In this document: positions 1 to 64,000 of the stretch, piece after piece
Numbering within the stretch: the first letter of the stretch is position 1
How the letters are laid out: the number at the start of each line of letters is the position of its first letter
DNA from: Novisyntrophococcus fermenticellae
GTDB lineage: Bacteria; Bacillota; Clostridia; Lachnospirales; Lachnospiraceae
DNA length: 64,000 nucleotides
Direction: 5' to 3'
Assembly: GCF_018866245.1 (NCBI RefSeq)
Contig: NZ_CP076458.1
Span: 3,356,322 to 3,420,321 of the forward strand
The notes under the pieces: model-generated
What the model was told of the DNA's origin: nothing
Seen by the model: the letters and a program-made list of their open reading frames with translations, nothing else
Database searches by the model: none
Made by a program: the position numbers and the translations under genes

Positions 1-100
1 ATACTACGGATTGTTCCGCACAAAAGTGGTATCATGTATTAGAATTATATCCCGTTGCAGAAAATCTGTCAATGAAGTGTCATTTCGTATTGCACCATAC

Positions 101-130
101 AAAAAGAACTGCCGCTTCGCAGTTCCTTTT
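101..130 (-). terminator. Rho-independent terminator after the glutathione peroxidase gene
   Basis: Read on the minus strand, a GGAACTGC / GCAGTTC stem with a short loop runs into a T tract, 16 bases past the stop codon of the peroxidase gene. The A tract on the other side means it could also act in the opposite direction. The remaining ~100 bases to the left edge show no gene. Confidence 0.8.
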
Positions 131-145
131 GTATACTTTGTTTTC

Positions 146-676
146 CTAATTTGAAAGTAAAGCCTCTATTTCTTCCTGAAGCTTGTCGGGTGTGCATCCG
201 GGTGAAAACCGGCCGGCAACATTTCCTTCCCTGTCAATCAAGAATTTACCAAAATTCCACTTAATATCCTCCGGTTTTGCTTTATGATTAAACAATTTGG
301 TGAGTTTATCAAACGCTGCCCTTTTATCATCCTCGGGAGCCTGCTGCTTCAGCCATACATAAAGCGGATCCGCATCTTTCCCATTCACATCAATTTTTGA
401 AAACCTTGGAAAGGTGGTACTATAGTGAAGGGTACAGAACTCACCGATTTCAGCATCTGTTCCGGGTGCCTGTTCCTTAAATTGATTACAGGGAAAATCC
501 AGAATTTCGAATCCCTGATCATGGTATTTTCTATATAATTCCTCCAGTGCCTTGTATTGAGGTGTAAGTCCACACTTCGTGGCAGTATTCACCACCATCA
601 GAACTTTCCCTTTATAGCTGGAAAGGGAAACCTCCCCGCCATCCACACCTTTTACATTGAAATCATAAACAGTCAT
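146..676 (-). CDS. Glutathione peroxidase family thiol peroxidase
   Basis: A 176-residue GPx-fold protein that reduces hydrogen peroxide or organic hydroperoxides in the cytosol. The peroxidatic residue is Cys35 in NTATKCGLTPQY, so this is a cysteine and not a selenocysteine enzyme. Gln is present in FPCNQF (near 65) and Trp/Asn in KWNFGKF (near 140), completing the family's catalytic set. A second cysteine at 81 (GEFCTLHY) sits where thioredoxin-dependent bacterial homologues carry the resolving Cys, so thioredoxin is the likelier reductant than glutathione. Its length is typical of the family. It is the last gene of a minus-strand cluster headed by an OhrR-like regulator, which fits peroxide-inducible expression. 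Confidence 0.93.
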   Translation of the reverse strand: MTVYDFNVKGVDGGEVSLSSYKGKVLMVVNTATKCGLTPQYKALEELYRKYHDQGFEILDFPCNQFKEQAPGTDAEIGEFCTLHYSTTFPRFSKIDVNGKDADPLYVWLKQQAPEDDKRAAFDKLTKLFNHKAKPEDIKWNFGKFLIDREGNVAGRFSPGCTPDKLQEEIEALLSN

Positions 677-706
677 CTTTAAACCTCCTCGTATATAATG
701 AATTTA

Positions 707-1138
707 TTACCCGTGTATGATCTGCCGGGCAAATTTCCGTGCATTTTTCAAGTCCTTCTCATCCGGATGCCCCCGATGCAAAGCCGTGAACTGACCACGG
801 CAATGAAACTCTTCTTCCGATACCTTTATCCCCCTTTCTTCCAGAAGTTTTTTCATCTGCGGATAAGCAGAAGTTTTTATAGCTGCCGTACTAAATACCA
901 CAACTTTTCCAACCGTGGAAGGATTCAGTGCTTCGATATATCTGCGTACAGCCTCATCTACTCCTGCTGCATACACCGAAGTGCCCAAAAATAATACATC
1001 CACTTTTCCTTCCGGTGGTTTCGGTATTGCTTCGGCTTTTACATGAACTTCTTCTGCAATTGCCTGTGCTACCTTTTTCGCATTGCCTCCGCGTGAAAAA
1101 TAACGGACTGCACTTGTCACATGACTCTCTTCTTTCAT
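707..1138 (-). CDS. Flavodoxin-like protein
   Basis: A 143-residue protein with the flavodoxin pattern: an N-terminal beta strand leading into a phosphate-binding loop (YFSRGGNAKKVA, near 13-24), then DVLFLGTSVYAAG near 48-60, where flavodoxins bind the isoalloxazine ring. The FMN phosphate loop departs from the usual T-x-T-G-N-T, with Ser-Arg-Gly-Gly-Asn instead. This makes the assignment domain-level only: an FMN-binding electron carrier or a quinone/flavin reductase-like protein. It lies 7 bases downstream of the MarR regulator and 30 bases upstream of the peroxidase, so the three are probably co-transcribed as an oxidative-stress unit. Confidence 0.75.
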   Translation of the reverse strand: MKEESHVTSAVRYFSRGGNAKKVAQAIAEEVHVKAEAIPKPPEGKVDVLFLGTSVYAAGVDEAVRRYIEALNPSTVGKVVVFSTAAIKTSAYPQMKKLLEERGIKVSEEEFHCRGQFTALHRGHPDEKDLKNARKFARQIIHG

Positions 1139-1145
1139 TTTGCAA

Positions 1146-1607
1146 TCATTCCTTTCTTATCTTATTTTTATCCTGTCCCTGGATTTTATCCAGAATTTTG
1201 TACATTTCCTGATACAAATATTGTGCTTCCTGTCTGTCCAGGGGAATACAGGAACCGACTTTCTCCGGGATATCTTTTGCCTCCTCCCGCAGACGCATCC
1301 CCTGTTCCGTGACCTTCACAACCACGCTGCGCCGGTCATCCGGCAGAGGAGAAAGAGAAATCAATCCTTTCTTTTCCAGCTTTTTCAAAAGTGGGGTAAG
1401 GGTACCCGTGTCCAGGTACAAGCGCCTCCCCAGTTCCTTGACCACAACTTCCTGTTCATCCCATACAACCATCATCACAATGTACTGGGTATAAGTCAGA
1501 CCGATTTTATTTAAATATGGCGTATAAAGCCTTGTCACTTCTTTGGCTGCAGCGTAAAGAGGAAAACAGAGTTGATTTTCCAGCTTTAGCACATCATATT
1601 CATTCAT
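1146..1607 (-). CDS. MarR-family organic-peroxide sensor (OhrR-like)
   Basis: A 153-residue MarR winged-helix regulator. The N-terminal LENQLCFPLYA places a single Cys at position 14, the position of the reactive cysteine in OhrR repressors. The recognition region (LYLDTGTLTPLLKKLEKKG) and the wing with PDDRRS are typical OhrR/MarR features. On oxidation of the cysteine, such proteins release DNA. A 16-bp palindrome over its own -10 box (1648-1663) is the expected operator, so it probably represses itself and the downstream flavodoxin and peroxidase genes. The ribosome binding site GGAGG just upstream supports this start. Confidence 0.88.
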   Translation of the reverse strand: MNEYDVLKLENQLCFPLYAAAKEVTRLYTPYLNKIGLTYTQYIVMMVVWDEQEVVVKELGRRLYLDTGTLTPLLKKLEKKGLISLSPLPDDRRSVVVKVTEQGMRLREEAKDIPEKVGSCIPLDRQEAQYLYQEMYKILDKIQGQDKNKIRKE

Positions 1608-1647
1608 AATGCACCTCCTTTAAAATACATTTTATGCAATTCATTTT

Positions 1648-1663
1648 ATACAATGTATTGTAT
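1648..1663. promoter_or_regulatory. Palindromic OhrR-type operator
   Basis: ATACAATGTATTGTAT is a perfect inverted repeat and resembles the TACAATT-AATTGTA operators described for Bacillus OhrR. It covers the -10 hexamer of the regulator's own promoter, so binding would block RNA polymerase. Confidence 0.72.
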
Positions 1664-1684
1664 CACATCTTCCGATTTTGTCAA
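1657..1684 (-). promoter_or_regulatory. Promoter of the peroxide-response cluster
   Basis: On the minus strand: TTGACA (1679-1684), 16-nt spacer, TACAAT (1657-1662). It sits about 50 bases upstream of the MarR-family start codon. Confidence 0.75.
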
Positions 1685-1748
1685 CAGGAAAATTTTTATT
1701 AAAAAAGCTAACAACATAGATGATATTTTTAGTATATTTATTTTTTTC

Positions 1749-1777
1749 TTGTACAATATGTCAAACAGCGATACAAT
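1749..1777 (+). promoter_or_regulatory. Promoter of the formate dehydrogenase operon
   Basis: TTGTAC (1749-1754), 17-nt spacer, TACAAT (1772-1777), about 57 bases before the first gene of the plus-strand operon. No molybdenum-cofactor riboswitch fits in the remaining leader. Confidence 0.6.
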
Positions 1778-1834
1778 ATATTTATGCGGCAGTTTTTTTT
1801 ACCGCCGAACTGATAAAAAAGAGGAGGAATTCAT

Positions 1835-2314
1835 ATGCTGGATCAGTCATATTATGACATGGCAGATGAGGTAATTGGGCGCTACGGAAAGACAGTCGGT
1901 TCTCTGATTCCGATTCTGCAGGATATTCAGGGTGTATATCGCTATCTGCCGGGGGAATTGCTGACATATGTTGCCAGTAATCTTGGTATTACAGAATCAA
2001 AAGCATATAGTGTTGCAACATTTTACGAGAATTTTTCATTTGAGCCTAAGGGGAAGTATATTATTAAGGTCTGCGACGGAACAGCCTGCCATGTCCGTAA
2101 GTCCGTCCCTGTTCTGGATGCGCTGTACAAAGAGCTGGGATTAAGTAAAGATAAACGTACGACAGACGATATGCTGTTTACCATAGAAACCGTATCCTGT
2201 CTCGGAGCATGCGGACTGGCTCCGACGATGACCGTAAACGATGAAGTACACCCCAAGATGACACCTGAAAAAGCCGTTGCGGTAGTTCAAGAATTGGGAG
2301 GTGCAGCAAAATGA
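1835..2314 (+). CDS. NuoE-like [2Fe-2S] subunit of a formate dehydrogenase/bifurcating complex
   Basis: A 159-residue protein of the 24-kDa NADH dehydrogenase subunit family. An N-terminal helical domain (to about residue 75) is followed by a thioredoxin-like fold carrying four cysteines in CDGTACHV and CLGACGLAP, which bind one [2Fe-2S] cluster. The family shuttles electrons to the flavin of the NuoF-like partner encoded next, whose start overlaps this stop by 4 bases (ATGA). The strong GAGGAGG site 8 bases before the ATG supports the start. With the NuoF- and NuoG/FdhF-like genes downstream, it would belong to a soluble NAD-dependent or electron-bifurcating formate dehydrogenase and not to respiratory complex I, since no membrane subunits are present. 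Confidence 0.9.
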   Translation: MLDQSYYDMADEVIGRYGKTVGSLIPILQDIQGVYRYLPGELLTYVASNLGITESKAYSVATFYENFSFEPKGKYIIKVCDGTACHVRKSVPVLDALYKELGLSKDKRTTDDMLFTIETVSCLGACGLAPTMTVNDEVHPKMTPEKAVAVVQELGGAAK

Positions 2315-4191
2315 TTTTAAAAAGCAGGGATGATGTAGTACAGCTTCATCAAGAGGAACTTGAAAAAATCAAATCCTACGATTGCCGGATTCTTGTCTGT
2401 TCGGGAACCGGCTGCGTTGCTTCCGGCTCGGAGAAAATCTATCGGGCCTTTGCAGATATTGTAAAAGATGAACCTGGAATCTCTCTGGAGTTTGCCCCTC
2501 ATGATGAAAAGGCGCATGTGGGAATTAAGAAAACAGGATGTCAGGGTTTTTGCGAGTTCGGTCCCCTGGTACGCATCCAAAAAGGCAGTCACGTCATTCA
2601 GTATATTAAAGTCAAACCAGAAGATTGTCCCGTAATCTTTAATAAAAGTGTCAAACATGATGAAATAGTAGAAGACCTTTTATATAAACAAAAAGATAAA
2701 GTATATAAGCACCCGGAAGAAATTCCGTTTATTGCCAGGCAGACACGTATTGTACTGGAGAACTGTGGTACATACGATGCACAGTCCCTGTCCGAATATC
2801 TGGCCTCCGGAGGATTTTCGGCATTCTGTAAAGCACTGTTCGACATGAAACCGGGGGATGTGGTAGAAGAAATCGATAAATCCGGCCTTCGCGGACGCGG
2901 CGGCGGCGGATTCCCAACCGGAAGAAAGTGGAAGCAGGTCGCTGCTCAGGAGGAAAAAACGCGGTATGTAGTCTGTAACGGCGACGAAGGTGACCCCGGG
3001 GCATTTATGGATGGCTCTGTAATGGAAGGTGATCCATACAAACTGCTGGAGGGTATGATGATTGCGGGATATGCGGTCTCCTCTCAGGAAGGATATATCT
3101 ATGTCCGTGCCGAGTACCCTCTATCTGTCGCAAGACTGCGTTACGCAATTTCCGAACTGGAATCCTGCGGACTGTTGGGTGACAATATTCTGGGAAGCGG
3201 TTTCTCCTTCCGGCTCCATATCAATCGCGGTGCGGGTGCATTTGTCTGCGGTGAAGGCAGCGCATTGACTGCCTCCATAGAGGGAAATCGCGGTATGCCG
3301 AGGACAAAACCACCGAGAACCGTTGATCAGGGTCTGTGGGGGAAACCTACCGTGCTGAACAACGTGGAGACCTATGCCAATGTCCCTAAGATTATTCAGA
3401 ATGGTGCCGGCTGGTTTCGGACAATCGGTTCCGAGGGCAGCCCTGGAACCAAGACCTTCTCTATCACCGGAGCGATTGAAAATACCGGTCTGATTGAAGT
3501 CCCGATGGGAACCACACTCCGTGAGATTATTTATGATATCGGCGGAGGTTTAAAAGACGGAGCCGCATTTAAAGCCGTTCAGATCGGTGGGCCGTCCGGC
3601 GGATGTCTGACAAAAGATCATCTGGATGTAGGTCTGGATTTTGATTCTGTAAAAAAATATAATGCTATTGTAGGCTCCGGCGGGCTCGTTGTCATGGGCG
3701 AAGATACCTGTATGGTTGAGGTTGCCAGATTCTTCATGAGCTTTACGCAGCGAGAATCCTGCGGCAAATGTACTCCCTGCCGTATCGGTACGAAACGAAT
3801 GCTGGAAACTCTGGAGCGCATCGTGGAGGGCAAAGGTGAGCTGGAAGATTTGGATCATCTGGAAAACATTGCATACTTTGTCAAAGAAAATTCCCTGTGT
3901 GGACTTGGTAAAAGTGCACCACTTCCTGTTATCAGCACACTGAATACATTTCGGGATGAATATATCGAACACATTGTAGACAAAAAGTGTAAATCACACA
4001 CCTGTACGGCACTGAAGGTGTTTAAAATCAATGCAGATAAGTGTGTGGGATGTACAAAATGTGCGAGGAACTGTCCGGCAGATGCGATTACCGGAGAAAA
4101 GAAAAAAGTACATACGATTGATACAGCAAAATGTATACGCTGTGGCGCCTGCATGGAGGGATGTAACTTTGGTGCGGTATATGTTGATTAG
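2311..4191 (+). CDS. NuoF/HydB-like flavoprotein subunit (NADH-binding, FMN, Fe-S)
   Basis: A 626-residue protein with the domain order of HydB/HndC/NuoF subunits of soluble bifurcating enzymes. An N-terminal thioredoxin-like [2Fe-2S] domain (SGTGCVASGS and KTGCQGFCEFGP) is followed by the NADH- and FMN-binding core with GRGGGGFPTGRKW near 195 and GDEGDPGAF. A [4Fe-4S] motif follows (ESCGKCTPCR with SLCGLG), then a C-terminal two-cluster ferredoxin domain (CVGCTKCARNCP and CIRCGACMEGC). It would exchange electrons between NAD(H), ferredoxin and the catalytic formate dehydrogenase subunit. Its ATG overlaps the nuoE-like stop by 4 bases, and the next gene follows 15 bases later. Confidence 0.92.
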   Translation: MILKSRDDVVQLHQEELEKIKSYDCRILVCSGTGCVASGSEKIYRAFADIVKDEPGISLEFAPHDEKAHVGIKKTGCQGFCEFGPLVRIQKGSHVIQYIKVKPEDCPVIFNKSVKHDEIVEDLLYKQKDKVYKHPEEIPFIARQTRIVLENCGTYDAQSLSEYLASGGFSAFCKALFDMKPGDVVEEIDKSGLRGRGGGGFPTGRKWKQVAAQEEKTRYVVCNGDEGDPGAFMDGSVMEGDPYKLLEGMMIAGYAVSSQEGYIYVRAEYPLSVARLRYAISELESCGLLGDNILGSGFSFRLHINRGAGAFVCGEGSALTASIEGNRGMPRTKPPRTVDQGLWGKPTVLNNVETYANVPKIIQNGAGWFRTIGSEGSPGTKTFSITGAIENTGLIEVPMGTTLREIIYDIGGGLKDGAAFKAVQIGGPSGGCLTKDHLDVGLDFDSVKKYNAIVGSGGLVVMGEDTCMVEVARFFMSFTQRESCGKCTPCRIGTKRMLETLERIVEGKGELEDLDHLENIAYFVKENSLCGLGKSAPLPVISTLNTFRDEYIEHIVDKKCKSHTCTALKVFKINADKCVGCTKCARNCPADAITGEKKKVHTIDTAKCIRCGACMEGCNFGAVYVD

Positions 4192-4206
4192 ATTGGAGGT
4201 AATATC

Positions 4207-6903
4207 ATGATTCATGCAATAATCGATGGAATTCCTGTAGAGGCGGAGAAAGGTACCACCATCTTACAGGCTGCTGAAACAGCGGGTATCACAATTCCTA
4301 CATTATGTTATATGAAAGGCCTGATGCCTGACGGCTCCTGCCGGATGTGTATGGTAGAGATTGAAAGCCGCGGACGCAGCAAGCTGGATACAGCCTGTTC
4401 CGCACATATTTCGGAAGGCGATATCATTCAGACCAAAAGCGAGAAAGTGACTGCATCCAGAAAAGGGGTTTTGGATCTTCTGCTTTCCAATCATAAAACA
4501 GATTGCTTTTCCTGTGCATCAAACGGCAGCTGCAAGTTACAGGATTACTGCTATGAATACGGCGTGGAGAAGACCACCTGCGAAGGAGAGATGACGGAGC
4601 TTCCGATTGATGATTCCAACCCATTTTTTACCTATAATCCGAATCTTTGTATTCTCTGCCACCGTTGTGTTAACACTTGCAGCCAGGTTGTTGGCAGGGG
4701 TGCAATCGATACCGCAGGACGTGGTTTTGAATCCGTGATTTCCACACCATTTGGGGTGGACTGGAGAAACAGTTCCTGTGAGTCCTGCGGAAACTGCGTG
4801 GCAGCCTGTCCGACAGGGGCTCTGACGATGAAGCGGCAAAAAGAATACCGCCCCTGGCAGATTGAGAAAAAAGTACTCACCACCTGTCCGCACTGTGCAA
4901 CCGGATGTCAGTACTACCTGCTTGTAAAGGACGGAAAAATCGTCGACACCGAAGCCGCAGACGGACCTTCAAACAAGGGGCTTTTATGTGTCAAAGGCCG
5001 TTCCGGCTCCTTCGACTTTGTTCATTCACCAGAGCGTCTGAAATACCCACTGATTAAGAATAAAGAGACGGGTGCGTTCGAACGTGCTTCCTGGGATGAG
5101 GCCCTTGATCTGGTTGCTTCTAAATTTATGGAGATTAAAAAGAAGTATGGATCAGATGCCCTGGCCGGATTTGCCTGTTCACGATCTCCAAATGAAGATA
5201 TTTATATGATGCAGAAGCTGGTACGATGTGCATTTGGTACCAATAATGTAGATAACTGCGCACGTGTCTGTCACTCCGCATCCGTAGCCGGTCTTGCAAT
5301 GACCTTGGGCTCTGGTGCCATGACAAATCCAATCGAGGATATTACCCGAAATCCTGATGTGATTATGCTGGTCGGCTCCAACCCGGAAGAAGCACATCCG
5401 GTAGTAGGCATGCAGATCCGCCAGGCTGTGCAGCGGGGATGTAAGCTGATTGTAGCAGACCCGCGCGATATCAATCTTGCCAAGCATGCCGATGTCCACC
5501 TGAAACTTCGTCCCGGAACCAATGTGGCATTTGCAAACGGCATCATGCACGTTATTATCGAGGAAGGCCTTCAGGATATGAAGTTCATCGAAGAGCGAAC
5601 CGAAGGCTATGAAAAAATAAAAGAAATTGTAAAAGATTACACCCCTGAAAAGGTCGGAGAAATCTGCCATATCGATCCCAATGACTTAAGAAAAGCTGCC
5701 ATTATGTATGCAAAAGCCGACAAGGCTCCAATTATTTACTGTCTGGGGGTCACCGAGCATTCTACCGGCACAGAAGGTGTTATGTCCATGTCCAACATGG
5801 CAATGTTGGTAGGAAAGCTTGGAAGGGAAGGCTGTGGTGTAAACCCACTGCGTGGGCAGAATAATGTGCAGGGAGCATGCGATATGGGCGCATTACCGGG
5901 CGATTTCCCCGGTTATCAGAAAGTCTCCAATCCGGAAGTCATCGAAAAATTCGAAAAAGCCTGGGGAACGAAGCTCAGCACAAAGCAGGGACTGCATGCG
6001 ACGGAGGTCTGGCCAAAGGCAATTCAGGGCGAATTAAAAGGCCTTTATATCTTTGGAGAGGATCCGATTGTAACCGACCCGGACACTGCTCACATCATAA
6101 AGGCTTTTGAATCGCTGGATTTTGTGGTACTCAATGAATTGTTTATGACAGAAACCGCCAGGTATGCGGATGTTATCCTTCCGGGTATTAGCTATGCGGA
6201 AAAAGAAGGCACCTTTACGAATACAGAACGCCGGGTGCAAAGAGTCCGAAAAGCAGTTGCCCCGCCAGGAGAAGCACGGTCAGATATTGATATCTTTATC
6301 GATATCATGAATCGGATGGGCTATCAGCAGCCTTATCTGACCCCGGCGCAGGTTATGGATGAAATTGCATCTCTGACTCCAAGCTTTGGCGGAATCAGTC
6401 ACGCGCGTCTGGATGCAGGAGAAACACTTCAGTGGCCGTGTCCGACAAAAGAGCATCCCGGTACACCAATCATGCACGTTGGAAAATTCTCCAGAGGACT
6501 GGGCTGGTTCTATCCGGCAGAATACGTACCTTCTGCTGAGCTTCCGGATGACGATTATCCAATCATACTGATGACCGGACGTATCTTATATCATTATACA
6601 ACAAGAGCCATGACCGGAAAGACCCCGGGTCTGATGGAGATTGAAGGAAGCTCTTTTATTGAGATGAACTTTAAGGATGCAAACGCTCTTGGCATCAAAA
6701 CCGGTGATAAGGTTAAAGTATCCTCCAGACGAGGACAGATTGAATCTACCGCACGAGTCGGGAGAAAGGTATCACAAGGCGAAACCTGGATGCCATTTCA
6801 CTTTCCTGACGGAAACTGTAACTGGCTGACAAATCCGGCACTGGACAAATATGCCAAAATACCTGAATACAAAGTTTGTGCCATTCATATTGAAAAAGCA
6901 TGA
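4207..6903 (+). CDS. Formate dehydrogenase catalytic subunit, Cys type, with NuoG-like N-terminus
   Basis: An 898-residue molybdopterin oxidoreductase. Residues ~1-215 are NuoG-like: a [2Fe-2S] ferredoxin domain (CYMKGLMPDGSCRMC), a His/Cys cluster region (CFSCASNGSCKLQDYC) and two [4Fe-4S] motifs (CILCHRCVNTC and CESCGNCVAACP). From ~225 the FdhF-type domain begins with CPHCATGCQYY. The active-site segment NNVDNCARVCHSASVAGLA has Cys355 (TGT at 5269-5271) at the position that is selenocysteine in E. coli FdhF. The C-terminal molybdopterin dinucleotide-binding domain ends with the TNPALD-type segment. It should interconvert formate and CO2, passing electrons through its Fe-S chain to the NuoF-like subunit. 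A GGAGG site precedes the ATG. Confidence 0.93.
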   Translation: MIHAIIDGIPVEAEKGTTILQAAETAGITIPTLCYMKGLMPDGSCRMCMVEIESRGRSKLDTACSAHISEGDIIQTKSEKVTASRKGVLDLLLSNHKTDCFSCASNGSCKLQDYCYEYGVEKTTCEGEMTELPIDDSNPFFTYNPNLCILCHRCVNTCSQVVGRGAIDTAGRGFESVISTPFGVDWRNSSCESCGNCVAACPTGALTMKRQKEYRPWQIEKKVLTTCPHCATGCQYYLLVKDGKIVDTEAADGPSNKGLLCVKGRSGSFDFVHSPERLKYPLIKNKETGAFERASWDEALDLVASKFMEIKKKYGSDALAGFACSRSPNEDIYMMQKLVRCAFGTNNVDNCARVCHSASVAGLAMTLGSGAMTNPIEDITRNPDVIMLVGSNPEEAHPVVGMQIRQAVQRGCKLIVADPRDINLAKHADVHLKLRPGTNVAFANGIMHVIIEEGLQDMKFIEERTEGYEKIKEIVKDYTPEKVGEICHIDPNDLRKAAIMYAKADKAPIIYCLGVTEHSTGTEGVMSMSNMAMLVGKLGREGCGVNPLRGQNNVQGACDMGALPGDFPGYQKVSNPEVIEKFEKAWGTKLSTKQGLHATEVWPKAIQGELKGLYIFGEDPIVTDPDTAHIIKAFESLDFVVLNELFMTETARYADVILPGISYAEKEGTFTNTERRVQRVRKAVAPPGEARSDIDIFIDIMNRMGYQQPYLTPAQVMDEIASLTPSFGGISHARLDAGETLQWPCPTKEHPGTPIMHVGKFSRGLGWFYPAEYVPSAELPDDDYPIILMTGRILYHYTTRAMTGKTPGLMEIEGSSFIEMNFKDANALGIKTGDKVKVSSRRGQIESTARVGRKVSQGETWMPFHFPDGNCNWLTNPALDKYAKIPEYKVCAIHIEKA

Positions 6904-6918
6904 CACCGGAGGCAGATG

Positions 6919-8151
6919 ATGTGTACATATCCTGAAAAGGTGACCTTAGAAGAAGGTCTGCAGCTGTTGCTGCCACACGTTGACCGTGTATCGGAGGAAA
7001 TAATCCCCATCGAAGAATCAAGTGGGCGTGTGCTTGCCGTGAACATCATTTCCGGCGAGAACATCCCACCGTTTCATCGCTCTCCTTATGATGGATATGC
7101 ATTACGCGCTGCAGATATCGCCGGAGCTTCCAAAGAAGCTCCGGTGCAGTTGTCTGTCATCCAGGAAGTGCCGGCGGGCAGCACTGCGTCAAGGGAAATC
7201 CGGGAGGGAGAAGCCGTCAAAATCCTGACCGGCGCTCCTGTCCCGGAAGGTGCAACCGCTATCGTTAAATTTGAAGATACTCTCTTTACAAAAGACACAG
7301 TCACAATATCTGCACCGTCTAAAGAAGGAAGTAATATCGTACCCGTCGGGGAAGATGTAAAAGAAGGAGAACTGGTCATAGAAAAAGGCAGGCTGCTCTC
7401 CCCCGCTCTCGTCGGACTTCTGGCCGGACTCGGTCACAGGACAGTCCGGGTCTACAGAAGGCTCACGGCGGCTGTTCTAAGCACAGGAGATGAGCTTGTG
7501 GGTGTAGGAGAAGCACTCACTCCGGGGAAAATCCGTAACAGTAGTATCTATACAATTCATGCATATCTCGAGCAGTGGAATGTAATGGCCCGGATGGTTG
7601 GAATTGTAAAAGACGATGCCGGGGAAATTGCTGCCAATATAAAAGAATCGCTTACCGCAAACGATTTGCTGATTACTACCGGAGGTGTTTCCGTTGGTGA
7701 TTATGACCTCCTCAAAGAAGCACTTATACAGATTGGTGCGGAAATTCTGTTCTGGAAGGTTCGCCTGAAGCCGGGTATGGCGTTTATTGCTGCCCTATAT
7801 CAGGGAAAACCTATTCTGGCACTTTCCGGAAACCCATCTGCTGCTGCCGTATCCCTGCTTCTGTTCGGACGGCCGCTGATTCGTAAAATGTCGGGAATGA
7901 AGAACTATCAGACAAAAGAACTGCTTGTAAAAACAGCAGAAGAATTTCCAAAAAAGAGTCCGTCACGCAGGATGATCCCCGGCACACTGGAAATTCTGGA
8001 TGGTGAGGCGTGGATTGTCTTCGCAAAAAAGCAGGGAAATGGTATGTTGAATCCTCTCCGGGACTGTGAAATTCTGGGCGAAATTGAAGCCGGAAGCCCA
8101 TCGCTTCCCAGGGGAAGCATCATCAAAGCATACCGTATTTTCGACCGCTGA
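6919..8151 (+). CDS. moeA: Molybdopterin molybdenumtransferase MoeA
   Basis: A 410-residue MoeA protein that inserts molybdate (or tungstate) into adenylylated molybdopterin. The N-terminal domain has the signature PFHRSPYDGYALRA. The central domain has LTGAPVPEGA and the MoCF binding motifs STGDELV and TTGGVSVGDYD, followed by ALSGNPSAA. The C-terminal domain is the usual beta barrel. Two ATGs lie in tandem (6916 and 6919). The second is chosen because the CGGAGG site is only 3 bases from the first. It starts 15 bases after the formate dehydrogenase stop, so the cofactor gene is in the same operon as its client enzyme. Confidence 0.93.
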   Translation: MCTYPEKVTLEEGLQLLLPHVDRVSEEIIPIEESSGRVLAVNIISGENIPPFHRSPYDGYALRAADIAGASKEAPVQLSVIQEVPAGSTASREIREGEAVKILTGAPVPEGATAIVKFEDTLFTKDTVTISAPSKEGSNIVPVGEDVKEGELVIEKGRLLSPALVGLLAGLGHRTVRVYRRLTAAVLSTGDELVGVGEALTPGKIRNSSIYTIHAYLEQWNVMARMVGIVKDDAGEIAANIKESLTANDLLITTGGVSVGDYDLLKEALIQIGAEILFWKVRLKPGMAFIAALYQGKPILALSGNPSAAAVSLLLFGRPLIRKMSGMKNYQTKELLVKTAEEFPKKSPSRRMIPGTLEILDGEAWIVFAKKQGNGMLNPLRDCEILGEIEAGSPSLPRGSIIKAYRIFDR

Positions 8152-8203
8152 CAGCTGTAATACCATTAAGCTATTTGCAAATCGATATACCAGGAGAAAA
8201 GAG

Positions 8204-8788
8204 ATGAAAAGAGAAATCAGTGTAGGGATTCTGGCGGGAGGAAAAAGTTCCCGGATGGGACATAATAAAGCATATCTTCCGATTGGAAATGAGTCTTTCC
8301 TGGAGCATACAGTCCGAATATGCAGTGGATATAAGGATCTCTGGATTTCTGTGGATGACCCCGAAAAATACCCTGGCCTTCCATATTCTCTTGCCGTGGA
8401 CGAAAAGAAAGACTACGGCCCGGTAGAAGGAATTTATCAGCTCCTGCGCCACGTAAAGAATTCATATTGTATAATTCTGGCAACCGATATGCCTCTGCTT
8501 AAACCTTCTTTGCTGCAGGCAATGGAACAACGGCTAAGCGGCATGGAGGATTGCCTGATACTTACATCAGAAGGACGAATTCATCCGCTTTGCGGAATCT
8601 ATAAAAAAACATTGCTTCCCGCATTTGAAGAAATGCGCAAAAAAGAAATTCACAAAATTCGGCTGCTGTTTGATCATGTAAAAACTGTATATGTGGATCT
8701 GGAGGATCTTGGCTTTTCTGAAAAGTATCTGGATAATATTAATACGCAACAGGAATATGAATCCTTAAGGAAGCGTGAATGTGAATGA
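8204..8788 (+). CDS. mobA: Molybdenum cofactor guanylyltransferase MobA
   Basis: A 194-residue nucleotidyltransferase with the signature GILAGGKSSRMGHNKAYL at the N-terminus and the metal-binding ATDMPLL near residue 87. It transfers GMP from GTP to molybdopterin, giving the dinucleotide cofactor that FdhF-type enzymes need. The frame is open 138 bases further upstream into moeA, but the ATG at 8204 has a good CAGGAG site and begins directly with the conserved strand. Its stop overlaps the next start by 4 bases (ATGA). Confidence 0.9.
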   Translation: MKREISVGILAGGKSSRMGHNKAYLPIGNESFLEHTVRICSGYKDLWISVDDPEKYPGLPYSLAVDEKKDYGPVEGIYQLLRHVKNSYCIILATDMPLLKPSLLQAMEQRLSGMEDCLILTSEGRIHPLCGIYKKTLLPAFEEMRKKEIHKIRLLFDHVKTVYVDLEDLGFSEKYLDNINTQQEYESLRKRECE

Positions 8789-9456
8789 AAATGCTGAATA
8801 AATTTTTCGGAAGGATGATGGATTGCCTGGAATCCGGGCCTCTGCTTGTCTGGTACTTGGATGGACTCGGATATCGGATGTACGAGCAGGCCCGGAAGTT
8901 GGGATATACACCACAGATAGATGCCCGCTTTCAGATATTTCCTGTAGGCAGTGTTTATCCGCCGCTCACAAACCCTGCACTGGCAACGATGCTGACCGGG
9001 TTGCTTCCCGAAGTACACGGTGTCTATGACCGCAGTGTAAGGAGGCTTGACAAACCCACAATTTTTGAACAGGTAACATCATCTTTTGCATGGCTGGAGG
9101 GTGACAGTGTGATTATAAAAACCAAATCCCGTCCAAAACTACATACAGACCGGGATGGACAGGGGTGCGATAAATGGATCTGTCAATCGGCACAGCAGGA
9201 ACTTGATCAGGGAACCAGGTTTATCTTTGCACATCTTCATCAGATTGATGACTGTGGACATGCCTATGGTCCCTACGCCGGGCAGACCTTACTGCAGATA
9301 GCAAAAACAGACCGGATGATTTCCGGAATCAGTGCTGCATTTCCGGGAAAGGTATTGCTTATCAGTGATCACGGGCTGCATCCTCAAGAGGGTAAAGGTA
9401 GCCATGGAACGGACTGTGAAGAGGATATGCTTGCAATATGGGGAGAATATCGGTGA
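8785..9456 (+). CDS. Alkaline phosphatase superfamily protein of unknown substrate
   Basis: A 223-residue protein with a compact alkaline-phosphatase/nucleotide-pyrophosphatase superfamily pattern. A first metal aspartate lies in VWYLDGLGYR (near 23-32), and a Thr nucleophile candidate in NPALATMLTGLLPEVHGV. Later metal ligands lie in HQIDDCGHAYGP, ISDHGLHP and GSHGTD. The whole set of ligand positions appears present, so it may be an active phosphodiesterase or pyrophosphatase. It overlaps mobA by 4 bases and the next gene by 4, so it is translationally coupled inside the molybdenum-cofactor operon. A role in cofactor turnover or nucleotide trimming is inference from context only. Confidence 0.72.
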   Translation: MKMLNKFFGRMMDCLESGPLLVWYLDGLGYRMYEQARKLGYTPQIDARFQIFPVGSVYPPLTNPALATMLTGLLPEVHGVYDRSVRRLDKPTIFEQVTSSFAWLEGDSVIIKTKSRPKLHTDRDGQGCDKWICQSAQQELDQGTRFIFAHLHQIDDCGHAYGPYAGQTLLQIAKTDRMISGISAAFPGKVLLISDHGLHPQEGKGSHGTDCEEDMLAIWGEYR

Positions 9457-9809
9457 ATATTTCAAATACATGGCCACGCATTACGATTGTGGCAAAGAGA
9501 ATAAAGCACGGGCAGCTGTTGGCAGAAGAATACTCCGGTTATGAAGTCCGCCATCTGAAAGATAATTGGAATGGTATACTTCAGGTTGAATTCGAATCAT
9601 ATGACGGTTTCATAGCTGCAATTCCGGTCAGAGAAATTCTGAATGCTTCTCCGGGGAACCAGATTATTCTGGCAGATACCAGGAACGGAATCCCTCTCTG
9701 CTCAAAAACACAGTCAAAGCAGTATCGCCTGATCGCAGAGCGTGACCCGGCCGGAAGACGCTGGTGTAAAAATATCATTGGAATAGAATTTGTGGAGGTT
9801 GAAAGTTGA
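9453..9809 (+). CDS. Small protein resembling the sulfite-oxidase-type molybdopterin-binding domain
   Basis: A 118-residue protein. Its C-terminal two-thirds read like the end of the oxidoreductase molybdopterin-binding (sulfite oxidase) fold: a strand with FESYDGFIAAIPVREIL, then ILADTRNGIPL, a YRLIAERDPAGRRWCKN segment and a closing IIGIEFVEV. The usual N-terminal half with the Mo-ligating cysteine is not visible. It could be a minimal cofactor-binding or chaperone domain, or a fold relic. The GTG start at 9453 is preferred because GGGGAG lies 7 bases before it and the GTGA overlap couples it to the preceding stop. An ATG 15 bases upstream lacks a site. It sits between the phosphatase-like gene and the MobB fusion. 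Confidence 0.6.
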   Translation: MNISNTWPRITIVAKRIKHGQLLAEEYSGYEVRHLKDNWNGILQVEFESYDGFIAAIPVREILNASPGNQIILADTRNGIPLCSKTQSKQYRLIAERDPAGRRWCKNIIGIEFVEVES

Positions 9810-10924
9810 AAGTCTGTAGTGTGGTGGGTATCCGTAAATCCGGTAAAACAACCGTTGTTACGGAACTTATAAAAGAGTTGAAAAAACGAGGATATCGGGT
9901 GGGTACCGTAAAGACCGTATTCTGTCCTGATTTTACATTGGATCAGGAAGGAAGTAATACTGACCGCCATAAAAAGGCCGGAGCTGATATAATTGGCATC
10001 AAGGGAAAGCATGAGATGAATCTGATCTATCCCTATGGAATGGATGATAATACCTTTTTCCCCCTATTCGATGTGGATATTCTCCTGGCCGAAGGCGATT
10101 ACGAAGCCGGTGTTCCCAGGATTGTCTGTGCACATCACAGGGAAGATGCCGAGCCACGCATCAATGCATACACCTTTGCAATCAGCGGGCGTATTGGAGA
10201 AAGCAAAGAAACTTTTGGAGATCTCCCGGTACGAAATATACGAAGTGACCCAGCCGCCGTAGCTGATTTACTTGAATCCCTGCCGGATACCCAATTTCCG
10301 ATTCCGGTTTTAAAAACCCCGGGCGAGGTCTCTGCCTTTTGTCAGTGCGGCTGCCATAAAGCAGAAAAGAAATGCCAGATGAAAAAAAATGCTCCAAGGC
10401 ATATATTTCTAACCGGAGAAAAACAAGTTGGAAAATCCACAATTTTAAACCGTGTAATCTCTGAACTGGAATTAAAGCCAACTGGTTATCAGACCCTGCC
10501 TCTTTTGATTCACGGTCAGCGGAAAGGATTTTATCTTCATGGACTTTGCGAATTGCCCACTTATGAAAACGACAATCCGATTTGCATCCGTATGGAGGAG
10601 AAAAAGAGTCTTCCGCTGACCGAAACATTCGAAACACTTGGGGTTCGGATTCTTACAGAATCTTTGAAGACCGATGATTGGATGCTGATGGATGAAATCG
10701 GAAAATTCGAGCAGGAGGCTGCAGGATTCCAACGTATGATTTTCCGGTGTCTTGATAAAAAGCCGGCAGTACTTGGTGTCCTGCAGAAAGTTGAAAGTCC
10801 TGTTATAGAGGAAGTCAAAGCCCGGGGTGATGTTATGGTTTTCGAAGTGACGAAAGAGAACCGGGAAGAAATCTACCAGAAAGTTCTGGAAGTCTGCAAA
10901 GAAAAATTACACGGTCTTTCCTGA
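9806..10924 (+). CDS. MobB-NTPase fusion (molybdopterin-guanine dinucleotide adaptor plus THEP1-like NTPase)
   Basis: A 372-residue two-domain protein. Residues 1-~165 are MobB: P-loop GIRKSGKTT near 8-16 and TVKTVFCPDF. A linker with a cysteine cluster (CQCGCH and KKCQ, near 178-190) follows. Residues ~195-372 carry a second P-loop (LTGEKQVGKST) and a Walker B (MLMDEIGKFE), typical of the THEP1/nucleoside-triphosphatase family. MobB supports GTP-dependent cofactor maturation. The second domain's role is unknown. Translation probably begins at a TTG (9806) with GGAGG 7 bases upstream, since no ATG is better placed. It ends the operon and converges with the lactonase gene with only two bases between the stops. 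Confidence 0.82.
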   Translation: MKVCSVVGIRKSGKTTVVTELIKELKKRGYRVGTVKTVFCPDFTLDQEGSNTDRHKKAGADIIGIKGKHEMNLIYPYGMDDNTFFPLFDVDILLAEGDYEAGVPRIVCAHHREDAEPRINAYTFAISGRIGESKETFGDLPVRNIRSDPAAVADLLESLPDTQFPIPVLKTPGEVSAFCQCGCHKAEKKCQMKKNAPRHIFLTGEKQVGKSTILNRVISELELKPTGYQTLPLLIHGQRKGFYLHGLCELPTYENDNPICIRMEEKKSLPLTETFETLGVRILTESLKTDDWMLMDEIGKFEQEAAGFQRMIFRCLDKKPAVLGVLQKVESPVIEEVKARGDVMVFEVTKENREEIYQKVLEVCKEKLHGLS

Positions 10925-10926
10925 AG

Positions 10927-11946
10927 TTAACATCTGCAGATACAGGTAGGCCTCACAGTTTCTGCTTTTATATCCGTCAGTTCCAGCGCTTTTCTTTCTT
11001 CATCAATCCGAAGAACACTTAAGCAATCAGATTCCTGGTTGGCGGCAATAAGATACGCATCGAAAACCGCAAAGTCACGTGGAATTTTTCCACCTGTCGG
11101 GACTATATCCAAAAGGTCCAATTCTCCCGCATTTTTAATCTCATACATGGCTATACTGTCATGTCCACGATTGCTTGCAAATAAAAGCTTTCCGGATCTG
11201 TGTATCGCTGCGGCTGTATTCATTCCGGCAAAGCCGGCAGGAAGCGTGGAGATATTCTGTATGCATTCATATGTATTTCCCCGGTTCCAAAATACCGAGA
11301 TACTGTTGCCCATCTCACACAACACGTACAGCGCACTTTGCTCTCCTGAATAGAATTCCAGATGGCGCGGCCCGGCTCCGGGGGATACATGAATTCTGTT
11401 TCCGGTATCTTCTATCCGGTGGGTTTTCTTATTCAACCCATAGATAAACACCTGATCCAAACCAAGATCTGACGCATAAATCATTCCCTTATGTTCCACA
11501 CAGGAATGTACATGTGGCGCCTCCTGTCTTTCTAAATCAATCCCCTTTCCATAATGTTGAACCTGGTCCGCTTTGCCGGCAGGCAATCCATTCGGATCAA
11601 GCCGGTAAGCAACCAAAGAGCCGCTGCTGTAGTTTGACAGAAACAAACTATCCCCCTCCTCGCTCATGCTTAAGTGACAAGGGTCAGCACCATCCGAATC
11701 GCATATCTGAATTCTTTTAAACCCCTTATCCACAACCCGAAGTATCTGCATAGCACCTGCCGGTGTCTCTTCCTGTACCGCATATAGAATTGAATCCTTC
11801 CTGTTAAAGCATACCCATGAAGGATGATAAATCCCGCTGTATCCCGATACTTTTCTCAACTCACCTTTTTTAGAATCAAAGCAGAATTTACAGATACCCT
11901 CCTCACCCCGGTCACCATAGGATCCTGTAAAAAAATCGTATTTCAT
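10927..11946 (-). CDS. Lactonase family protein (6-phosphogluconolactonase-like beta-propeller)
   Basis: A 339-residue protein with repeated beta-propeller blades and family motifs: FFTGSYG at the N-terminus, LYAVQEE near 54, [23 protein letters not shown] (88-110, quoted only in part by family match), APHVHSC near 141 and GAGPRHLEF near 190. The family hydrolyses 6-phosphogluconolactone or related sugar lactones in the cytosol. It lies 18 bases after the lysine-transporter ATPase gene on the same strand, so it may be read through from the riboswitch-controlled operon, although a link to lysine is not obvious. A GGGG-rich site precedes the ATG. Confidence 0.85.
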
Positions 11947-11964
11947 AACACGCTTCCCCTTTCA

Positions 11965-12696
11965 TTATAGGATTCTGCCAAGGAATGTCTTCGTCCGTTC
12001 TTCTTTCGGATTCACAAAAATGTCCTCCGCTGTGCCTTCCTCTGCGATTACACCCTTGTCCATGAATATTACCCGGTCGGAAACATCTCTGGCAAATGCC
12101 ATTTCATGGGTGACTACAATCATCGTAAGACCAGTATGTGCCAAGTTCTTCATGGTTTTCAATACTTCCCCTACCATCTCCGGATCAAGCGCTGATGTAG
12201 GTTCGTCAAACAGCATCACATCCGGATTCATGGACAATGCTCGTCCGATTGCCACACGCTGCTTCTGTCCCCCGGAAAGCTGGGAAGGCTTTGCATCGAT
12301 AAACCTTTCCATACCGACCTTTTTTAAATTTGCAAGCGCCGTCTGTCTGGCCTCTTCCCGTGATTTTTTTAGAACAGTAACCTGACCGGTCATACAGTTT
12401 TCCAGCGCATTCATATTGTTAAACAGGTTGAACTGCTGAAACACCATACCCAGATGCGTCCGGTATTCGGGCAGATTATAGTCAGGCTCCAATACGTTCT
12501 CGCCTTTATAATATATCCTTCCGTCATCCGGTTTTTCCAGAAGATTGATGCATCGAAGCAACGTTGATTTCCCTGAGCCCGATGAACCGATAATAGATAC
12601 CACCTCACCTTTACGAACGGTAAGATCAATATCTCTCAATACATCATTCTGGCCAAAGCTCTTTTTCAAATGTTCTATCCTGATGATTTCTGACAT
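11965..12696 (-). CDS. Amino-acid ABC transporter ATP-binding protein (lysine, by context)
   Basis: A 243-residue GlnQ/HisP-type ATPase: Walker [11 protein letters not shown]-loop FQQFNLF, signature LSGGQKQR, Walker [13 protein letters not shown] and switch His in VTHEMAF. The start is the ATG at 12696 with AGGAGG 8 bases upstream. A TTG 6 bases earlier is too close to the site. It lies 12 bases after the fused permease gene and energises it. A lysine riboswitch at the head of the operon makes lysine, or a lysine-like cationic amino acid, the likely substrate. Confidence 0.93.
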
Positions 12697-12708
12697 TTCC
12701 AATTCCTC

Positions 12709-14271
12709 CTACTCTTCTTCTGCCGTAAGCGGTACATAGTCTTTCGGCCCATCCATCTTCTTCTCCACCAGACGCAGAATTCTTGTCACGCTAAAGGTCA
12801 GGATAAAGTAAATAACGCAGATGATAAAATAAGTCTGGAAAAACATATAGTTTGCGCCGGCTGCTGATTTCCCCTGAAAGAACAGCTCCGTTACAGAGAT
12901 GATGCTTAAGACAGAAGTATCTTTAATGTTAATGACAAATTCGTTTCCTGTTGCAGGAAGAATATTCCGCAGCACCTGCGGAATTACGACCTTACGCATC
13001 GTCTGTGTGTGCGTCATACCAATGGCCTGGGCCGCTTCAAACTGACCTTTGTCAACTGCGAAAATCCCACCGCGGACAATCTCTGCCATATAAGCACCCG
13101 TATTAATTGAAACAATGAAAAGCGCAACTGCTGTACGATTTAAATCAAAACCAAACAGCAATGCGGTTCCATAGTAGAACATGGCAGACTGGACAATCAT
13201 CGGGGTTCCTCTAAACACCTCTACATAGACATTCAAAAGCCAGTCAAATAATTTTTGAAAAATCCTCTTCCATCTTTTCTCTGCTACTGGCATCGTACGG
13301 TATACCCCGACCAAAAGACCGATTACACCGCCCAGAGCAGTGCCGGCCAGAGCCAGAAACATCGTCATTCCTGTGCCGCGCAGGAACATCCTTCCATTCT
13401 GCTTTAAAATTCTAACCATTGGACGATCGGACTCCCCTTTAGCAGATGGTTGATTTTGAATCGCTTCATCCATAATCTCTACTCGTTCGTCCTTTGAAAT
13501 TCCCGCCAGAATTTCATTGATTGTACGGATGTCCGGATCTCCTTTACGCATACCGATGGAAACTGCCGTATCCGTAAGGCTTGTCTGAAACCCATTTTCT
13601 TTTGAAAACTCTATCATCTTTAATTTGGGATTTACAGTCTCTGCCGTAACACCCTCCGGTTTTTCACTGACATAGGCATCAATCGTCCCTGACTCCAATG
13701 CTACCCGCATTGCAGGAAAATTATCCATCGCTTCCTGCTTCTTTACATCCGGAATCTGATCAATCACTGAATAGTGAAAGGTATTGAGCTGTGCCGTAAC
13801 CTTTGCGTCTGCAAAATCAGCCAGGCTTTTTGCATCTGCATACCCGCTGTCTGACCGGATAACCATGACCAGATTGGATTCATAATACACATCTGTAAAG
13901 TCAATTTGCTTTTTTCTTTCCTCCGTCGGTGACATACCTGCGATAATCGCATCGATCTTACCGGACTGCAGCGCCGGCGGCAGGCCGTCCCACTCCGTCT
14001 TTACGATAACCAGTTTGCGTCCCAGCTTTCCGGCAATGAGCTTTGCGATTTCAACATCATAGCCGCCTGCATATGATTTATCTCCCTGAATGGGTACCGC
14101 CCCATTCTCATCCGTATTCTGCGTCCAGTTAAACGGTGCATATCCCGCTTCCATGCCTACACGAAACTCTTTTTGCTCTGTTTCCTCCGCCTGCACACTT
14201 GCCGTCAAGCCCAGCATACCTGCCAGGATTAACATAAGTACCAATGGCAGAACCAATATTTTCTTCCTCAT
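12709..14271 (-). CDS. Fused substrate-binding protein/permease of an amino-acid ABC transporter (lysine, by riboswitch)
   Basis: A 520-residue fusion. A signal/anchor segment (MRKKILVLPLVLMLI onward) is followed by a family 3 solute-binding domain (RVGMEAGYAPFNW, GGYDVEIAKLIA, DAIIAGMSPTEER). After ~300 residues comes a His/Glu-type permease domain with several membrane segments and the coupling motif EAAQAIGMTHTQTMRKVVIPQ. The binding domain is therefore tethered at the outer face. The ATG at 14271 with a GGAG site is chosen. The frame stays open upstream only because it runs through the riboswitch expression platform and two 42-bp repeats. The lysine aptamer upstream gives the substrate prediction. 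Confidence 0.9.
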   Translation of the reverse strand: MRKKILVLPLVLMLILAGMLGLTASVQAEETEQKEFRVGMEAGYAPFNWTQNTDENGAVPIQGDKSYAGGYDVEIAKLIAGKLGRKLVIVKTEWDGLPPALQSGKIDAIIAGMSPTEERKKQIDFTDVYYESNLVMVIRSDSGYADAKSLADFADAKVTAQLNTFHYSVIDQIPDVKKQEAMDNFPAMRVALESGTIDAYVSEKPEGVTAETVNPKLKMIEFSKENGFQTSLTDTAVSIGMRKGDPDIRTINEILAGISKDERVEIMDEAIQNQPSAKGESDRPMVRILKQNGRMFLRGTGMTMFLALAGTALGGVIGLLVGVYRTMPVAEKRWKRIFQKLFDWLLNVYVEVFRGTPMIVQSAMFYYGTALLFGFDLNRTAVALFIVSINTGAYMAEIVRGGIFAVDKGQFEAAQAIGMTHTQTMRKVVIPQVLRNILPATGNEFVINIKDTSVLSIISVTELFFQGKSAAGANYMFFQTYFIICVIYFILTFSVTRILRLVEKKMDGPKDYVPLTAEEE

Positions 14272-14297
14272 TCTCTTCTCCTTATCTTTTGGGCTAG

Positions 14298-14383
14298 TAC
14301 AGAAAACCTGCCACCGGCAGCTTTCCTTGCATACTTTGGCATACAGAAAACCTGCCACCGGCAGCTTTCCTTGCATACTTTGG
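14298..14383. repeat. Two tandem 42-bp repeats, each with an internal hairpin
   Basis: Two copies (14298-14339 and 14342-14383) that look identical. Each carries CTGCC-ACC-GGCAG as an inverted repeat flanked by A/T runs. On the minus strand each copy could form a short terminator-like hairpin followed by GTTTTC. They lie between the riboswitch terminator and the transporter start codon. Confidence 0.85.
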
Positions 14384-14385
14384 TA

Positions 14386-14417
14386 TAAAAAAGCGCTCTT
14401 TGGAAAACCAAAAGCGC
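14386..14417 (-). terminator. Intrinsic terminator of the lysine riboswitch
   Basis: Read on the minus strand: GCGCTTTTGG, a TTTTCC loop region, then CCAAAGAGCGC and a run of Ts. It follows the aptamer by about 70 bases and would stop transcription when lysine is bound. Confidence 0.8.
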
Positions 14418-14484
14418 ATACTTCATCTTCACCTATCTGTAAAACATAGCGCAACTTAGTTTTTCCACGATGGCCGCGTAAACT

Positions 14485-14623
14485 AAGACAGTCCATAAGC
14501 TGTTAGCTTATGTCCCAACCGGATGACAAAAGAGATATCCTCCGATTTCGGCGATGTTTCCTAGTTCTGCTTCTACATGTCTCTTCACTCCACAGAGTTA
14601 ATAAACCTCGCAACCTCTACCTC
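14485..14623 (-). ncRNA. Lysine riboswitch aptamer (L-box)
   Basis: The minus-strand RNA has the landmarks of the lysine aptamer: AGAGGTTGCGAGG at the 5' side, ATCGCCGAAATCGG in the middle, a GGTTGGGACATAAGC / GCTTATGG arm, and GACTGTC at the 3' side. A closing P1 helix can form between GAGGTAG (14617-14623) and CTGTCTT (14485-14491). It lies between a strong promoter and an intrinsic terminator, the usual OFF-switch arrangement, upstream of an amino-acid ABC transporter. Confidence 0.9.
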
Positions 14624-14658
14624 ACACACTGAGGTGTCTCATATATTCATTTTTTTAA

Positions 14659-14687
14659 ATCTTATGATTTTATTTCCCCTTTGTCAA
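14659..14687 (-). promoter_or_regulatory. Promoter of the lysine transporter operon
   Basis: On the minus strand: TTGACA (14682-14687), 17-nt spacer, TAAGAT (14659-14664). Transcription would start about 30 bases before the aptamer. Confidence 0.8.
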
Positions 14688-14799
14688 GAGGTATTTTTAA
14701 AGTTGCATGGCTAAAGTCCGCCAGAAATGTTATACTCATACTATGATACAACAAAATACACAGGTATCAGCCATGCAAAAATCAAAGGAGGATCTGAAC

Positions 14800-16464
14800 A
14801 TGAAGTTTTCCGATATGCCCTATCAAAGGGTTGATTTTGAAAAATTAAAAAAGGACTTTTCCGGGCTTTACGACTCTTTTTCCAAAGCATCATCCGGAGA
14901 AGCACAGTTTGAAGTTCACAAAAAATATTACAAGCTGACCGAGCATGCCATGACAGAAATTACTCTTGCGGAAATCCGGCATGACATCGATATGACGGAT
15001 GAATTTTACAGTGCCGAACAGGATTATTATGATGCAAATATGCCGGTATTCAAAAATCTTATCGTCCGTTATCAAAAAATGCTCTATGAATCACAATACC
15101 GTCCTTATCTGGAGAAGAAGATCGGACCGGTTGCCTTTAAAAACATTGAGCTGGCCATAAAGTCAATTGATGAAAAGATATTGCCTCTTATGCAGGAAGA
15201 AAATGCACTTCAAACCAGATACAATAAACTTCTCGCTTCCGCCAAAATCGACTGGAATGGAGAAACACTGAATCTTTCTTTAATGACTCCCCACCTCCGG
15301 AGTAATAATCGAAATATTCGTATACAGGCATGGCAGAAGTATTCCGATTTCTTTGTTCAAAATCAGGAGGAATTTGATGATATCTATGACCGCCTGGTGA
15401 AAAATCGTACAGCACAGGCGCAAAAGCTGGACTATGAAAATTACCTTACTCTCGGATATTTCCGAATGAATCGGAACTGCTATGGGCGCGGGGATATTCA
15501 GGAATTTCGTAAGCAGGTAAAACAAGAGCTGGTTCCGTTTGCAGAAAAACTACAGGAAAGACGCAGGCAACGCCTTGGTTTAGATTCCCTGCGTTATTTT
15601 GATGAAAATATATATTCCAAAACCGGAAATGCAGCACCGGTCAAAACGCCGGAAGAGATTCTTGCTGCCGGGCAAAAGATGTACAACGAACTCTCTCCGG
15701 AAACAGGCGCCTTCATGAACTTTATGTGTGAGAACGGGCTTTTTGATGTTCTGGGAAGAAAGACAAAGAAAACCGGTGGCTACATGACTTATCTTCCGGA
15801 TTACAAGTCTCCGTTCATCTTTGCAAATTTCAATGGAACCAGCGGAGATGCCGATGTTATCACTCACGAATGCGGTCACGCATTCCAGGGCTGGCTGGTT
15901 GCAGGTGACCCTGTTCGCGAACATGCAGATATCACCATGGAGACCGCCGAGACTCATTCCATGTCCATGGAATTTTTCACCGAACCCTGGATGAACCTCA
16001 TCTTTGGTGATCGCGCAAAAAATTATGTCGACATGCATTTTGAGGATTCCATCCTCTTTATTCCTTATGGCACGATGGTAGATGAATTTCAGGATATCTG
16101 TTATGACAACCCCGGCTTAACTCCAAAACAGCGAAATGCTGCATGGCGGGACCTGGAAAGACAGTACAAACCACACTTGAATTATGAAGGAAACCCTTAT
16201 TATGAAAACGGCGGTTTCTGGCAGAACAAACACCATATCTATGACAGCCCGCTTTACTATATCGACTACTGCATTGCCGGTGTAAATGCCTTGCAGTACA
16301 AGGCTTGGATGGATCAGGACTATAAGGCAGCCTGGGCAAGTTACCTGAAGCTCTGCCGTCTGTCCGCTTCCGACTTCTTTACAAATCTTGTGGGAGAAGC
16401 CGGACTTATCAGTCCGTTTGAAGACGGATGCCTGAAATATGTTGTGAAGAAACTGGATGTCTGA
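14800..16464 (+). CDS. M3 family oligoendopeptidase (PepF-like)
   Basis: A 554-residue cytosolic zinc metallopeptidase that would trim short peptides. The HExxH motif is in VITHECGHAFQGW near residue 363, and the third ligand region follows in ETAETHSMSMEFF. The overall length matches the M3 oligoendopeptidase group. The ATG at 14800 is chosen because AAAGGAGG lies 8 bases upstream and the family alignment begins at MKFSDMPY. An upstream in-frame ATG has no site. The gene is divergent from the lysine transporter operon and stands alone. Confidence 0.92.
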   Translation: MKFSDMPYQRVDFEKLKKDFSGLYDSFSKASSGEAQFEVHKKYYKLTEHAMTEITLAEIRHDIDMTDEFYSAEQDYYDANMPVFKNLIVRYQKMLYESQYRPYLEKKIGPVAFKNIELAIKSIDEKILPLMQEENALQTRYNKLLASAKIDWNGETLNLSLMTPHLRSNNRNIRIQAWQKYSDFFVQNQEEFDDIYDRLVKNRTAQAQKLDYENYLTLGYFRMNRNCYGRGDIQEFRKQVKQELVPFAEKLQERRRQRLGLDSLRYFDENIYSKTGNAAPVKTPEEILAAGQKMYNELSPETGAFMNFMCENGLFDVLGRKTKKTGGYMTYLPDYKSPFIFANFNGTSGDADVITHECGHAFQGWLVAGDPVREHADITMETAETHSMSMEFFTEPWMNLIFGDRAKNYVDMHFEDSILFIPYGTMVDEFQDICYDNPGLTPKQRNAAWRDLERQYKPHLNYEGNPYYENGGFWQNKHHIYDSPLYYIDYCIAGVNALQYKAWMDQDYKAAWASYLKLCRLSASDFFTNLVGEAGLISPFEDGCLKYVVKKLDV

Positions 16465-16471
16465 AAAAACA

Positions 16472-16577
16472 AACAGATGTGCCTTGTGCCGGCTGCAAAA
16501 ACCGGTTGTGGACACATCTGTTCCTATGTGTAGAAGCCCCAGCGTCCCAATAAAATTCCAGAACGATGGGGCTTCTT
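16472..16577 (+). terminator. Two consecutive hairpins after the oligoendopeptidase gene
   Basis: AACAGATGTG pairs with CACATCTGTT (16472-16522), with an inner CCGG stem. AGAAGCCCCA pairs with TGGGGCTTCT (16532-16577) and is followed by a T-rich stretch. The pair separates the convergent peptidase and metQ genes. Confidence 0.65.
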
Positions 16578-16609
16578 ATATTTTCTTTATCAAATCACGG
16601 TTTTAGCTC

Positions 16610-17503
16610 TTAGAAGGAGGGAACTACAGCTCCCTCATACTTATCTTCCATGAACTTCTTCACGGTATCACTGGTCAGAGCTTCAACGAGCGCTTTTGTC
16701 TTCTCGCTGTTCTCTTCTCCCGAGCGTACTGCTACGATATTCGCATATGTCGTCGCTGCAATAGAGTCTGCGTCTTCTGTAGCCAGAGCGTCGGATACCT
16801 TAAATCCAGCCTCAATCGCATAGTTTCCATTAATGACCGCTACATCCACATCTGGCAGTGATCGGGGAAGCTGCGCAGCCTCAACTTCGATAATTTCAAA
16901 GTTCTTGTCGTTCTTTACAATGTCATTCTTCGTTGCATCCATCTCTACACCATCCTTCAGACCGATCAGTCCTTTGTCCGCCAGTAAGAGAAGGGCTCTT
17001 GCTTCATTGGAAACATCGTTTGGAACTGCAATTTTGGCTCCATCCTTAAGCTCTTCCAGAGAAGAGGTCTTTCCTGCATAGATGCCAAATGGCTCATAGT
17101 GAATGGCAGCCGCACTTACCAGACTGGTTTTATTTTCCTCGTTAAATTGATCCAAATATGGTTTGTGCTGGAAGTAATTTGCATCCAGGTCTCCGGAATC
17201 AAGCGCAAGATTCGGCTGTACATAGTCCGTATACTCTTTCACTATCAGATTATATCCTTTTTCCTTTAACAAATCCTTTACGGCTTCCAGAACCTCCGCA
17301 TGAGGTGAGGGAGTAGCTCCCACAATAATATCCTCCAAATCTGCGGAATCTTCCCCGGATTTAGATTGTTCAGCCGTAGAATCCGCTTTTGATTCTGCTG
17401 CAGGTTCCGATCCGTTTATGGTGGAATCTGCCTTGGATCCGCATGCTGTCAGCGCACCTGCTGCTAAAACTGCTGCTGTGAGTAAATACAGAGATTTCTT
17501 CAT
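16610..17503 (-). CDS. metQ: Methionine ABC transporter substrate-binding lipoprotein MetQ
   Basis: A 297-residue NlpA/MetQ-type lipoprotein. The signal peptide ends in a lipobox (ALTACGS, Cys near 21). The mature domain opens after a Ser/Asp/Glu-rich linker with IIVGATPSPHAEVLEAVKD, and further on has the LDANYFQHKPYLD, IAVPNDVSNEARALLLL and INGNYAIEAG segments diagnostic of the family. It would bind D/L-methionine outside the membrane and deliver it to MetI/MetN. The ATG at 17503 has a GAGGAGG site. metI lies 1.8 kb upstream on the same strand, separated by an IS110-family element, so metQ probably needs its own or a read-through promoter. Confidence 0.92.
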   Translation of the reverse strand: MKKSLYLLTAAVLAAGALTACGSKADSTINGSEPAAESKADSTAEQSKSGEDSADLEDIIVGATPSPHAEVLEAVKDLLKEKGYNLIVKEYTDYVQPNLALDSGDLDANYFQHKPYLDQFNEENKTSLVSAAAIHYEPFGIYAGKTSSLEELKDGAKIAVPNDVSNEARALLLLADKGLIGLKDGVEMDATKNDIVKNDKNFEIIEVEAAQLPRSLPDVDVAVINGNYAIEAGFKVSDALATEDADSIAATTYANIVAVRSGEENSEKTKALVEALTSDTVKKFMEDKYEGAVVPSF

Positions 17504-17567
17504 AATTTTTCCTCCTCGTATAATATATTTTAGATACTTAATAGTACCTTGATAACTAAATAAATTT

Positions 17568-17838
17568 TGTTCAATCGGCTTAGTTAAGCCCATGATATAA
17601 TTGTCTTAGTGTCAATCAGGTAATAGTTCTTTTTTCTCCTGTTGAACCAGTAATGGTTGCTTCATAATAAGTCTGTTCCCCTGACATGGAAGTTAGCTTC
17701 AAACCGGCTGGCTGTTTGCTTAAGTACATGGACGACCATCTGGCAGTGTGGTTTCGCATCTGTCCATCTTAAGCTGGATTCTTATATGCGAGGGTGTCGA
17801 TGCTCCATGATCATGGGTTTTACCAAGCCGATTGAACA
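17568..17838. repeat. 29-bp inverted repeats bounding the non-coding left region of the IS110 element
   Basis: The arm at 17568-17596 matches the reverse complement of 17810-17838 at 26 of 29 positions. The enclosed ~213 bases contain no open frame of note. The arms could close a long RNA stem or be the termini of a small passenger element. Confidence 0.75.
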
Positions 17839-17869
17839 CTGAAATCTTACTACGAAAGAAGGTGATTTT
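17568..17869 (+). ncRNA. Candidate IS110 bridge RNA region
   Basis: IS110 elements encode a structured guide (bridge) RNA in the non-coding segment next to the transposase. This interval is the only long non-coding segment upstream of the transposase and contains strong inverted repeats. Loop guides complementary to the target and donor were not resolved by eye, so this is placement by family knowledge. Confidence 0.4.
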
Positions 17870-19096
17870 ATGAACCCACTTTACGTCGGAATTGATGTAA
17901 GCAGCAAATCCAATGTCGTTTATTTTATGCTGCCTGATGGTAACAAACATAGTAACTTCTCAGTTGCTAACTCACAGGATGGTTCTGTTCAGTTGGTAAA
18001 AAGAATCTGTTCTGCTTTAAATTCTCAGTCCCTTGACACCGTCCTCATAGGTCTCGAATCAACATCTGTCTATGGTGACAATCTCGTGTATTTCTTAAGG
18101 GAAGATGCATCTCTTGCATCCTTTAACAGAAAGATTCATGTCCTCAACCCCAAGCAGGTTAAAAAGTTTAAGGATGCTTATAATGACCTGCCAAAGAATG
18201 ATTATGTGGACTCTTTTGTCATTGCTGACTGCCTGCGTTTTGGAAGAATCAACAAAGAGGTATACATAGGAGATTATCACTACAAAGCTCTCCAAAACCT
18301 CACACGCGCACGATACTTTACCGTCTGCAACCTCATCAAAGAAAAGCAACGGTTTATGAATGTGCTGTTTAAGAAGTATTCAACCATGACACAGGAGAAG
18401 GTATTTTCAGATACCTTCAGTACGACCGCCCTTGCTGTCTACGATGAATTTGAATCCGCAGAAGCACTGGCATATATGGACTTACATGAACTGACCGCTT
18501 TTATCATGGAAAAAGGAAAGAACCGCTTTCCAGATCCCGATGCGGTAGCCAAAGCCATTCAGAAAGCTGCCCGGAGTTCCTACCGTTTACCCAAGACGGT
18601 AAATGACTCTGTAAATCAGGTACTTTCCATATCCATAACCTCCATAAAGGCATTGGAAGCGCAAATCAAAGAGTTCGATAAAGCAATCTCTGCTCAAATG
18701 GAACTCCTTCAAAACGTATTGATATCTATACCTGGAATCGGTCCCGTTTATTCTGCCGGTATCATGGCAGAGATTGGAGATATCAACCGTTTTGAAAATC
18801 AGGCGCAGCTTGCGAAATATGCAGGTCTTGCCTGGACTCAGCACCAGTCTGGTGATTTTGAAGCACAAAACACAAGGCTCATCAGGTCTGGTAACCGATT
18901 TTTAAAGTATTATCTGTGTGAAGCTGCATTCTCTCTTGTAAGATGCGACAAGGAGTACAAAGCTTTTTATCACCAAAAGTACAAAGAGGTGAACAGATAT
19001 CAACACAAACGTGCACTCGCATTAACTGCCCGTAAATTTGTGCGGTTAGTCTTTACGCTACTGAAAGACAACCGCCTATATCGCCCAGCAGAATAG
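17870..19096 (+). CDS. IS110-family transposase/recombinase
   Basis: A 408-residue protein. The N-terminal RuvC-like DEDD domain begins with YVGIDVSSKSNVVYF (first Asp near 9), with IGLESTSVYG (Glu near 64) and NDYVDSFVIADCLRFG (Asp pair near 110). The C-terminal Tnp_20 domain has SIPGIGPVYSAGIMAEIGD and the serine-containing RLIRSGNRFLKYYLCEA. It acts with an element-encoded RNA to move the IS. The gene looks intact, so the element may still be active. An AAGAAGGTG site precedes the ATG. Confidence 0.93.
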   Translation: MNPLYVGIDVSSKSNVVYFMLPDGNKHSNFSVANSQDGSVQLVKRICSALNSQSLDTVLIGLESTSVYGDNLVYFLREDASLASFNRKIHVLNPKQVKKFKDAYNDLPKNDYVDSFVIADCLRFGRINKEVYIGDYHYKALQNLTRARYFTVCNLIKEKQRFMNVLFKKYSTMTQEKVFSDTFSTTALAVYDEFESAEALAYMDLHELTAFIMEKGKNRFPDPDAVAKAIQKAARSSYRLPKTVNDSVNQVLSISITSIKALEAQIKEFDKAISAQMELLQNVLISIPGIGPVYSAGIMAEIGDINRFENQAQLAKYAGLAWTQHQSGDFEAQNTRLIRSGNRFLKYYLCEAAFSLVRCDKEYKAFYHQKYKEVNRYQHKRALALTARKFVRLVFTLLKDNRLYRPAE

Positions 19097-19303
19097 AGCG
19101 ATCTATCTGCTGATTAGGGTAGGCCCTGCTCATTTTTTTAACTTGGTCGACAGGGCTTAGGTGGACTTTTTTTGTTTTTTGAGAAATAGGTCAAAAATAT
19201 ATGATTTTATTTCATTTCCCACTTGACATCACACCGCTGGACTTATCAAAACTTCTGTGTGGTTAATTGTTCTATAGTAACGCCTTGATATATCAGGCAA
19301 TTC

Positions 19304-19969
19304 CTACTTGATTCGTTTGTCACTGCTCCTGGATATTTTCATTCCCACTTCTTGTATAATCTGAACAATAATAACCAGAATAATCACCGTAATAAGCATC
19401 ATTTCCGTCTGATACCGGTAATATCCATATCGGATAGCAATATCCCCAAGTCCGCCTCCGCCTACAGCGCCTGTCATGGCAGAATAAGCTAAAATTGTAG
19501 TCACGGACAGCACCGCTCCCGTAATCAGGGATGGTTTTGCCTCGGGAAGAAGGACTTTCCATATAATCTGAAAGGTAGAAGCCCCCATGGACTTTGCTGC
19601 TTCAATCACACCGCTGTCCACCTCCCGGAAGGAGGATTCCACAACTCTGGCCACGTAGGGCGCAGAAGCTAAAGTCAGGGGCGGGATTACACCCTTTACC
19701 CCTAAAGAGGTGCCAATCAATACCCTCGTTACCGGAATCATCATTACTATAAAGATAATAAACGGTATAGAACGAATCAGATTTACAATCATTCCTAAAG
19801 GCTTATGAATCCATGGAACAGGATAAATACCGTCTTTATCCATAACTGTAAGGATAATGCCGAGGGGCAATCCAATCAGATAAGCCAGAAAAGAAGAGAT
19901 AGATATCATCTTCAAGGAGTCTAGCGTTCCTACCAGAAGCATCTGTACTGTTTCGTTATCAAAGGTCAT
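19304..19969 (-). CDS. metI: Methionine ABC transporter permease MetI
   Basis: A 221-residue inner-membrane permease with five or so hydrophobic segments and the coupling motif EAAKSMGASTFQIIWKVLLPEA (near 140-161). LDSLKMISISSFLAYLIGLP at the N-terminus is typical of MetI. It overlaps the end of metN by 11 bases on the same strand. Its natural partner metQ should follow directly but is displaced by the IS110-family element that begins within ~20 bases of its stop. Confidence 0.92.
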   Translation of the reverse strand: MTFDNETVQMLLVGTLDSLKMISISSFLAYLIGLPLGIILTVMDKDGIYPVPWIHKPLGMIVNLIRSIPFIIFIVMMIPVTRVLIGTSLGVKGVIPPLTLASAPYVARVVESSFREVDSGVIEAAKSMGASTFQIIWKVLLPEAKPSLITGAVLSVTTILAYSAMTGAVGGGGLGDIAIRYGYYRYQTEMMLITVIILVIIVQIIQEVGMKISRSSDKRIK

Positions 19970-20981
19970 AACTTTTCACCTCCTCATATGGTATTTCGGA
20001 TGTATGAAGGTAGCTCAGTACCTTGCCTTGATCCCCTTCATTTTCAGGAAGCTGGATAACCATCTGTCCCATTGCGGTTCCGTTAATGTCCCTTGTCTCC
20101 GCATGTATAATGTTAACCGGAACCTTACATGTTAAAATAAGGTTGGCCAAAACAGGTTCAAAAGAAGAACGTCCGTCAAAAGAGATTCTAATCTGTCTGG
20201 AATTCCTGAACCGGATAACCTGACCGGCCGCATCTCCAAGGATAAGCTGCCTTCCAATTTTGGATTTCGGATTGGAAAATATCTGAGCCACAGAACCTTC
20301 TTCTGCAATATGGCTCTGGTCAATAATAGCAACCTTGTCGCAAATAGCTTCTATTACAGCCATCTCATGGGTAATAACTACCACTGTAACCCCCATGGTT
20401 TTGTTAATTTGTCTCAGCAGATCCAGAATAGACTTTGTGGTGTTAGGATCCAGAGCACTGGTGGCCTCATCGCAGAGGAGAATCTTGGGATTCGTCGCCA
20501 ATGCCCTTGCAATGGCTACTCTCTGCTTTTGTCCCCCCGACAACTGAGCCGGATAAGCATTTGCCCGATCTTGAAGCCCTACGATCTCCAGAAGTTCCAT
20601 CGCTCGCTTCTGAGCATCCTTCTTGGGCTTTTTGGCAATTTCCAAGGGAAAGCAGACGTTCTGAAGTACATTTCTCTGCTCTAGCAGATTAAACTGCTGG
20701 AAAATCATGCCCATGGACTGTCTCGCCAGCCTCTGCTCCTTCGGTTTCATATTGGATAGGCTTTTATTTTCAAAAAACACGTCTCCCGCTGTAGGTAACT
20801 CCAGGTAGTTAATGCATCGAACCAGCGTACTCTTTCCCGCTCCGCTAAGACCGATAATTCCATATATTTCTCCTCTCCCAATGGACAGGTTGATATCATC
20901 CAGTGCCTTAATGGGACCATTCGAAGTATCAAAATATTTCCCAAGCCCGACCAGGCGTATAATCGGTTCTGATGACTGCAT
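19959..20981 (-). CDS. metN: Methionine ABC transporter ATP-binding protein MetN
   Basis: A 340-residue ATPase: Walker A GLSGAGKST, Q-loop FQQFNLL, signature LSGGQKQR, Walker B LLCDEATSALD and switch ITHEMAV. The C-terminal ~90 residues form the NIL domain that binds methionine and inhibits transport when it is plentiful. It powers MetI/MetQ. A GGAGAC site precedes the ATG. It is preceded by a Met-rich leader ORF and an intrinsic terminator, suggesting control by methionyl-tRNA charging in place of the more common SAM riboswitch, of which no trace is seen. Confidence 0.94.
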   Translation of the reverse strand: MQSSEPIIRLVGLGKYFDTSNGPIKALDDINLSIGRGEIYGIIGLSGAGKSTLVRCINYLELPTAGDVFFENKSLSNMKPKEQRLARQSMGMIFQQFNLLEQRNVLQNVCFPLEIAKKPKKDAQKRAMELLEIVGLQDRANAYPAQLSGGQKQRVAIARALATNPKILLCDEATSALDPNTTKSILDLLRQINKTMGVTVVVITHEMAVIEAICDKVAIIDQSHIAEEGSVAQIFSNPKSKIGRQLILGDAAGQVIRFRNSRQIRISFDGRSSFEPVLANLILTCKVPVNIIHAETRDINGTAMGQMVIQLPENEGDQGKVLSYLHTSEIPYEEVKSYDL

Positions 20982-21005
20982 ATTTCAGTCTCCTTTCTTT
21001 CCCGT

Positions 21006-21041
21006 AAAACAAAAAGCCACAAGTCCTGCACAGACCTGTGA
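21006..21041 (-). terminator. Attenuator terminator in the metN leader
   Basis: On the minus strand: TCACAGGTC, loop TGTGCAG, GACTTGTGG, then CTTTTTGTTTT. This is a 9-bp stem with one G-T pair followed by a U tract, ending about 25 bases before the metN start codon and 65 bases after the leader ORF stop. Confidence 0.85.
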
Positions 21042-21105
21042 CCTGATAATCCCGCGTTTTTCGCCGCTTCCAATTCCAAGCACTATCCATACAAATGAAA
21101 ATCCA

Positions 21106-21201
21106 TCATCGTCTTTTTGCACACTCTGACATACAGCACATCATCATACACATGCTGTTCATCGGGATCATATTCATCTGCATAGCTTTAAACTGGTTCA
21201 T
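21106..21201 (-). CDS. Methionine-rich leader peptide upstream of metN
   Basis: A 31-codon ORF beginning MNQFKAMQMNMIPMNSM and ending in CAKRR. Ten of its 31 codons are Met (positions 1, 7, 9, 11, 14, 17, 19, 20, 21, 24), with four Cys (18, 22, 23, 27). A clear AAAGGAG site lies 9 bases before the ATG, and a near-consensus promoter lies about 57 bases further upstream. Ribosome stalling on consecutive Met codons when charged Met-tRNA is scarce would change folding of the following RNA and relieve the terminator before metN. This is the logic of trp- or his-type attenuation applied to methionine uptake. The alternative antiterminator pairing was not worked out. Confidence 0.8.
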   Translation of the reverse strand: MNQFKAMQMNMIPMNSMCMMMCCMSECAKRR

Positions 21202-21257
21202 GGCGGCAGCTCCTTTCATATACTCTATGGGTAAACTAGGGATTCTTTATGAGCCGT

Positions 21258-21286
21258 ATTTTACCCCTTCTTCTGACATTTGTCAA
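21258..21286 (-). promoter_or_regulatory. Promoter of the metN leader and operon
   Basis: On the minus strand: TTGACA (21281-21286), exactly 17 bases, TAAAAT (21258-21263). Transcription would start about 50 bases before the leader ORF. Confidence 0.82.
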
Positions 21287-21460
21287 TATAAAATTCTTTT
21301 CTGGTAGTGAAATTATAACATTTCTATGAAGAAACTACAATCTTTTTCTACACTTTTCGTTCTTAAAAGGCTTGTACTATCTTTTGTTCCATATTATGAT
21401 AATATCAGAATCAAAACCCGATTAGGGCGAACCATTACTTTGGGCAGGGAGAACAGGCAG

Positions 21461-22363
21461 ATGAGCGAACAGAAATTTTTAATATCTTTTATGAATAAAA
21501 TCAACTTTCCGGAAGAAGCACAGGAATTCTTCCAGAGACTGTACAGACAGATTCTGGAAAAACCTGAATATAGCAGACATATGGATTCTATAATCAAAGT
21601 GTTTACGGATAGCCAATCTGAAAAAGCCTTTGAGCAGGCAGATTTTCTGGCAAAAGACATGAATATTCACAGCTATACCATGTCCATGATGCTGTTACTG
21701 TTGAGCTGTAAACCATTACTGGAACTTTATCATGAAAAGAATATCTCAGAGGAAATTTACTGGGACACTGTAGCAGACCTTACTTACAAGCTGAACGAAT
21801 GCCATCAGGTACATGGTATATGGGGTACTTTTGTACGAACATGGTTTCCTCTTTTTTATCAGGCCGCCCGTTTTGCCTTAGGACGTATGCAATATGAATA
21901 TGCAGAATTTCAGCTGAATGAATATTCTCTGAATGGATTTACCCTGAAAAAAGGAGATAAGGTAATCAATATGCACATCCCTTCTTCCGGTTCTTTCTCA
22001 AAAGAGAAGCGCATGGATTCCTACCAAAAAGCGTATAATTTTTTTAAAAAGGACTTTTCCGGTAAAGCCGTACCTATTGTATGCAATTCCTGGCTTCTGT
22101 ATCCGGGATATAAGGAAATACTTCCTGCTCATTCAAATATACGGAGCTTCATGGACGACTTTTCTTATATACAGGGATACACCAGTAAAGAATTTACTGA
22201 CTCCTGGAGGATCTTTGGTAAGGATGCTGGAAAAGCACCTGCAGATTTACCACGAGATACTTCCCTGAAAAGGGCTTTTGCAGAATATCTGGAAAAGGAT
22301 GGAACACCAGGCAGCGGTTATGGTATTTTATTTTCTACATCCGCCACAAAATATCCCTGTTAA
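21461..22363 (+). CDS. Putative acyltransferase-domain protein
   Basis: A 300-residue cytosolic protein without signal or membrane segments. Its composition and segments (an N-terminal helical region, then HGIWGTFVRTWFPLF, FTLKKGDKVINMHIPSSG, CNSWLLYPGY and IQGYTSKEF) resemble a Lachnospiraceae family annotated as acyltransferase-like with a GNAT-related C-terminal part. I recognise the family only by overall similarity and would not name a substrate. The ATG at 21461 is preferred over an ATG 135 bases upstream because a GGGAG stretch precedes it and the upstream extension is low-complexity leader. It runs convergently into the asparaginase gene with a 29-bp tail overlap. Confidence 0.55.
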   Translation: MSEQKFLISFMNKINFPEEAQEFFQRLYRQILEKPEYSRHMDSIIKVFTDSQSEKAFEQADFLAKDMNIHSYTMSMMLLLLSCKPLLELYHEKNISEEIYWDTVADLTYKLNECHQVHGIWGTFVRTWFPLFYQAARFALGRMQYEYAEFQLNEYSLNGFTLKKGDKVINMHIPSSGSFSKEKRMDSYQKAYNFFKKDFSGKAVPIVCNSWLLYPGYKEILPAHSNIRSFMDDFSYIQGYTSKEFTDSWRIFGKDAGKAPADLPRDTSLKRAFAEYLEKDGTPGSGYGILFSTSATKYPC

Positions 22364-23339
22364 TCGTCCTGTAAAACATTTCTCTTATGTTCTTCTCCCC
22401 GCCGGTCTGACCCAGAATCCACATAAGCTTCGTCACTGTGGCTTCCAGGGTCATGTCATAGGCTTCCAGAAGTCCAAATTCTTTTTTAATTGTATGTCCA
22501 ACCTCGTAAATGGACATATTGCTGCCCTCGTTTGTCACCTGTGTCGTCATGACCACTGTTTTACCGAGTGCGGTCCATTTTTCAACAGCTTTATAAAAAT
22601 CCCCGGAATCATAGGCAGGAAGGCCACCTACACCAAAAGATTCAATGATTACCGCATCATAGTGTTCCGCCATGTAGTCCAGAACATCTGCGCCCATGGA
22701 AGGAATCAGCTTCATCAATGCCACGTGAGGATTTATTTTATGAAAAAACTGCACTTTACGAACACAGTTATCCTTATCATCCAGGTAAAAAATTACCTGA
22801 TTGTCCTGAATTGCAGCAATATAGGGAAAGTTAATGCTGGAAAATGCATTATAGCTTTTGCTTCGTTCCTTTTTCCCACGGGTACCGGCAATAACCTTCC
22901 CGTCAAACACAATATTAACCCCATGTGCCTTCTCCTCGCTCGCAAAGCGCAGGCTGTCTGACAAATTGGTACGGGCGTCGGTATTTTCCATATCAATAGG
23001 CCTTTGTGCACCGGTAATTACAACAGGCTTGGGGGAATTCTGGATCAGATAGGAAAGCGCCGCTGCTGTGTAGGCCATGGTGTCCGTTCCATGGCAGATA
23101 ACAAAACCATCGTAGTTTTCATATTGCCTTTCCAATGTTTCGGCAATCAAAAGCCAGTGAACGGGCTGCATATTGGTACTGTCAATATTAAGTATCTGCA
23201 AACTGTCTATCCGGCATAAGCCTGCCATATCCGGCACGTAGGAAAGAAGTTCCTCTGAAGTGAGAAGCGGCTTTAAACCGGCCTTTCCCCGCTTACAGGC
23301 AATCGTACCCCCTGTTCCCAACATTAATATCTTCTTCAT
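22335..23339 (-). CDS. ansA: L-asparaginase, type I (cytoplasmic)
   Basis: A 334-residue enzyme converting asparagine to aspartate and ammonia. The first catalytic Thr lies in LGTGGTIACKRG (near 12), the second in FVICHGTDTMAYTAA (near 86). GAQRP (near 110) and the absence of a signal peptide indicate the cytoplasmic AnsA type. Its C-terminal coding end overlaps the tail of the convergent acyltransferase-like gene by 29 bases. It lies 84 bases after the P-type ATPase gene on the same strand. Confidence 0.92.
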   Translation of the reverse strand: MKKILMLGTGGTIACKRGKAGLKPLLTSEELLSYVPDMAGLCRIDSLQILNIDSTNMQPVHWLLIAETLERQYENYDGFVICHGTDTMAYTAAALSYLIQNSPKPVVITGAQRPIDMENTDARTNLSDSLRFASEEKAHGVNIVFDGKVIAGTRGKKERSKSYNAFSSINFPYIAAIQDNQVIFYLDDKDNCVRKVQFFHKINPHVALMKLIPSMGADVLDYMAEHYDAVIIESFGVGGLPAYDSGDFYKAVEKWTALGKTVVMTTQVTNEGSNMSIYEVGHTIKKEFGLLEAYDMTLEATVTKLMWILGQTGGEKNIREMFYRTINRDILWRM

Positions 23340-23423
23340 CTCTGCTCGTCCTTTAAGAAATTTTCTGTTACAAATAATATAACCACACCCCGATGGAATA
23401 TTCCGATGTCCCGGATATACCCG

Positions 23424-25769
23424 TCATGCCGGATCAGCCGTCGGCAATATATCCAGGAAGCGCACAATGACCTTTTGAAGTATCACACATAATATGCCGC
23501 TGCTTATGAAAAAAATAATCTCATCCATGCCCAGACGTTGTAAGCTTAGAATATCAGCAAACAAATAGGTAGCTGCATAAAACACGACAGCTGATAGCGC
23601 ACATAAAGATACTCGGATTTTATGAAAGGGTCTGCAGGATTCCAGCAAAGCCATCAAGGTTATAAATCCAGTCAAATAGTAAATCATGGTATTTGCCGTA
23701 TCTTTTGACATGCCAATCACCGGAAACAGACCGGTAATGGTCATAATCCAGAACAGAATCAGTAAGGAATAAGGCAATGCTTTCTTTACTACATTAGACA
23801 AAAATGCTCCTCTGGGTTTTTTCCCATCAGGCTCAAAGGATAAAAAGAATGCAGGCATCGCTTCTATCACCGCATCGATCAGCGTAATCTGGATTGGAAT
23901 AAAGGGAAACGGAGAGACTGTTATAATCGATATAATCGACAGCAACATCGAATACATCGTCTTTATAAAGAAGACCCCCGCTGATCGTGTAATATTATTG
24001 ATGACACGTCTGCCCTCCATCACAACCTCCGGAAGATCCGAAAAATCAGAATCCAATAATACCAGTTGTGATACCTGCTTTGCTGCATCACTTCCGGCAC
24101 CTATGGCAATGCTGCAGTCCGCTTCTCTGAGTGCAAGCACATCATTCACACCGTCTCCCGTCATTGCCACGGTATGTCCCTGCTCCTTAAGTGCCTTTAC
24201 CAGTTCTTTTTTCTGGTTTGGCGTAACACGTCCGAAAATTGTATATTTACCCGCTGCCTCTGTAATCTCGTCACTTGTGTGAACAGACGTCATATCAATA
24301 TACGAAGCATATTCCTTAAGACCTGCCTGCCGCGCAATACTTGATACAGTCAACGGATTATCGCCGGAAATAATCTTAACTGCGACACCTTCCTTTTTAA
24401 AAAAGCCAAGTGTTTTCTTCGCATTTTCCCGAATCGGATCGCAAAAGCTCACTGCCGCAACCAGTTTAACAGCAGGAATGCTGTCCGTCTTAAGTGATTC
24501 CCGTGTATATCCAATATATAGCACACGATTCCCCTCCTGCTGCTCCACTTTGATATTTTCCGGCAGCATAGAGCCGGAGGAAGATAAAAGTTCGGGAGCT
24601 CCCATCACAATCGTCCCTAAATTTTCAAATGTGACCCCACTCCACTTTCGCTCAGAGGAGAACTGAACTTTGTGTAAAACCTTGTATGGCGATTTTGCAG
24701 TGGGGAAATGTTCCTTTAGGGCAGCAAAGGTGGCATTGCTGTCACCCATAGTATCTGTAAAATAGCTTACTGCATCTTCCAGTGAAACCGGCATTACATT
24801 TTTCCCAATCGGAAGAATTGTGTTGACCCGCATTTTACCCTCTGTTAAAGTCCCTGTTTTGTCAAGACACAGAAGATCCACATTCGCAAGTGTTTCAATA
24901 CAATGCATTTCCTGCACTAAGATATTCTTTTTTGAGAGTTTAATTACTCCGGCAGCAAGTGAAACGCTTATCATTAAGACAAGCCCTTTTGGCAGCATAC
25001 CCAGCAGTGCGGCAGCGGTCAGTACTACAGAAAGTGTAATCGAATTTGCTCTTATAAAATACGCCTGAAGAAATAGGATAATTCCTACCGGCAGAATAAA
25101 AAAGCCTGTAAATTTTGTAACTTTTCTCATGGAACGCAGCAATTCGGAGGTAATCTTTTTATGTTTTTTTGCACCCAGCGCCAGTTTGGAAATAAAATTA
25201 TCGGCACCTATATGTTCCACCCGGGCGTGGCATTCTCCGCTGACAACAAAGCTGCCCGAAAGCAGTGTATCGCCCGGCTTTTTTACAATTACTTCCGACT
25301 CTCCTGTAAGAAGTGACTCATTCACTTCAATTTCTCCATGCACCACAACCGAATCGGCGCAAATTTGTTTTCCCAAACGAAGTACGGTAATGTCATCCAG
25401 GACAAGATTTTCTACCTTTATTTCACTTTCCCCCCCAGAACGAATCACAACTGCCTTCGGCGCAGCGATCAGAGAAAGCTTTTCTACCAACCCCTTCGCA
25501 TGAATTTCCTGCAAAATACCAATTAGTATATTAGCCAGGATAATTAGCAGATATATCATATTCACCCATGCACCCACAAGCGCAAGGCAGATTCCGATTG
25601 CCAGATTAAAGGCATTGAATACTGTAAACACATGATCCTTTATAATCTGTCTCGTCGTTTTCGTAATATTTTCAGGCGGCGTGTTTTCCAGCCCCTGTTT
25701 TTGTCTTTGTAATACTTCCTGTTCTGTTAAGCCTTCTGTATAAGGCTTGTTCAAGCGTTGCATATTCAT
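23424..25769 (-). CDS. Cation-transporting P-type ATPase (CtpE-like)
   Basis: A 781-residue P-type ATPase with the actuator motif LLTGESE, the phosphorylation site CLDKTGTLTEG (Asp near 304) and the hinge MTGDGVNDVLALREADCSIA. About ten hydrophobic segments lie in the usual 2+2+6 layout, and the transmembrane sequence LGMLPKGL replaces the PEGL of calcium pumps. Overall it is closest to the CtpE group, one member of which has been linked to calcium uptake. The ion is not decided by sequence alone. It starts 16 bases after the SNF2-type gene and so is probably the distal gene of the SMC-like operon. Confidence 0.85.
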   Translation of the reverse strand: MNMQRLNKPYTEGLTEQEVLQRQKQGLENTPPENITKTTRQIIKDHVFTVFNAFNLAIGICLALVGAWVNMIYLLIILANILIGILQEIHAKGLVEKLSLIAAPKAVVIRSGGESEIKVENLVLDDITVLRLGKQICADSVVVHGEIEVNESLLTGESEVIVKKPGDTLLSGSFVVSGECHARVEHIGADNFISKLALGAKKHKKITSELLRSMRKVTKFTGFFILPVGIILFLQAYFIRANSITLSVVLTAAALLGMLPKGLVLMISVSLAAGVIKLSKKNILVQEMHCIETLANVDLLCLDKTGTLTEGKMRVNTILPIGKNVMPVSLEDAVSYFTDTMGDSNATFAALKEHFPTAKSPYKVLHKVQFSSERKWSGVTFENLGTIVMGAPELLSSSGSMLPENIKVEQQEGNRVLYIGYTRESLKTDSIPAVKLVAAVSFCDPIRENAKKTLGFFKKEGVAVKIISGDNPLTVSSIARQAGLKEYASYIDMTSVHTSDEITEAAGKYTIFGRVTPNQKKELVKALKEQGHTVAMTGDGVNDVLALREADCSIAIGAGSDAAKQVSQLVLLDSDFSDLPEVVMEGRRVINNITRSAGVFFIKTMYSMLLSIISIITVSPFPFIPIQITLIDAVIEAMPAFFLSFEPDGKKPRGAFLSNVVKKALPYSLLILFWIMTITGLFPVIGMSKDTANTMIYYLTGFITLMALLESCRPFHKIRVSLCALSAVVFYAATYLFADILSLQRLGMDEIIFFISSGILCVILQKVIVRFLDILPTADPA

Positions 25770-25785
25770 CGCTATCTTTCTCCCA

Positions 25786-28674
25786 TTATTTGATTGTTCG
25801 TATATCCAGCAGACTTCTTATATCCTCCTCGTCCAGCCCTCCCGTAAATCCTTTTTTCGGCTCCAGTATACTTCCAATGAGCTCTTTTTTACGCTCCTGC
25901 AAATCGGAGATTTTCTCTTCAATGGTTCCCTGTGTCAGCAGGTGATACACCTGTACTGGATTTTTCTGACCCATTCGATGGGCTCTTGCGCTGGCCTGAG
26001 ATTCAACTGCCGGATTCCACCATGGATCAAACTGAATGACGATATCCGCTTTGGTGAGATTAATTCCGGTTCCTCCGGCTTTTAAGGAAATTAAAAATAC
26101 CGCTTCCTTATCACTGTTAAAATTATCAATCTCTATTGCCCGGTCTTCCGCCTTCATCGTTCCATCCAGATAGTAATAATTTACGTGATTTCGTATCAGC
26201 TCTGCCTCAATAATTTTCAACAGTCTGGTAAACTGTGAAAAAACCAGAACACTATGTCCGTTGCTCACTGATTCTTCTATAATATCCATGGCAAAGTCAA
26301 GTTTACCGCTTCCTCCCTTGTAATTATCCAGGAATGTGGCAGGATGGGCACAGATCTGCCTTAATCTCGTCAGAGCAGCTAATATCTCTATATGGCTCCG
26401 CTCTATTCCATATTGATCAATTTTAATCTTTAACTCTCTTTTGAAATCCTTATAGCAGGCCGCATACAACTTCTTCTGGCTTTCCGTCATCCCGGTCAGA
26501 CAATTCGTCTGGGTCAATGCGGGAAGTTCCGTTAGGACTTCCTTTTTCATTCTTCTTAAGATAAAGGGTCTGACTGCTTCAGACAATTCTGTATGCCGCC
26601 CTTCGTCCTTCCCCTGCATAATCGGTTCTTCATAGACTTTTCGAAATTTTTCTCTTGAAAAGAGATAGCCCGGCATAAGAAAATCGAAGATAGACCAAAG
26701 CTCCTGAAGGCGGTTTTCTATTGGTGTACCCGTAATTGCAAAACAGCATCCGGCATCCAGCTTTTTTACACTTCCCGCATTCAGTGTTTCGGGATTCTTG
26801 ATATTTTGTGCCTCATCCACAAAAACATAGGAGAATTCCATCCCTTCATATGTCTCTATATCATTCTTAAGGGTCGTATAAGACGTTACAAGCAAATCAT
26901 AGTGCAGGCAGGAAGAGAGAAGCTGTCTCCTTCTTTCTCCCGACCCTTCAATTAAAAGAACCTTAAGTTCCGGCAGGAACCTGGCTGCCTCCTGCTTCCA
27001 GTTATAAAGAAGCGACGTGGGGGCAACTACCAGACTCGGTATGCCTTTCTTCCCCTCCCCCGCCAGAAATGCCAGAACCTGAAGCGTTTTCCCAAGACCC
27101 ATCTCATCGGCTAATATACCTCCAAAGGAATAAGAAGCTAATTTCTTCATCCACCGCACACCCTGAATCTGATATTCCCTGAGTACCCCTTCCAGATGCC
27201 CGGGAAACAGTTTCTCGTCTTTATCCCTGCATGCACCTGACAAAGTCCGGATTAATCCGCCGAACCGTGCATCCACCGTAACATCGGAAAGCCCCTTTTC
27301 CTTTCGGTAATTTTCCAGATACAGACAGCGGTTCGATGGAACCTCGAATATACCGTCATGAATGGAATCACTGTCAATTCCCAGTCCATTAATTAAGTCA
27401 ATAAATCTTCCGCTGTCGGCAGCGTTCAGGTTGACTATGGAGCCATTTCTCAAACGAAAATATTTTTTTCCGGCTTTAATTGCATTCAGAAGTTCCACCA
27501 GCTCCTCATCACTTACGTTTTCCAGATTAATATTCATATGAATGACGGATCCGTCTTCCGAAAGGGAAATCCCTGCCATCTCAGGACTTTTTACATACAG
27601 TTTCTTAAAGTCCTGAGAATAATAAATCTCAGCAATCTTTTTCAAACTGGTCAAATTATCGGTCAGTAAATGCACGATTTTATCTACCTCATCCAGAAAA
27701 TAAAGTTTTCCCATGGTGCGAAAACCCAGAGCATTCATCTGTGATGTAACAGTCCTCTCACTGTCGTATTCCCGTAATCTTTTGTCATTTTCCTGTGGAT
27801 TCAGCGGATTGAAAATCTTCTTTCCATAACAAAACTCCACCTTTGAGATGATTCCTCCTACGGTTGTATCAAAGTAAACCCTACTGACCAGCCTGATATT
27901 TTCAAGTTTTTTTCTGGTTTCATGGTCTAATGAAATATTTATATCTTTTCCATATACCTCGAGAAAGTTCTTACGAAAAAGCTTCAAATCGTCTGCGTCA
28001 ATTTGAAATCTGATTCTGCATGACTCATTTTTATAGGGATAGAGCTGCCGAAAAAGCTCCCGCCGATTCTGCGATAAATACACCAGACAATTTGTTTTCG
28101 AAAAAAACAGATAACTGTAATCGGAAACCATTGGTTCAAAGTCGTCATCGGCAGAATAGTTCACTGTTAGGATGCTTCCCTCTTTTTCCTGCGCAACCGA
28201 TAGTTCCGGATTTATGTCTTGTTTGATGTACAGCCTCTTTCCCCCTATTACAGCATGCAATACATTCCTGGCCTGCCATAGCAAGTCCAGAAAGCGAATC
28301 CGGTAGGGTTCCCCTATGCACACCCTGCCTCCAAAAAAGCAAGAGACTTCCTCATGGTTCTCTTCGGTTCTCTTTATATCATGGAGGAACTCCAGCAATC
28401 TCCTGTCTTCCATGGAAAAATACATTCTATCCGGCTCAAATATAAAATTTTTGCTGAAACACCAGGGCTTCCCCTGTTCGAAATTATGGAGAAACCCCCT
28501 CAGATCCGTTATTCGGTACCTCTTATCCAGCCCGGCCGACAGTTCCAGGCTCATCTCACCGTCTTCATCTGGGTAAATGATATTCATACCGAGGTTAATG
28601 AGCAGTTTACCGTATGAAGCTCCTGCACCCTTATAGAATAGGGTATCATGAAAATTAATCAGCTTTTTCCCCAC
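25786..28674 (-). CDS. SNF2-family DNA translocase/helicase
   Basis: A 962-residue Swi2/Snf2 ATPase. Residues ~1-450 match the bacterial SNF2-associated region. The motor follows: Walker A ILADEMGLGKTLQ (Lys near 529), DEAQ box FVDEAQNIKNP (near 620), ITGTPIENRLQELWSIF, and the helicase C domain with FSQFTRLL, LISLKAGGTGINL and QASARAHRMGQ. Such proteins translocate on duplex DNA and remodel protein-DNA complexes. A GTG start with GAGG 8 bases upstream is used. It begins 11 bases after the SMC-like gene, so it is an operon partner of the JetABC-like complex, at a position where Wadjet systems would normally encode the JetD nuclease. Confidence 0.92.
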   Translation of the reverse strand: MGKKLINFHDTLFYKGAGASYGKLLINLGMNIIYPDEDGEMSLELSAGLDKRYRITDLRGFLHNFEQGKPWCFSKNFIFEPDRMYFSMEDRRLLEFLHDIKRTEENHEEVSCFFGGRVCIGEPYRIRFLDLLWQARNVLHAVIGGKRLYIKQDINPELSVAQEKEGSILTVNYSADDDFEPMVSDYSYLFFSKTNCLVYLSQNRRELFRQLYPYKNESCRIRFQIDADDLKLFRKNFLEVYGKDINISLDHETRKKLENIRLVSRVYFDTTVGGIISKVEFCYGKKIFNPLNPQENDKRLREYDSERTVTSQMNALGFRTMGKLYFLDEVDKIVHLLTDNLTSLKKIAEIYYSQDFKKLYVKSPEMAGISLSEDGSVIHMNINLENVSDEELVELLNAIKAGKKYFRLRNGSIVNLNAADSGRFIDLINGLGIDSDSIHDGIFEVPSNRCLYLENYRKEKGLSDVTVDARFGGLIRTLSGACRDKDEKLFPGHLEGVLREYQIQGVRWMKKLASYSFGGILADEMGLGKTLQVLAFLAGEGKKGIPSLVVAPTSLLYNWKQEAARFLPELKVLLIEGSGERRRQLLSSCLHYDLLVTSYTTLKNDIETYEGMEFSYVFVDEAQNIKNPETLNAGSVKKLDAGCCFAITGTPIENRLQELWSIFDFLMPGYLFSREKFRKVYEEPIMQGKDEGRHTELSEAVRPFILRRMKKEVLTELPALTQTNCLTGMTESQKKLYAACYKDFKRELKIKIDQYGIERSHIEILAALTRLRQICAHPATFLDNYKGGSGKLDFAMDIIEESVSNGHSVLVFSQFTRLLKIIEAELIRNHVNYYYLDGTMKAEDRAIEIDNFNSDKEAVFLISLKAGGTGINLTKADIVIQFDPWWNPAVESQASARAHRMGQKNPVQVYHLLTQGTIEEKISDLQERKKELIGSILEPKKGFTGGLDEEDIRSLLDIRTIK

Positions 28675-28685
28675 TTTTCCACCTC

Positions 28686-31600
28686 TTAATTAACTCTCTC
28701 AAATCGTGACAGATCATCAATCCGAAAGAGAGATGCCGATATTGCTTCCTGTTCCTCCCCGGGAATCTCTCTCTTAACAGTCCGCTGCTCAATGTACTCC
28801 TCATCTCTCCCCACCTCCCGCTCAATACTCAGTGAATAGATGAGATTAAAACGGTCATAAATTGTATGTTCTTTTAAATCTGTAAGACATATCATCTGGG
28901 TATTATACTTCCTGGAAATTTCAAACAATGGTTTCAGCAAATGTTCCGAGGTAATGGGACCAAAGGGATTATCCATAATCAGAACCTTACTCTGACTTAA
29001 ATTCCCCGGCATAACTTCTCCACGCATATAAGTCAGCAAAGATATAAATACAACAAAAGCACTGACAAACTTTTCTCCTCCTGAGGTTTCTTCAATCACC
29101 TGGCGCCAGCTCTTCTTTCTCAATCGGTTCGGCTCTATTTTCATCAGATTTATGTGAACTTTGTTAATACCTGCAAACCGATCAAACAGGGCATAGGAAT
29201 TAATTTCATTCAACAGCAGGTTCTCGGCGGACTTTTCCTGCCTGAACAAGTTCTCGCACTTTAAGATAGTTTCTTTCAAGTACTCCTTTAATGCCAACGT
29301 GTCCAGACTGTCTTTTGGGGGCAGATCAATTAAAAGCATCTTACATCTGCGTCCATCAAGATCAATGACTGAGTTCCGGTCAATACTGTTCAGCTCATCA
29401 TATACATTTTTCAGATAGCTCAGCGTATTATCAAGAATACTTTTTTCCATGTCATCCATCTTCTTCAAATCGATGGAATGCTGCGCAAGCTTTCTGTCAA
29501 TCTGCATATACACCCTGGAAAAAGCATGCTTTGCAAGCTCCGGCTGGTATCTTTTTTCCCCTGCCAGAATAGAGCCAAAGAGAACCTTAAACATCTCACT
29601 TTTAACCGTGAACTCCGTCTCCAGTTCCATGTAGACGGAAGACAGGCTATCTCTTTGTATCCGTATCTTCTCCGCCGTATGCTTTTCCATCTGCAGCTGC
29701 TCCTTTACCCATTCCTGCAAATCCTCGGGTAATGGAAATCCTTCTTTGTCTTCTTCCGCAAAGCTGCGGAACTCTTCCAGAGTAAAGAGCATCTTATTCA
29801 GCTCCCCTGTATCCTTTTTCAGTACAAGCAGTTCCTTTTCCAGTTTCTTCAATGCATCCTTACAGCTTTTCTTTTCCGCCTCAAAATCCAGACTTCTGAC
29901 TGCCTCCGGGTTGAGTGCCTTGTCTCGGCCACATCGGTCTGTTATCATCCTAAGCGCATATTTTACATCTGAATTTTTACCGGCAGCAGCAATACGCACA
30001 GTGTCAAGCTCCCCTTTTAACTCAGCCTCTATCTGCTCTGATTCCCCCTGCTCTTTTGTTATTTTGTCGAGCAGTGAAGCACTATATTCCCTGCCCTCGT
30101 AATCCTCGTCCCTGACATACAGCTGCATAAGCTCTTTTTGCTTCTCTTCCCGTCTGCGTCTGTAATCCTCCAGTATATCCTGCAGATTCCGGATTTTTCC
30201 GTCGCTTTCAGAAGTCAGGACTTTTAACCTGGCTTCCAGCTTCTCCGGTTCCTCGTAAAATCTTCCCGCCGGTTTCGCATCCTGATATCTGAGATATTGT
30301 TTTTTGTTATTCTCAATATCTGTATTTCTGTTTCTTAAGATCTCTTCTTTTTCATGAATTTCTTCCGAGATTTTTTCCAGGACATCCTCGATCTCTCCTA
30401 TCTGACGGAGCATCTCTTCTTCCTGCTTCTCCAACTGCTGTTTCTTCTCCCTGGCTCCTCTGATTTCCTCTGTCCTTTTCAGGAATACCGACACTTCTTC
30501 ATTTCTTCGTAACAAGATCCCCTGTTGATTTTCAATTCCCCACCTCTTTATTTCCTTCTCTGAGAGCTGTTTTTTGAGCTTATTGATTTCAATTTCCAGC
30601 TCCATAATGCTTTGCTCATTGGATTGCAGGATCTCTTCGGCCTTATCATGGGCTCGGAAGATTCTTTCGGCTTCCTCCCTTGTATAAGTAAAACTCTCCG
30701 CCTTTAGAATTGCAATCTCCGTATGCTTTAAGGATTCCCTTGCCGATAAGCAGACCTCATCATTTTTCCTTATTTTTAAGTTGATTTCTTCCATAAGCTC
30801 TTTCAGAAAATTTTTGTTCAGCAGCCGGTCATCATATGTAACTAGGAATTCGGACTCCCCCAGACGGTAAACATGTTTCCCGGATTTAACAGCCAGAGAA
30901 TCCGCCAACTTCTCTTTTTCAATCAGAGGTAAAAAGGACGGAAGAGCTCCTTGGAATTCCAGGCTCCTGATTTTATCCATATCTTTACGGGACAAAATTA
31001 AGGAAACAGACAAAAATGGGTTGTTTTTTAAAAGTTTGACCTTTTCATATCTGTCACAGTCAAGATTTTTAATCCACTCGTACCCGTGCTCCGCATAGAT
31101 ACCATGTTCTTCCAGAACCTTTACAACTTCCTCCGGCAACTCTGCTATGCGCTCCGATTCGTATTGCTTTTGCTGCTTCCTAAGTATTGAATTATCCAGT
31201 GTCATTTCCTGAATCAGGTGACTGTACCTTTCGGCTTCCCCTTGCAGTATACTTAAGACTTTCTCTCTGTCATATAAAGCATCCTCCGTTAATTGGTATC
31301 CCCGGAGGATTTTTTCCATCTGGTTTTTCTTATCCTTAAAGACCTGAAGTGCATTCTCCGACTGACTCTTTTCCACAGCGAGTGTCTCCCGCCTTTTTGT
31401 GCATTCCTGTAATTCCTGTTGTGCCACGTTCAGGTTTTGGCTGAGACGTTCTGCCTGCTCCTTGAGTTCCTCTATCTGCTGCCGGCATTCTTCCTTTTCC
31501 TGTCTGAACTTCTCTTCTATGACCGTTGGATCAAGGAAAGTATCTCCCCCTTTTCGGGAGCGTAGATTAATTTCCGGATAAGATACCAGTAATTCCTTTT

Positions 31601-33059
31601 CCCTTTCTTTATATGCTTTGATACGGCTTAGAACATCAATCCGTTCTTTTTGCAGAACCTTGACCTTTTCTTTTTGGTCTTTTCTCTTGTTTTTGTTGTC
31701 GATTTGCCTGTCTCCTGCCTCTTTTAACAGTCCTTCTTCCAGCTCTTTTAAATCTCTTAGACTTTTTCCCCTCTCCCCATAAATCTCTTTCAGGGAAAAT
31801 GAAATATCTAAAATAATTTCTTTTTGGTCCTCCTGCTTCAGGTTCTCCTTTTCCAGCTCCGTCTCGAATCCGGTAATCCTGCTGCCCAGCTCCTTTAATT
31901 CCTCCCGGCAGGAAAGCCCCAGCATCACTTTCTTTTGATACTCCAATCTATGAGCTTTTTCCTTCTGACTATTAAGTGCATGCGCAAGATCTTCCTGATG
32001 CTTTTCCAGCTCCCCGAGTTCTTTATTGACCTTATGATATTCCCCGGACAACCTTTCATATTCCAGATAATTAAATGCTTCTTTCATTTGATCCGTTTCA
32101 TGCAGCAGGCGCTTTTCTGATGCAAGCTGCATATGCAGCTGTCTCTTCACCGCCTCTCCTGCATTTCCAAGTTTCTCTTTACAGATTCTGTTCAGCTGAA
32201 AAGAATTTTCCTGTTTTTCCAATGCTTCTATCAGAGGTTCAGACCTTGTCCGGAAGTTTTCAAAAACCACCCGTTCTTTTACCATAGCTTCATTCCTCAG
32301 CCGGGAAACAGCATGATTCTTGATCAATTCTCTGATATTCTCGATAAAGCTTCCATCCTGATTTAACTGATCCTCAATTGTTGGAAGAAACCATTTCTTA
32401 ATCAGCGCATTACTTGTTTTGCAGTCATTGAAAAAAGAATTCAGCCCTGCCTCTGATTCGTTGATTTTTACCATCAGATTTTTCCACTCAAATGCATGAA
32501 TCTGATATGCAAGCAGTCTTCGGTTATACTCTCTTTTATCATCCGGCAGTTCCCATCGGTAAAGCCATACCTTCTGTCCTTCTTTTTCCGCATTGGAAAG
32601 ACTTTTAATTACCTTATCAAACTCAATCAGCCTTACAACACCTTTTTCTTCCTCCAATAATTCAATATTTCGGATATCAAATCTGCCGCCCTCCTCATAC
32701 TCAGAAAGAAAGGTAACCACTTTCAGCCTTTCATCCTCCTCTTCGGTGTTTCTGCTGAGAACCCTTTTGACGCCTATTCCCGTCATAACACGCTTTGACT
32801 GTCCGTCCAATATCCATTCGATCATAATATAACAAGGCGATTTAACGTTTGTAAAATAGCTTTTGAAATTTCGATCCTTCAACTTTAACTTTGGCACCAT
32901 CGGCTGCATCATCATCTGCACCAGAACCGTCTTCCCTCCACCGTTTTGCAGGTTCAGCAAGGCGTCCTCGCCATCAGCAAAATCAAAAGTCTGATCGTAG
33001 ATATGCCTGTTTTCGTTATATACAAAATTAATAATTCTTATCTTTCCGATCTTTGCCAT
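28686..33059 (-). CDS. SMC/MukB-like ATPase, Wadjet JetC-like
   Basis: A 1457-residue SMC-type protein: N-terminal head with Walker A LLNLQNGGGKTVLVQ (37-44), then ~1000 residues of charged coiled coil broken by a hinge-like globular region around 640-780, then the C-terminal head with signature ETSGGEKFVSAFVVF and Walker B KVLIMDNPFG (Asp1363). The residue after the Walker B Asp is Asn, not the usual catalytic Glu. Together with the two upstream kleisin/wHTH-like partners this is a MukBEF/Wadjet-type loop-extruding complex. The start has AAGGAG 7 bases upstream. It follows the JetB-like gene by 18 bases. Confidence 0.88.
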   Translation of the reverse strand: MAKIGKIRIINFVYNENRHIYDQTFDFADGEDALLNLQNGGGKTVLVQMMMQPMVPKLKLKDRNFKSYFTNVKSPCYIMIEWILDGQSKRVMTGIGVKRVLSRNTEEEDERLKVVTFLSEYEEGGRFDIRNIELLEEEKGVVRLIEFDKVIKSLSNAEKEGQKVWLYRWELPDDKREYNRRLLAYQIHAFEWKNLMVKINESEAGLNSFFNDCKTSNALIKKWFLPTIEDQLNQDGSFIENIRELIKNHAVSRLRNEAMVKERVVFENFRTRSEPLIEALEKQENSFQLNRICKEKLGNAGEAVKRQLHMQLASEKRLLHETDQMKEAFNYLEYERLSGEYHKVNKELGELEKHQEDLAHALNSQKEKAHRLEYQKKVMLGLSCREELKELGSRITGFETELEKENLKQEDQKEIILDISFSLKEIYGERGKSLRDLKELEEGLLKEAGDRQIDNKNKRKDQKEKVKVLQKERIDVLSRIKAYKEREKELLVSYPEINLRSRKGGDTFLDPTVIEEKFRQEKEECRQQIEELKEQAERLSQNLNVAQQELQECTKRRETLAVEKSQSENALQVFKDKKNQMEKILRGYQLTEDALYDREKVLSILQGEAERYSHLIQEMTLDNSILRKQQKQYESERIAELPEEVVKVLEEHGIYAEHGYEWIKNLDCDRYEKVKLLKNNPFLSVSLILSRKDMDKIRSLEFQGALPSFLPLIEKEKLADSLAVKSGKHVYRLGESEFLVTYDDRLLNKNFLKELMEEINLKIRKNDEVCLSARESLKHTEIAILKAESFTYTREEAERIFRAHDKAEEILQSNEQSIMELEIEINKLKKQLSEKEIKRWGIENQQGILLRRNEEVSVFLKRTEEIRGAREKKQQLEKQEEEMLRQIGEIEDVLEKISEEIHEKEEILRNRNTDIENNKKQYLRYQDAKPAGRFYEEPEKLEARLKVLTSESDGKIRNLQDILEDYRRRREEKQKELMQLYVRDEDYEGREYSASLLDKITKEQGESEQIEAELKGELDTVRIAAAGKNSDVKYALRMITDRCGRDKALNPEAVRSLDFEAEKKSCKDALKKLEKELLVLKKDTGELNKMLFTLEEFRSFAEEDKEGFPLPEDLQEWVKEQLQMEKHTAEKIRIQRDSLSSVYMELETEFTVKSEMFKVLFGSILAGEKRYQPELAKHAFSRVYMQIDRKLAQHSIDLKKMDDMEKSILDNTLSYLKNVYDELNSIDRNSVIDLDGRRCKMLLIDLPPKDSLDTLALKEYLKETILKCENLFRQEKSAENLLLNEINSYALFDRFAGINKVHINLMKIEPNRLRKKSWRQVIEETSGGEKFVSAFVVFISLLTYMRGEVMPGNLSQSKVLIMDNPFGPITSEHLLKPLFEISRKYNTQMICLTDLKEHTIYDRFNLIYSLSIEREVGRDEEYIEQRTVKREIPGEEQEAISASLFRIDDLSRFERVN

Positions 33060-33077
33060 TGTGTCTCCTTATCATCC

Positions 33078-33767
33078 TTATCTTTCCAGTAATTTCTCAA
33101 TAATTTCAATTCTCTCCCCATCCAGGAAATGATACATCATAAGATTGGTGAATTTTACTGTGGGCCTGGCCTCCTCCTCTGCCTTATCATAAATCAGCAG
33201 ATCCTGCTTTTCCATAAATGCACAAACACTGCGCAAATACCCATATTTTGTCTTCCTCTTCCCCGGCTCATCAATTGGAAGAGCACTCCACTGTTCGTAC
33301 ATCGTAGTAATATTAAACTTTGCCTCTTCCTGTTCCCGCTCAATATTTTTTTTACGGGCGGCAAAGGTAAGACGTTCACTTACAATTGTTTCCAAATCTC
33401 CAACCCTGATAAAGTCTCTGGATTTTACAAAACTTCCTTTACCGCTGAAAAACGTCATAATCAAGATTGTGATAATATATTGGGAAAGATAAAAGTCTAC
33501 CTTTCTGGCATCATAGCTAATGACCTTTTGCAGCTTCATATCTTTGATACCAATTACATCGTTCTCCTCATGGGGAATCAAATAAACCACCTGATTAAAA
33601 CGCTCGATGGAAACATCGCTTTCTTTCGCAAGGATCTCCAACAGTTCCCGCACTTCACTGTCAGAGTAATCCATATAAAATTCCTTATTATTTTCATAGC
33701 TGAGTTCTCCTTCTTTCAGCAGAAAATAATAGATTCTCATGGCTTTACTCAGATTTGCTTCATTCAA
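33078..33767 (-). CDS. JetB/MukE-like subunit (DUF6063-type)
   Basis: A 229-residue protein, predominantly helical with a winged-helix look, in the position and size range of JetB/MukE partners of SMC complexes. It has no catalytic motif. Segments such as YYFLLKEGELSYENN and LPIDEPGKRKTKYGYLRSV match what I recall of the DUF6063 family assigned to Wadjet JetB. The start appears to be a TTG overlapping the upstream stop by 8 bases, with GGAGG about 9 bases ahead. An ATG at codon 10 is an alternative. It would bridge the kleisin-like JetA and the SMC heads. Confidence 0.7.
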   Translation of the reverse strand: MNEANLSKAMRIYYFLLKEGELSYENNKEFYMDYSDSEVRELLEILAKESDVSIERFNQVVYLIPHEENDVIGIKDMKLQKVISYDARKVDFYLSQYIITILIMTFFSGKGSFVKSRDFIRVGDLETIVSERLTFAARKKNIEREQEEAKFNITTMYEQWSALPIDEPGKRKTKYGYLRSVCAFMEKQDLLIYDKAEEEARPTVKFTNLMMYHFLDGERIEIIEKLLER

Positions 33768-35382
33768 AATCCTCTACCTCCATTTTAAACAACAGATTCG
33801 GACAGTGAAGTCCCATAGTGATTTCCATAGCTGACCCATGTTCCATCGCACGTTCCGGAATAAAAATCTGCTCTTTTGGAAATACCTGAATTGTAAGTTT
33901 CTTTATATTTTTGTAGATACTGTTTCTGCCAATAAGCCTTAAAACACAGTATTTTACATCAAACTCTTCTGAGGGATTAAATAAGGTCCTATTCTTTTGC
34001 TGTTTAATCAGTATAAAATCAATTTCTTTTTGCGAGCTTAAGTTGAGCAAAACATTCGTAAGAATTCTGATCTCAGGCACCAGTTTCCCGTACTCCTCGC
34101 CTACGGCTTCAAGCAGTTGCTTAAGCGTCAGTTCTTTTCCCGCCGCAGCTGTATATTTGCAGATCATCTCAAATATATCCAGATACTTTTCATTTCTATC
34201 GCGTATCTTTTTATCATTTTCACTTTCCAGCTTACTGAAATACTTGTCCGACATCAGAATACCACTACCCTCGTTGGATGTCTCTCCACTTTGGATTTTC
34301 TGCTCCTTAAGAACCTTCCCAAAATTAAAATACTGATTTACCGAGGGCTTGAATAAAGGCCTCAATACTTTAATCAATGGATTGCTTAAGGTAATATCTT
34401 CTTCCAATCTATTCACTACTGCCTCTTCAAAGTTCATACGATTCTCAAATCCTATAAACAAAAGCTCATCAACTGCCTCATTATATATTTTTTGAAGCTC
34501 CTGTTGTTTTAAAAGGAGTCTGGACTGTTCCGTAATAATCATTTTAAGGCGGCTCCGGATATAAAACAGATTCTCCCGCTCCTGTTCCATCACGTTCGGA
34601 GAACACTTGTCATCGCTTTCCTCCAGGGATTGTTCCACTGTTGCAATCAATTCATACAAGCTGTCATATCCGCTTTTTTGTTCCTCCAACGTGTCAAAGG
34701 TACTGTTATAAATTTTCTCATATTCGTCAATACCGGCATTCCCTATATCTTCCTTGACTTTTTTGATAAAGTAGTTAATTTTCTGTATCTGGGTTTTACT
34801 CAAATGAAACAAATTATCCACGCTGTTTCTGGCATCCGTGAAATTTCGCTTTTTGATAGACAGGCTTAACTTGAACTGCTCAATGGAAATCTGCATGGCC
34901 TCTTCGATTTCCAGAGTATTAAACATAAACTTATACCCCTGAGGCGTCATATAGTAAGAATAGACCGAATCACCACCAAGAGAAATCCTTTTGTCATCAA
35001 TTAATTTAACATGAATCTTTTCTTCTTTTTGGGATTCAAAATTATATGTAATAAAATAATAAGGAACACCGGCATTTTGCAGACACTCCTTAATCAGGCA
35101 GTCTGTTATATCCTGATATTCCTCATCCTGTAGATTCTTATGCAGATATTCAGCATCCATTCTTCTGATAAAACCCGCAAGATCCTGCTTTGTACAGGTC
35201 TCTTCTATCAGAGATTTCTCCATTATAAACAAAAGCACCAACATGACCAGATTCACCGCTTCTGATCCGTTTATGTGATACTCCCTGAGTTTCTGTTTCC
35301 TGGATACCCGCTCTGTCAGAAAGGCTACGATTGCAACAATCTCTGCCCTTTTATGAAAATTCTTTAAAAATTCATAAGTCAA
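33760..35382 (-). CDS. JetA/MukF-like kleisin subunit (DUF5716-type)
   Basis: A 540-residue largely helical protein starting (with a TTG) at the YEFLKNFHKRAEIVAI segment. The N-terminal part looks like a winged helix, the middle is coiled coil with EEQKSGYDSLYELIATVEQ, and the C-terminal part resembles another winged helix. This is the arrangement of MukF/JetA kleisins. The family appears to be DUF5716, annotated as a Wadjet JetA-type protein. A GGGAG site lies 12 bases before the TTG. A GTG 45 bases upstream has no visible site. It is the first gene of the operon and diverges from the DMT transporter. Confidence 0.72.
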   Translation of the reverse strand: MTYEFLKNFHKRAEIVAIVAFLTERVSRKQKLREYHINGSEAVNLVMLVLLFIMEKSLIEETCTKQDLAGFIRRMDAEYLHKNLQDEEYQDITDCLIKECLQNAGVPYYFITYNFESQKEEKIHVKLIDDKRISLGGDSVYSYYMTPQGYKFMFNTLEIEEAMQISIEQFKLSLSIKKRNFTDARNSVDNLFHLSKTQIQKINYFIKKVKEDIGNAGIDEYEKIYNSTFDTLEEQKSGYDSLYELIATVEQSLEESDDKCSPNVMEQERENLFYIRSRLKMIITEQSRLLLKQQELQKIYNEAVDELLFIGFENRMNFEEAVVNRLEEDITLSNPLIKVLRPLFKPSVNQYFNFGKVLKEQKIQSGETSNEGSGILMSDKYFSKLESENDKKIRDRNEKYLDIFEMICKYTAAAGKELTLKQLLEAVGEEYGKLVPEIRILTNVLLNLSSQKEIDFILIKQQKNRTLFNPSEEFDVKYCVLRLIGRNSIYKNIKKLTIQVFPKEQIFIPERAMEHGSAMEITMGLHCPNLLFKMEVEDFE

Positions 35383-35458
35383 AATTATATTCCACTCCCT
35401 TTGCTTTTCTCCACTATAAGATATCACATTGTGGGAATGACAGCAAGTATATGCACAA

Positions 35459-35487
35459 TTGAATTCACTGGTACGCTATGTTATACT
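35459..35487 (+). promoter_or_regulatory. Promoter of the DMT transporter gene
   Basis: TTGAAT (35459-35464), 17-nt spacer, TATACT (35482-35487), followed directly by a palindrome and the ribosome binding site. Confidence 0.7.
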
Positions 35488-35490
35488 CTT

Positions 35491-35513
35491 CATATCCCCC
35501 CATGGGGGATATG
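35491..35513. promoter_or_regulatory. GC-centred palindrome over the DMT transporter transcription start
   Basis: Two perfect 10-base arms, CATATCCCCC and GGGGGATATG, separated by CAT. It begins 4 bases after the -10 box, so it covers the start site. The AT-flanked C-run/G-run design is like operators of CsoR/RcnR-type metal or formaldehyde sensors, though a 5' mRNA hairpin is also possible. Confidence 0.65.
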
Positions 35514-35526
35514 AAGGAGGCGGTTT

Positions 35527-36405
35527 ATGAAATCCAGACAAAATAAAAGAACAGCAGCTATATGTGCAATTTTCGCAGCTGCATTATACGCACTTAATTC
35601 TCCTGTTTCAAAATTGCTGCTCACAAAAGTTCCCGCTGTCATGATGGCTGCGTTTTTATACCTTGGAGCAGGTATTGGTCTTTCTCTTATTCGATTCGTT
35701 CAACAGAAATATGGAAAAAAGCAAACGGAATCCCCACTTACCAAAAAAGAGCTGCCCTATACCGTAGGCATGGTTATGCTTGACATAGCAGCTTCTATCT
35801 TCCAAATGATCGGTTTATCCATGACTTCAGCTGCAAATGCCTCATTACTAAATAATTTCGAAATTGCAGCAACCTCTGTCATCGCCTTTATGGTCTTCAA
35901 AGAATTTATATCCATACGGTTATGGATCGCTGTCGGTCTTGTATCCTTAGCCAGTATGATAATCTCTGTGGGAGATACCGCTTGTCTTACACTTTCTTTT
36001 GGATCACTTTTTATACTGCTTTCTTGTATATGCTGGGGATTTGAAAATAATTTTACCAGAATGATTTCAGATAAGGATCCGCTGGAAATTGTCGTTATCA
36101 AAGGTTTCGGCTGTGGGACCGGATCCATGATGATTTCTTTGATTCTGGGAGAACGGCTTTCAGATGCCAGGTACATATTTCCGGCTCTTTTTGTTGGATT
36201 TGTTTCTTTCGGACTTAGTATTCTCTTCTACATCTATGCTCAACGGGAGCTTGGTGCCGCAAGAACAAGCACATTTTATGCACTTTCCCCGTTTATCGGC
36301 GTTTTATTGTCTCTGATTCTTTTTCGCGAAGTTCCATCCGTCTCATTTGTAATTGCATTGGTAATTATGATTATCGGTACTTACTTTGCCGGGTCTAAAG
36401 AATAA
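35527..36405 (+). CDS. DMT-superfamily transporter (EamA)
   Basis: A 292-residue inner-membrane protein with ten hydrophobic segments arranged as two EamA repeats. The first repeat is visible in AALYALNSPVSKLLL and the second in LLSCICWGFENNFTRM, each with the small-residue helix pattern of the family. The last helix carries ALSPFIGVLLSLILFREVPS, typical of EamA domains. Substrates in this family range from amino acids to metabolites and cannot be read from sequence. A strong GAAGGAGG site precedes the ATG. A striking palindrome at its transcription start suggests dedicated regulation. Confidence 0.88.
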   Translation: MKSRQNKRTAAICAIFAAALYALNSPVSKLLLTKVPAVMMAAFLYLGAGIGLSLIRFVQQKYGKKQTESPLTKKELPYTVGMVMLDIAASIFQMIGLSMTSAANASLLNNFEIAATSVIAFMVFKEFISIRLWIAVGLVSLASMIISVGDTACLTLSFGSLFILLSCICWGFENNFTRMISDKDPLEIVVIKGFGCGTGSMMISLILGERLSDARYIFPALFVGFVSFGLSILFYIYAQRELGAARTSTFYALSPFIGVLLSLILFREVPSVSFVIALVIMIIGTYFAGSKE

Positions 36406-36450
36406 AGATGTCTGGTACTTGCCAAATCTATTTATAATTGTGTTTCTCTC

Positions 36451-36479
36451 TTGACACAAGAACTTTATTGATATACAAT
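36451..36479 (+). promoter_or_regulatory. Promoter of the Fur-family regulator gene
   Basis: TTGACA (36451-36456), 17-nt spacer, TACAAT (36474-36479), ~37 bases before the start. The nearby AATTATTATAA is a partial match to a Per/Fur box, which would fit autoregulation. Confidence 0.75.
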
Positions 36480-36515
36480 ACTAATAAGGAACAATTATTA
36501 TAAAGAGGCTATATT

Positions 36516-36905
36516 ATGATCAGACGCAAAACCATTCAATGTGATTTAGTTCTTGAGACTGTAAATCAGCTCGGCTGCCATGCAACTGCAGATGAGATAT
36601 ATGAAACACTCATTCATGAACACCCACACATCAGTAAAGCAACCGTGTATCGGAACCTGCAGCGGCTTTGTGAAATGGGGAAAATTTGTAAAAGGGAATT
36701 TCCCGGTGGAGCTGACCGTTATGACCATATCTGCAGTGAACACTATCATGCAAGATGTGTAAAATGTGGCCGTGTTTTTGATGTTGACATGGAATATATG
36801 AAAGATATTGAGAAATCTATCCGGGATGCTCACGGGTTCCTATTTACCGGACATGATATCGTTTTTAAAGGTATATGCAGGGACTGCAGTAATAAGCTAT
36901 TATGA
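36516..36905 (+). CDS. Fur/PerR-family transcriptional regulator
   Basis: A 129-residue metalloregulator. The DNA-binding half contains ATADEIYETLIHEHPHISKATVYRNLQRL, the conserved Fur-family recognition region (near 22-50). The dimerisation half has the structural zinc site cysteines ARCVKCGRVF (near 86-95) and ICRDCSNKLL at the C-terminus, plus His/Asp residues (RYDHICSEHYH) at the regulatory metal site. The sequence is compatible with PerR, which uses such His ligands for peroxide sensing. Fur or Zur cannot be excluded. A QueD-like gene follows 86 bases later. Confidence 0.87.
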   Translation: MIRRKTIQCDLVLETVNQLGCHATADEIYETLIHEHPHISKATVYRNLQRLCEMGKICKREFPGGADRYDHICSEHYHARCVKCGRVFDVDMEYMKDIEKSIRDAHGFLFTGHDIVFKGICRDCSNKLL

Positions 36906-36941
36906 TGCAGGCGACCAGGTATAACATTATTTCGTGCTTAT

Positions 36942-36983
36942 ACGGGAGCATAGAAACACCCCGTAAATTATATAAAAAAGGAG
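36942..36983 (+). promoter_or_regulatory. Hairpin with A-rich tail before the QueD-like gene (candidate preQ1-like element)
   Basis: ACGGG (36942-36946) pairs with CCCGT (36960-36964) around a 13-base loop ending in ACAC. An A-rich tail then leads into AAAAGGAG. The size and placement recall the preQ1-I class, but the conserved loop and tail bases are not all present. Confidence 0.3.
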
Positions 36984-36991
36984 AATAGTTT

Positions 36992-37555
36992 ATGAGAAGC
37001 ATTACAACATTAGAATTGCAGTATGCACACAGGTTCTATGGATTTAAAGGAGAAGCACAGTATTTGCACGGCCACACAGGTACCCTGACAATTGAGGTAA
37101 AGGATTCTGTTAATATGGGTGTTAATATGGTCTTTCCATGTAATGAAATTAAGAAGACCGCATGGGGCGTCTTGAAGAATTTTGATCATGCACTGGTTCT
37201 TCGAGAGGATGATCCTCTGCTGCCTGCAATTCTTGATGTTTACGAAAAGCAGGGCATTAAGAACGGTGCACCGACCAATCAAATGAAAGGACCTGCTTTT
37301 AAGACAGAGCTTGCAATCGCATATCCAGAATGTCGTTTGGTGGTTACAAAGGAGACAATGACTGTTGAAGGAATGATCAAGATTGTTTATGACTTGCTGA
37401 AGGATAAGCTGAATATTGCAAAACTCACCTTCACCAGCGGTGATAATGCAGCTTCTGAAGAATTTGAAACCGAAAATCAGATTGACCGTTGTCCTCTGTG
37501 TGGTATTGCTTTAGATGAAAACGGCGTATGCCCCAAGTGCGGATACAAAAAATAA
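36992..37555 (+). CDS. 6-pyruvoyl-tetrahydropterin synthase/QueD-like protein with C-terminal zinc ribbon
   Basis: A 187-residue protein. Residues 1-~160 match the QueD/PTPS fold: the zinc-binding His in LQYAHRFYG and LHGHTGTLTIEV, FDHALVL, and a C-terminal Glu-containing strand with LTFTSGDN. The canonical Cys nucleophile position is not obvious (MVFPCNEIKKT offers one Cys near 50). The last ~25 residues form a treble-clef-like ribbon, CPLCGIALDENGVCPKCG, absent from standard QueD. Function in queuosine precursor synthesis is plausible, but the insertion and tail leave room for another pterin role. AAAAGGAG precedes the ATG by 8 bases. Confidence 0.78.
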   Translation: MRSITTLELQYAHRFYGFKGEAQYLHGHTGTLTIEVKDSVNMGVNMVFPCNEIKKTAWGVLKNFDHALVLREDDPLLPAILDVYEKQGIKNGAPTNQMKGPAFKTELAIAYPECRLVVTKETMTVEGMIKIVYDLLKDKLNIAKLTFTSGDNAASEEFETENQIDRCPLCGIALDENGVCPKCGYKK

Positions 37556-37594
37556 TTGCATTCATAAAGTAGTCATGTAACAATTGCCTTTCAA

Positions 37595-37633
37595 AAACAG
37601 GAGAATTTTGGATAAACCAGAATTCTCCTGTTT
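37595..37633 (+). terminator. Terminator after the QueD-like gene
   Basis: AAACAGGAGAATT pairs with AATTCTCCTGTTT around a 13-base loop. The T-run is weak, but the stem is long and perfect. Confidence 0.75.
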
Positions 37634-37757
37634 ATGTGCTTTTCTCCAAGTATCTCCTTGTAAAAAGGTAATAAAAAGTATTTGTTTTTTTTCTTTATCT
37701 GATGTGTATAATGATGTAGAAACATAGACAAGGCAGATTGAATTCAGGGAGGAGAAT

Positions 37758-39275
37758 ATGAAAATCAAGCTACACAAAAGGGACCGTATGTCAAAACTAC
37801 TGTATGTTTTTATAACAATTATGATTTTCTGTGTAACATTACCGGTGCAGGTATTGGCCGCAGAGGAACCGGCTAATGAAACTATTTGTCCGGAGGAAGA
37901 AAGTATTACCGGAGAAATTACAGGCGCAGATGATGAAGTTGTTTTAGAAGAAACTATTTTGCCTAATGAAGCTGCTCAAACAGATATTAAGGATGCTGAA
38001 GTCCGCAGTAATACGGAGCCACAGAAAGTGATCGTAACTTTTAACCCCAATGATGGTGAAACTGAGGATTATAATAGTTTTTACAACGTTAACGTTCCGT
38101 CCGGTGGAAAGATTACCGAAAAGCCGGAAAATCCCACCCGGGAGGGTTATCAATTTGCGGGATGGGCTTATGTTTTTGAGGGAGATAATAAACCATTATT
38201 CTGGGATTTTGATGAAGATACGGTTGCGGATTACAACATAACCCTCTGGGCTGTATGGGAAAAAGTCTTTCTTGTGGCTTTTGACCCCAATGACGGTATA
38301 AATACAGATTATAATAGTTTTTATAAAGCTAACGTTCCGTCCGGCGGAAAGATTACCGAAAAGCCGGAAAATCCTACCCGGGAGGGTTATCAATTTGCAG
38401 GATGGGCTTATGCTTTCGAGGGAGATAATAAACCATTATTCTGGGATTTTGATGAAGATACGATTGCGGATTACAACATAACCCTCTGGGCTGTATGGGA
38501 AAAAGTCTTTCTTGTGGCTTTTGACCCCAATGACGGTATAAATACAGATTTTAATAGTTTTTATAAAGCTAACGTTCCGTCCGGCGGAAAGATTACCGAA
38601 AAGCCGGAAAATCCTACCCGGGAGGGTTATCAATTTGCAGGATGGGCTTATGCTTTCGAGGGAGATAATAAACCATTATTCTGGGATTTTGATGAAGATA
38701 CGATTGCGGATTACAACATAACCCTCTGGGCTGTATGGGAAAAAGTCTTTTTTGTGGCTTTTGACCCCAATGACGGTATAAATACAGATTTTAATAGTTT
38801 TTATAAAGCTAACGTTCCGTCCGGCGGAAAGATTACCGAAAAGCCGGAAAATCCTACCCGGGAGGGTTATCAATTTGCAGGATGGGCTTATGCTTTCGAG
38901 GGAGATAATAAACCATTATTTTGGGATTTTGATAAAGATACGGTTGCGGATTACAACATAACCCTCTGGGCTGCATGGGAAAAAGAAGATAAAGGAACTG
39001 ATGCTGATAAAGATGACAAGGACAATAAAGAAGATAAAGGAACTGATGCCGATAAAGATGACAAGGACAATAAAGATGTTAGTAAGCCAGGAAATAAAAA
39101 GCCTTCAGTAAAGGTTTACAAAAGTAGTTCTCCACAGGTCATCCGTAAGGTGAGTTACAACCCTAAGACGAGTGACAACAGCAATGCAGTTCTATGGACG
39201 GTGTCTGGTGCATCGGCACTGGGACTGGCTGTTCTTGCCGTATTGCGTAAAAGGAAAGGGTTGAATAAACATTAA
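37758..39275 (+). CDS. Cell-wall-anchored surface protein with InlB B-type repeats
   Basis: A 505-residue secreted protein. A signal peptide (hydrophobic to about residue 34, cleavage near VLAAEE) is followed by an acidic linker, then four ~80-residue Listeria-Bacteroides (InlB B-type, beta-grasp) repeats, each with PTREGYQFAGWAY and ITLWAVWEK. A charged linker (two copies of GTDADKDDKDNK) follows. The C-terminus has NPKTSD at 468, a hydrophobic helix and RKRKG: a sortase-type anchor with a non-LPxTG, NPxTx-like signal. Such repeats usually act in adhesion or as spacers. A GGGAGGAG site precedes the ATG, and TATAAT at 37707-37712 is the likely -10. Confidence 0.88.
   Translation: MKIKLHKRDRMSKLLYVFITIMIFCVTLPVQVLAAEEPANETICPEEESITGEITGADDEVVLEETILPNEAAQTDIKDAEVRSNTEPQKVIVTFNPNDGETEDYNSFYNVNVPSGGKITEKPENPTREGYQFAGWAYVFEGDNKPLFWDFDEDTVADYNITLWAVWEKVFLVAFDPNDGINTDYNSFYKANVPSGGKITEKPENPTREGYQFAGWAYAFEGDNKPLFWDFDEDTIADYNITLWAVWEKVFLVAFDPNDGINTDFNSFYKANVPSGGKITEKPENPTREGYQFAGWAYAFEGDNKPLFWDFDEDTIADYNITLWAVWEKVFFVAFDPNDGINTDFNSFYKANVPSGGKITEKPENPTREGYQFAGWAYAFEGDNKPLFWDFDKDTVADYNITLWAAWEKEDKGTDADKDDKDNKEDKGTDADKDDKDNKDVSKPGNKKPSVKVYKSSSPQVIRKVSYNPKTSDNSNAVLWTVSGASALGLAVLAVLRKRKGLNKH
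38028..38987. repeat. Four tandem 240-bp coding repeats
   Basis: The repeat unit is exactly 240 bases (80 codons). Copies 2, 3 and 4 differ from each other at only a few positions. Copy 1 is more diverged at its start. The low divergence, including at silent sites, points to recent duplication or gene conversion. Confidence 0.92.
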
Positions 39276-39356
39276 AAACCGATATAAAATATATTGATAG
39301 TTATGCAAGGACAGTTCTTGTGGTAATTCGTTCCTTGTTCTCTTTGGCATAAAAGT

Positions 39357-39397
39357 ACCTCCAAACTGTTGTGATTCTCTTACACCCGTTTGGAGGT
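39357..39397 (+). terminator. Hairpin after the surface protein gene
   Basis: ACCTCCAAAC pairs with GTTTGGAGGT around a 21-base loop, 80 bases past the stop codon. It also borders the start of the decayed mobile island. Confidence 0.6.
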
Positions 39398-39441
39398 TTA
39401 CAGAATCTCTGGTGAAAGTGTCCGTTGTAAACTAACTTGTA

Positions 39442-39750
39442 CTAAATTTCAGTTTTCTCATTATCATCTTCTAAAGCACTTGTAACATGAACCTGATTTT
39501 TTACGTAAACATCATGATGTATGAAGTTAAGGTATGTCAATTGTTGTGCGACTTCATTATAAATCGGTGCTTTTCCTGTTGGGTCCTTTATTGTCAATCT
39601 CATACCGTAGTCCTGACTTAGTTGGTATCCTTTCTTAAGAGCATCTTTTTCTATAAAATCTCGATACAATCCTTCAATTTTTAAATACCACTTACGAGAA
39701 GAGTGCATACACTTGTCACGATTAGCTGGTGTCATATCATTTAGGTCAAA
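39442..39750 (-). pseudogene. Truncated gene fragment of unknown function in the island
   Basis: About 100 in-frame residues (from LNDMTPANRDKC to the stop after DDNEKTEI) whose 5' end abuts the IS3 transposase remnant in another frame. An ATG at 39735 exists, but there is no good ribosome binding site before it. The segments SSRKWYLKIEGLYRDF and GYQLSQDYGMRL are not ones I recognise. It is probably the 3' part of a mobile-element gene truncated at the junction. Confidence 0.5.
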
Positions 39751-39982
39751 TGATAATTTTAAACGTAGCTTCTGCCACTGCATTGTCATAGGGACATCCT
39801 TTCATACTCAGAGAACGGCGGATATGAAAGGCTTCAAGCGTTTCATCCAGAATTTTGTTTTTAAACCCATTTCCACGGTCTGTATGAAATATCTGTATTT
39901 TGTCCAGATTGACATTAACCTTGGAAAAAGCCTTGCTTACCAGCACAGAATCTTTGTTCCTTCCGGCACTGTAACCAATAAT
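39746..39982 (-). pseudogene. IS3-family transposase (OrfB) internal fragment
   Basis: Only ~78 residues remain: IIGYSAGRNKDSVLVSKAF, then the integrase-core signature FHTDRGNGFKNK with the second catalytic Asp, IRRSLSMKGCPYDNAVAEA with the final Glu, ending at TFKII. Both ends are missing: upstream it joins the ParA fragment, downstream an unrelated frame. This is a relic without terminal repeats. Confidence 0.85.
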
Positions 39983-39983
39983 T

Positions 39984-40382
39984 ACAGTCTATCAGAACGT
40001 AGTCATAATTCTTCTTAACCTCATTGATGCCAGTTTTCAGAATGCTCTCACGACTGATGGCATTGATAAGCCTTACCTCAAGACCTGACAGCTCAATGTT
40101 AGACGGGAGCAGGTCAACACCCTCATTGTGGTGCAGGATAGCTGCTTGAACATCAACGGATTTATCGTCCATGATGTCCTGCATAATGGTAGAGAGCGTA
40201 ACGGGAATATTGTCTGGTTTGGCATAGCCTAATGCCATTGTCAGATTTGCCTGTGCATCAGCATCGACAAGTAAAACCTTGTTGCCTTGCTTTGCCAGAC
40301 CCACTCCCAGATTGACCGCTGTGGTGGTTTTGCCGACACCACCTTTCTGATTGGTCAGAGCAATTACTTTGCAATTTGACAT
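39984..40382 (-). pseudogene. ParA/Soj-type ATPase fragment of ICE or plasmid origin
   Basis: The N-terminal ~133 residues of a ParA: the deviant Walker A in NQKGGVGKTTTAVNLG, VLLVDADAQANLT, and up to YDYVLIDC, where homology stops and the IS3 fragment begins. The missing part contains the rest of the Walker B and the C-terminal half, so it cannot be a working ParA. The sequence type (MSNCKVIALTNQKGG) is one seen in Firmicute conjugative elements and differs from the chromosomal ParA at 49195-49971. GGAGG precedes its ATG. Two short hairpins lie just upstream (40410-40432 and 40453-40480). Confidence 0.85.
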
Positions 40383-40550
40383 AGTAGCGTCCTCCTTTCG
40401 CATAAATTTAGCCACCTTATCAGGGTGGCTATGTAAAAAAGGTCATGAAAAAAGCCGACTGGCTGTTATACCAATCGGCTATGTAAATCATTATTATATT
40501 TTAAAGTAGGTCTCAAAGATAAATTTGAATTTGTTTATGAAACTGAGTCA

Positions 40551-41351
40551 CTATAATTTATTTATATCCTTCTGTATAGACTCACACCAACCTTCAATTA
40601 CTGTTGGAGCATCATCTCCAAGTGGTAACATCGATGGTGGATTATCCATAGATACTACTTCCACAATTCTTTTTGCAAGTAAGTCTAAATCTCCAAACTG
40701 CATATTTGATACATTTTCTGTAAATGAATCCTGCCATCTTGACTCATTATAATCTTCTATAACATTATCTGGATTCGTTCCCCACACATTCTTATTATAA
40801 AAATTCGTCCCAAACATACCTGGTACAGCATTTGTAACCTTAATACCAAATGGTGCTACTTCAAAGGCAAGAGACGTAGAAAATCCTGTCACTGCAAACT
40901 TGCTTGTATGGTACAAAACTGGTCCGGGAGAAAAAGATGCTGTAGAAGAAACATTGATGATGTGTCCACTTCTTTGCTTTCTCATAATTGGAAGAACTGC
41001 TTTAGTCATTTTCATCATTCCAAAGAGGTTTGTCTCAAATAGCTGACGCATATTTTCTTCGCTTGTCTCTTCAAAGAATGTTATCCTTCCTCGACCAGCA
41101 TTGTTCAAAAGGATATCAATTTTTCCAAACTTTTTCACTCCCGCTTCAGCAACATCAGCAAACGCTTTTTCATCCTTATCCGTAACATCTAATTTCAAAT
41201 TAAGAATTTGGTCTTTATATTCGGTTGGTGCAACAAAATCATTCTCTTTACGAGTAGTAGCGATAACAGAATCACCGTTTTTCAAAGCTTCCATTGCTAC
41301 AGCATATCCCATTCCTTTTGCTCCACCTGTAATAAGCCATACTTTTCTCAT
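40551..41351 (-). CDS. Short-chain dehydrogenase/reductase
   Basis: A 266-residue classical SDR oxidoreductase. The NAD(P)-binding motif is TGGAKGMGYAVA at residues 8-19, with LLNNAGRG (NNAG motif) near 86. The catalytic set is Ser in NVSSTASF and Tyr-x-x-x-Lys in YHTSKFAV. Arg in TTRK after the second strand suggests NADP preference. The substrate is not predictable. It lies inside the decayed island between the ParA relic and an ICE-type small gene and may be cargo. An AAAGGAG site precedes the ATG. Confidence 0.9.
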   Translation of the reverse strand: MRKVWLITGGAKGMGYAVAMEALKNGDSVIATTRKENDFVAPTEYKDQILNLKLDVTDKDEKAFADVAEAGVKKFGKIDILLNNAGRGRITFFEETSEENMRQLFETNLFGMMKMTKAVLPIMRKQRSGHIINVSSTASFSPGPVLYHTSKFAVTGFSTSLAFEVAPFGIKVTNAVPGMFGTNFYNKNVWGTNPDNVIEDYNESRWQDSFTENVSNMQFGDLDLLAKRIVEVVSMDNPPSMLPLGDDAPTVIEGWCESIQKDINKL

Positions 41352-41433
41352 TGCGCTCTCCTTTGCAAATTCTGATTTGTTTCAGCCTATTATAACATCT
41401 TTCCGTAAATTTTTCTATCCACTTTCAATTTCT

Positions 41434-41586
41434 TCACAGAGCATTTGCCATCTTAAATATCAGTTCATCAATGCAGTCGGTATATCTGCCTTGCTGAATG
41501 AGTTGGTTTTTCAACTCCACAAGGCTATGTACTGCAATCTTTCTCTCATGGCTATCCAAATATAGATGGTATGTCGGGTCTTTCAT
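41434..41586 (-). CDS. Small ICE-associated protein (50 aa)
   Basis: A 50-residue ORF starting MKDPTYHLYLDSHERKIAVH and continuing VELKNQLIQQGRYTDCIDEL. An AAGGAGGTGGCGAGT site lies ahead of the ATG. Proteins of this appearance are common in Tn916/Tn1549-type conjugative elements of Firmicutes, with no assigned function that I know. It supports the view that 39.3-42 kb is the remnant of such an element. Confidence 0.65.
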   Translation of the reverse strand: MKDPTYHLYLDSHERKIAVHSLVELKNQLIQQGRYTDCIDELIFKMANAL

Positions 41587-41706
41587 ACTCGCCACCTCCT
41601 TATGATTTCATTGTATATGGAAATGAAACGCAGTTCAAATGTGTAGTGTTTGAAATTATTTAGCCCCATAAATCAGGTCTTTTTACAGGCAACAATCGCC
41701 TTTCAA

Positions 41707-41874
41707 ATTAGCAAGGTTTTTAGCACGATTTTTCGGCAAATTAGCAGGAGAACTGTTTTCATTAGCAAACTTTGAAAAAATCCTGCTAATCATTAGTAAG
41801 CTAATTTGTGCTGAAAAGTCAGAGTTCAACTCCTCTATGGTCTAATCTCATTAGCAGAAATCGCTCCTGCTAAT
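41707..41874. repeat. Array of ATTAGCA / TGCTAAT motifs next to tRNA-Arg
   Basis: ATTAGCA occurs at 41707, 41740, 41761 and 41850, TTAGCA at 41720, TGCTAAT at 41784 and 41868, and GCTAAT at 41800: eight copies in 168 bases on both strands. The 370-base interval has no gene. Its position beside an integration-type tRNA suggests arm-type binding sites of a lost integrase/excisionase. Confidence 0.7.
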
Positions 41875-41957
41875 CGCAAATTGCTATGAGTTCAAAAACT
41901 CTCGGAAAATATAAAAAGCCGGAAACCTTGATTTTACAAGATTCTCGGCGTTATTTC

Positions 41958-42033
41958 TGGCGTCCCTGAGACGATTTGAACGTCCGACCCCTCGCTTAGG
42001 AGGCGAGTGCTCTATCCACTGAGCTACAGAGAC
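41958..42033 (-). tRNA. tRNA-Arg (anticodon CCU)
   Basis: A 76-nt cloverleaf on the minus strand: acceptor GTCTCTG/CAGGGAC, D arm with AGCTCAGTGGATAGAGC, anticodon loop CTCCTAA within CTCGC/GCGAG, T arm with GTTCAAATC, discriminator G and encoded CCA. tRNA-Arg(CCU) genes are frequent integration sites. The 3' end faces the decayed island. Confidence 0.95.
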
Positions 42034-42084
42034 ATTTATAAAATTTTTGACTACTGACCTATCACCTTTTTTTCAAAGGGTTAT

Positions 42085-42137
42085 GTTTCTACGTCACCTT
42101 AGGAGGCGGACCCTCTATCCTGCTGAGGTACGGAGAC
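42085..42137 (-). pseudogene. Degenerate tRNA-Arg-like sequence 1
   Basis: On the minus strand it opens GTCTCCGTACCTCAGCAGG and continues with GATAGAGG and CGCCTCCTAAGG, matching the acceptor 5' strand, D arm and CCU anticodon loop of the neighbouring tRNA-Arg. The T arm and 3' acceptor strand are lost. Confidence 0.7.
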
Positions 42138-42158
42138 GAATATAAAATTAGAAATGTT

Positions 42159-42218
42159 GGCGATTGTCCCAACTAGCCCTTAGGAGACGAACGCTCCAGC
42201 TGATCTACAAAAACCGAC
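42159..42218 (-). pseudogene. Degenerate tRNA-Arg-like sequence 2
   Basis: On the minus strand: TGTAGATCAGCTGGAGCG, then TTCGTCTCCTAAGGGC and TTGGGACAATCGCC. The D arm, CCU loop and part of the variable/T region are recognisable, but the stems no longer pair well. Confidence 0.6.
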
Positions 42219-42271
42219 TTATATATTCTAACACAGTTTTTTAACAAAATCAATTTATTTTAAATAAGTTA

Positions 42272-42473
42272 TCAACATTTTTTATGGTAAATGGCTTTAT
42301 GCAGGGTCTTCATCAGCAGATCATTTTGTTCCTCCGGAAGACGGATCGTCTCTTCCTGCATGTCCATGATCTTATCCTGTGTCGCAACCTCTGACTCGAA
42401 GGCATCAAACAATTCTACAAGAGTTAATGTTTCCACATCCGACCAGAAAATGTTAGGAATGAGATGGTCAATT
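42272..42473 (-). pseudogene. 5'-truncated gene remnant
   Basis: An open frame of ~66 codons on the minus strand (IPNIFWSDVETLTLVELF onward, ending KAIYHKKC), closed upstream by a TAA and lacking any start or ribosome binding site. The composition is that of real protein, with an acidic helical segment (QEETIRLPEEQNDLL). Its family is not recognised. Confidence 0.45.
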
Positions 42474-42520
42474 TACGGTCTTTATAATTACCTTAGACCC
42501 ATCTCCGGTACATAAGTCAT

Positions 42521-42544
42521 GGAGCCTGATACTTACCAGGCTCC
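42521..42544. terminator. Hairpin past the xanthine/uracil permease stop
   Basis: GGAGCCTG pairs with CAGGCTCC around 8 bases, about 30 bases past the stop. There is no U tract in the permease direction, so it is a weak terminator call. Confidence 0.45.
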
Positions 42545-42575
42545 GCTTTCTAATTTCATAAATCACACTTTAGCT

Positions 42576-43907
42576 TTAATCTGCCGGTGTATCATCCTTT
42601 GGCACAATCAGGTTTAAAATAAACACAACCAGGAAAGAGACCATCAGAGAACTTCCCAGTACATTCTTAAGCAGCTGCGGGCAGAACTGAAGTATTTCGG
42701 GAACCGAATCAATGCCTACGCCAATTGCAAGTGAAATACCCACGATCATTTTATTCCTGTAATTCAAAGGCTGCTCAGTCAGTAACTGGATACCAGACAT
42801 TGTAATTGCTGCGAATACAGTTACTGTAGCACCGCCCAGTACCGGCTGCGGAATTGTTGCCATCAGTGCACTGAATTTAGGCGAAATACCGGCTGCCAGC
42901 ATAACCATAGCTACTAAAAAGAAAACCCTCTTGGCAACTACCTTTGTGGTACAGATCAAACCGACATTCTGACTGTATGGATCCGTAGGAAGACCCCCGA
43001 TACAGGCACCAATCATACCACAGATACTTTGTCCTTTGATGGCACCACCAAGTTCCTTATCGGTTGCCTGTCTGTTAAATCCACCCATTGCAGTGGAAGA
43101 AACATCTCCGATCGTCTGTACAGCTTGTACTATATACATTAAAATCATCATAATAATTGCATCAGGATGAAATTCCAGTCCAAAATAAAACGGCCTCGGA
43201 ATAGATATAATACCTGCCTGGGATAACTCCTTAAAGTTAACAATATCTCCCATAAACAAAGCCACGATATATCCTACAATAATTCCAATTAACATTCCGG
43301 ATACTTTTATATATCCTTTGCCAAACAAACTACAGGCCAGGGTTACAACCAGGGTTACTATAGCCAAAATCCAGAACTTTCCTGAACCAAAAGTCCCTCC
43401 GGCTTTTGCACCTGCTCCTCCACCCATATAGTTAATGGCCGTTTCATACAAAGACAAACCAATACTTAAAACTACAGTTCCACTGACAATTGGCGGGAAA
43501 AATTTACGTATCTTTCCAATTCCCATTCCAATAAATATAGAAGCAAAACCTGCTACCAGCTGAGAACCAAAAATTGCAGCAATACCATACTGCTCACCAA
43601 TCATGGTAAGAATCGGCATATATGCAAATGCCACTCCCATAACAGAAGGAAGGCCCATTCCGAATCCAAACACCGGATATAATTGAAGAAGTGTTGTAAT
43701 TGCTCCTATAATCATAGCCGCCTGTGTCAGCATAATCTTTTCTTCACCTGAAAGATTACATGTCGCAGCAATAAGCATCGGCGGTGTGATATTACCAATC
43801 AGCATTGCAAGAACATGCTGCATAGCCTGTGGAAATGCTTCTTTCCATGATGGTTTCCCATCCAGTTTAAAAAGTTCTGATTGCGTTGCCGTCATTTTTC
43901 TTTCCAT
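42576..43907 (-). CDS. Xanthine/uracil permease family transporter (NCS2)
   Basis: A 443-residue inner-membrane transporter with about 14 hydrophobic segments. Family features: QHVLAMLIGNITPP near the start, the substrate-site region with QTIGDVSSTAMGGFNRQ, and CIGGLPTDPYSQNVGLI, the Q/E-x-x-P-type motif of NCS2 purine permeases. The second motif suggests xanthine or uric acid over uracil. The ATG at 43907 is preferred over a GTG 24 bases upstream because of a GGAGAGGG site. No purine riboswitch was found in its ~60-base leader. Confidence 0.88.
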   Translation of the reverse strand: MERKMTATQSELFKLDGKPSWKEAFPQAMQHVLAMLIGNITPPMLIAATCNLSGEEKIMLTQAAMIIGAITTLLQLYPVFGFGMGLPSVMGVAFAYMPILTMIGEQYGIAAIFGSQLVAGFASIFIGMGIGKIRKFFPPIVSGTVVLSIGLSLYETAINYMGGGAGAKAGGTFGSGKFWILAIVTLVVTLACSLFGKGYIKVSGMLIGIIVGYIVALFMGDIVNFKELSQAGIISIPRPFYFGLEFHPDAIIMMILMYIVQAVQTIGDVSSTAMGGFNRQATDKELGGAIKGQSICGMIGACIGGLPTDPYSQNVGLICTTKVVAKRVFFLVAMVMLAAGISPKFSALMATIPQPVLGGATVTVFAAITMSGIQLLTEQPLNYRNKMIVGISLAIGVGIDSVPEILQFCPQLLKNVLGSSLMVSFLVVFILNLIVPKDDTPAD

Positions 43908-43973
43908 AACTTTTCCCTCTCCAGTATTCACAATAAAAATTAGATTTCATAATTTTTTTTGTATTTTCTTATA

Positions 43974-44002
43974 AATATAAAATATAAATCTTCTATTGTC
44001 AA
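43974..44002 (-). promoter_or_regulatory. Promoter of the NCS2 permease gene
   Basis: On the minus strand: TTGACA (43997-44002), 17-nt spacer, TATATT (43974-43979), giving a 5' leader of about 60 bases. Confidence 0.7.
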
Positions 44003-44104
44003 CCTGAAAATTATTGTATATTTGAAATTTTATTTTAGATTTTTTGATAAATTTTTATTATATATTGATAATGTTTTATTACTATCTGAAAGCACTTTTT
44101 TTTC

Positions 44105-44137
44105 GGAGCAACCCGTAGTATTATAGGGTCAAATTCC
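44105..44137. other. Unassigned inverted repeat in the 43.9-44.2 kb gap
   Basis: GGAGCAACCC (44105-44114) and GGGTCAAATTCC (44126-44137) form a two-part stem with a GCAA/CAAA internal bulge. The rest of this 327-base gap is AT-rich with only the permease promoter and the terminator at 44181-44226. Confidence 0.45.
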
Positions 44138-44180
44138 TTTTTGGGCCTTATATTATTATGTAAACTAATGTTTATGCAAA

Positions 44181-44226
44181 GACACCACAAATTAATTCCT
44201 ATTATTAGAAATCAATTTGTGGTGTC
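44181..44226 (-). terminator. Terminator after the membrane-anchored unknown gene
   Basis: GACACCACAAATT pairs perfectly with AATTTGTGGTGTC around a 20-base loop, followed by TTT in the minus direction and TTTTT in the plus direction. Likely bidirectional. Confidence 0.82.
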
Positions 44227-44234
44227 TTTTTATA

Positions 44235-45023
44235 TCACTCAAAGTTAAAACTTCTCCAGACCTTCGCCTGGCTTTCATAAACCAACTTAAAAACCTCTGC
44301 ATATTCCGGATGATTTACGTAATCATATGTAATTCCGGATGGCTCTTCATAATATCCACAATAGCCGTCTTTCTCGGACATCTTATACTGTTTATTCTTT
44401 TCTGATTGATAAGCAGGGTTTTTATTTACTACTATGTGAAATATTTCACCTGTTTCAGAAGCTCCGTTCTGATAATCACTATACTGACTACTCGCATAAC
44501 ATGTTATGACAACCGTGCCATCATCTTGTGTTTCATTCGAAAATATAACTTTACCATCCCAGGACGATGGGTAACTGAAACTGAATTTTTTTCCTTCAAT
44601 ATAGTTTTCATAGGGAACATATTCCGCTGTACTTTCCGGTATGGTAAGTACCTTTTCCTGATTTGTTCCCGCCTGCTGCTCATCAGATGAAGCTGATGAG
44701 GCTCCGTCAGTTCCATCCTTTTGAGGTGTTTCCGTTATGCCCGCCTTAGCACTTTCTTCCTTTATGGATTCCTGAAGTTTTTTATATTCATTCTGCACCT
44801 CGACTGTCTTCTCCGCAAGGTTCTTATTTAAGTTCTGGGAATAGACCACACAGACAGATAAGACTATGACTGCAAGAATCAATATGGTAATACCAAACCC
44901 TGTTACCCGGTTCATCTTCCTATCTTCATTTTGAATCTCACATGCATCTTTCCATTCATGTTCTTCATTTTCTTTATTTTCATCGTGCACTTCAGTTAAT
45001 TCAGTCTTCTCTTGTTCTTTCAT
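44235..45023 (-). CDS. Membrane-anchored protein of unknown function
   Basis: A 262-residue protein: an acidic N-terminal cytoplasmic stretch (~37 residues), one transmembrane helix (ITILILAVIVLSVCVVYS, near 45-62), a coiled-coil-like segment (KTVEVQNEYKKLQESIKEE), a Ser/Thr/Gln-rich linker and an external domain starting near 135 (FSFSYPSSWDGKVIF). The PSSW segment is seen in PsbP-like or lipoprotein beta domains, but I would not assign it. It follows the DUF3881 gene by 11 bases and is co-oriented with serS, so the three may be co-transcribed. Confidence 0.7.
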   Translation of the reverse strand: MKEQEKTELTEVHDENKENEEHEWKDACEIQNEDRKMNRVTGFGITILILAVIVLSVCVVYSQNLNKNLAEKTVEVQNEYKKLQESIKEESAKAGITETPQKDGTDGASSASSDEQQAGTNQEKVLTIPESTAEYVPYENYIEGKKFSFSYPSSWDGKVIFSNETQDDGTVVITCYASSQYSDYQNGASETGEIFHIVVNKNPAYQSEKNKQYKMSEKDGYCGYYEEPSGITYDYVNHPEYAEVFKLVYESQAKVWRSFNFE

Positions 45024-45034
45024 TCCGAATCCTC

Positions 45035-45946
45035 TCAGAAATTTATTTTTCCCATTAACCAGATAACCCCCTTAAACCGACGCCCAACTTCGGGAACCCC
45101 CACCAGATCCTTGTCATTTATACATATATCCAGCGGAATATCATTACACAATATTTGAATTAAATGCAGCTTTTCACCAGTGTATTCGTTTACCGTAATA
45201 TCATATTCCATAATATCACCCATGACATTATACTGATCACATTCAATTCCATAAGGCATAAAATACGTATCAACAATTGAAAAAACATCGTCCTTTTTGC
45301 GAATACGTCTGGAGATGGATGAATAAGTATCAATATCCTCCATAGTAAGGCTTTCCATAGCCTCTTCATCTCCATTTCTGGCTGCCGCTATCAAAGCGTT
45401 ATGCTCCTGCCAGTTCTGCTGGGATTCAGCGGTTTTTTCAGCCTTTTTTAAAGGAAGAAGAATTGTTCCGCTTTTAGCCAGGGCTGACAATGTAACAGAT
45501 GTGCGGGAGTCATGGAGCAGATCCTTGTCTTTTTCATTCAGATACTCTGCGGCATTTTGCAGGTAAAAGATTAAAGTAATTCCCACTCTGTAATCATCAC
45601 AGGCGCCGGCATATGAAACCTTATCTGAATGTCTCTCTACTACAAGATCTTCCTGACTGGTCACCTTTGATCCATTATAAAAAGGAAAGCAATAATCAAT
45701 ATGAAGATTATCCTCCTCATCCAATTCTCCACAGACTGTAAGCCCACAGTCATATCCATATTCCTTCGATATTTCTACAAACAGGCGGTGTTCCTCATCT
45801 TCAACCACTTTTCTCCTGTCGCTGCTCTTGATTACATCCTGCAACAGTTTCTCCATCTTTTTTCTTGAAGAAATATCAGAGAAACCCACGGATTTCATAT
45901 ATGCATGCAAGGAAACACCCCCTTTAAATTTTTCATTTATTTTCAT
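45035..45946 (-). CDS. DUF3881 family protein
   Basis: A 303-residue soluble protein with no membrane segment or known catalytic motif. It begins KFKGGVSLHAYMKSVGFSD and ends with a beta-rich domain (YDITVNEYTGEKLHLIQILC, then GRRFKGVIWLMG). I recognise this as the DUF3881 family found in Lachnospiraceae. Its stop side precedes the membrane-protein gene by 11 bases, and its start overlaps the serS stop by 4 bases. This tight coupling to seryl-tRNA synthetase is the only functional hint. Confidence 0.7.
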   Translation of the reverse strand: MKINEKFKGGVSLHAYMKSVGFSDISSRKKMEKLLQDVIKSSDRRKVVEDEEHRLFVEISKEYGYDCGLTVCGELDEEDNLHIDYCFPFYNGSKVTSQEDLVVERHSDKVSYAGACDDYRVGITLIFYLQNAAEYLNEKDKDLLHDSRTSVTLSALAKSGTILLPLKKAEKTAESQQNWQEHNALIAAARNGDEEAMESLTMEDIDTYSSISRRIRKKDDVFSIVDTYFMPYGIECDQYNVMGDIMEYDITVNEYTGEKLHLIQILCNDIPLDICINDKDLVGVPEVGRRFKGVIWLMGKINF

Positions 45947-47229
45947 TTGTCAGGAACCAGTTTCTCTTTTCCACCCATATAAGGCTGCAATGCTTTTGGA
46001 ATGCTGACCGTTCCATCTGCGTTCAGGTTATTCTCCAAAAACGCAATAAGCATACGCGGAGGTGCCACTACCGTATTATTCAGCGTATGAGCCAGATATT
46101 TTCCTTCTTTTCCATTTACGCGGATTTTCAGGCGGCGTGCCTGTGCATCTCCCAGATTAGAGCAGCTGCCCACTTCAAAATACTTTTTCTGTCTGGGAGA
46201 CCAGGCCTCCACATCTACGGATTTTACTTTTAAATCAGCCAGATCACCGGAACAACACTCCAGTGTACGAACCGGAATATCGAGTGTACGGAACAAATCC
46301 ACTGTATTCTTCCATAATTTATTATACCAGGCGGCAGAATCTTCCGGTTTACAAACCACAATCATCTCCTGCTTTTCAAATTGATGAATACGGTATACCC
46401 CACGCTCCTCCAATCCATGAGCTCCTTTTTCTTTACGGAAACATGGGGAATAACTGGTGAGTGTCTGCGGAAGTTCATCTTCCTGTATAATCTGGTCTAT
46501 GAACTTTCCTATCATAGAATGCTCACTGGTTCCAATCAGATATAAATCTTCCCCTTCAATTTTATACATCATAGCTTCCATCTCAGCAAAGCTCATAACG
46601 CCTGTAACAACATCACTTCGAATCATAAATGGAGGTACACAGTATGTGAAGCCTCTGTCAATCATAAAGTCTCGTGCATAGGATATTACCGCCGAGTGTA
46701 ATCTGGCGATATCCCCCATTAAATAATAAAATCCATTTCCGGCAACCCTTCTTGCAGAATCCAAATCAATTCCATGGAAAGATTCCATAATATCTGTATG
46801 ATAAGGTACTTCAAATTCCGGAATGACCGGCTCCCCAAACCTCTCTGCTTCTACATTTTCAGTATCATCTTTACCAATTGGTACAGACGAATCTATAATG
46901 TTGGGAATCACTAGCATTCTCTTAAGAATTTCGTCTTCCAGCTCTTTTTCCTTCACCGATAATTCTTCAATACGAGAAGCAGATGCTGCAACTTCACTTT
47001 TAACTTTTTCTGCTTCCTCCCGCTTTCCCTGAGCCATCAGTTTACCAATTTCCTTGGATATCTTATTTCGATCAGCCCGCAGTGCCTCAACTTCTTGCTT
47101 TATACCCCGGTTTTCCTTATCCAGCTCTATAACCTCATCAACCATTACCAATTTATGATTTTGAAATTTATTGCAGATATTTTGTTTTACCATCTCTGGA
47201 TTTTCTCTTAAAAATTTAATATCTAACAT
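45943..47229 (-). CDS. serS: Seryl-tRNA synthetase
   Basis: A 428-residue class II synthetase charging tRNA-Ser. The N-terminal ~100 residues form the long coiled-coil arm that contacts the tRNA variable arm (LDKENRGIKQEVEALRADR). The catalytic core has the class II motifs: LIGTSEHSM, the motif 2 arginine in CFRKEKGAHG with YRIHQFEKQE, and motif 3 near NGKEGKYLAHTLNNT...PPRMLIA. The ATG at 47229 has AGGAGGA 10 bases upstream. A longer frame lacks a site. No T-box was seen in the AT-rich upstream region. Confidence 0.96.
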   Translation of the reverse strand: MLDIKFLRENPEMVKQNICNKFQNHKLVMVDEVIELDKENRGIKQEVEALRADRNKISKEIGKLMAQGKREEAEKVKSEVAASASRIEELSVKEKELEDEILKRMLVIPNIIDSSVPIGKDDTENVEAERFGEPVIPEFEVPYHTDIMESFHGIDLDSARRVAGNGFYYLMGDIARLHSAVISYARDFMIDRGFTYCVPPFMIRSDVVTGVMSFAEMEAMMYKIEGEDLYLIGTSEHSMIGKFIDQIIQEDELPQTLTSYSPCFRKEKGAHGLEERGVYRIHQFEKQEMIVVCKPEDSAAWYNKLWKNTVDLFRTLDIPVRTLECCSGDLADLKVKSVDVEAWSPRQKKYFEVGSCSNLGDAQARRLKIRVNGKEGKYLAHTLNNTVVAPPRMLIAFLENNLNADGTVSIPKALQPYMGGKEKLVPDK

Positions 47230-47734
47230 TAGGTTTATGTCCTCCTGTAATTCTAAATGCATGATTTTACATTTAATTCTTCTGAATAGTTTATCCTAGT
47301 ATCTGCATTTTTTCAAGTGTTGAAACAAATTTAAGAAGAAGGTTACTATTTACCTTTAAGATATTAATATTTAAAAATGCTAAAATTAAAAGGACATTTA
47401 ATTTTTCTTTAAATTTATATTCATATAAATGAATAGATATAATCAATAGCTTACATAATATATTTACATAATATTATAAAAAATCAAATAGTATTTTGTT
47501 TTTACTATTTTAGTTCTAATTTTGTATAAAATATAAAAATAATTAAAATTTATAAAGTTATGAACATAATTACAGTATATTTCATTTTTTTGTGGATAAC
47601 TTGCATATATTTTCTATAAATATATTAATATACAGAGAACCATTCAATGGGAGCTTTACAAACATACCTTTATTAAAAGAAAAGGCAAATTCATCCAGAA
47701 TCCACCTTTTCATAATTAAAATTTAATTTTCCGA
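47230..47734. other. 505-base AT-rich intergenic region with one DnaA box
   Basis: Very AT-rich DNA between serS and the DUF4446 gene, with no open frame of note. It contains one consensus DnaA box in reverse orientation (TGTGGATAA, 47591-47599) and stretches of alternating A/T. It may hold the serS promoter. Nothing else is recognised. Confidence 0.6.
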
Positions 47735-48253
47735 TTAAATAACATCATCGCTGCTGTTATAATTAACAGCTTGTTTCAAAGCCTTTATCTCCTCTTTACT
47801 AAGCATAATATAGGATTCTCCCTTTACAATTTCCTTTATATATAAAAAGCAATTATCCCGGCTATGAATCGCATCAAAAATAAATCCAGTATTATTTCTA
47901 TCCAGCATCGCTAATGCAAAGCTTAATTTTCCTCCAACATCATCAAAAGCATCATATTTCACAATGCCATACTTACTTAATATTTTATTATGGTCTTTTT
48001 TTATCATATCGACATCAAACTGATAACCTTCATTAATCTTTATTAATTTATCGATATCCTTAAACTTTGTTGCAAATACACGTTCTAACGATTGTGCATC
48101 TTTCCCCTTCATAAAAATTTTATATTTTCTCTTCAACCGGCTTATCTGAAAGGATTGTTTTACTGTTAATATAATTAAGACACTTACCAATATCATTAAT
48201 AATATAACTATAATACCCAGATCAATCCCCAGTTTATCAAATAAATTACTCAT
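47735..48253 (-). CDS. DUF4446 family membrane protein
   Basis: A 172-residue protein with one N-terminal transmembrane helix (LGIIVILLMILVSVLIILTV, near 12-31) followed by a basic/coiled region and a C-terminal domain with VKYDAFDDVGGKLSFALAMLD, the hallmark of DUF4446. The family commonly lies next to parB in Clostridia and Bacilli, as here (15 bases after parB), but its biochemical role is unknown. Confidence 0.88.
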   Translation of the reverse strand: MSNLFDKLGIDLGIIVILLMILVSVLIILTVKQSFQISRLKRKYKIFMKGKDAQSLERVFATKFKDIDKLIKINEGYQFDVDMIKKDHNKILSKYGIVKYDAFDDVGGKLSFALAMLDRNNTGFIFDAIHSRDNCFLYIKEIVKGESYIMLSKEEIKALKQAVNYNSSDDVI

Positions 48254-48268
48254 CTGTATATTCTCCCC

Positions 48269-49204
48269 TTATCTGATTGATTCTAAAAGGTCCATAATTC
48301 TTTCCAATTCATCCTGTGAATAATACTCTATTTCAATTTTGCCCTTTTGTTTACCGCTTCTACGAATAAAAGCTTTTGTTCCTAAAATACCTTTTATCTT
48401 CTCCTCCAGATTTTTATATATTGCATCCAAAGTAAAATCCACTTGTTTATCATTTTTTTTCTTTGGATTCATAATTTCTTTAACAAGTTTTTCTGTCTCC
48501 CGAACACTTAATTTGTCATCAAATACCTTCATAGCAACAGTATATTGCATGTCCAAATCTTCTATCACTAGCAATGCTCTGGCATGTCCGGTAGAAATCA
48601 TTTCATCTACCACCATTTGCTGAACCTTATTATTTAATTTCAAAAGTCTCATGGAATTTGTAATCGTAGTTCTGCTTTTTGATACTCTTTCTGCAACTTC
48701 ATCCTGTCTGAGAGAAAATTCATCAATTAATCTTTTATATGCAATAGCTTCTTCAATAGGATTTAGGTTTTCTCTCTGAATGTTTTCAATTAAAGATATT
48801 TCAACCATTTCCTGATCCGTAAAGTTTTTTATTATGACAGGAACTTTTTTTAGTCCAACCAGCTTTGCAGCTCTCCATCTCCTTTCTCCTGCAATAATCT
48901 CATAATATTCATCTTTTTTTTGCACCAAAATTGGCTGAATAATTCCAAATTGTTTTATAGAATCGGCTAATTCCATAAGAGAATCTTCATCAAATGTCTT
49001 TCTGGGCTGTTCTCTGTTAGGTTCTATATCACTTAATTTCAGATATATATCAGCAGGTTTCTCGACTATCTTTTCCACAACCTTCTCAACAACCTTAACG
49101 TTATTATTCTCTTGATCTGTATTTTTTTCTTTCTTACCTTTCATCGCATTAGAAGGTATCAAAGAGTCTAAACCTTTACCAAGTCCTGCTTTTTTTACAG
49201 CCAT
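48269..49204 (-). CDS. parB: Chromosome partitioning protein ParB (Spo0J-like)
   Basis: A 311-residue CTPase/DNA-binding protein that loads at parS and spreads as a clamp. The N-terminal ParB domain has LSDIEPNREQPRKTF and the C-motif YEIIAGERRWRAAKL, followed by ENIQRENLNPIEEA. The helix-turn-helix (RQDEVAERVSKSRTTITNSMRLL) reads parS, and a C-terminal dimerisation segment follows. It overlaps the parA stop by 10 bases. The two perfect parS sites ~0.9 kb upstream complete the locus. Confidence 0.95.
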   Translation of the reverse strand: MAVKKAGLGKGLDSLIPSNAMKGKKEKNTDQENNNVKVVEKVVEKIVEKPADIYLKLSDIEPNREQPRKTFDEDSLMELADSIKQFGIIQPILVQKKDEYYEIIAGERRWRAAKLVGLKKVPVIIKNFTDQEMVEISLIENIQRENLNPIEEAIAYKRLIDEFSLRQDEVAERVSKSRTTITNSMRLLKLNNKVQQMVVDEMISTGHARALLVIEDLDMQYTVAMKVFDDKLSVRETEKLVKEIMNPKKKNDKQVDFTLDAIYKNLEEKIKGILGTKAFIRRSGKQKGKIEIEYYSQDELERIMDLLESIR

Positions 49205-49971
49205 TCTTCATCCCCCCTATGTAATACTTCTTCTGCCAATAATCGATAGCTCTCAGCTCCTGCCGATTTACTATCATATAATGTAATCGGCAGTCCATAA
49301 CTAGGTGCTTCTGCCAATCTTACATTTCTAGGAATAATTGTCTTATATATCATTTGGTTTAAATTTGCTTTCACATTTTCAACGACCTGAAGAGAAAGAT
49401 TGGTTCTCGCATCATACATGGTAAATACAACTCCTTCTATTTCTAAATCCGGATTTAATCTTTCTTGTACCAAATCAATTGTATGCATGAGTTGTGTTAA
49501 GCCCTCCAATGCGTAATACTCACATTGTATTGGTACTAAAACAGTATCTGCTGTTGTCATTGCATTAATAGTAAGCATATTTAAAGATGGAGGACAATCT
49601 ATAATAATAAAGTCATATTGTTCTTTCATTTGCTCAATATTACTCTTTAATATGTATTCTTTATTTTCCACTCCAATTAATTCAATTTCAGCACCTGAAA
49701 GATTTATATTTGATGGAATTAACGATAAATTGTCAATTTCTAAATCAATTATACAGTCACTGATCTCACATTCTCCTAAAAGCAGCTCATAGACTGTGTT
49801 ATTCACATTATTTTTATCTATACCCAGCCCACTTGTTGTGTTTCCTTGCGGATCAATATCAATGGTAAGTACCCTTTTCCCTGCTTCTGCTAAACATGCA
49901 GATAGATTAATTGCCGTTGTTGACTTACCAACGCCGCCTTTTTGATTTGCTATGGCTATGGCTCTATTCAA
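49195..49971 (-). CDS. parA: Chromosome partitioning ATPase ParA (Soj-like)
   Basis: A 258-residue ParA/MinD-type ATPase: deviant Walker A NQKGGVGKSTTAINL near 8-22, VLTIDIDPQGNTTSGLG, and Walker B DFIIIDCPPSLNMLT. It positions origins together with ParB. It is full length, unlike the ParA remnant at 39984-40382, and belongs to the housekeeping Soj group by its position beside parB, parS and oriC. Confidence 0.95.
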   Translation of the reverse strand: MNRAIAIANQKGGVGKSTTAINLSACLAEAGKRVLTIDIDPQGNTTSGLGIDKNNVNNTVYELLLGECEISDCIIDLEIDNLSLIPSNINLSGAEIELIGVENKEYILKSNIEQMKEQYDFIIIDCPPSLNMLTINAMTTADTVLVPIQCEYYALEGLTQLMHTIDLVQERLNPDLEIEGVVFTMYDARTNLSLQVVENVKANLNQMIYKTIIPRNVRLAEAPSYGLPITLYDSKSAGAESYRLLAEEVLHRGDEEWL

Positions 49972-50052
49972 AATATTACTCCCTTCATACCGATTAATTT
50001 TATCATTTGTTATTTATAGTATAACACTAGATAATTAAAAATTCCATGAAAA

Positions 50053-50068
50053 TGTTTCACGTGAAACA
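50053..50068. promoter_or_regulatory. parS site 1
   Basis: TGTTTCACGTGAAACA, a perfect match to the Firmicute parS consensus, embedded in a 26-bp palindrome. It lies upstream of parA. Confidence 0.95.
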
Positions 50069-50097
50069 TTTTCCATGAAATAGACAATTATAACAGA

Positions 50098-50113
50098 TGT
50101 TTCACGTGAAACA
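50098..50113. promoter_or_regulatory. parS site 2
   Basis: A second perfect TGTTTCACGTGAAACA, 45 bases from the first, at the centre of a perfect 40-bp palindrome spanning 50086-50125. Confidence 0.95.
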
Positions 50114-50166
50114 TCTGTTATAATTATTACGTACGTATGTTCGATTTTATGAGAGTATAAAATAAC

Positions 50167-50195
50167 TTGTAAATACTTGTTTTTTAGTCTATACT
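50167..50195 (+). promoter_or_regulatory. Promoter of the alpha/beta hydrolase gene
   Basis: TTGTAA (50167-50172), 17-nt spacer, TATACT (50190-50195), about 90 bases before the start. Confidence 0.6.
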
Positions 50196-50286
50196 ACTAT
50201 TATGCTGTAATAGTTCATCCAAGCGCATGATGCAAGGCTGAGCTGTTAAATTAAGTTTTAAACTCATAAAGAAGGGAGCCTGTTTT

Positions 50287-51240
50287 ATGAAATCTGTAAA
50301 GAAGAAATTGATTACGCTCAGTTTGTTGACAGGTGGGACTGTCATGACAATTCATTTATTGAATAAAGTCATTGCAGCTTCAGCAACAATTAAAAATATA
50401 CTAAACTCTGATGAAGAAGATTACTTTAAATGGCGTTATGGCAACGTCTATTATACGAAGCAAGGTACAGGCAGCCCTATACTACTTATTCATGACCTGA
50501 CGCCTTCCAGCAGTGCCTATGAATGGACAAAATTAATAAGCCAACTTTCTGAATTTCATACAGTATATACCTTGGATTTATTGGGATGTGGGAGATCTGA
50601 TAAACCCAGCATTACGTATGCAAATTATTTATATGTCCAGTTAATTACTGATTTTACAAAACAAGTAATCAAAGAACCTGTTGATATAGTAGCTACAGGT
50701 CTTTCTTCTTCATTTGCTATTACTGCATGTAATCTGCATTCTGAATACTTTAAAAAGATTATGTTGATTAATCCTGAAGATCTTGCAGTCTTGAATCATA
50801 TACCTACAAAACGCAGTAAATTTGTAAAAAGCCTGCTGGATTTACCTCTGATTGGAACCATGCTCTATTATGTGATAACATCTAAATCAAATATTGACCT
50901 TCAATTTACTGAAAAGTGGCTATATAATCCATTTCATCTATCAGATTTAGACAGTGCTGCATATTACGAGGGTGCTCATCGAGGAAAAGGAAATGGAAAG
51001 TATTTGCTTTCAAGCATTGCAGGAAACTACTCCTATATTAATATTACTCATTCTCTTAAATCTATAAATAACAGTATTTTTATATTGGGGGGTTCTGATG
51101 AAGAAGGAATTCAGGAGACAATTGCAATGTATACCGCTTTAAATACCTCTGTAGAATCAGTTCTTCTTTCAAAATCAAAACATCTGCCTCAACTGGAGGT
51201 TCCCAATGAGGTTATTAATCAGATAAAAATTCTATTTTAA
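50287..51240 (+). CDS. Alpha/beta hydrolase family protein, membrane-anchored
   Basis: A 317-residue alpha/beta hydrolase with an N-terminal hydrophobic segment that may anchor it (LITLSLLTGGTVMTIHLL). Core motifs: oxyanion region ILLIHDLTPSSSAYEW, DLLGCGRSDKP, and the nucleophile elbow VATGLSSSFAI, where the usual G-x-S-x-G ends in Ser. A late His (SKHLPQLE) could complete the triad. The reaction is not predictable. It stands alone, divergent from parA, between parS and a bidirectional terminator. AAGGGAG precedes the ATG. Confidence 0.85.
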   Translation: MKSVKKKLITLSLLTGGTVMTIHLLNKVIAASATIKNILNSDEEDYFKWRYGNVYYTKQGTGSPILLIHDLTPSSSAYEWTKLISQLSEFHTVYTLDLLGCGRSDKPSITYANYLYVQLITDFTKQVIKEPVDIVATGLSSSFAITACNLHSEYFKKIMLINPEDLAVLNHIPTKRSKFVKSLLDLPLIGTMLYYVITSKSNIDLQFTEKWLYNPFHLSDLDSAAYYEGAHRGKGNGKYLLSSIAGNYSYINITHSLKSINNSIFILGGSDEEGIQETIAMYTALNTSVESVLLSKSKHLPQLEVPNEVINQIKILF

Positions 51241-51241
51241 T

Positions 51242-51274
51242 ACAAAAGGAACTGCCCGTGGCAGTTCCTTTTGT
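51242..51274. terminator. Bidirectional terminator between the hydrolase and DUF4340 genes
   Basis: ACAAAAGGAACTGCC pairs with GGCAGTTCCTTTTGT around CGT. It serves both convergent genes and closely resembles the terminator at 101-130. Confidence 0.9.
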
Positions 51275-51298
51275 TATATTTACTATATTTCTCTTTTT

Positions 51299-52747
51299 TC
51301 ACAGCTTTAATCCCTCATACGAGGAAAAAAATTCTTTTATTGTAGTCTTACTTATCAGTCCTGGTTTTCCATCCATATCCGTAACAAGATAAAAGTTTTC
51401 ATCATATTTTGAATATGTGATAATCTTGTCTCCATCATCCATATGAATAGTAATTTTCATTTCAGGCTGATTTACATCTTCTAAACCTAAGTCTTTACTT
51501 TGAGCAGTCATACCTGTCATCTTATTAAAAAAGATATCAAACTTACTGGTATCAATTTTCTTATTGTCACATTGATAAGTTGCATCTCCAGCTGTGCTTT
51601 CATCCTTTTTAGAAGTATCCTTAAGTGTTCTGTCTATTTCTTTTTTTACACCCTTATACTCTACTGTCAGTCCGGTTACTTTATTTTTTGTAACTGTAAC
51701 AATTGACATATCCCAGAAGCTTTCTGCTTTTTGATTTATTATAGCTTCCAAAGACTCAGCCGACATTGTATGAACCTCCCGCGATCCCTCCATATTCACA
51801 TAATAGGATCCTTTACTATTCTTGATTCCAACATTCAAAGTCATCGTCTCTTCTACCAAAACGCCATTCTCAGAGGAAGAAGCGCTTGCATCGCTGGACA
51901 AACTTTTCTTTTTGTTGTTTTTACTTTCATTCTCTTTATTCTTCATATAATGAACCTGGATTACTGTCTGCGGATGATCCAGACCGTATTGTTCCATATT
52001 ATCACCTTTATAATCCACCAGATTCTCAAACTTCAGTCCTGTTATGCTGGATTCCAAAGTACTTACAGATCCGCTTCCTGCCTTATATTGATTTCCCTGC
52101 TTATCTGTCACATACCATATTCCATCACCACTATCTCCTTTCAATTGAATAGGATCAGAATCTTTTTCGATCTTTATCTCCTTTATATCAGCTGCTGTAA
52201 TTACCGGATATTTTTCACCGACAGCTAATCCCATCCTCTCTGTAGGAAGCAATGATTTAACATCTTTATTCACAACATATATAACATTCTTCTCATCATT
52301 CATATAAACATATGTATTACTTGTTGTTAAATTCTTTGTGCCTATATGAAGTGACGTTGTCCCCTCTTTTGTAGTTATATCTATTGTGTTTTCAGGCTCA
52401 TTCAGTCCATATTCTGACAAATCCTTTGCATCCTCTATTTTTTGTGTCGCATGCAATGCTGCCATACCCTCTGCAACAGAGTCAATTTTAGAAGTATCTA
52501 ACGGAAAACTTTCTTCACCATCTAAAGTCCATGTATCTTTTTTAGAAAATGATATTTTTTCTCCCGCTACTTCAAATGCTATTCCGGTAATATCAGAGGT
52601 TTTTAAATCCGTTACTGTTATCTCATCAGTATCTTCTTTCTTCCCTATATCTTTCGTATTATGGGTTTTCATGACAAAATACACACCTAGTAAAATTATT
52701 AAAACAGCCAGACAAAGCACCGGCTTTAACCATTGCTTTTTCCTCAT
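51299..52747 (-). CDS. DUF4340 domain-containing protein
   Basis: A 482-residue protein with an N-terminal membrane anchor (LKPVLCLAVLIILLGVYFVM) and an external repeat-rich region of DUF4340 type: WTLDGEESFPLD, LSEYGLNEPENTI and, in a second unit, MEQYGLDHPQTVI. This suggests two tandem DUF4340 modules. It starts at an ATG that overlaps the stop of the GldG-like gene by one base (TGATG), so it belongs to the Gld-like ABC cluster. Its role is unknown. An auxiliary subunit of the exporter is the likeliest guess. Confidence 0.8.
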   Translation of the reverse strand: MRKKQWLKPVLCLAVLIILLGVYFVMKTHNTKDIGKKEDTDEITVTDLKTSDITGIAFEVAGEKISFSKKDTWTLDGEESFPLDTSKIDSVAEGMAALHATQKIEDAKDLSEYGLNEPENTIDITTKEGTTSLHIGTKNLTTSNTYVYMNDEKNVIYVVNKDVKSLLPTERMGLAVGEKYPVITAADIKEIKIEKDSDPIQLKGDSGDGIWYVTDKQGNQYKAGSGSVSTLESSITGLKFENLVDYKGDNMEQYGLDHPQTVIQVHYMKNKENESKNNKKKSLSSDASASSSENGVLVEETMTLNVGIKNSKGSYYVNMEGSREVHTMSAESLEAIINQKAESFWDMSIVTVTKNKVTGLTVEYKGVKKEIDRTLKDTSKKDESTAGDATYQCDNKKIDTSKFDIFFNKMTGMTAQSKDLGLEDVNQPEMKITIHMDDGDKIITYSKYDENFYLVTDMDGKPGLISKTTIKEFFSSYEGLKL

Positions 52748-54252
52748 CACTGTTTTCTCCTCTTCATCCAGATAATAAAACCGGCTAATAGGAATAGCAC
52801 CGGAATCACACCCATTGTTATGATACTCCAAAAACTTGCACTATAGGCCGTAATATTCAGATTGCTAACGGAGAGACTTTTACTGGGAATAGATACAACA
52901 CTTGATTTATCCACATTACTCATACTGGTAAGCACACTGGATATTACACTTGTATTTCCTCCATTTACCATATGATCTACATCATCACTTAACATATTTA
53001 CAGCGGAAAAATATACAAGATTTGCTTCTTTTTCATCCCCCACATTCTCTGTTACTGAAACTCCCACATCAAATTTTCCTGTTTCATCTCCATCATCTTT
53101 TTCAGCACTGATTTTTCCTTCGTCTGTAATATTCTTTATATACGCACGCTCTGTAGTGGAAATAAGACTCGTTATGGTCAATGTATCCCTGTAATTATCC
53201 AATTTTTTAATTGCCTGAGCATCTGGAGTAAGCACATATGTATTGCCCGACAGATCAGATGTTATATCCGAACTTCCACTTAAATCTGGAATCAGATAAT
53301 CCGGATGTTTTGGAATATAATGTTGATTATCCCCTTCTATAATTAGACCCTTATCTCTTTGTAATCCATAATTTCTAAGAATAGATTCAAAATTTGTCAA
53401 TTCATTTTCATTAACAGAAGAAAATATAAACACTTTTCCTCCATTCTCCAAGTATGCAATAACTTTATCTGCTTCCTCCTTTGACAGGTCCTTCTGAGGC
53501 GCTGCTATTAAAAGTATATCTGTATCTTCTGGAACATTTTCGCTGGTCAGAAGATTTAAAGACTTAATCTCCATATTTGCTTTTTCTATAGAGTCTTTTA
53601 AATTGGATCCCAATTCTGTTTCTTCATGTCCGGTAAGTGTATAAAGTACCGGCATATCATCATTTGTCACATAATTTAAAGCACTTACAATCTGACCTTC
53701 TCCGTCAAATCCTGTTGTTTGCTGTGACATTGTCTGATAATTTACCTCGGATTGGTATAATGTGCTTTGACTTAATACCTTACTTTTATTCCCATTTACT
53801 ACAATTACGCTTCCACTACTCACGTTATCAGAAGTATATTTTGTCGCAAATGTTGGATGAAGATCAGGATCAATCGTTTTAACTTTTATATTACTTGATG
53901 CCTCTTTAAAATTTTTCAACAGCTTTGATATATTATCATCTTCACTTCCACTCTTAACATAATAATACAATGTCACTTTATCCGAAAGATCTTTTACTGC
54001 TTTCTTTCCTTCTTTACTCAATGTGTATAGTTTCTGATCACTAACATCAATCTGAGTTATGGAAGACGGAAGCTGTCCGAATACCAAATTTACTACTATC
54101 ACAACTGCTATCACAATTACTGTCATAATAGATGAATAAGATCCTTGTTTCAGGTGCTTCTTTTGTTCTTCTCCAGTAAATGTATTTTTTAGGTTTTTAA
54201 ATGTAAACTTTCGCTTTAATTCAGATAATTTATTCTTTAAATCAAATTTCAT
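52747..54252 (-). CDS. GldG-like ABC transporter auxiliary protein
   Basis: A 501-residue protein of the GldG/ABC-type uncharacterised transport family. An N-terminal transmembrane helix (SSIMTVIVIAVVIVVNLVFG) and a C-terminal helix (SIITMGVIPVLFLLAGFIIW followed by KRRKQ) flank a large external domain with DQKLYTLSKEGKKAVKDL, LYTLTGHEE and a middle ILLIAAPQKDLSKEEADKV. The last resembles the GATase-like or DUF4350 segment of GldG. With the permease and ATPase upstream it forms a Gld-type exporter without gliding genes. It follows the permease gene by 13 bases. Confidence 0.82.
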   Translation of the reverse strand: MKFDLKNKLSELKRKFTFKNLKNTFTGEEQKKHLKQGSYSSIMTVIVIAVVIVVNLVFGQLPSSITQIDVSDQKLYTLSKEGKKAVKDLSDKVTLYYYVKSGSEDDNISKLLKNFKEASSNIKVKTIDPDLHPTFATKYTSDNVSSGSVIVVNGNKSKVLSQSTLYQSEVNYQTMSQQTTGFDGEGQIVSALNYVTNDDMPVLYTLTGHEETELGSNLKDSIEKANMEIKSLNLLTSENVPEDTDILLIAAPQKDLSKEEADKVIAYLENGGKVFIFSSVNENELTNFESILRNYGLQRDKGLIIEGDNQHYIPKHPDYLIPDLSGSSDITSDLSGNTYVLTPDAQAIKKLDNYRDTLTITSLISTTERAYIKNITDEGKISAEKDDGDETGKFDVGVSVTENVGDEKEANLVYFSAVNMLSDDVDHMVNGGNTSVISSVLTSMSNVDKSSVVSIPSKSLSVSNLNITAYSASFWSIITMGVIPVLFLLAGFIIWMKRRKQ

Positions 54253-54265
54253 CTATATCTCCCTC

Positions 54266-55129
54266 CTAACTCCAACGTCTCTTCTGCATGGTCTGATTTG
54301 CAAGAAAAAGACATATTATAACTACTGATAAAAAATAAACAATTCCATTAATATCCAGAACGCCATTAATAAAATTATCAAAATGACTGGTAAAATTAAA
54401 AATGCCAAAAAATTTCTGTATTAAGCCTTCCAGCAATGATGGTTTAACAATATATGATATAATTAATGTAACTTCAGCAAGAAGTGTAATAGTCCCTGTA
54501 ATAATTACATTTTTTATCATTGACCCAATCCAGAGGCAGACTAAAAAAATTAACAGGATAAATGCAGCCAGCGAAGCCTTTGCAGTCTGAGGAAATAATC
54601 CTGCGATTCCTTCTGAAACATAACTCAAAAATAAAATTGCAAAGGATAAAACTGCTGCAATTACCTGGTTTTCTGTAACGGACGATAAAAAAACCCCAAC
54701 AGCCATTTCAGCACATCCCAGCAGTAAGAATCCTAATATAGAGGTATAGGACATTCCCATGGAAACAGTACCAAATTTCTTTAATATCAGCGGATAAAGA
54801 GATATAACAAACAAAGGTACCAAAAAAATAGTTAGCAAAGCAAAATATTTACCGGTTATGATCTCGCCAATTTTAATTGGTGCAGTTAAAAGCAACTGGT
54901 CTGTTTTTTGTTTTCTCTCCTCAGCAATGACACGCATTGTCAAAATTGGGACTGCAATTAAAAAAACAAATGTTGCATTGCTTAATGTATCACCAATTCT
55001 TGGCCATGCGGAACCTATATTAATTGCTCCAAAATATAGCCCAACAACCCCCAGAATAAATGCCATGAAAACATAACCAATCATTGAGGTCAGATAACTT
55101 TTCAACTCTCTTCTATAGATTGCCCTCAT
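54266..55129 (-). CDS. ABC-2 type permease (GldF-like)
   Basis: A 287-residue membrane protein with six hydrophobic segments. It begins IYRRELKSYLTSMIGYVFM, the ABC-2/GldF start, and has LTMRVIAEERKQKTDQLLLTAPI, the amphipathic coupling region diagnostic of the GldF/NosY group. It is the membrane pore for the ATPase encoded just upstream, whose stop overlaps its start by 4 bases. The transported substrate is unknown. Confidence 0.87.
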   Translation of the reverse strand: MRAIYRRELKSYLTSMIGYVFMAFILGVVGLYFGAINIGSAWPRIGDTLSNATFVFLIAVPILTMRVIAEERKQKTDQLLLTAPIKIGEIITGKYFALLTIFLVPLFVISLYPLILKKFGTVSMGMSYTSILGFLLLGCAEMAVGVFLSSVTENQVIAAVLSFAILFLSYVSEGIAGLFPQTAKASLAAFILLIFLVCLWIGSMIKNVIITGTITLLAEVTLIISYIVKPSLLEGLIQKFFGIFNFTSHFDNFINGVLDINGIVYFLSVVIICLFLANQTMQKRRWS

Positions 55130-56172
55130 TCTGTTTTCTCCTCCTTTAATTCAACATCTTCCAACTCCGAAATATTTTCTATCTCAGAATCATTTTCTAT
55201 CTCGTCACTATCCTTTATCTGATGCTCAATCGCCTCCGTATCATGCTCAGTCAGTTCCAGAAAAACATCTTCAAGTGACATTGCATATAACTGCATTTTA
55301 AAAATAGGGATATTCAACTTTGCCAGCTTGTAGAATATAATTTCCCTTAAATCGACATCTTTTGAAGTTGTAAGAGAAACATCCACACAGCCTTCTTCCT
55401 GAGAATCTGAATATTTAATATTCTCCATATTTGGAATTGTTGCAAATTCTGATACAATTATTCCCAAATCACCCTTTACTGTAAACTCTAAAGTATTGGA
55501 TCCCACCAGATGATTGCTCAGATTTTCAGGGGTATCACTGGCAACCAGTTTTCCATGGGAAATTATCATCACATAATCACAAACCGCACTGACTTCTGAC
55601 AATATATGAGAACTTAATATAACTGTATGTTTTTCTCCCAGACTTTTTATGAGATCTCTGATTTCAATCATCTGCTTGGGATCCAATCCAACAGTAGGTT
55701 CATCCAGAATAATTATTTCGGGATATCCCAACACAGCCTGTGCCAGTCCCACTCTTTGCTTATATCCCTTTGATAGATTCTTAATCAGCCGATTTTTCAT
55801 ATCCCGGATTTTTACAAGTTCCATGATCTCATCAATCTGCTTTTCCCTGTGTTGCGCTGGAATTTTCTTCAATTCAGCTACAAATTTTAAATACTCAAAT
55901 ACTGTCATATCCACGTACAGGGGTGGTTGTTCCGGAAGATATCCAATACACTTCTTCGCAGTTTCCGAATCTGTCAGAATATCATGTCCATTAATTGTTA
56001 TCGTTCCTTCCGTTGATGCCAGATACCCCGTAATCATGTTCATAGTTGTGGATTTACCCGCCCCATTTGGACCAAGAAGACCATAAATCTTTCCTTCTTC
56101 GATTGTAAAATTAAGATTATTCACCGCCACATGATTTCCATAACGCTTAACCAGATTTTTTACCTCAATCAA
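55126..56172 (-). CDS. ABC transporter ATP-binding protein (GldA-like)
   Basis: A 348-residue ATPase: Walker A GLLGPNGAGKSTTMNMI, signature NLSKGYKQRVGLAQA, Walker B IIILDEPTVGLD and switch ILSSHILSE. An unusually acidic C-terminal tail (ELEDVELKEE) follows. The likely start is a TTG at 56172 with AAAGGAGG 7 bases upstream. The frame extends 21 bases further, but that part contains the ribosome binding site itself. It is the first gene of the four-gene exporter cluster. Confidence 0.9.
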   Translation of the reverse strand: MIEVKNLVKRYGNHVAVNNLNFTIEEGKIYGLLGPNGAGKSTTMNMITGYLASTEGTITINGHDILTDSETAKKCIGYLPEQPPLYVDMTVFEYLKFVAELKKIPAQHREKQIDEIMELVKIRDMKNRLIKNLSKGYKQRVGLAQAVLGYPEIIILDEPTVGLDPKQMIEIRDLIKSLGEKHTVILSSHILSEVSAVCDYVMIISHGKLVASDTPENLSNHLVGSNTLEFTVKGDLGIIVSEFATIPNMENIKYSDSQEEGCVDVSLTTSKDVDLREIIFYKLAKLNIPIFKMQLYAMSLEDVFLELTEHDTEAIEHQIKDSDEIENDSEIENISELEDVELKEEKTE

Positions 56173-56310
56173 TTTTTTACCTCCTTTAGTCAATTAAATT
56201 TTTTACTCCTGATACCTGCAGATTATTCCGCATGACCTTTTGACCCTGGTATCCATTTTATGAAAAAAGTGTGTTCTATTACTGGAAAAAGTGTGAAATA
56301 AATGTGAAAA

Positions 56311-56338
56311 AAGTTTCGCAAATGAACTCTGCGAAACT
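56311..56338 (-). terminator. Terminator after rsmG
   Basis: GTTTCGCA pairs with TGCGAAAC around ~9 bases, with TTTTTT on the minus-strand side and T-rich DNA on the other. Confidence 0.85.
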
Positions 56339-56350
56339 TCTTTTTTTAGA

Positions 56351-57076
56351 TTATTTTATTGGTTCTTTGACGGGCAATCCTGCTTTTCTTGGATATTGTC
56401 CAGGTGTGTTTTTTTTCTTTTCTATAATGACCAGTGAGCGTTCCATATCGGTATCTAACAATTGAAAGTGTATTATTTCCTTCATGCCCCCACCCATCAC
56501 ATGAATAGCTTTTTCTGCGTCTTTTACCTCCTGCTCCACAGTTCCGGATTTATAAGGAACAAAAAGACCTCCCTTTCTTATATAAGGAAGACAATATTCC
56601 GCAAGTGAAGAAAGATTTGCCACAGCTCTGGAAACACAAAGATCATAAGATTCCCGGTATTCTAATTGTTTTGCATAATCCTCCGCTCTTCCATGTATTG
56701 TATTTATTTCTTTCAAATGCAGACTCGAAATTACCTTATTCAAAAATTTAATTCTTTTATTCAAAGAATCCAACAAGGTTATTTGCAGATGTGGATATAC
56801 AATTTTCAGAGGAATTCCCGGAAATCCCGCTCCGGTTCCCACATCAATAACCGTATGCATTTTTTTGAGATTCAAACCTTTAACGATAGAAATGCTATCC
56901 AAAAAATGTTTTAAAATCACTTCATCAAATTCAGTAATGGTAGTCAGGTTCATAAATGAATTCCATTCCACCAATATCTCATAGTATTTTATAAATTGAC
57001 TCATTTGATTATCATCAAGAACCAGATTCAGTTGTTTCAATCCCTTTTTAAATTCATCTAGATTATATTCATTCAC
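56351..57076 (-). CDS. rsmG: 16S rRNA (guanine527-N7)-methyltransferase RsmG
   Basis: A 241-residue SAM-dependent methyltransferase. The SAM site is VIDVGTGAGFPGIPLKIVYP near 73-92. LLDSLNKRIKFLN and CVSRAVANLSSLAEYCLPY follow, all typical of RsmG (GidB). It modifies G527 of 16S rRNA in the small subunit. It sits in the standard mnmE-mnmG-rsmG order near the origin, 33 bases after mnmG. Confidence 0.95.
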   Translation of the reverse strand: MNEYNLDEFKKGLKQLNLVLDDNQMSQFIKYYEILVEWNSFMNLTTITEFDEVILKHFLDSISIVKGLNLKKMHTVIDVGTGAGFPGIPLKIVYPHLQITLLDSLNKRIKFLNKVISSLHLKEINTIHGRAEDYAKQLEYRESYDLCVSRAVANLSSLAEYCLPYIRKGGLFVPYKSGTVEQEVKDAEKAIHVMGGGMKEIIHFQLLDTDMERSLVIIEKKKNTPGQYPRKAGLPVKEPIK

Positions 57077-57109
57077 TTTATTTTATACTCCTATATTATG
57101 ATGTTGGGA

Positions 57110-58993
57110 TTAAAAGGTCACTCGCAGCTGCTCAAGATACACCAGAAGTACCGATACATCTGCCGGAGATACCCCTGAAATCCGGGATGCCTGTCCAATA
57201 TTCATGGGCCTGAAATCTTTAAGTTTCTGCTTTGCTTCAATACGCAGACTCCCTATACGATCATAGTCTATGTCATTTGGTATCTTTTTATTTTCCATCT
57301 TCTTAAATTGTTCAACTTGTTTCATCTGCCGTTTTATATAACCTTCATACTTGATGTTTATATTTACCTGCTCTTTAACATCTTCCGAAAGCCGCGGACG
57401 ATTTACATCAATTTCACTTAAATCCTGATAGGTGAGTTCCGGGCGCCTTATCAATTCTGCAAGTGAACTCCCACTATTCAGCGCAGTCGAATTCATCCTC
57501 TTCATTAAATCCTGAACAGATTTTGAATCTCCCACAAAAGTATTCTCCATACGATTTATTTCTTTCTCAATCTGTCTTTCCTTATAAAGCAGATTCTGAT
57601 ATTGTTCCTCATTGATTAATCCAACCCGATATCCGTATTTTCTAAGTCTCAAGTCTGCATTATCCTGACGCAGCAGCAACCGATATTCTGCTCTGCTGGT
57701 CATCATCCTGTATGGTTCATGTGTTTCTTTTGTAACCAGATCATCAATCAATACACCAATGTATGACTCCGAACGATCCAATACGAGGAGTTCCCTCCCT
57801 TTTATCTTCATAGCTGCATTAATTCCCGCTATCAATCCCTGAGCAGCCGCTTCTTCATACCCGGAGCTTCCATTGAATTGCCCTCCGGAAAAAAGATTTT
57901 TTATATTTTTAAATTCCAGTGTAGCCTGAAGCTGCATGGGATTAATACAATCGTATTCAATCGCATATGCATTCCTCACAATCCTGGCATGCTCTAAACC
58001 TGCAACTGTATGATACATCTCGTACTGTACATCTTCAGGCATCGAACTGGACATTCCTCCTACATACATTTCATTTGTATACAGTCCTTCCGGTTCCAAA
58101 AATACCTGATGGCGGCTTTTGTCCTTGAACTTAACAACTTTATCTTCAACAGATGGACAATATCTTGGACCGGTACCATGTATCATTCCGGAATAAAGAG
58201 GAGAACGATCCAGATTCTGACGAATAATCTCATGGGTTTTCTCATTCGTATAGGTCAGCCAGCAGGATACCTGCTCAATCTGTACATCTTCAGGATCTGT
58301 GGAAAATGAAAAAGGAACCACCCTTTCATCACCAAACTGCTCTTCCATCTTACTAAAGTCAATACTTCTTTTATCCACACGAGCCGGTGTACCAGTTTTA
58401 AAGCGATACATCTCCACACCATTTTCAATCAATGAATCTGTCAGATGGTTAGCTGCTTTCAGCCCGTTTGGTCCTGTGTATTCGCTTACATCGCCATAGA
58501 TACATCTGGCGTTTAAATACACTCCGGTACATAGCACAGCCCCTTTACAATGATAGACAGCACCTGAAACGGTCTTTACACCTTTCAAAATTCCTTTTTC
58601 AATAATCAATTCACTGACTTCTGCCTGTTTAATGGTTAAGTGATCTGTATTTTCCAATATCTTTCTCATAGATCGGCTGTATTCACTTTTATCTGCCTGA
58701 GCTCTCAAGGAATGCACCGCAGGTCCCTTTGACTTATTTAACATCTTGGACTGAATGAATGTCTTATCTATATTTTTACCCATCTCCCCGCCAAGAGCAT
58801 CAATTTCACGTACCAGATGACCCTTTGAAGTTCCTCCAATATTTGGATTGCATGCCATCCATGCAACAGAATCCATACTGATTGTAAATACTATCGTATC
58901 AAGCCCCAGTCTCGCACAGGCAAGGGCAGCTTCACACCCTGCATGTCCCGCTCCTATAACAACAACATCAAATTCTTCTGTAATTTGTGGCAT
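57110..58993 (-). CDS. mnmG: tRNA uridine-5-carboxymethylaminomethyl modification enzyme MnmG
   Basis: A 627-residue FAD-dependent enzyme (GidA). The dinucleotide motif [19 protein letters not shown] opens the protein, and [21 protein letters not shown] follows. The family signatures LKTGTPAR-like ([13 protein letters not shown]) and [16 protein letters not shown] are present, with the helical C-terminal domain ([16 protein letters not shown]). With MnmE it installs the cmnm5 group on wobble U34 of several tRNAs. It starts 33 bases after mnmE. Confidence 0.96.
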
Positions 58994-59026
58994 CCTTTAT
59001 AACCTCCACTTTGTTCCTATTCTCCT

Positions 59027-60409
59027 TTATTTTCCTGTGCAAAACTTACTGAATATTTCATTTATCAGATCCTCTCCCATAGATTCCCCTGTAATTTCTC
59101 CAAGCGATTCATAAGCACTTATCAGATCTATTGTAAAAAAATCCTCGGGCATCTTCATATCTATACTTTGTTTTACCTGTTTCAAACTGATTCTGGCATC
59201 TTCCAGAGACTTTTTATGTCTGATATTCGTAATATATATCTCATCGTTAAATATAAGTTCACCCTTAAAAAATAGTGATTTTATTATATCTTGTAACTCT
59301 GTTAAACCTGAATTTTCCTTTGCAGACATTAAAAGGACCGGTGCATCTACTTCTTTTTTTATATTCTGAATAGAAACAACACATTTCAGATCACTTTTAT
59401 TCAATATAACAATTGCCTTTTTATCTTTGATAAGTTCTATAATTTGTTCATCATTTTTATCCATCGGGACAGAAGCATCTACAATATATAAAATCAGATC
59501 TGCATCCTTTGCATGTTCTCTGGCACGTTCCACACCAATTTGCTCCACCTTATCCAAAGCATCTCTGATACCGGCAGTATCCAACATCCGTAGAGAAATT
59601 CCCTGTAAATTTATATTTTCTTCCAATACATCTCTGGTCGTTCCCGCAATATCCGTAACAATTGCCTTTTCCTCGCCAACCAGAAGATTTAGAATTGAAG
59701 ATTTTCCAACATTTGGTTTACCTACAATTACAGTCTTAATCCCTTCATGTATCAGTTTTCCCTCATCCACGGTGGAAAGAAGTCTGTTTATCTTTTCTAT
59801 CTGCTCTTCTACTACAACGTTAAGTTTTTCTCCATATCCGTCGATTGTGATGTGCTCAGGATCATCTAAAGCGGATTCTATAAACGCAAGTTCATAGATT
59901 AGTGTATCCCTTATTTCCTTTATTCTACCTAGTACAGACCCTTTCAACTGTCCCAGCGAACTTTTCAGTGCATATTCGTTCTTTGCTGATATAACATCCA
60001 TGACAGCTTCAGCCTGAGACAAATCGATACGTCCATTTAAAAAAGCCCTCTTTGTAAATTCTCCTGGTTCGGCCGGACGGGCACCATGTTTTACTGCTGT
60101 TTCCAATACCTTCTTTACCGAAAGAATCCCTCCATGACAATCAATTTCAACCGTATCCTCTCCTGTATACGTATGGGGACCCCTCATCAGCATTACCAGT
60201 ACTTCATCTATATTCGTATCACCATCTTTAATCCAACCATAATGGATTGTATGGGTAGACTGCTCGGATAATTTTTTATTTTTTTTCGGCGTTTTGTATA
60301 TTTTATCTGCTATACAAACAGCATCCTTTCCACTTAGCCGGACGATACCAATCCCGGAGGGAGCCATAGCAGTAGAGATGGCAGCTATTGTATCCATATT
60401 TGATTTCAT
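59027..60409 (-). CDS. mnmE: tRNA modification GTPase MnmE
   Basis: A 460-residue protein: an N-terminal formyl-THF-binding domain (TIAAISTAMAPSGIGIVRLSG), a helical domain, an inserted G domain with GKPNVGKSSILN, DIAGTTRDVLEE, DTAGIR and NKSDL, and the C-terminal catalytic Cys in FCTGK. All diagnostic parts are present. It acts with MnmG on tRNA U34. A hairpin at 60452-60482 without a clear T tract lies between jag and mnmE. Confidence 0.96.
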   Translation of the reverse strand: MKSNMDTIAAISTAMAPSGIGIVRLSGKDAVCIADKIYKTPKKNKKLSEQSTHTIHYGWIKDGDTNIDEVLVMLMRGPHTYTGEDTVEIDCHGGILSVKKVLETAVKHGARPAEPGEFTKRAFLNGRIDLSQAEAVMDVISAKNEYALKSSLGQLKGSVLGRIKEIRDTLIYELAFIESALDDPEHITIDGYGEKLNVVVEEQIEKINRLLSTVDEGKLIHEGIKTVIVGKPNVGKSSILNLLVGEEKAIVTDIAGTTRDVLEENINLQGISLRMLDTAGIRDALDKVEQIGVERAREHAKDADLILYIVDASVPMDKNDEQIIELIKDKKAIVILNKSDLKCVVSIQNIKKEVDAPVLLMSAKENSGLTELQDIIKSLFFKGELIFNDEIYITNIRHKKSLEDARISLKQVKQSIDMKMPEDFFTIDLISAYESLGEITGESMGEDLINEIFSKFCTGK

Positions 60410-60496
60410 CTATTAAAATCCTTCCTGAAAGACTTCTGTCTTAAAGTCAGAGCCTGTCAGACATACAGTTTGTCCAACAGGCCCGGTGTTTTGCGT

Positions 60497-61291
60497 TTAG
60501 TTATTTTTTGCTGTAATTACAACATGGCGATATGGTTCTTTGCCCTCGCTATAGGTTTCCACCCACTTATTACCTTGCAGCGCAGAATGGATAATTCTTC
60601 TTTCATATGGATTCATCGGTTCCAGAGATACGGGTTTTCTGGTTTTTCTCACTTTATAAGCAATATTCTTAGCCAAATTTTCTAACGTTTCTTTTCTTCT
60701 TTTTCGATAATTTTCTGTATCCAGCTTTACCCTCACATATTCTTTCTGGTCCTTATTTACAACCAGACTTGTGAGATACTGCAGGGAATCCAGTGTCTGT
60801 CCCCTTTTTCCAATTAAAATTCCCATATCTTCACCTGAAAAATCAATATCCAGAGAGTCATTTCCCGCATGGTAAACCATGTTGATATCGACTTCCAGAT
60901 TCATAGCATGAAATACACTATCCAGGAACTTCTGAGCAGATGCTTTCATCACTACTATTTCTTCCTCTGATTTGTCAACTTTAATATGTTCCTCTTTTTG
61001 CTCTTCTTTCGCTGTTAAAGGTTCTACTTTATTTTCTGAAACAACTTCTTTTTTAACTGCTTCCTTTTTCTCAACTGGATTTTCAGTCTTATGTTTCACA
61101 ACAGAATCATTCACCGGCTCTTCTTTTTTACGTGCCTTTATAACCGCCGGTTTTGCACCAAAGCCAAGAAAACCCGAACTACCTTCACTAACCACTTGAA
61201 TTTCCAGCCTGTCACTGGAAACACCTAATTCAATACACGCTTTTGTGATTGCCTCATTTACGGTCTTTGCAGATACTTCTACGAATTCCAT
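60497..61291 (-). CDS. jag: RNA-binding protein Jag/KhpB
   Basis: A 264-residue protein with an N-terminal Jag domain (FVEVSAKTVNEAITKACIELG, GFLGFGAKPA), a Lys/Glu-rich linker (residues ~60-110), a KH domain with GILIGKRGQTLDSLQYL, and an R3H domain in the C-terminal 60 residues (NPYERRIIHSALQ). KhpB binds RNA and affects cell elongation and division. It is encoded 12 bases downstream of yidC, the usual arrangement. Confidence 0.94.
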   Translation of the reverse strand: MEFVEVSAKTVNEAITKACIELGVSSDRLEIQVVSEGSSGFLGFGAKPAVIKARKKEEPVNDSVVKHKTENPVEKKEAVKKEVVSENKVEPLTAKEEQKEEHIKVDKSEEEIVVMKASAQKFLDSVFHAMNLEVDINMVYHAGNDSLDIDFSGEDMGILIGKRGQTLDSLQYLTSLVVNKDQKEYVRVKLDTENYRKRRKETLENLAKNIAYKVRKTRKPVSLEPMNPYERRIIHSALQGNKWVETYSEGKEPYRHVVITAKNN

Positions 61292-61303
61292 ATGCTCATC
61301 CCC

Positions 61304-62590
61304 CTATTTTTTTTTCTTTTTATCCTCAAACTGCCGAACCATATTTGCTTTAGAAGCCAAACTTCCCGATTTATAATTCGTGGAATTTTTATAATATTCC
61401 GTGGAATCTTTCACATTTTTTTCTTTTTGTTCCTGCTTTTTTTCTTCCTTAGGTTCTTCGATGTTACGTACATTCATCTTAGCCTGCTGCGTAATTTTCT
61501 GTGGAGGAAGTCCCGCCTTTTTTCTTTTTTTATTCACCTTTTCCTGATTTTTTTCAATCAGCTGATTCATATCCACCTTTGCCATCTGGCGATTAATTAT
61601 CACCTGCTGGATACAACGAATCACAGCACCTGCAATCCAGTAAATACCAATACCAATAGAAAATGATAAACAAAAGAAAGCTGACATAATCGGCATTACG
61701 GTATTCATCATCTTCATGGACTGCTCCATGCCGCCTTGTTTATTATCACTATTCGCCGCCGGAGCCTGAGGCATCAGCTTATAGCTTATCCACTGGGTAA
61801 ACCATGCCAAAATCGGAATCATCAATGCTCCAATAAGAAGCAGCCAGCTTTGGGAGGACCAGGCACTTTTAATCACGTCCATAGGTGCCTCTGTAATGTT
61901 AATTCCCAGAAACATATTCATACGTTCTGTCTGTTTCGCAGTTTGATTCAGAACATCACTGATACCGGAAAATGCACTGATATCAGAAAGTTTACTCCAT
62001 TGTGAAGGTTTCAACACATACAGTATATCCGTGATATTATTTGCACTCAGCTTATCGTAATCAACAGTACTAAAAAGTCTGACTGCATTTTCACTGACAA
62101 ATTTAGATAATATATCTGCGCTGCCGCTGACTCCCTGAATTGCCTGAACCGCCCCGGTAAACATATTCTTAACAGTTCCTATATATCCCGGAATATGATA
62201 TATTACCTGATATAAAGCAAACATAACAGGCATCTGAATCAACATAGGAAGACAGCTTCCGGTAGGAGAAACACCATACTTCTGATAAACAGCCATGGTC
62301 TCTTCCTGCATCTTCATCTGAGAATTCTGATCTTTTTTTCCCTGATATTTTTTTTGAATTTTTTGAAGCTCCGGCTGCATAACCGACGTCATCTTTGAAA
62401 ATTTCTGCTGTTTAATCTGAATCGGCGTTAAAATCAGATTAATTATAATTGTGAAAAATATAATTGCCAAACCTATATTTGGAATTCCTATCTTATCCAG
62501 AACAATATAAATTCCATTCATTAAAACGCCTAATACTTCACATACCCATTTGATAATAAACCAGGTCGATTTACTAAGTAAAATATCCAA
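61304..62590 (-). CDS. yidC: Membrane protein insertase YidC
   Basis: A 428-residue YidC/Oxa1 insertase without the long periplasmic domain of proteobacteria. Family segments: GLAIIFFTIIINLILTPIQIKQQ, the coiled cytoplasmic loop (MQPELQKIQKKYQGKK), SPTGSCLPMLIQMPVMFALY and IGIYWIAGAVIRCIQQVII. The tail is strongly basic (KRKKAGLPPQK), which can touch ribosomes. Translation probably starts at a TTG (62590) 8 bases after AAGGAGG. An ATG 48 bases earlier lacks a site. The loop at ~160-260 is longer than in short YidC proteins. Confidence 0.93.
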   Translation of the reverse strand: MDILLSKSTWFIIKWVCEVLGVLMNGIYIVLDKIGIPNIGLAIIFFTIIINLILTPIQIKQQKFSKMTSVMQPELQKIQKKYQGKKDQNSQMKMQEETMAVYQKYGVSPTGSCLPMLIQMPVMFALYQVIYHIPGYIGTVKNMFTGAVQAIQGVSGSADILSKFVSENAVRLFSTVDYDKLSANNITDILYVLKPSQWSKLSDISAFSGISDVLNQTAKQTERMNMFLGINITEAPMDVIKSAWSSQSWLLLIGALMIPILAWFTQWISYKLMPQAPAANSDNKQGGMEQSMKMMNTVMPIMSAFFCLSFSIGIGIYWIAGAVIRCIQQVIINRQMAKVDMNQLIEKNQEKVNKKRKKAGLPPQKITQQAKMNVRNIEEPKEEKKQEQKEKNVKDSTEYYKNSTNYKSGSLASKANMVRQFEDKKKKK

Positions 62591-62695
62591 ATCAATTTCC
62601 TCCTTGGACAATTTCCGATTATATAGTCTTACAGTCATCCATAGCTTAATTTTGCTTAACTGTTACTAAATTGTCCTTCTAAATATTCTTCTCAT

Positions 62696-62905
62696 CTACG
62701 GCACCGGGTCATACCCTCCATGTGAAAAAGGGTTGCATCTCAATATTCTCCAGACTGCCAGCAGACTACCCCTAAAGGCACCGTACTTCTGAATTGCTTC
62801 CAACCCATATTGAGAACAAGTAGGAATATAAGGACACTTTGTTCTCTTGAGCGGTGACAGATACTTCTGATAAAATCGTATTAACTTAATTAATATCGTC
62901 TTCAT
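62696..62905 (-). CDS. yidD: Membrane protein insertion efficiency factor YidD
   Basis: A 69-residue Yid[32 protein letters not shown] with the conserved three Cys and [13 protein letters not shown] at the end. It assists YidC-dependent insertion at the membrane. It overlaps rnpA by 20 bases, and a 105-base gap separates it from yidC. Confidence 0.93.
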
Positions 62906-63248
62906 CCTGATTTTTACCTATTATATGATGTAATGTACCAAGATGGTAAATTGCACGTTCGATTTCATGGTACGTACAGTCCTTAGCATTTACCCTTGCC
63001 ACAATTACAACATCAATTCCCCTACGAAATAATTCTTCTAAAAGACGGTACCCTTCCCTGATCAATCTGGTCAAATGGTGTCTCACTACGCTGTTTCCGA
63101 CTTTTTTACTAACTGAAATTCCAATACGATTTTCATCTGTCTGATTTTCTCTCACATACATAACCAGATACTTGTTGGCCTTTGATGTTCCATATCTATA
63201 AACCATCTGAAAATCTTTGTTTTTCTTTAAGCGATCTGAATATTTCAT
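62886..63248 (-). CDS. rnpA: Ribonuclease P protein component
   Basis: A 120-residue basic protein with the RNase P signature: [48 protein letters not shown] (RNR motif) and [13 protein letters not shown]. It pairs with the RNA subunit to mature tRNA 5' ends. It lies downstream of rpmH after an intervening hairpin, the standard origin order. Confidence 0.95.
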
Positions 63249-63313
63249 AGAATTCCTTTTCCAAAATTAACATTAATCTGTTTCCATATCTAATATGGGT
63301 ATACATAGAAGAA

Positions 63314-63339
63314 AAGACCACATAATTAAATGCGGTCTT
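63314..63339 (-). terminator. Hairpin between rpmH and rnpA
   Basis: On the minus strand AAGACCGCA pairs with TGTGGTCTT and is followed by TTCTTC. It probably attenuates transcription from rpmH into rnpA. Confidence 0.75.
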
Positions 63340-63343
63340 GGTT

Positions 63344-63478
63344 TTATGCTGACAATTTATGTCTTCCTTTTAATCTCCTGGCAGCTAAAACTTTTCTTCC
63401 ACCTTTTGAACTCATTCTTGCTCTGAATCCATGAACTCTCGCTCTCGATCTTTTTTTAGGCTGAAATGTCATTTTCAT
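63344..63478 (-). CDS. rpmH: Ribosomal protein bL34
   Basis: A 44-residue protein beginning [18 protein letters not shown] and ending KGRHKLSA: the complete L34 sequence, extremely basic. AAAGGAGG lies 9 bases before the ATG. It is the first gene of the rpmH-rnpA-yidD-yidC-jag operon and marks the edge of the origin region. Confidence 0.97.
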
Positions 63479-63529
63479 AGGAAAGGCACCTCCTTTATAT
63501 TCAAAAATATAGTAATTCATACATGCTTC

Positions 63530-63548
63530 TTACGGTACAGTACCGTAA
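63530..63548. promoter_or_regulatory. 19-bp palindrome in the rpmH leader
   Basis: TTACGGTAC-A-GTACCGTAA, two perfect 9-base arms around one base. With the promoter at 63579-63607 it falls about 25-45 bases inside the transcript, so it could be an RNA hairpin or a protein site. Confidence 0.6.
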
Positions 63549-63578
63549 CTATTTCTCAGATATGAAAACATCATTACA

Positions 63579-63607
63579 ATTATATTCATAAAACATGCTA
63601 AAGTCAA
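63579..63607 (-). promoter_or_regulatory. rpmH: Promoter of rpmH
   Basis: On the minus strand: TTGACT (63602-63607), exactly 17 bases, TATAAT (63579-63584). Strong, as expected for a ribosomal protein gene. Confidence 0.85.
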
Positions 63608-63629
63608 GCATAATATGATAAAAACTCTA

Positions 63630-64000
63630 TCTTGTGGTTAACGTAATTTTTATCCACAATTTGTGGATAAAATGTTCATAACTTGTGTATTCAGTGTTTA
63701 TATTATCCACATATATCCTCTAATTCCTTGATTCTACTAATGTTTATGATGTTAATCTATTATTTTATTTATCCACATTGAGCCTTTGAGCTGAAATTCA
63801 CTGTGTATATCTTATTTTCTTTGTCAACAAATTAATATATGGCTAAAATCCGCATAAAATAAATGTTTTAATTTCCTTTTTAAATTTTATATACGAGTAT
63901 TCCACATGTTTCCACATAGTTATCCACAATACAATTTTCTTTAATTTTATCTGAAGGTAAACAGATTATGTAAATCACCTTCCGACTTCAGCTTCATTTT
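63630..64000. other. Left part of the chromosomal origin (oriC) with DnaA boxes
   Basis: An AT-rich gene-free region between rpmH and the window edge. Perfect TTATCCACA boxes occur at 63650-63658, 63703-63711, 63769-63777 and 63920-63928 on the plus strand, and as TGTGGATAA at 63662-63670. Near matches (TGTGGTTAA at ~63633 and TTTCCACA at ~63909) add to the cluster. dnaA itself would lie just beyond the right edge. Confidence 0.9.

Follow-up and report, generated by a model that had tools for sequence, protein, structure and literature searches.

The methionine transporter operon metNI(Q) of Novisyntrophococcus fermenticellae is very probably controlled by a ribosome-mediated transcription attenuator that responds to limitation for methionine, and probably also for cysteine. 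The window (the whole stretch of 64,000 nucleotides that was analysed) holds, between a promoter match and metN, a Met-rich ORF, a terminator and the capacity for mutually exclusive RNA pairings. To these, comparison adds conservation, covariation in the terminator (3:4) and in a hairpin within the ORF, and association with metN. That the leader is translated, that ribosomes stall on it, that Met and Cys provide the signal and that folding follows a particular kinetic order is inferred. The original prediction had likewise read the region as an attenuator, and it is supported by conservation of the ORF, by the capacity for exclusive pairings and by AUG-reading T-boxes in front of other metN genes.

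All elements of the operon lie on the minus strand. The leader ORF (21106..21201; 31 codons plus stop, ATG at 21201), recognized by its homologues and its Met clustering, encodes the peptide MNQFKAMQMNMIPMNSMCMMMCCMSECAKRR (translation of 21201-21106), in which 10 residues including the start are Met, three of them consecutive at 19-21, and 4 are Cys. A sequence match to a ribosome binding site, AAAGGAG, stands at 21210..21216, and the Met-rich ORF with a ribosome binding site that had been predicted on this strand is thus borne out; GGAG-type motifs also stand ahead of most leader ORFs in relatives. Of the window's 411 ORFs of 20-60 aa that begin with ATG, this one, counted from an ATG six codons farther upstream, ranks top for Met clustering, with 8 Met in 15 codons against 4 for the runner-up. 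The codon-position signal is modest, with 142, 156 and 207 differences at positions 1, 2 and 3 over 74 close pairs (89 synonymous and 299 non-synonymous codon differences). Upstream, a sigma-70-type promoter match, TTGACA-17-TAAAAT (21258..21286), agrees with the consensus at 11 of 12 positions; in that sense the near-consensus promoter stands, but one match in the scanned region against a shuffle mean of 1.6 is not above chance on its own. An ATACGCC-like stretch upstream of the leader is kept in many relatives. Several relatives also carry, between promoter and ribosome binding site, an inverted repeat of the ATTCCTAGT..ACTATAGGAAT type, which is degenerate in the window.

Downstream lie metN (19959..20981), the methionine ABC transporter ATPase with a NIL domain, the permease gene metI (19304..19969) and metQ (16610..17593), for the substrate-binding lipoprotein. 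NCBIfam and Pfam profiles support all three identities, at NCBIfam scores below the cut-off (MetN 334 bits vs. 499.7, MetI 209 vs. 212, MetQ 189 vs. 374). Judged by eye, the true start of metQ is probably the internal MKKSLYLL. In the window an IS110-type transposase gene (17870-19096, plus strand) separates metI from metQ, and a 29-nt inverted repeat (90%) pairs 17568-17596 with 17810-17838; in 77 relatives with both genes, the metI and metQ matches are only 3-432 bases apart. Farther along, the window contains a lysine riboswitch (76.5 bits, 14439-14627, minus strand), and the genes behind it resemble, by eye, those of an amino-acid ABC transporter (fused binding-protein/permease ORF 14496-12709, ATPase 12702-11965).

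The intrinsic terminator with its U-rich tail (21006..21044) is indicated by both folding and covariation. Its hairpin (21044-21014) has -17.3 kcal/mol (z -4.55) and a stem of 12-13 bp, so the terminator and U tract described earlier ahead of metN are present, and the stem is longer than the 9 bp given for it. The leader as a whole folds with z -4.58, equalled in none of 200 shuffles, and a strict terminator search is positive in 68 of 74 leaders. Over 47 aligned leaders, 3:4 is paired in 92.5% of cells. A further hairpin (21133..21158) lies within the ORF, where codons 15-17 pair with 21-23 around a loop of Met codons; RNAalifold detects it, and taken alone in the window it has -10.9 kcal/mol (z -3.0). 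Double-change cells number 47 for 3:4 (16.9 in shuffles) and 26 for the in-ORF hairpin (10.4 in shuffles), each reached by 0 of 500 shuffles, counts that are not to be read as probabilities because related sequences can beat all shuffles without structure. Slid controls, with at most 27 and 11 such cells respectively, point in the same direction. The pairing within the ORF accounts for an alternation in the peptide between NS..CC and NG..CR.

The leader RNA has a trp-type layout of alternative pairings, 1:2, 2:3 and 3:4, in which protector and antiterminator are mutually exclusive by pairing capacity. Region 2 (21079..21099), a conserved element behind the ORF with the consensus TTTCATTTGTATGGATTGTGAT, is complementary to codons 6-10 (region 1, 21173..21185; 13 pairs, formed by 21099-21087 of region 2) and also to the terminator 5' arm and loop (region 3, 21026..21042; 16 pairs with one bulge, formed by 21094-21079). 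The first helix is present in the MFE of the window leader as well as in the alignment; the second is indicated by alignment pairing and the fold model, and 14 of its 16 consensus pairs hold in the window, with two mismatches. Among the 47 aligned leaders, 1:2 is paired in 91.7% of cells and 2:3 in 86.2%, compared with 32-50% and 19-52% when slid. Neither shows covariation beyond shuffles in this alignment, as might be expected if region 2 has to match both of its partners and region 1 has to encode Met. Mean duplex energies of each leader's own regions are -16.6 (1:2) and -16.5 kcal/mol (2:3); shuffling region 2 brings the means to -7.4 and -7.7, and the own duplex lies below the pooled 5th shuffle percentile in 47 and 45 of 50 leaders. 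Duplexes with swapped partners average -15.6 and -15.5, and the own duplex beats the swap mean in 34 and 38 of 50. By a looser duplex test on 70 leaders, mean z is -2.6, with 47 below -2 and the window at -1.3. An alternative antiterminator pairing, for which the original prediction proposed to look, exists and is conserved as pairing, not as covariation. One sub-group (L050, L057, L074-L077, L080 and L085) has a region 2 that differs from the consensus; at L050, L057 and L080 its apparent partner is instead the loop of the terminator together with the 3' arm.

The switch was modelled in 61 leaders by simply removing the RNA that the ribosome covers and all RNA 5' of it, a simplification least secure at codon 20. 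Before the terminator 3' arm is made, the mean probability of 2:3 is 0.10 without a ribosome and 0.50, 0.59 and 0.54 with one at codon 9, 14 and 20; values above 0.5 occur in 5 of 61 leaders in the free state and in 33, 41 and 39 in the stalled ones. With the ribosome at the stop codon the mean is 0.46, and 34 of 61 leaders exceed 0.5. The window itself goes from 0.00 free to 0.85 at all three stall sites and 0.84 at the stop, and five leaders (L032, L060, L068, L071, L073) exceed 0.5 even without a ribosome. At equilibrium the terminator prevails in the complete leader whatever the state, with few exceptions (mean P 0.84-0.92), and control has to be assumed to be kinetic. The E. coli trpL control behaves as the leaders do here, with the terminator at 0.94-0.96 in all states. 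A broader measure, the pairing of the terminator arm with anything upstream, gives 0.07 free, 0.62 stalled and 0.00 at the stop for trpL; the same measure gives 0.61, 0.75 and 0.75 for the window, a low contrast that arises because the ribosome-free arm pairs with other upstream RNA. In this model, the window's states separate only when 2:3 is counted specifically, which, together with the two mismatches in its 2:3 helix, slightly lowers our confidence in the mechanism. An off-switch in which a ribosome at the stop codon masks region 2 was rejected for the window by its value of 0.84 there. Since such a ribosome leaves the 2:3 part of region 2 unmasked, repression would need ribosome release and re-formation of 1:2. 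Where the ORF ends inside region 2 (e.g. G003, L017, L029, L032, L065), the stop-codon ribosome does mask it, with P(2:3) at 0.0.

The proposed attenuator would work as follows. With an ample supply of methionine (and probably cysteine), the ribosome would complete the leader peptide and depart, 1:2 would pair, and the terminator 3:4 would form and end transcription before metN. A shortage of charged tRNA-Met or tRNA-Cys would instead stall the ribosome in the zone of codons 7-24 and separate region 1 from region 2; 2:3 could then pair ahead of the synthesis of region 4, and transcription would continue into metN. A role in pausing RNA polymerase or in tuning the passage of the ribosome is possible for the in-ORF hairpin.

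Conservation was examined in the best 80 of 495 stretches with a MetN relative, chosen by MetN similarity alone (68-97% identical) and spanning Lacrimispora, Hungatella, Enterocloster, Clostridium, unnamed Lachnospiraceae and others. Absence of the Met-rich ORF from close relatives, a possibility raised with the original prediction, is the opposite of what is seen: a homologous leader ORF is retained at 72 of these 80 loci (score at least 17 against the seed profile). The other eight comprise L039, with only 138 bases upstream, L090, whose Met-rich ORF scores 13.4, two loci with T-boxes (L067, L094), and four (L062, L069, L084, L096) with no leader ORF scoring at least 17 and no element identified upstream of metN. 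The consensus of 31 representatives is MxQxxAMQMNMxMMNGMxxMCRMxxCxKN. A profile of the peptide has one match each in 16 of the 397 family genomes, the window's own among them, which belong to 13 of 334 genera, and all 16 matches lie directly upstream of metN on the same strand (L100-L114, L013), none before any other gene. Searched across the order, the profile matches in 10 of 392 genomes, with one weak match outside the family (G535, E 0.0026, L132). Within the genus, four of six genomes have a close metN; the two that lack it (G002, G004) have no match in the peptide search either. At L185 (G132), metN has an internal stop, and a promoter-like sequence and a typical terminator are retained upstream with no leader ORF between them.

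A survey of the family covered 144 of 146 metN places, from 136 of 299 genomes, with a Met-cluster ORF defined as an RBS-preceded ORF upstream of metN having at least 4 Met within 15 codons. Such ORFs precede 37 of the 144 metN genes; the reverse strand has 0 of 144, and shuffled sequence gives 0.7 per 144. These 37 leaders are 21.4% Met and 9.0% Cys, and every one contains Cys (two or more in 35). Some, such as those at L203, L217, L223 and L234, have little in common with the window leader except their Met and Cys codons, and this favours the reading of codons over a specific nascent chain. The leader is missing at 107 of 144 metN genes, 30 of them behind metQ; where metQ is not directly upstream, 37 of 114 have it. 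Inspection before metQ in 20 of the 30 metQ-first operons finds a Met/Cys-rich leader in two (L293, L295). In eight of the 20 (L280, L282, L285-L287, L289, L291, L292), the operon start was not reached because the MetQ match is preceded by another 293-355 codons of the same open frame; MetQ may there be fused to a second binding domain, as the upstream part resembles an amino-acid binding protein by eye. A match before metQ at L292 was discounted because it lies inside the coding frame that runs on into metQ, and a 12-aa ORF apparently conserved in leaderless loci was rejected as another frame inside the metQ preceding metN. At six loci (L249, L250, L260, L241, L272, L177), metN follows a gene that looks cysteine synthase-like in translation, by eye, which fits a link between the transporter and cysteine. 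Mapping the leader onto a MetN tree (FastTree) takes 20 changes, of which well-supported branches force at least 11, compared with a shuffled mean of 33.1; by this reconstruction the leader clusters on the tree yet has been gained or lost repeatedly. Outside the family, 60 metN upstream regions (truncated at L299 and L321) have a Met-cluster ORF in four cases and none on the reverse strand, and metQ upstream in 11.

Other metN genes are preceded by other sensors. T-boxes at the Rfam gathering score occur at L143, L159, L067 and L094, and outside the family at L324, L325, L329 and L331; all eight have AUG at the specifier position, which we take to be the one placed after GAA, and this fits a methionyl-tRNA signal. 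SAM riboswitches precede metN at L350, L351, L352, L354 and L355. The whole window was scanned, and its metN leader matches no Rfam family at gathering score, including T-box RF00230 and SAM RF00162; an already described riboswitch or T-box is therefore rejected here. Another 40 family metN loci (38 without a Met-cluster ORF), scanned against Rfam, likewise give nothing at gathering score, and one of the negative loci, L181, has a T-box-like GGTGGTAACACG stretch by eye. The genome itself has one SAM riboswitch match, before a gene named metK-like from its translation, and 13 T-box matches, seven of them above the cut-off.

Among other explanations, we consider an arrest peptide improbable, though the least so. 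The nascent Met/Cys-rich chain would itself stall the ribosome by sensing free methionine or SAM in the exit tunnel, as TnaC stalls with tryptophan as ligand, and conservation of non-Met residues in the core group (Q8 in 43 of 46 rows, C22 in 47 of 47) speaks for it. Much of that conservation is explained by RNA pairing, however, as region 1 is made up of codons 6-10, and the covarying hairpin takes in residues 15-16 and 22-23 (Ser-Cys vs. Gly-Arg). Leaders elsewhere are alike in composition and not in sequence, and the sign opposite to that of TnaC would be needed, as an importer should be induced by lack of its ligand.

A translation-independent metabolite riboswitch or T-box, in which the ORF is incidental, would suit the strongly structured RNA (z -4.58) and the company of other clostridial metN genes behind SAM riboswitches and T-boxes; the missing Rfam match at gathering score and the recurrence of clustered-Met ORFs, otherwise unrelated in sequence, at 37 of 144 metN genes of the family make it highly unlikely. 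We give the same slim chance to a functional small protein co-transcribed with metN. Its Met- and Cys-rich composition is also that of Cu(I) sites, and copper binding would be one such function, but a protein of this kind sits poorly with profile matches that stand before metN in 16 of 16 cases, a strict terminator after 68 of 74 leaders, strong sequence differences between genera and the lack of a Pfam match. That the ORF is short and has a modest codon-position signal could also be put down to chance within a structured leader, a reading that we regard as negligible since it is contradicted by the ORF's first place among 411 in the window, its presence in 72 of 80 relatives and the 0 of 144 reverse-strand controls.

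Classical ribosome-mediated attenuators, such as those of trp, his and leu in E. coli, have a leader ORF rich in cognate codons, and that of trp also has exclusive 1:2, 2:3 and 3:4 pairings. The metN leader shares the cognate-codon-rich ORF with all of these, and the three pairings with trp; it differs in its Met/Cys codons, in serving a transporter operon, in the extra covarying hairpin inside the ORF and in having region 1 near the ORF start. His leaders, which share the ORF type, precede hisS/hisZ in Bacilli (PMC2965389). The nearest published counterpart found is in Streptomyces lividans TK24, where a 29-aa leader, metL, with CMCRRMC is predicted before metNIQ and proposed as a methionine attenuator; it is leaderless and, according to its authors, lacks a typical Rho-independent terminator (PMC8079986). 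By the published peptide, the likeness lies in a short ORF with clustered Met and Cys codons upstream of metNIQ. Unlike metL of this actinobacterium, so far as that source describes it, the clostridial leader is Shine-Dalgarno-led, has a terminator and an antiterminator, and is conserved in dozens of genomes; the passages of PMC8079986 consulted contain no comparative or alternative-pairing analysis of metL. The original prediction overlooked metL, along with the covarying in-ORF hairpin and the recurring Cys codons. It knew of no standard description of a Met-rich metNIQ leader in this group; for Firmicutes, no description of a Met leader before metN was found in the literature searched, a collection that lacks most subscription journals. 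In actinobacterial cys operons, short ORFs with runs of cysteine codons are described; they resemble the metN leader as cognate-codon ORFs but stand before cysteine operons, and the authors report no conserved terminator hairpin for the Mycobacterium cys leaders and no conserved RNA structure upstream of actinobacterial methionine operons (PMC1262725).

Methionine genes of other Firmicutes are described as controlled by RNA of other kinds: a Met T-box for the met transporter operon of L. lactis (PMC7058034), a Met T-box preferring initiator tRNA in the S. aureus met leader (PMC3771891), and, in C. perfringens, S-box control of metK and metT with T-box control of several cysteine genes (PMC2940859). 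As proposed for the metN leader, Met T-boxes and SAM riboswitches act by premature termination before methionine genes, and T-boxes also read tRNA-Met charging; they differ in sensing tRNA or SAM directly, without translation, and the metN leader has no Rfam match.

Methionine is the one amino acid that seems awkward for codon-based attenuation, since a lack of it should at once prevent the leader peptide from being initiated. A tentative extension, which we hold to be possible and rather unlikely, is that the leader acts as a sulfur-amino-acid gauge, bringing Met and Cys charging to bear on one transporter, with a band-pass response and with the recurrent Met and Cys clusters as independent inventions. 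Moderate Met shortage would turn import on, and extreme shortage would starve fMet-tRNA initiation, leave 1:2 and 3:4 to form and turn import off. The attenuator proposed here would be a third kind of sensor before the same clostridial transporter gene, beside the Met T-box and the SAM riboswitch, and the replacement of one regulator by another can be traced on a single gene tree, that of metN. As a natural Met-codon attenuator present in many genomes, it would make the charging of initiator versus elongator tRNA-Met directly testable.
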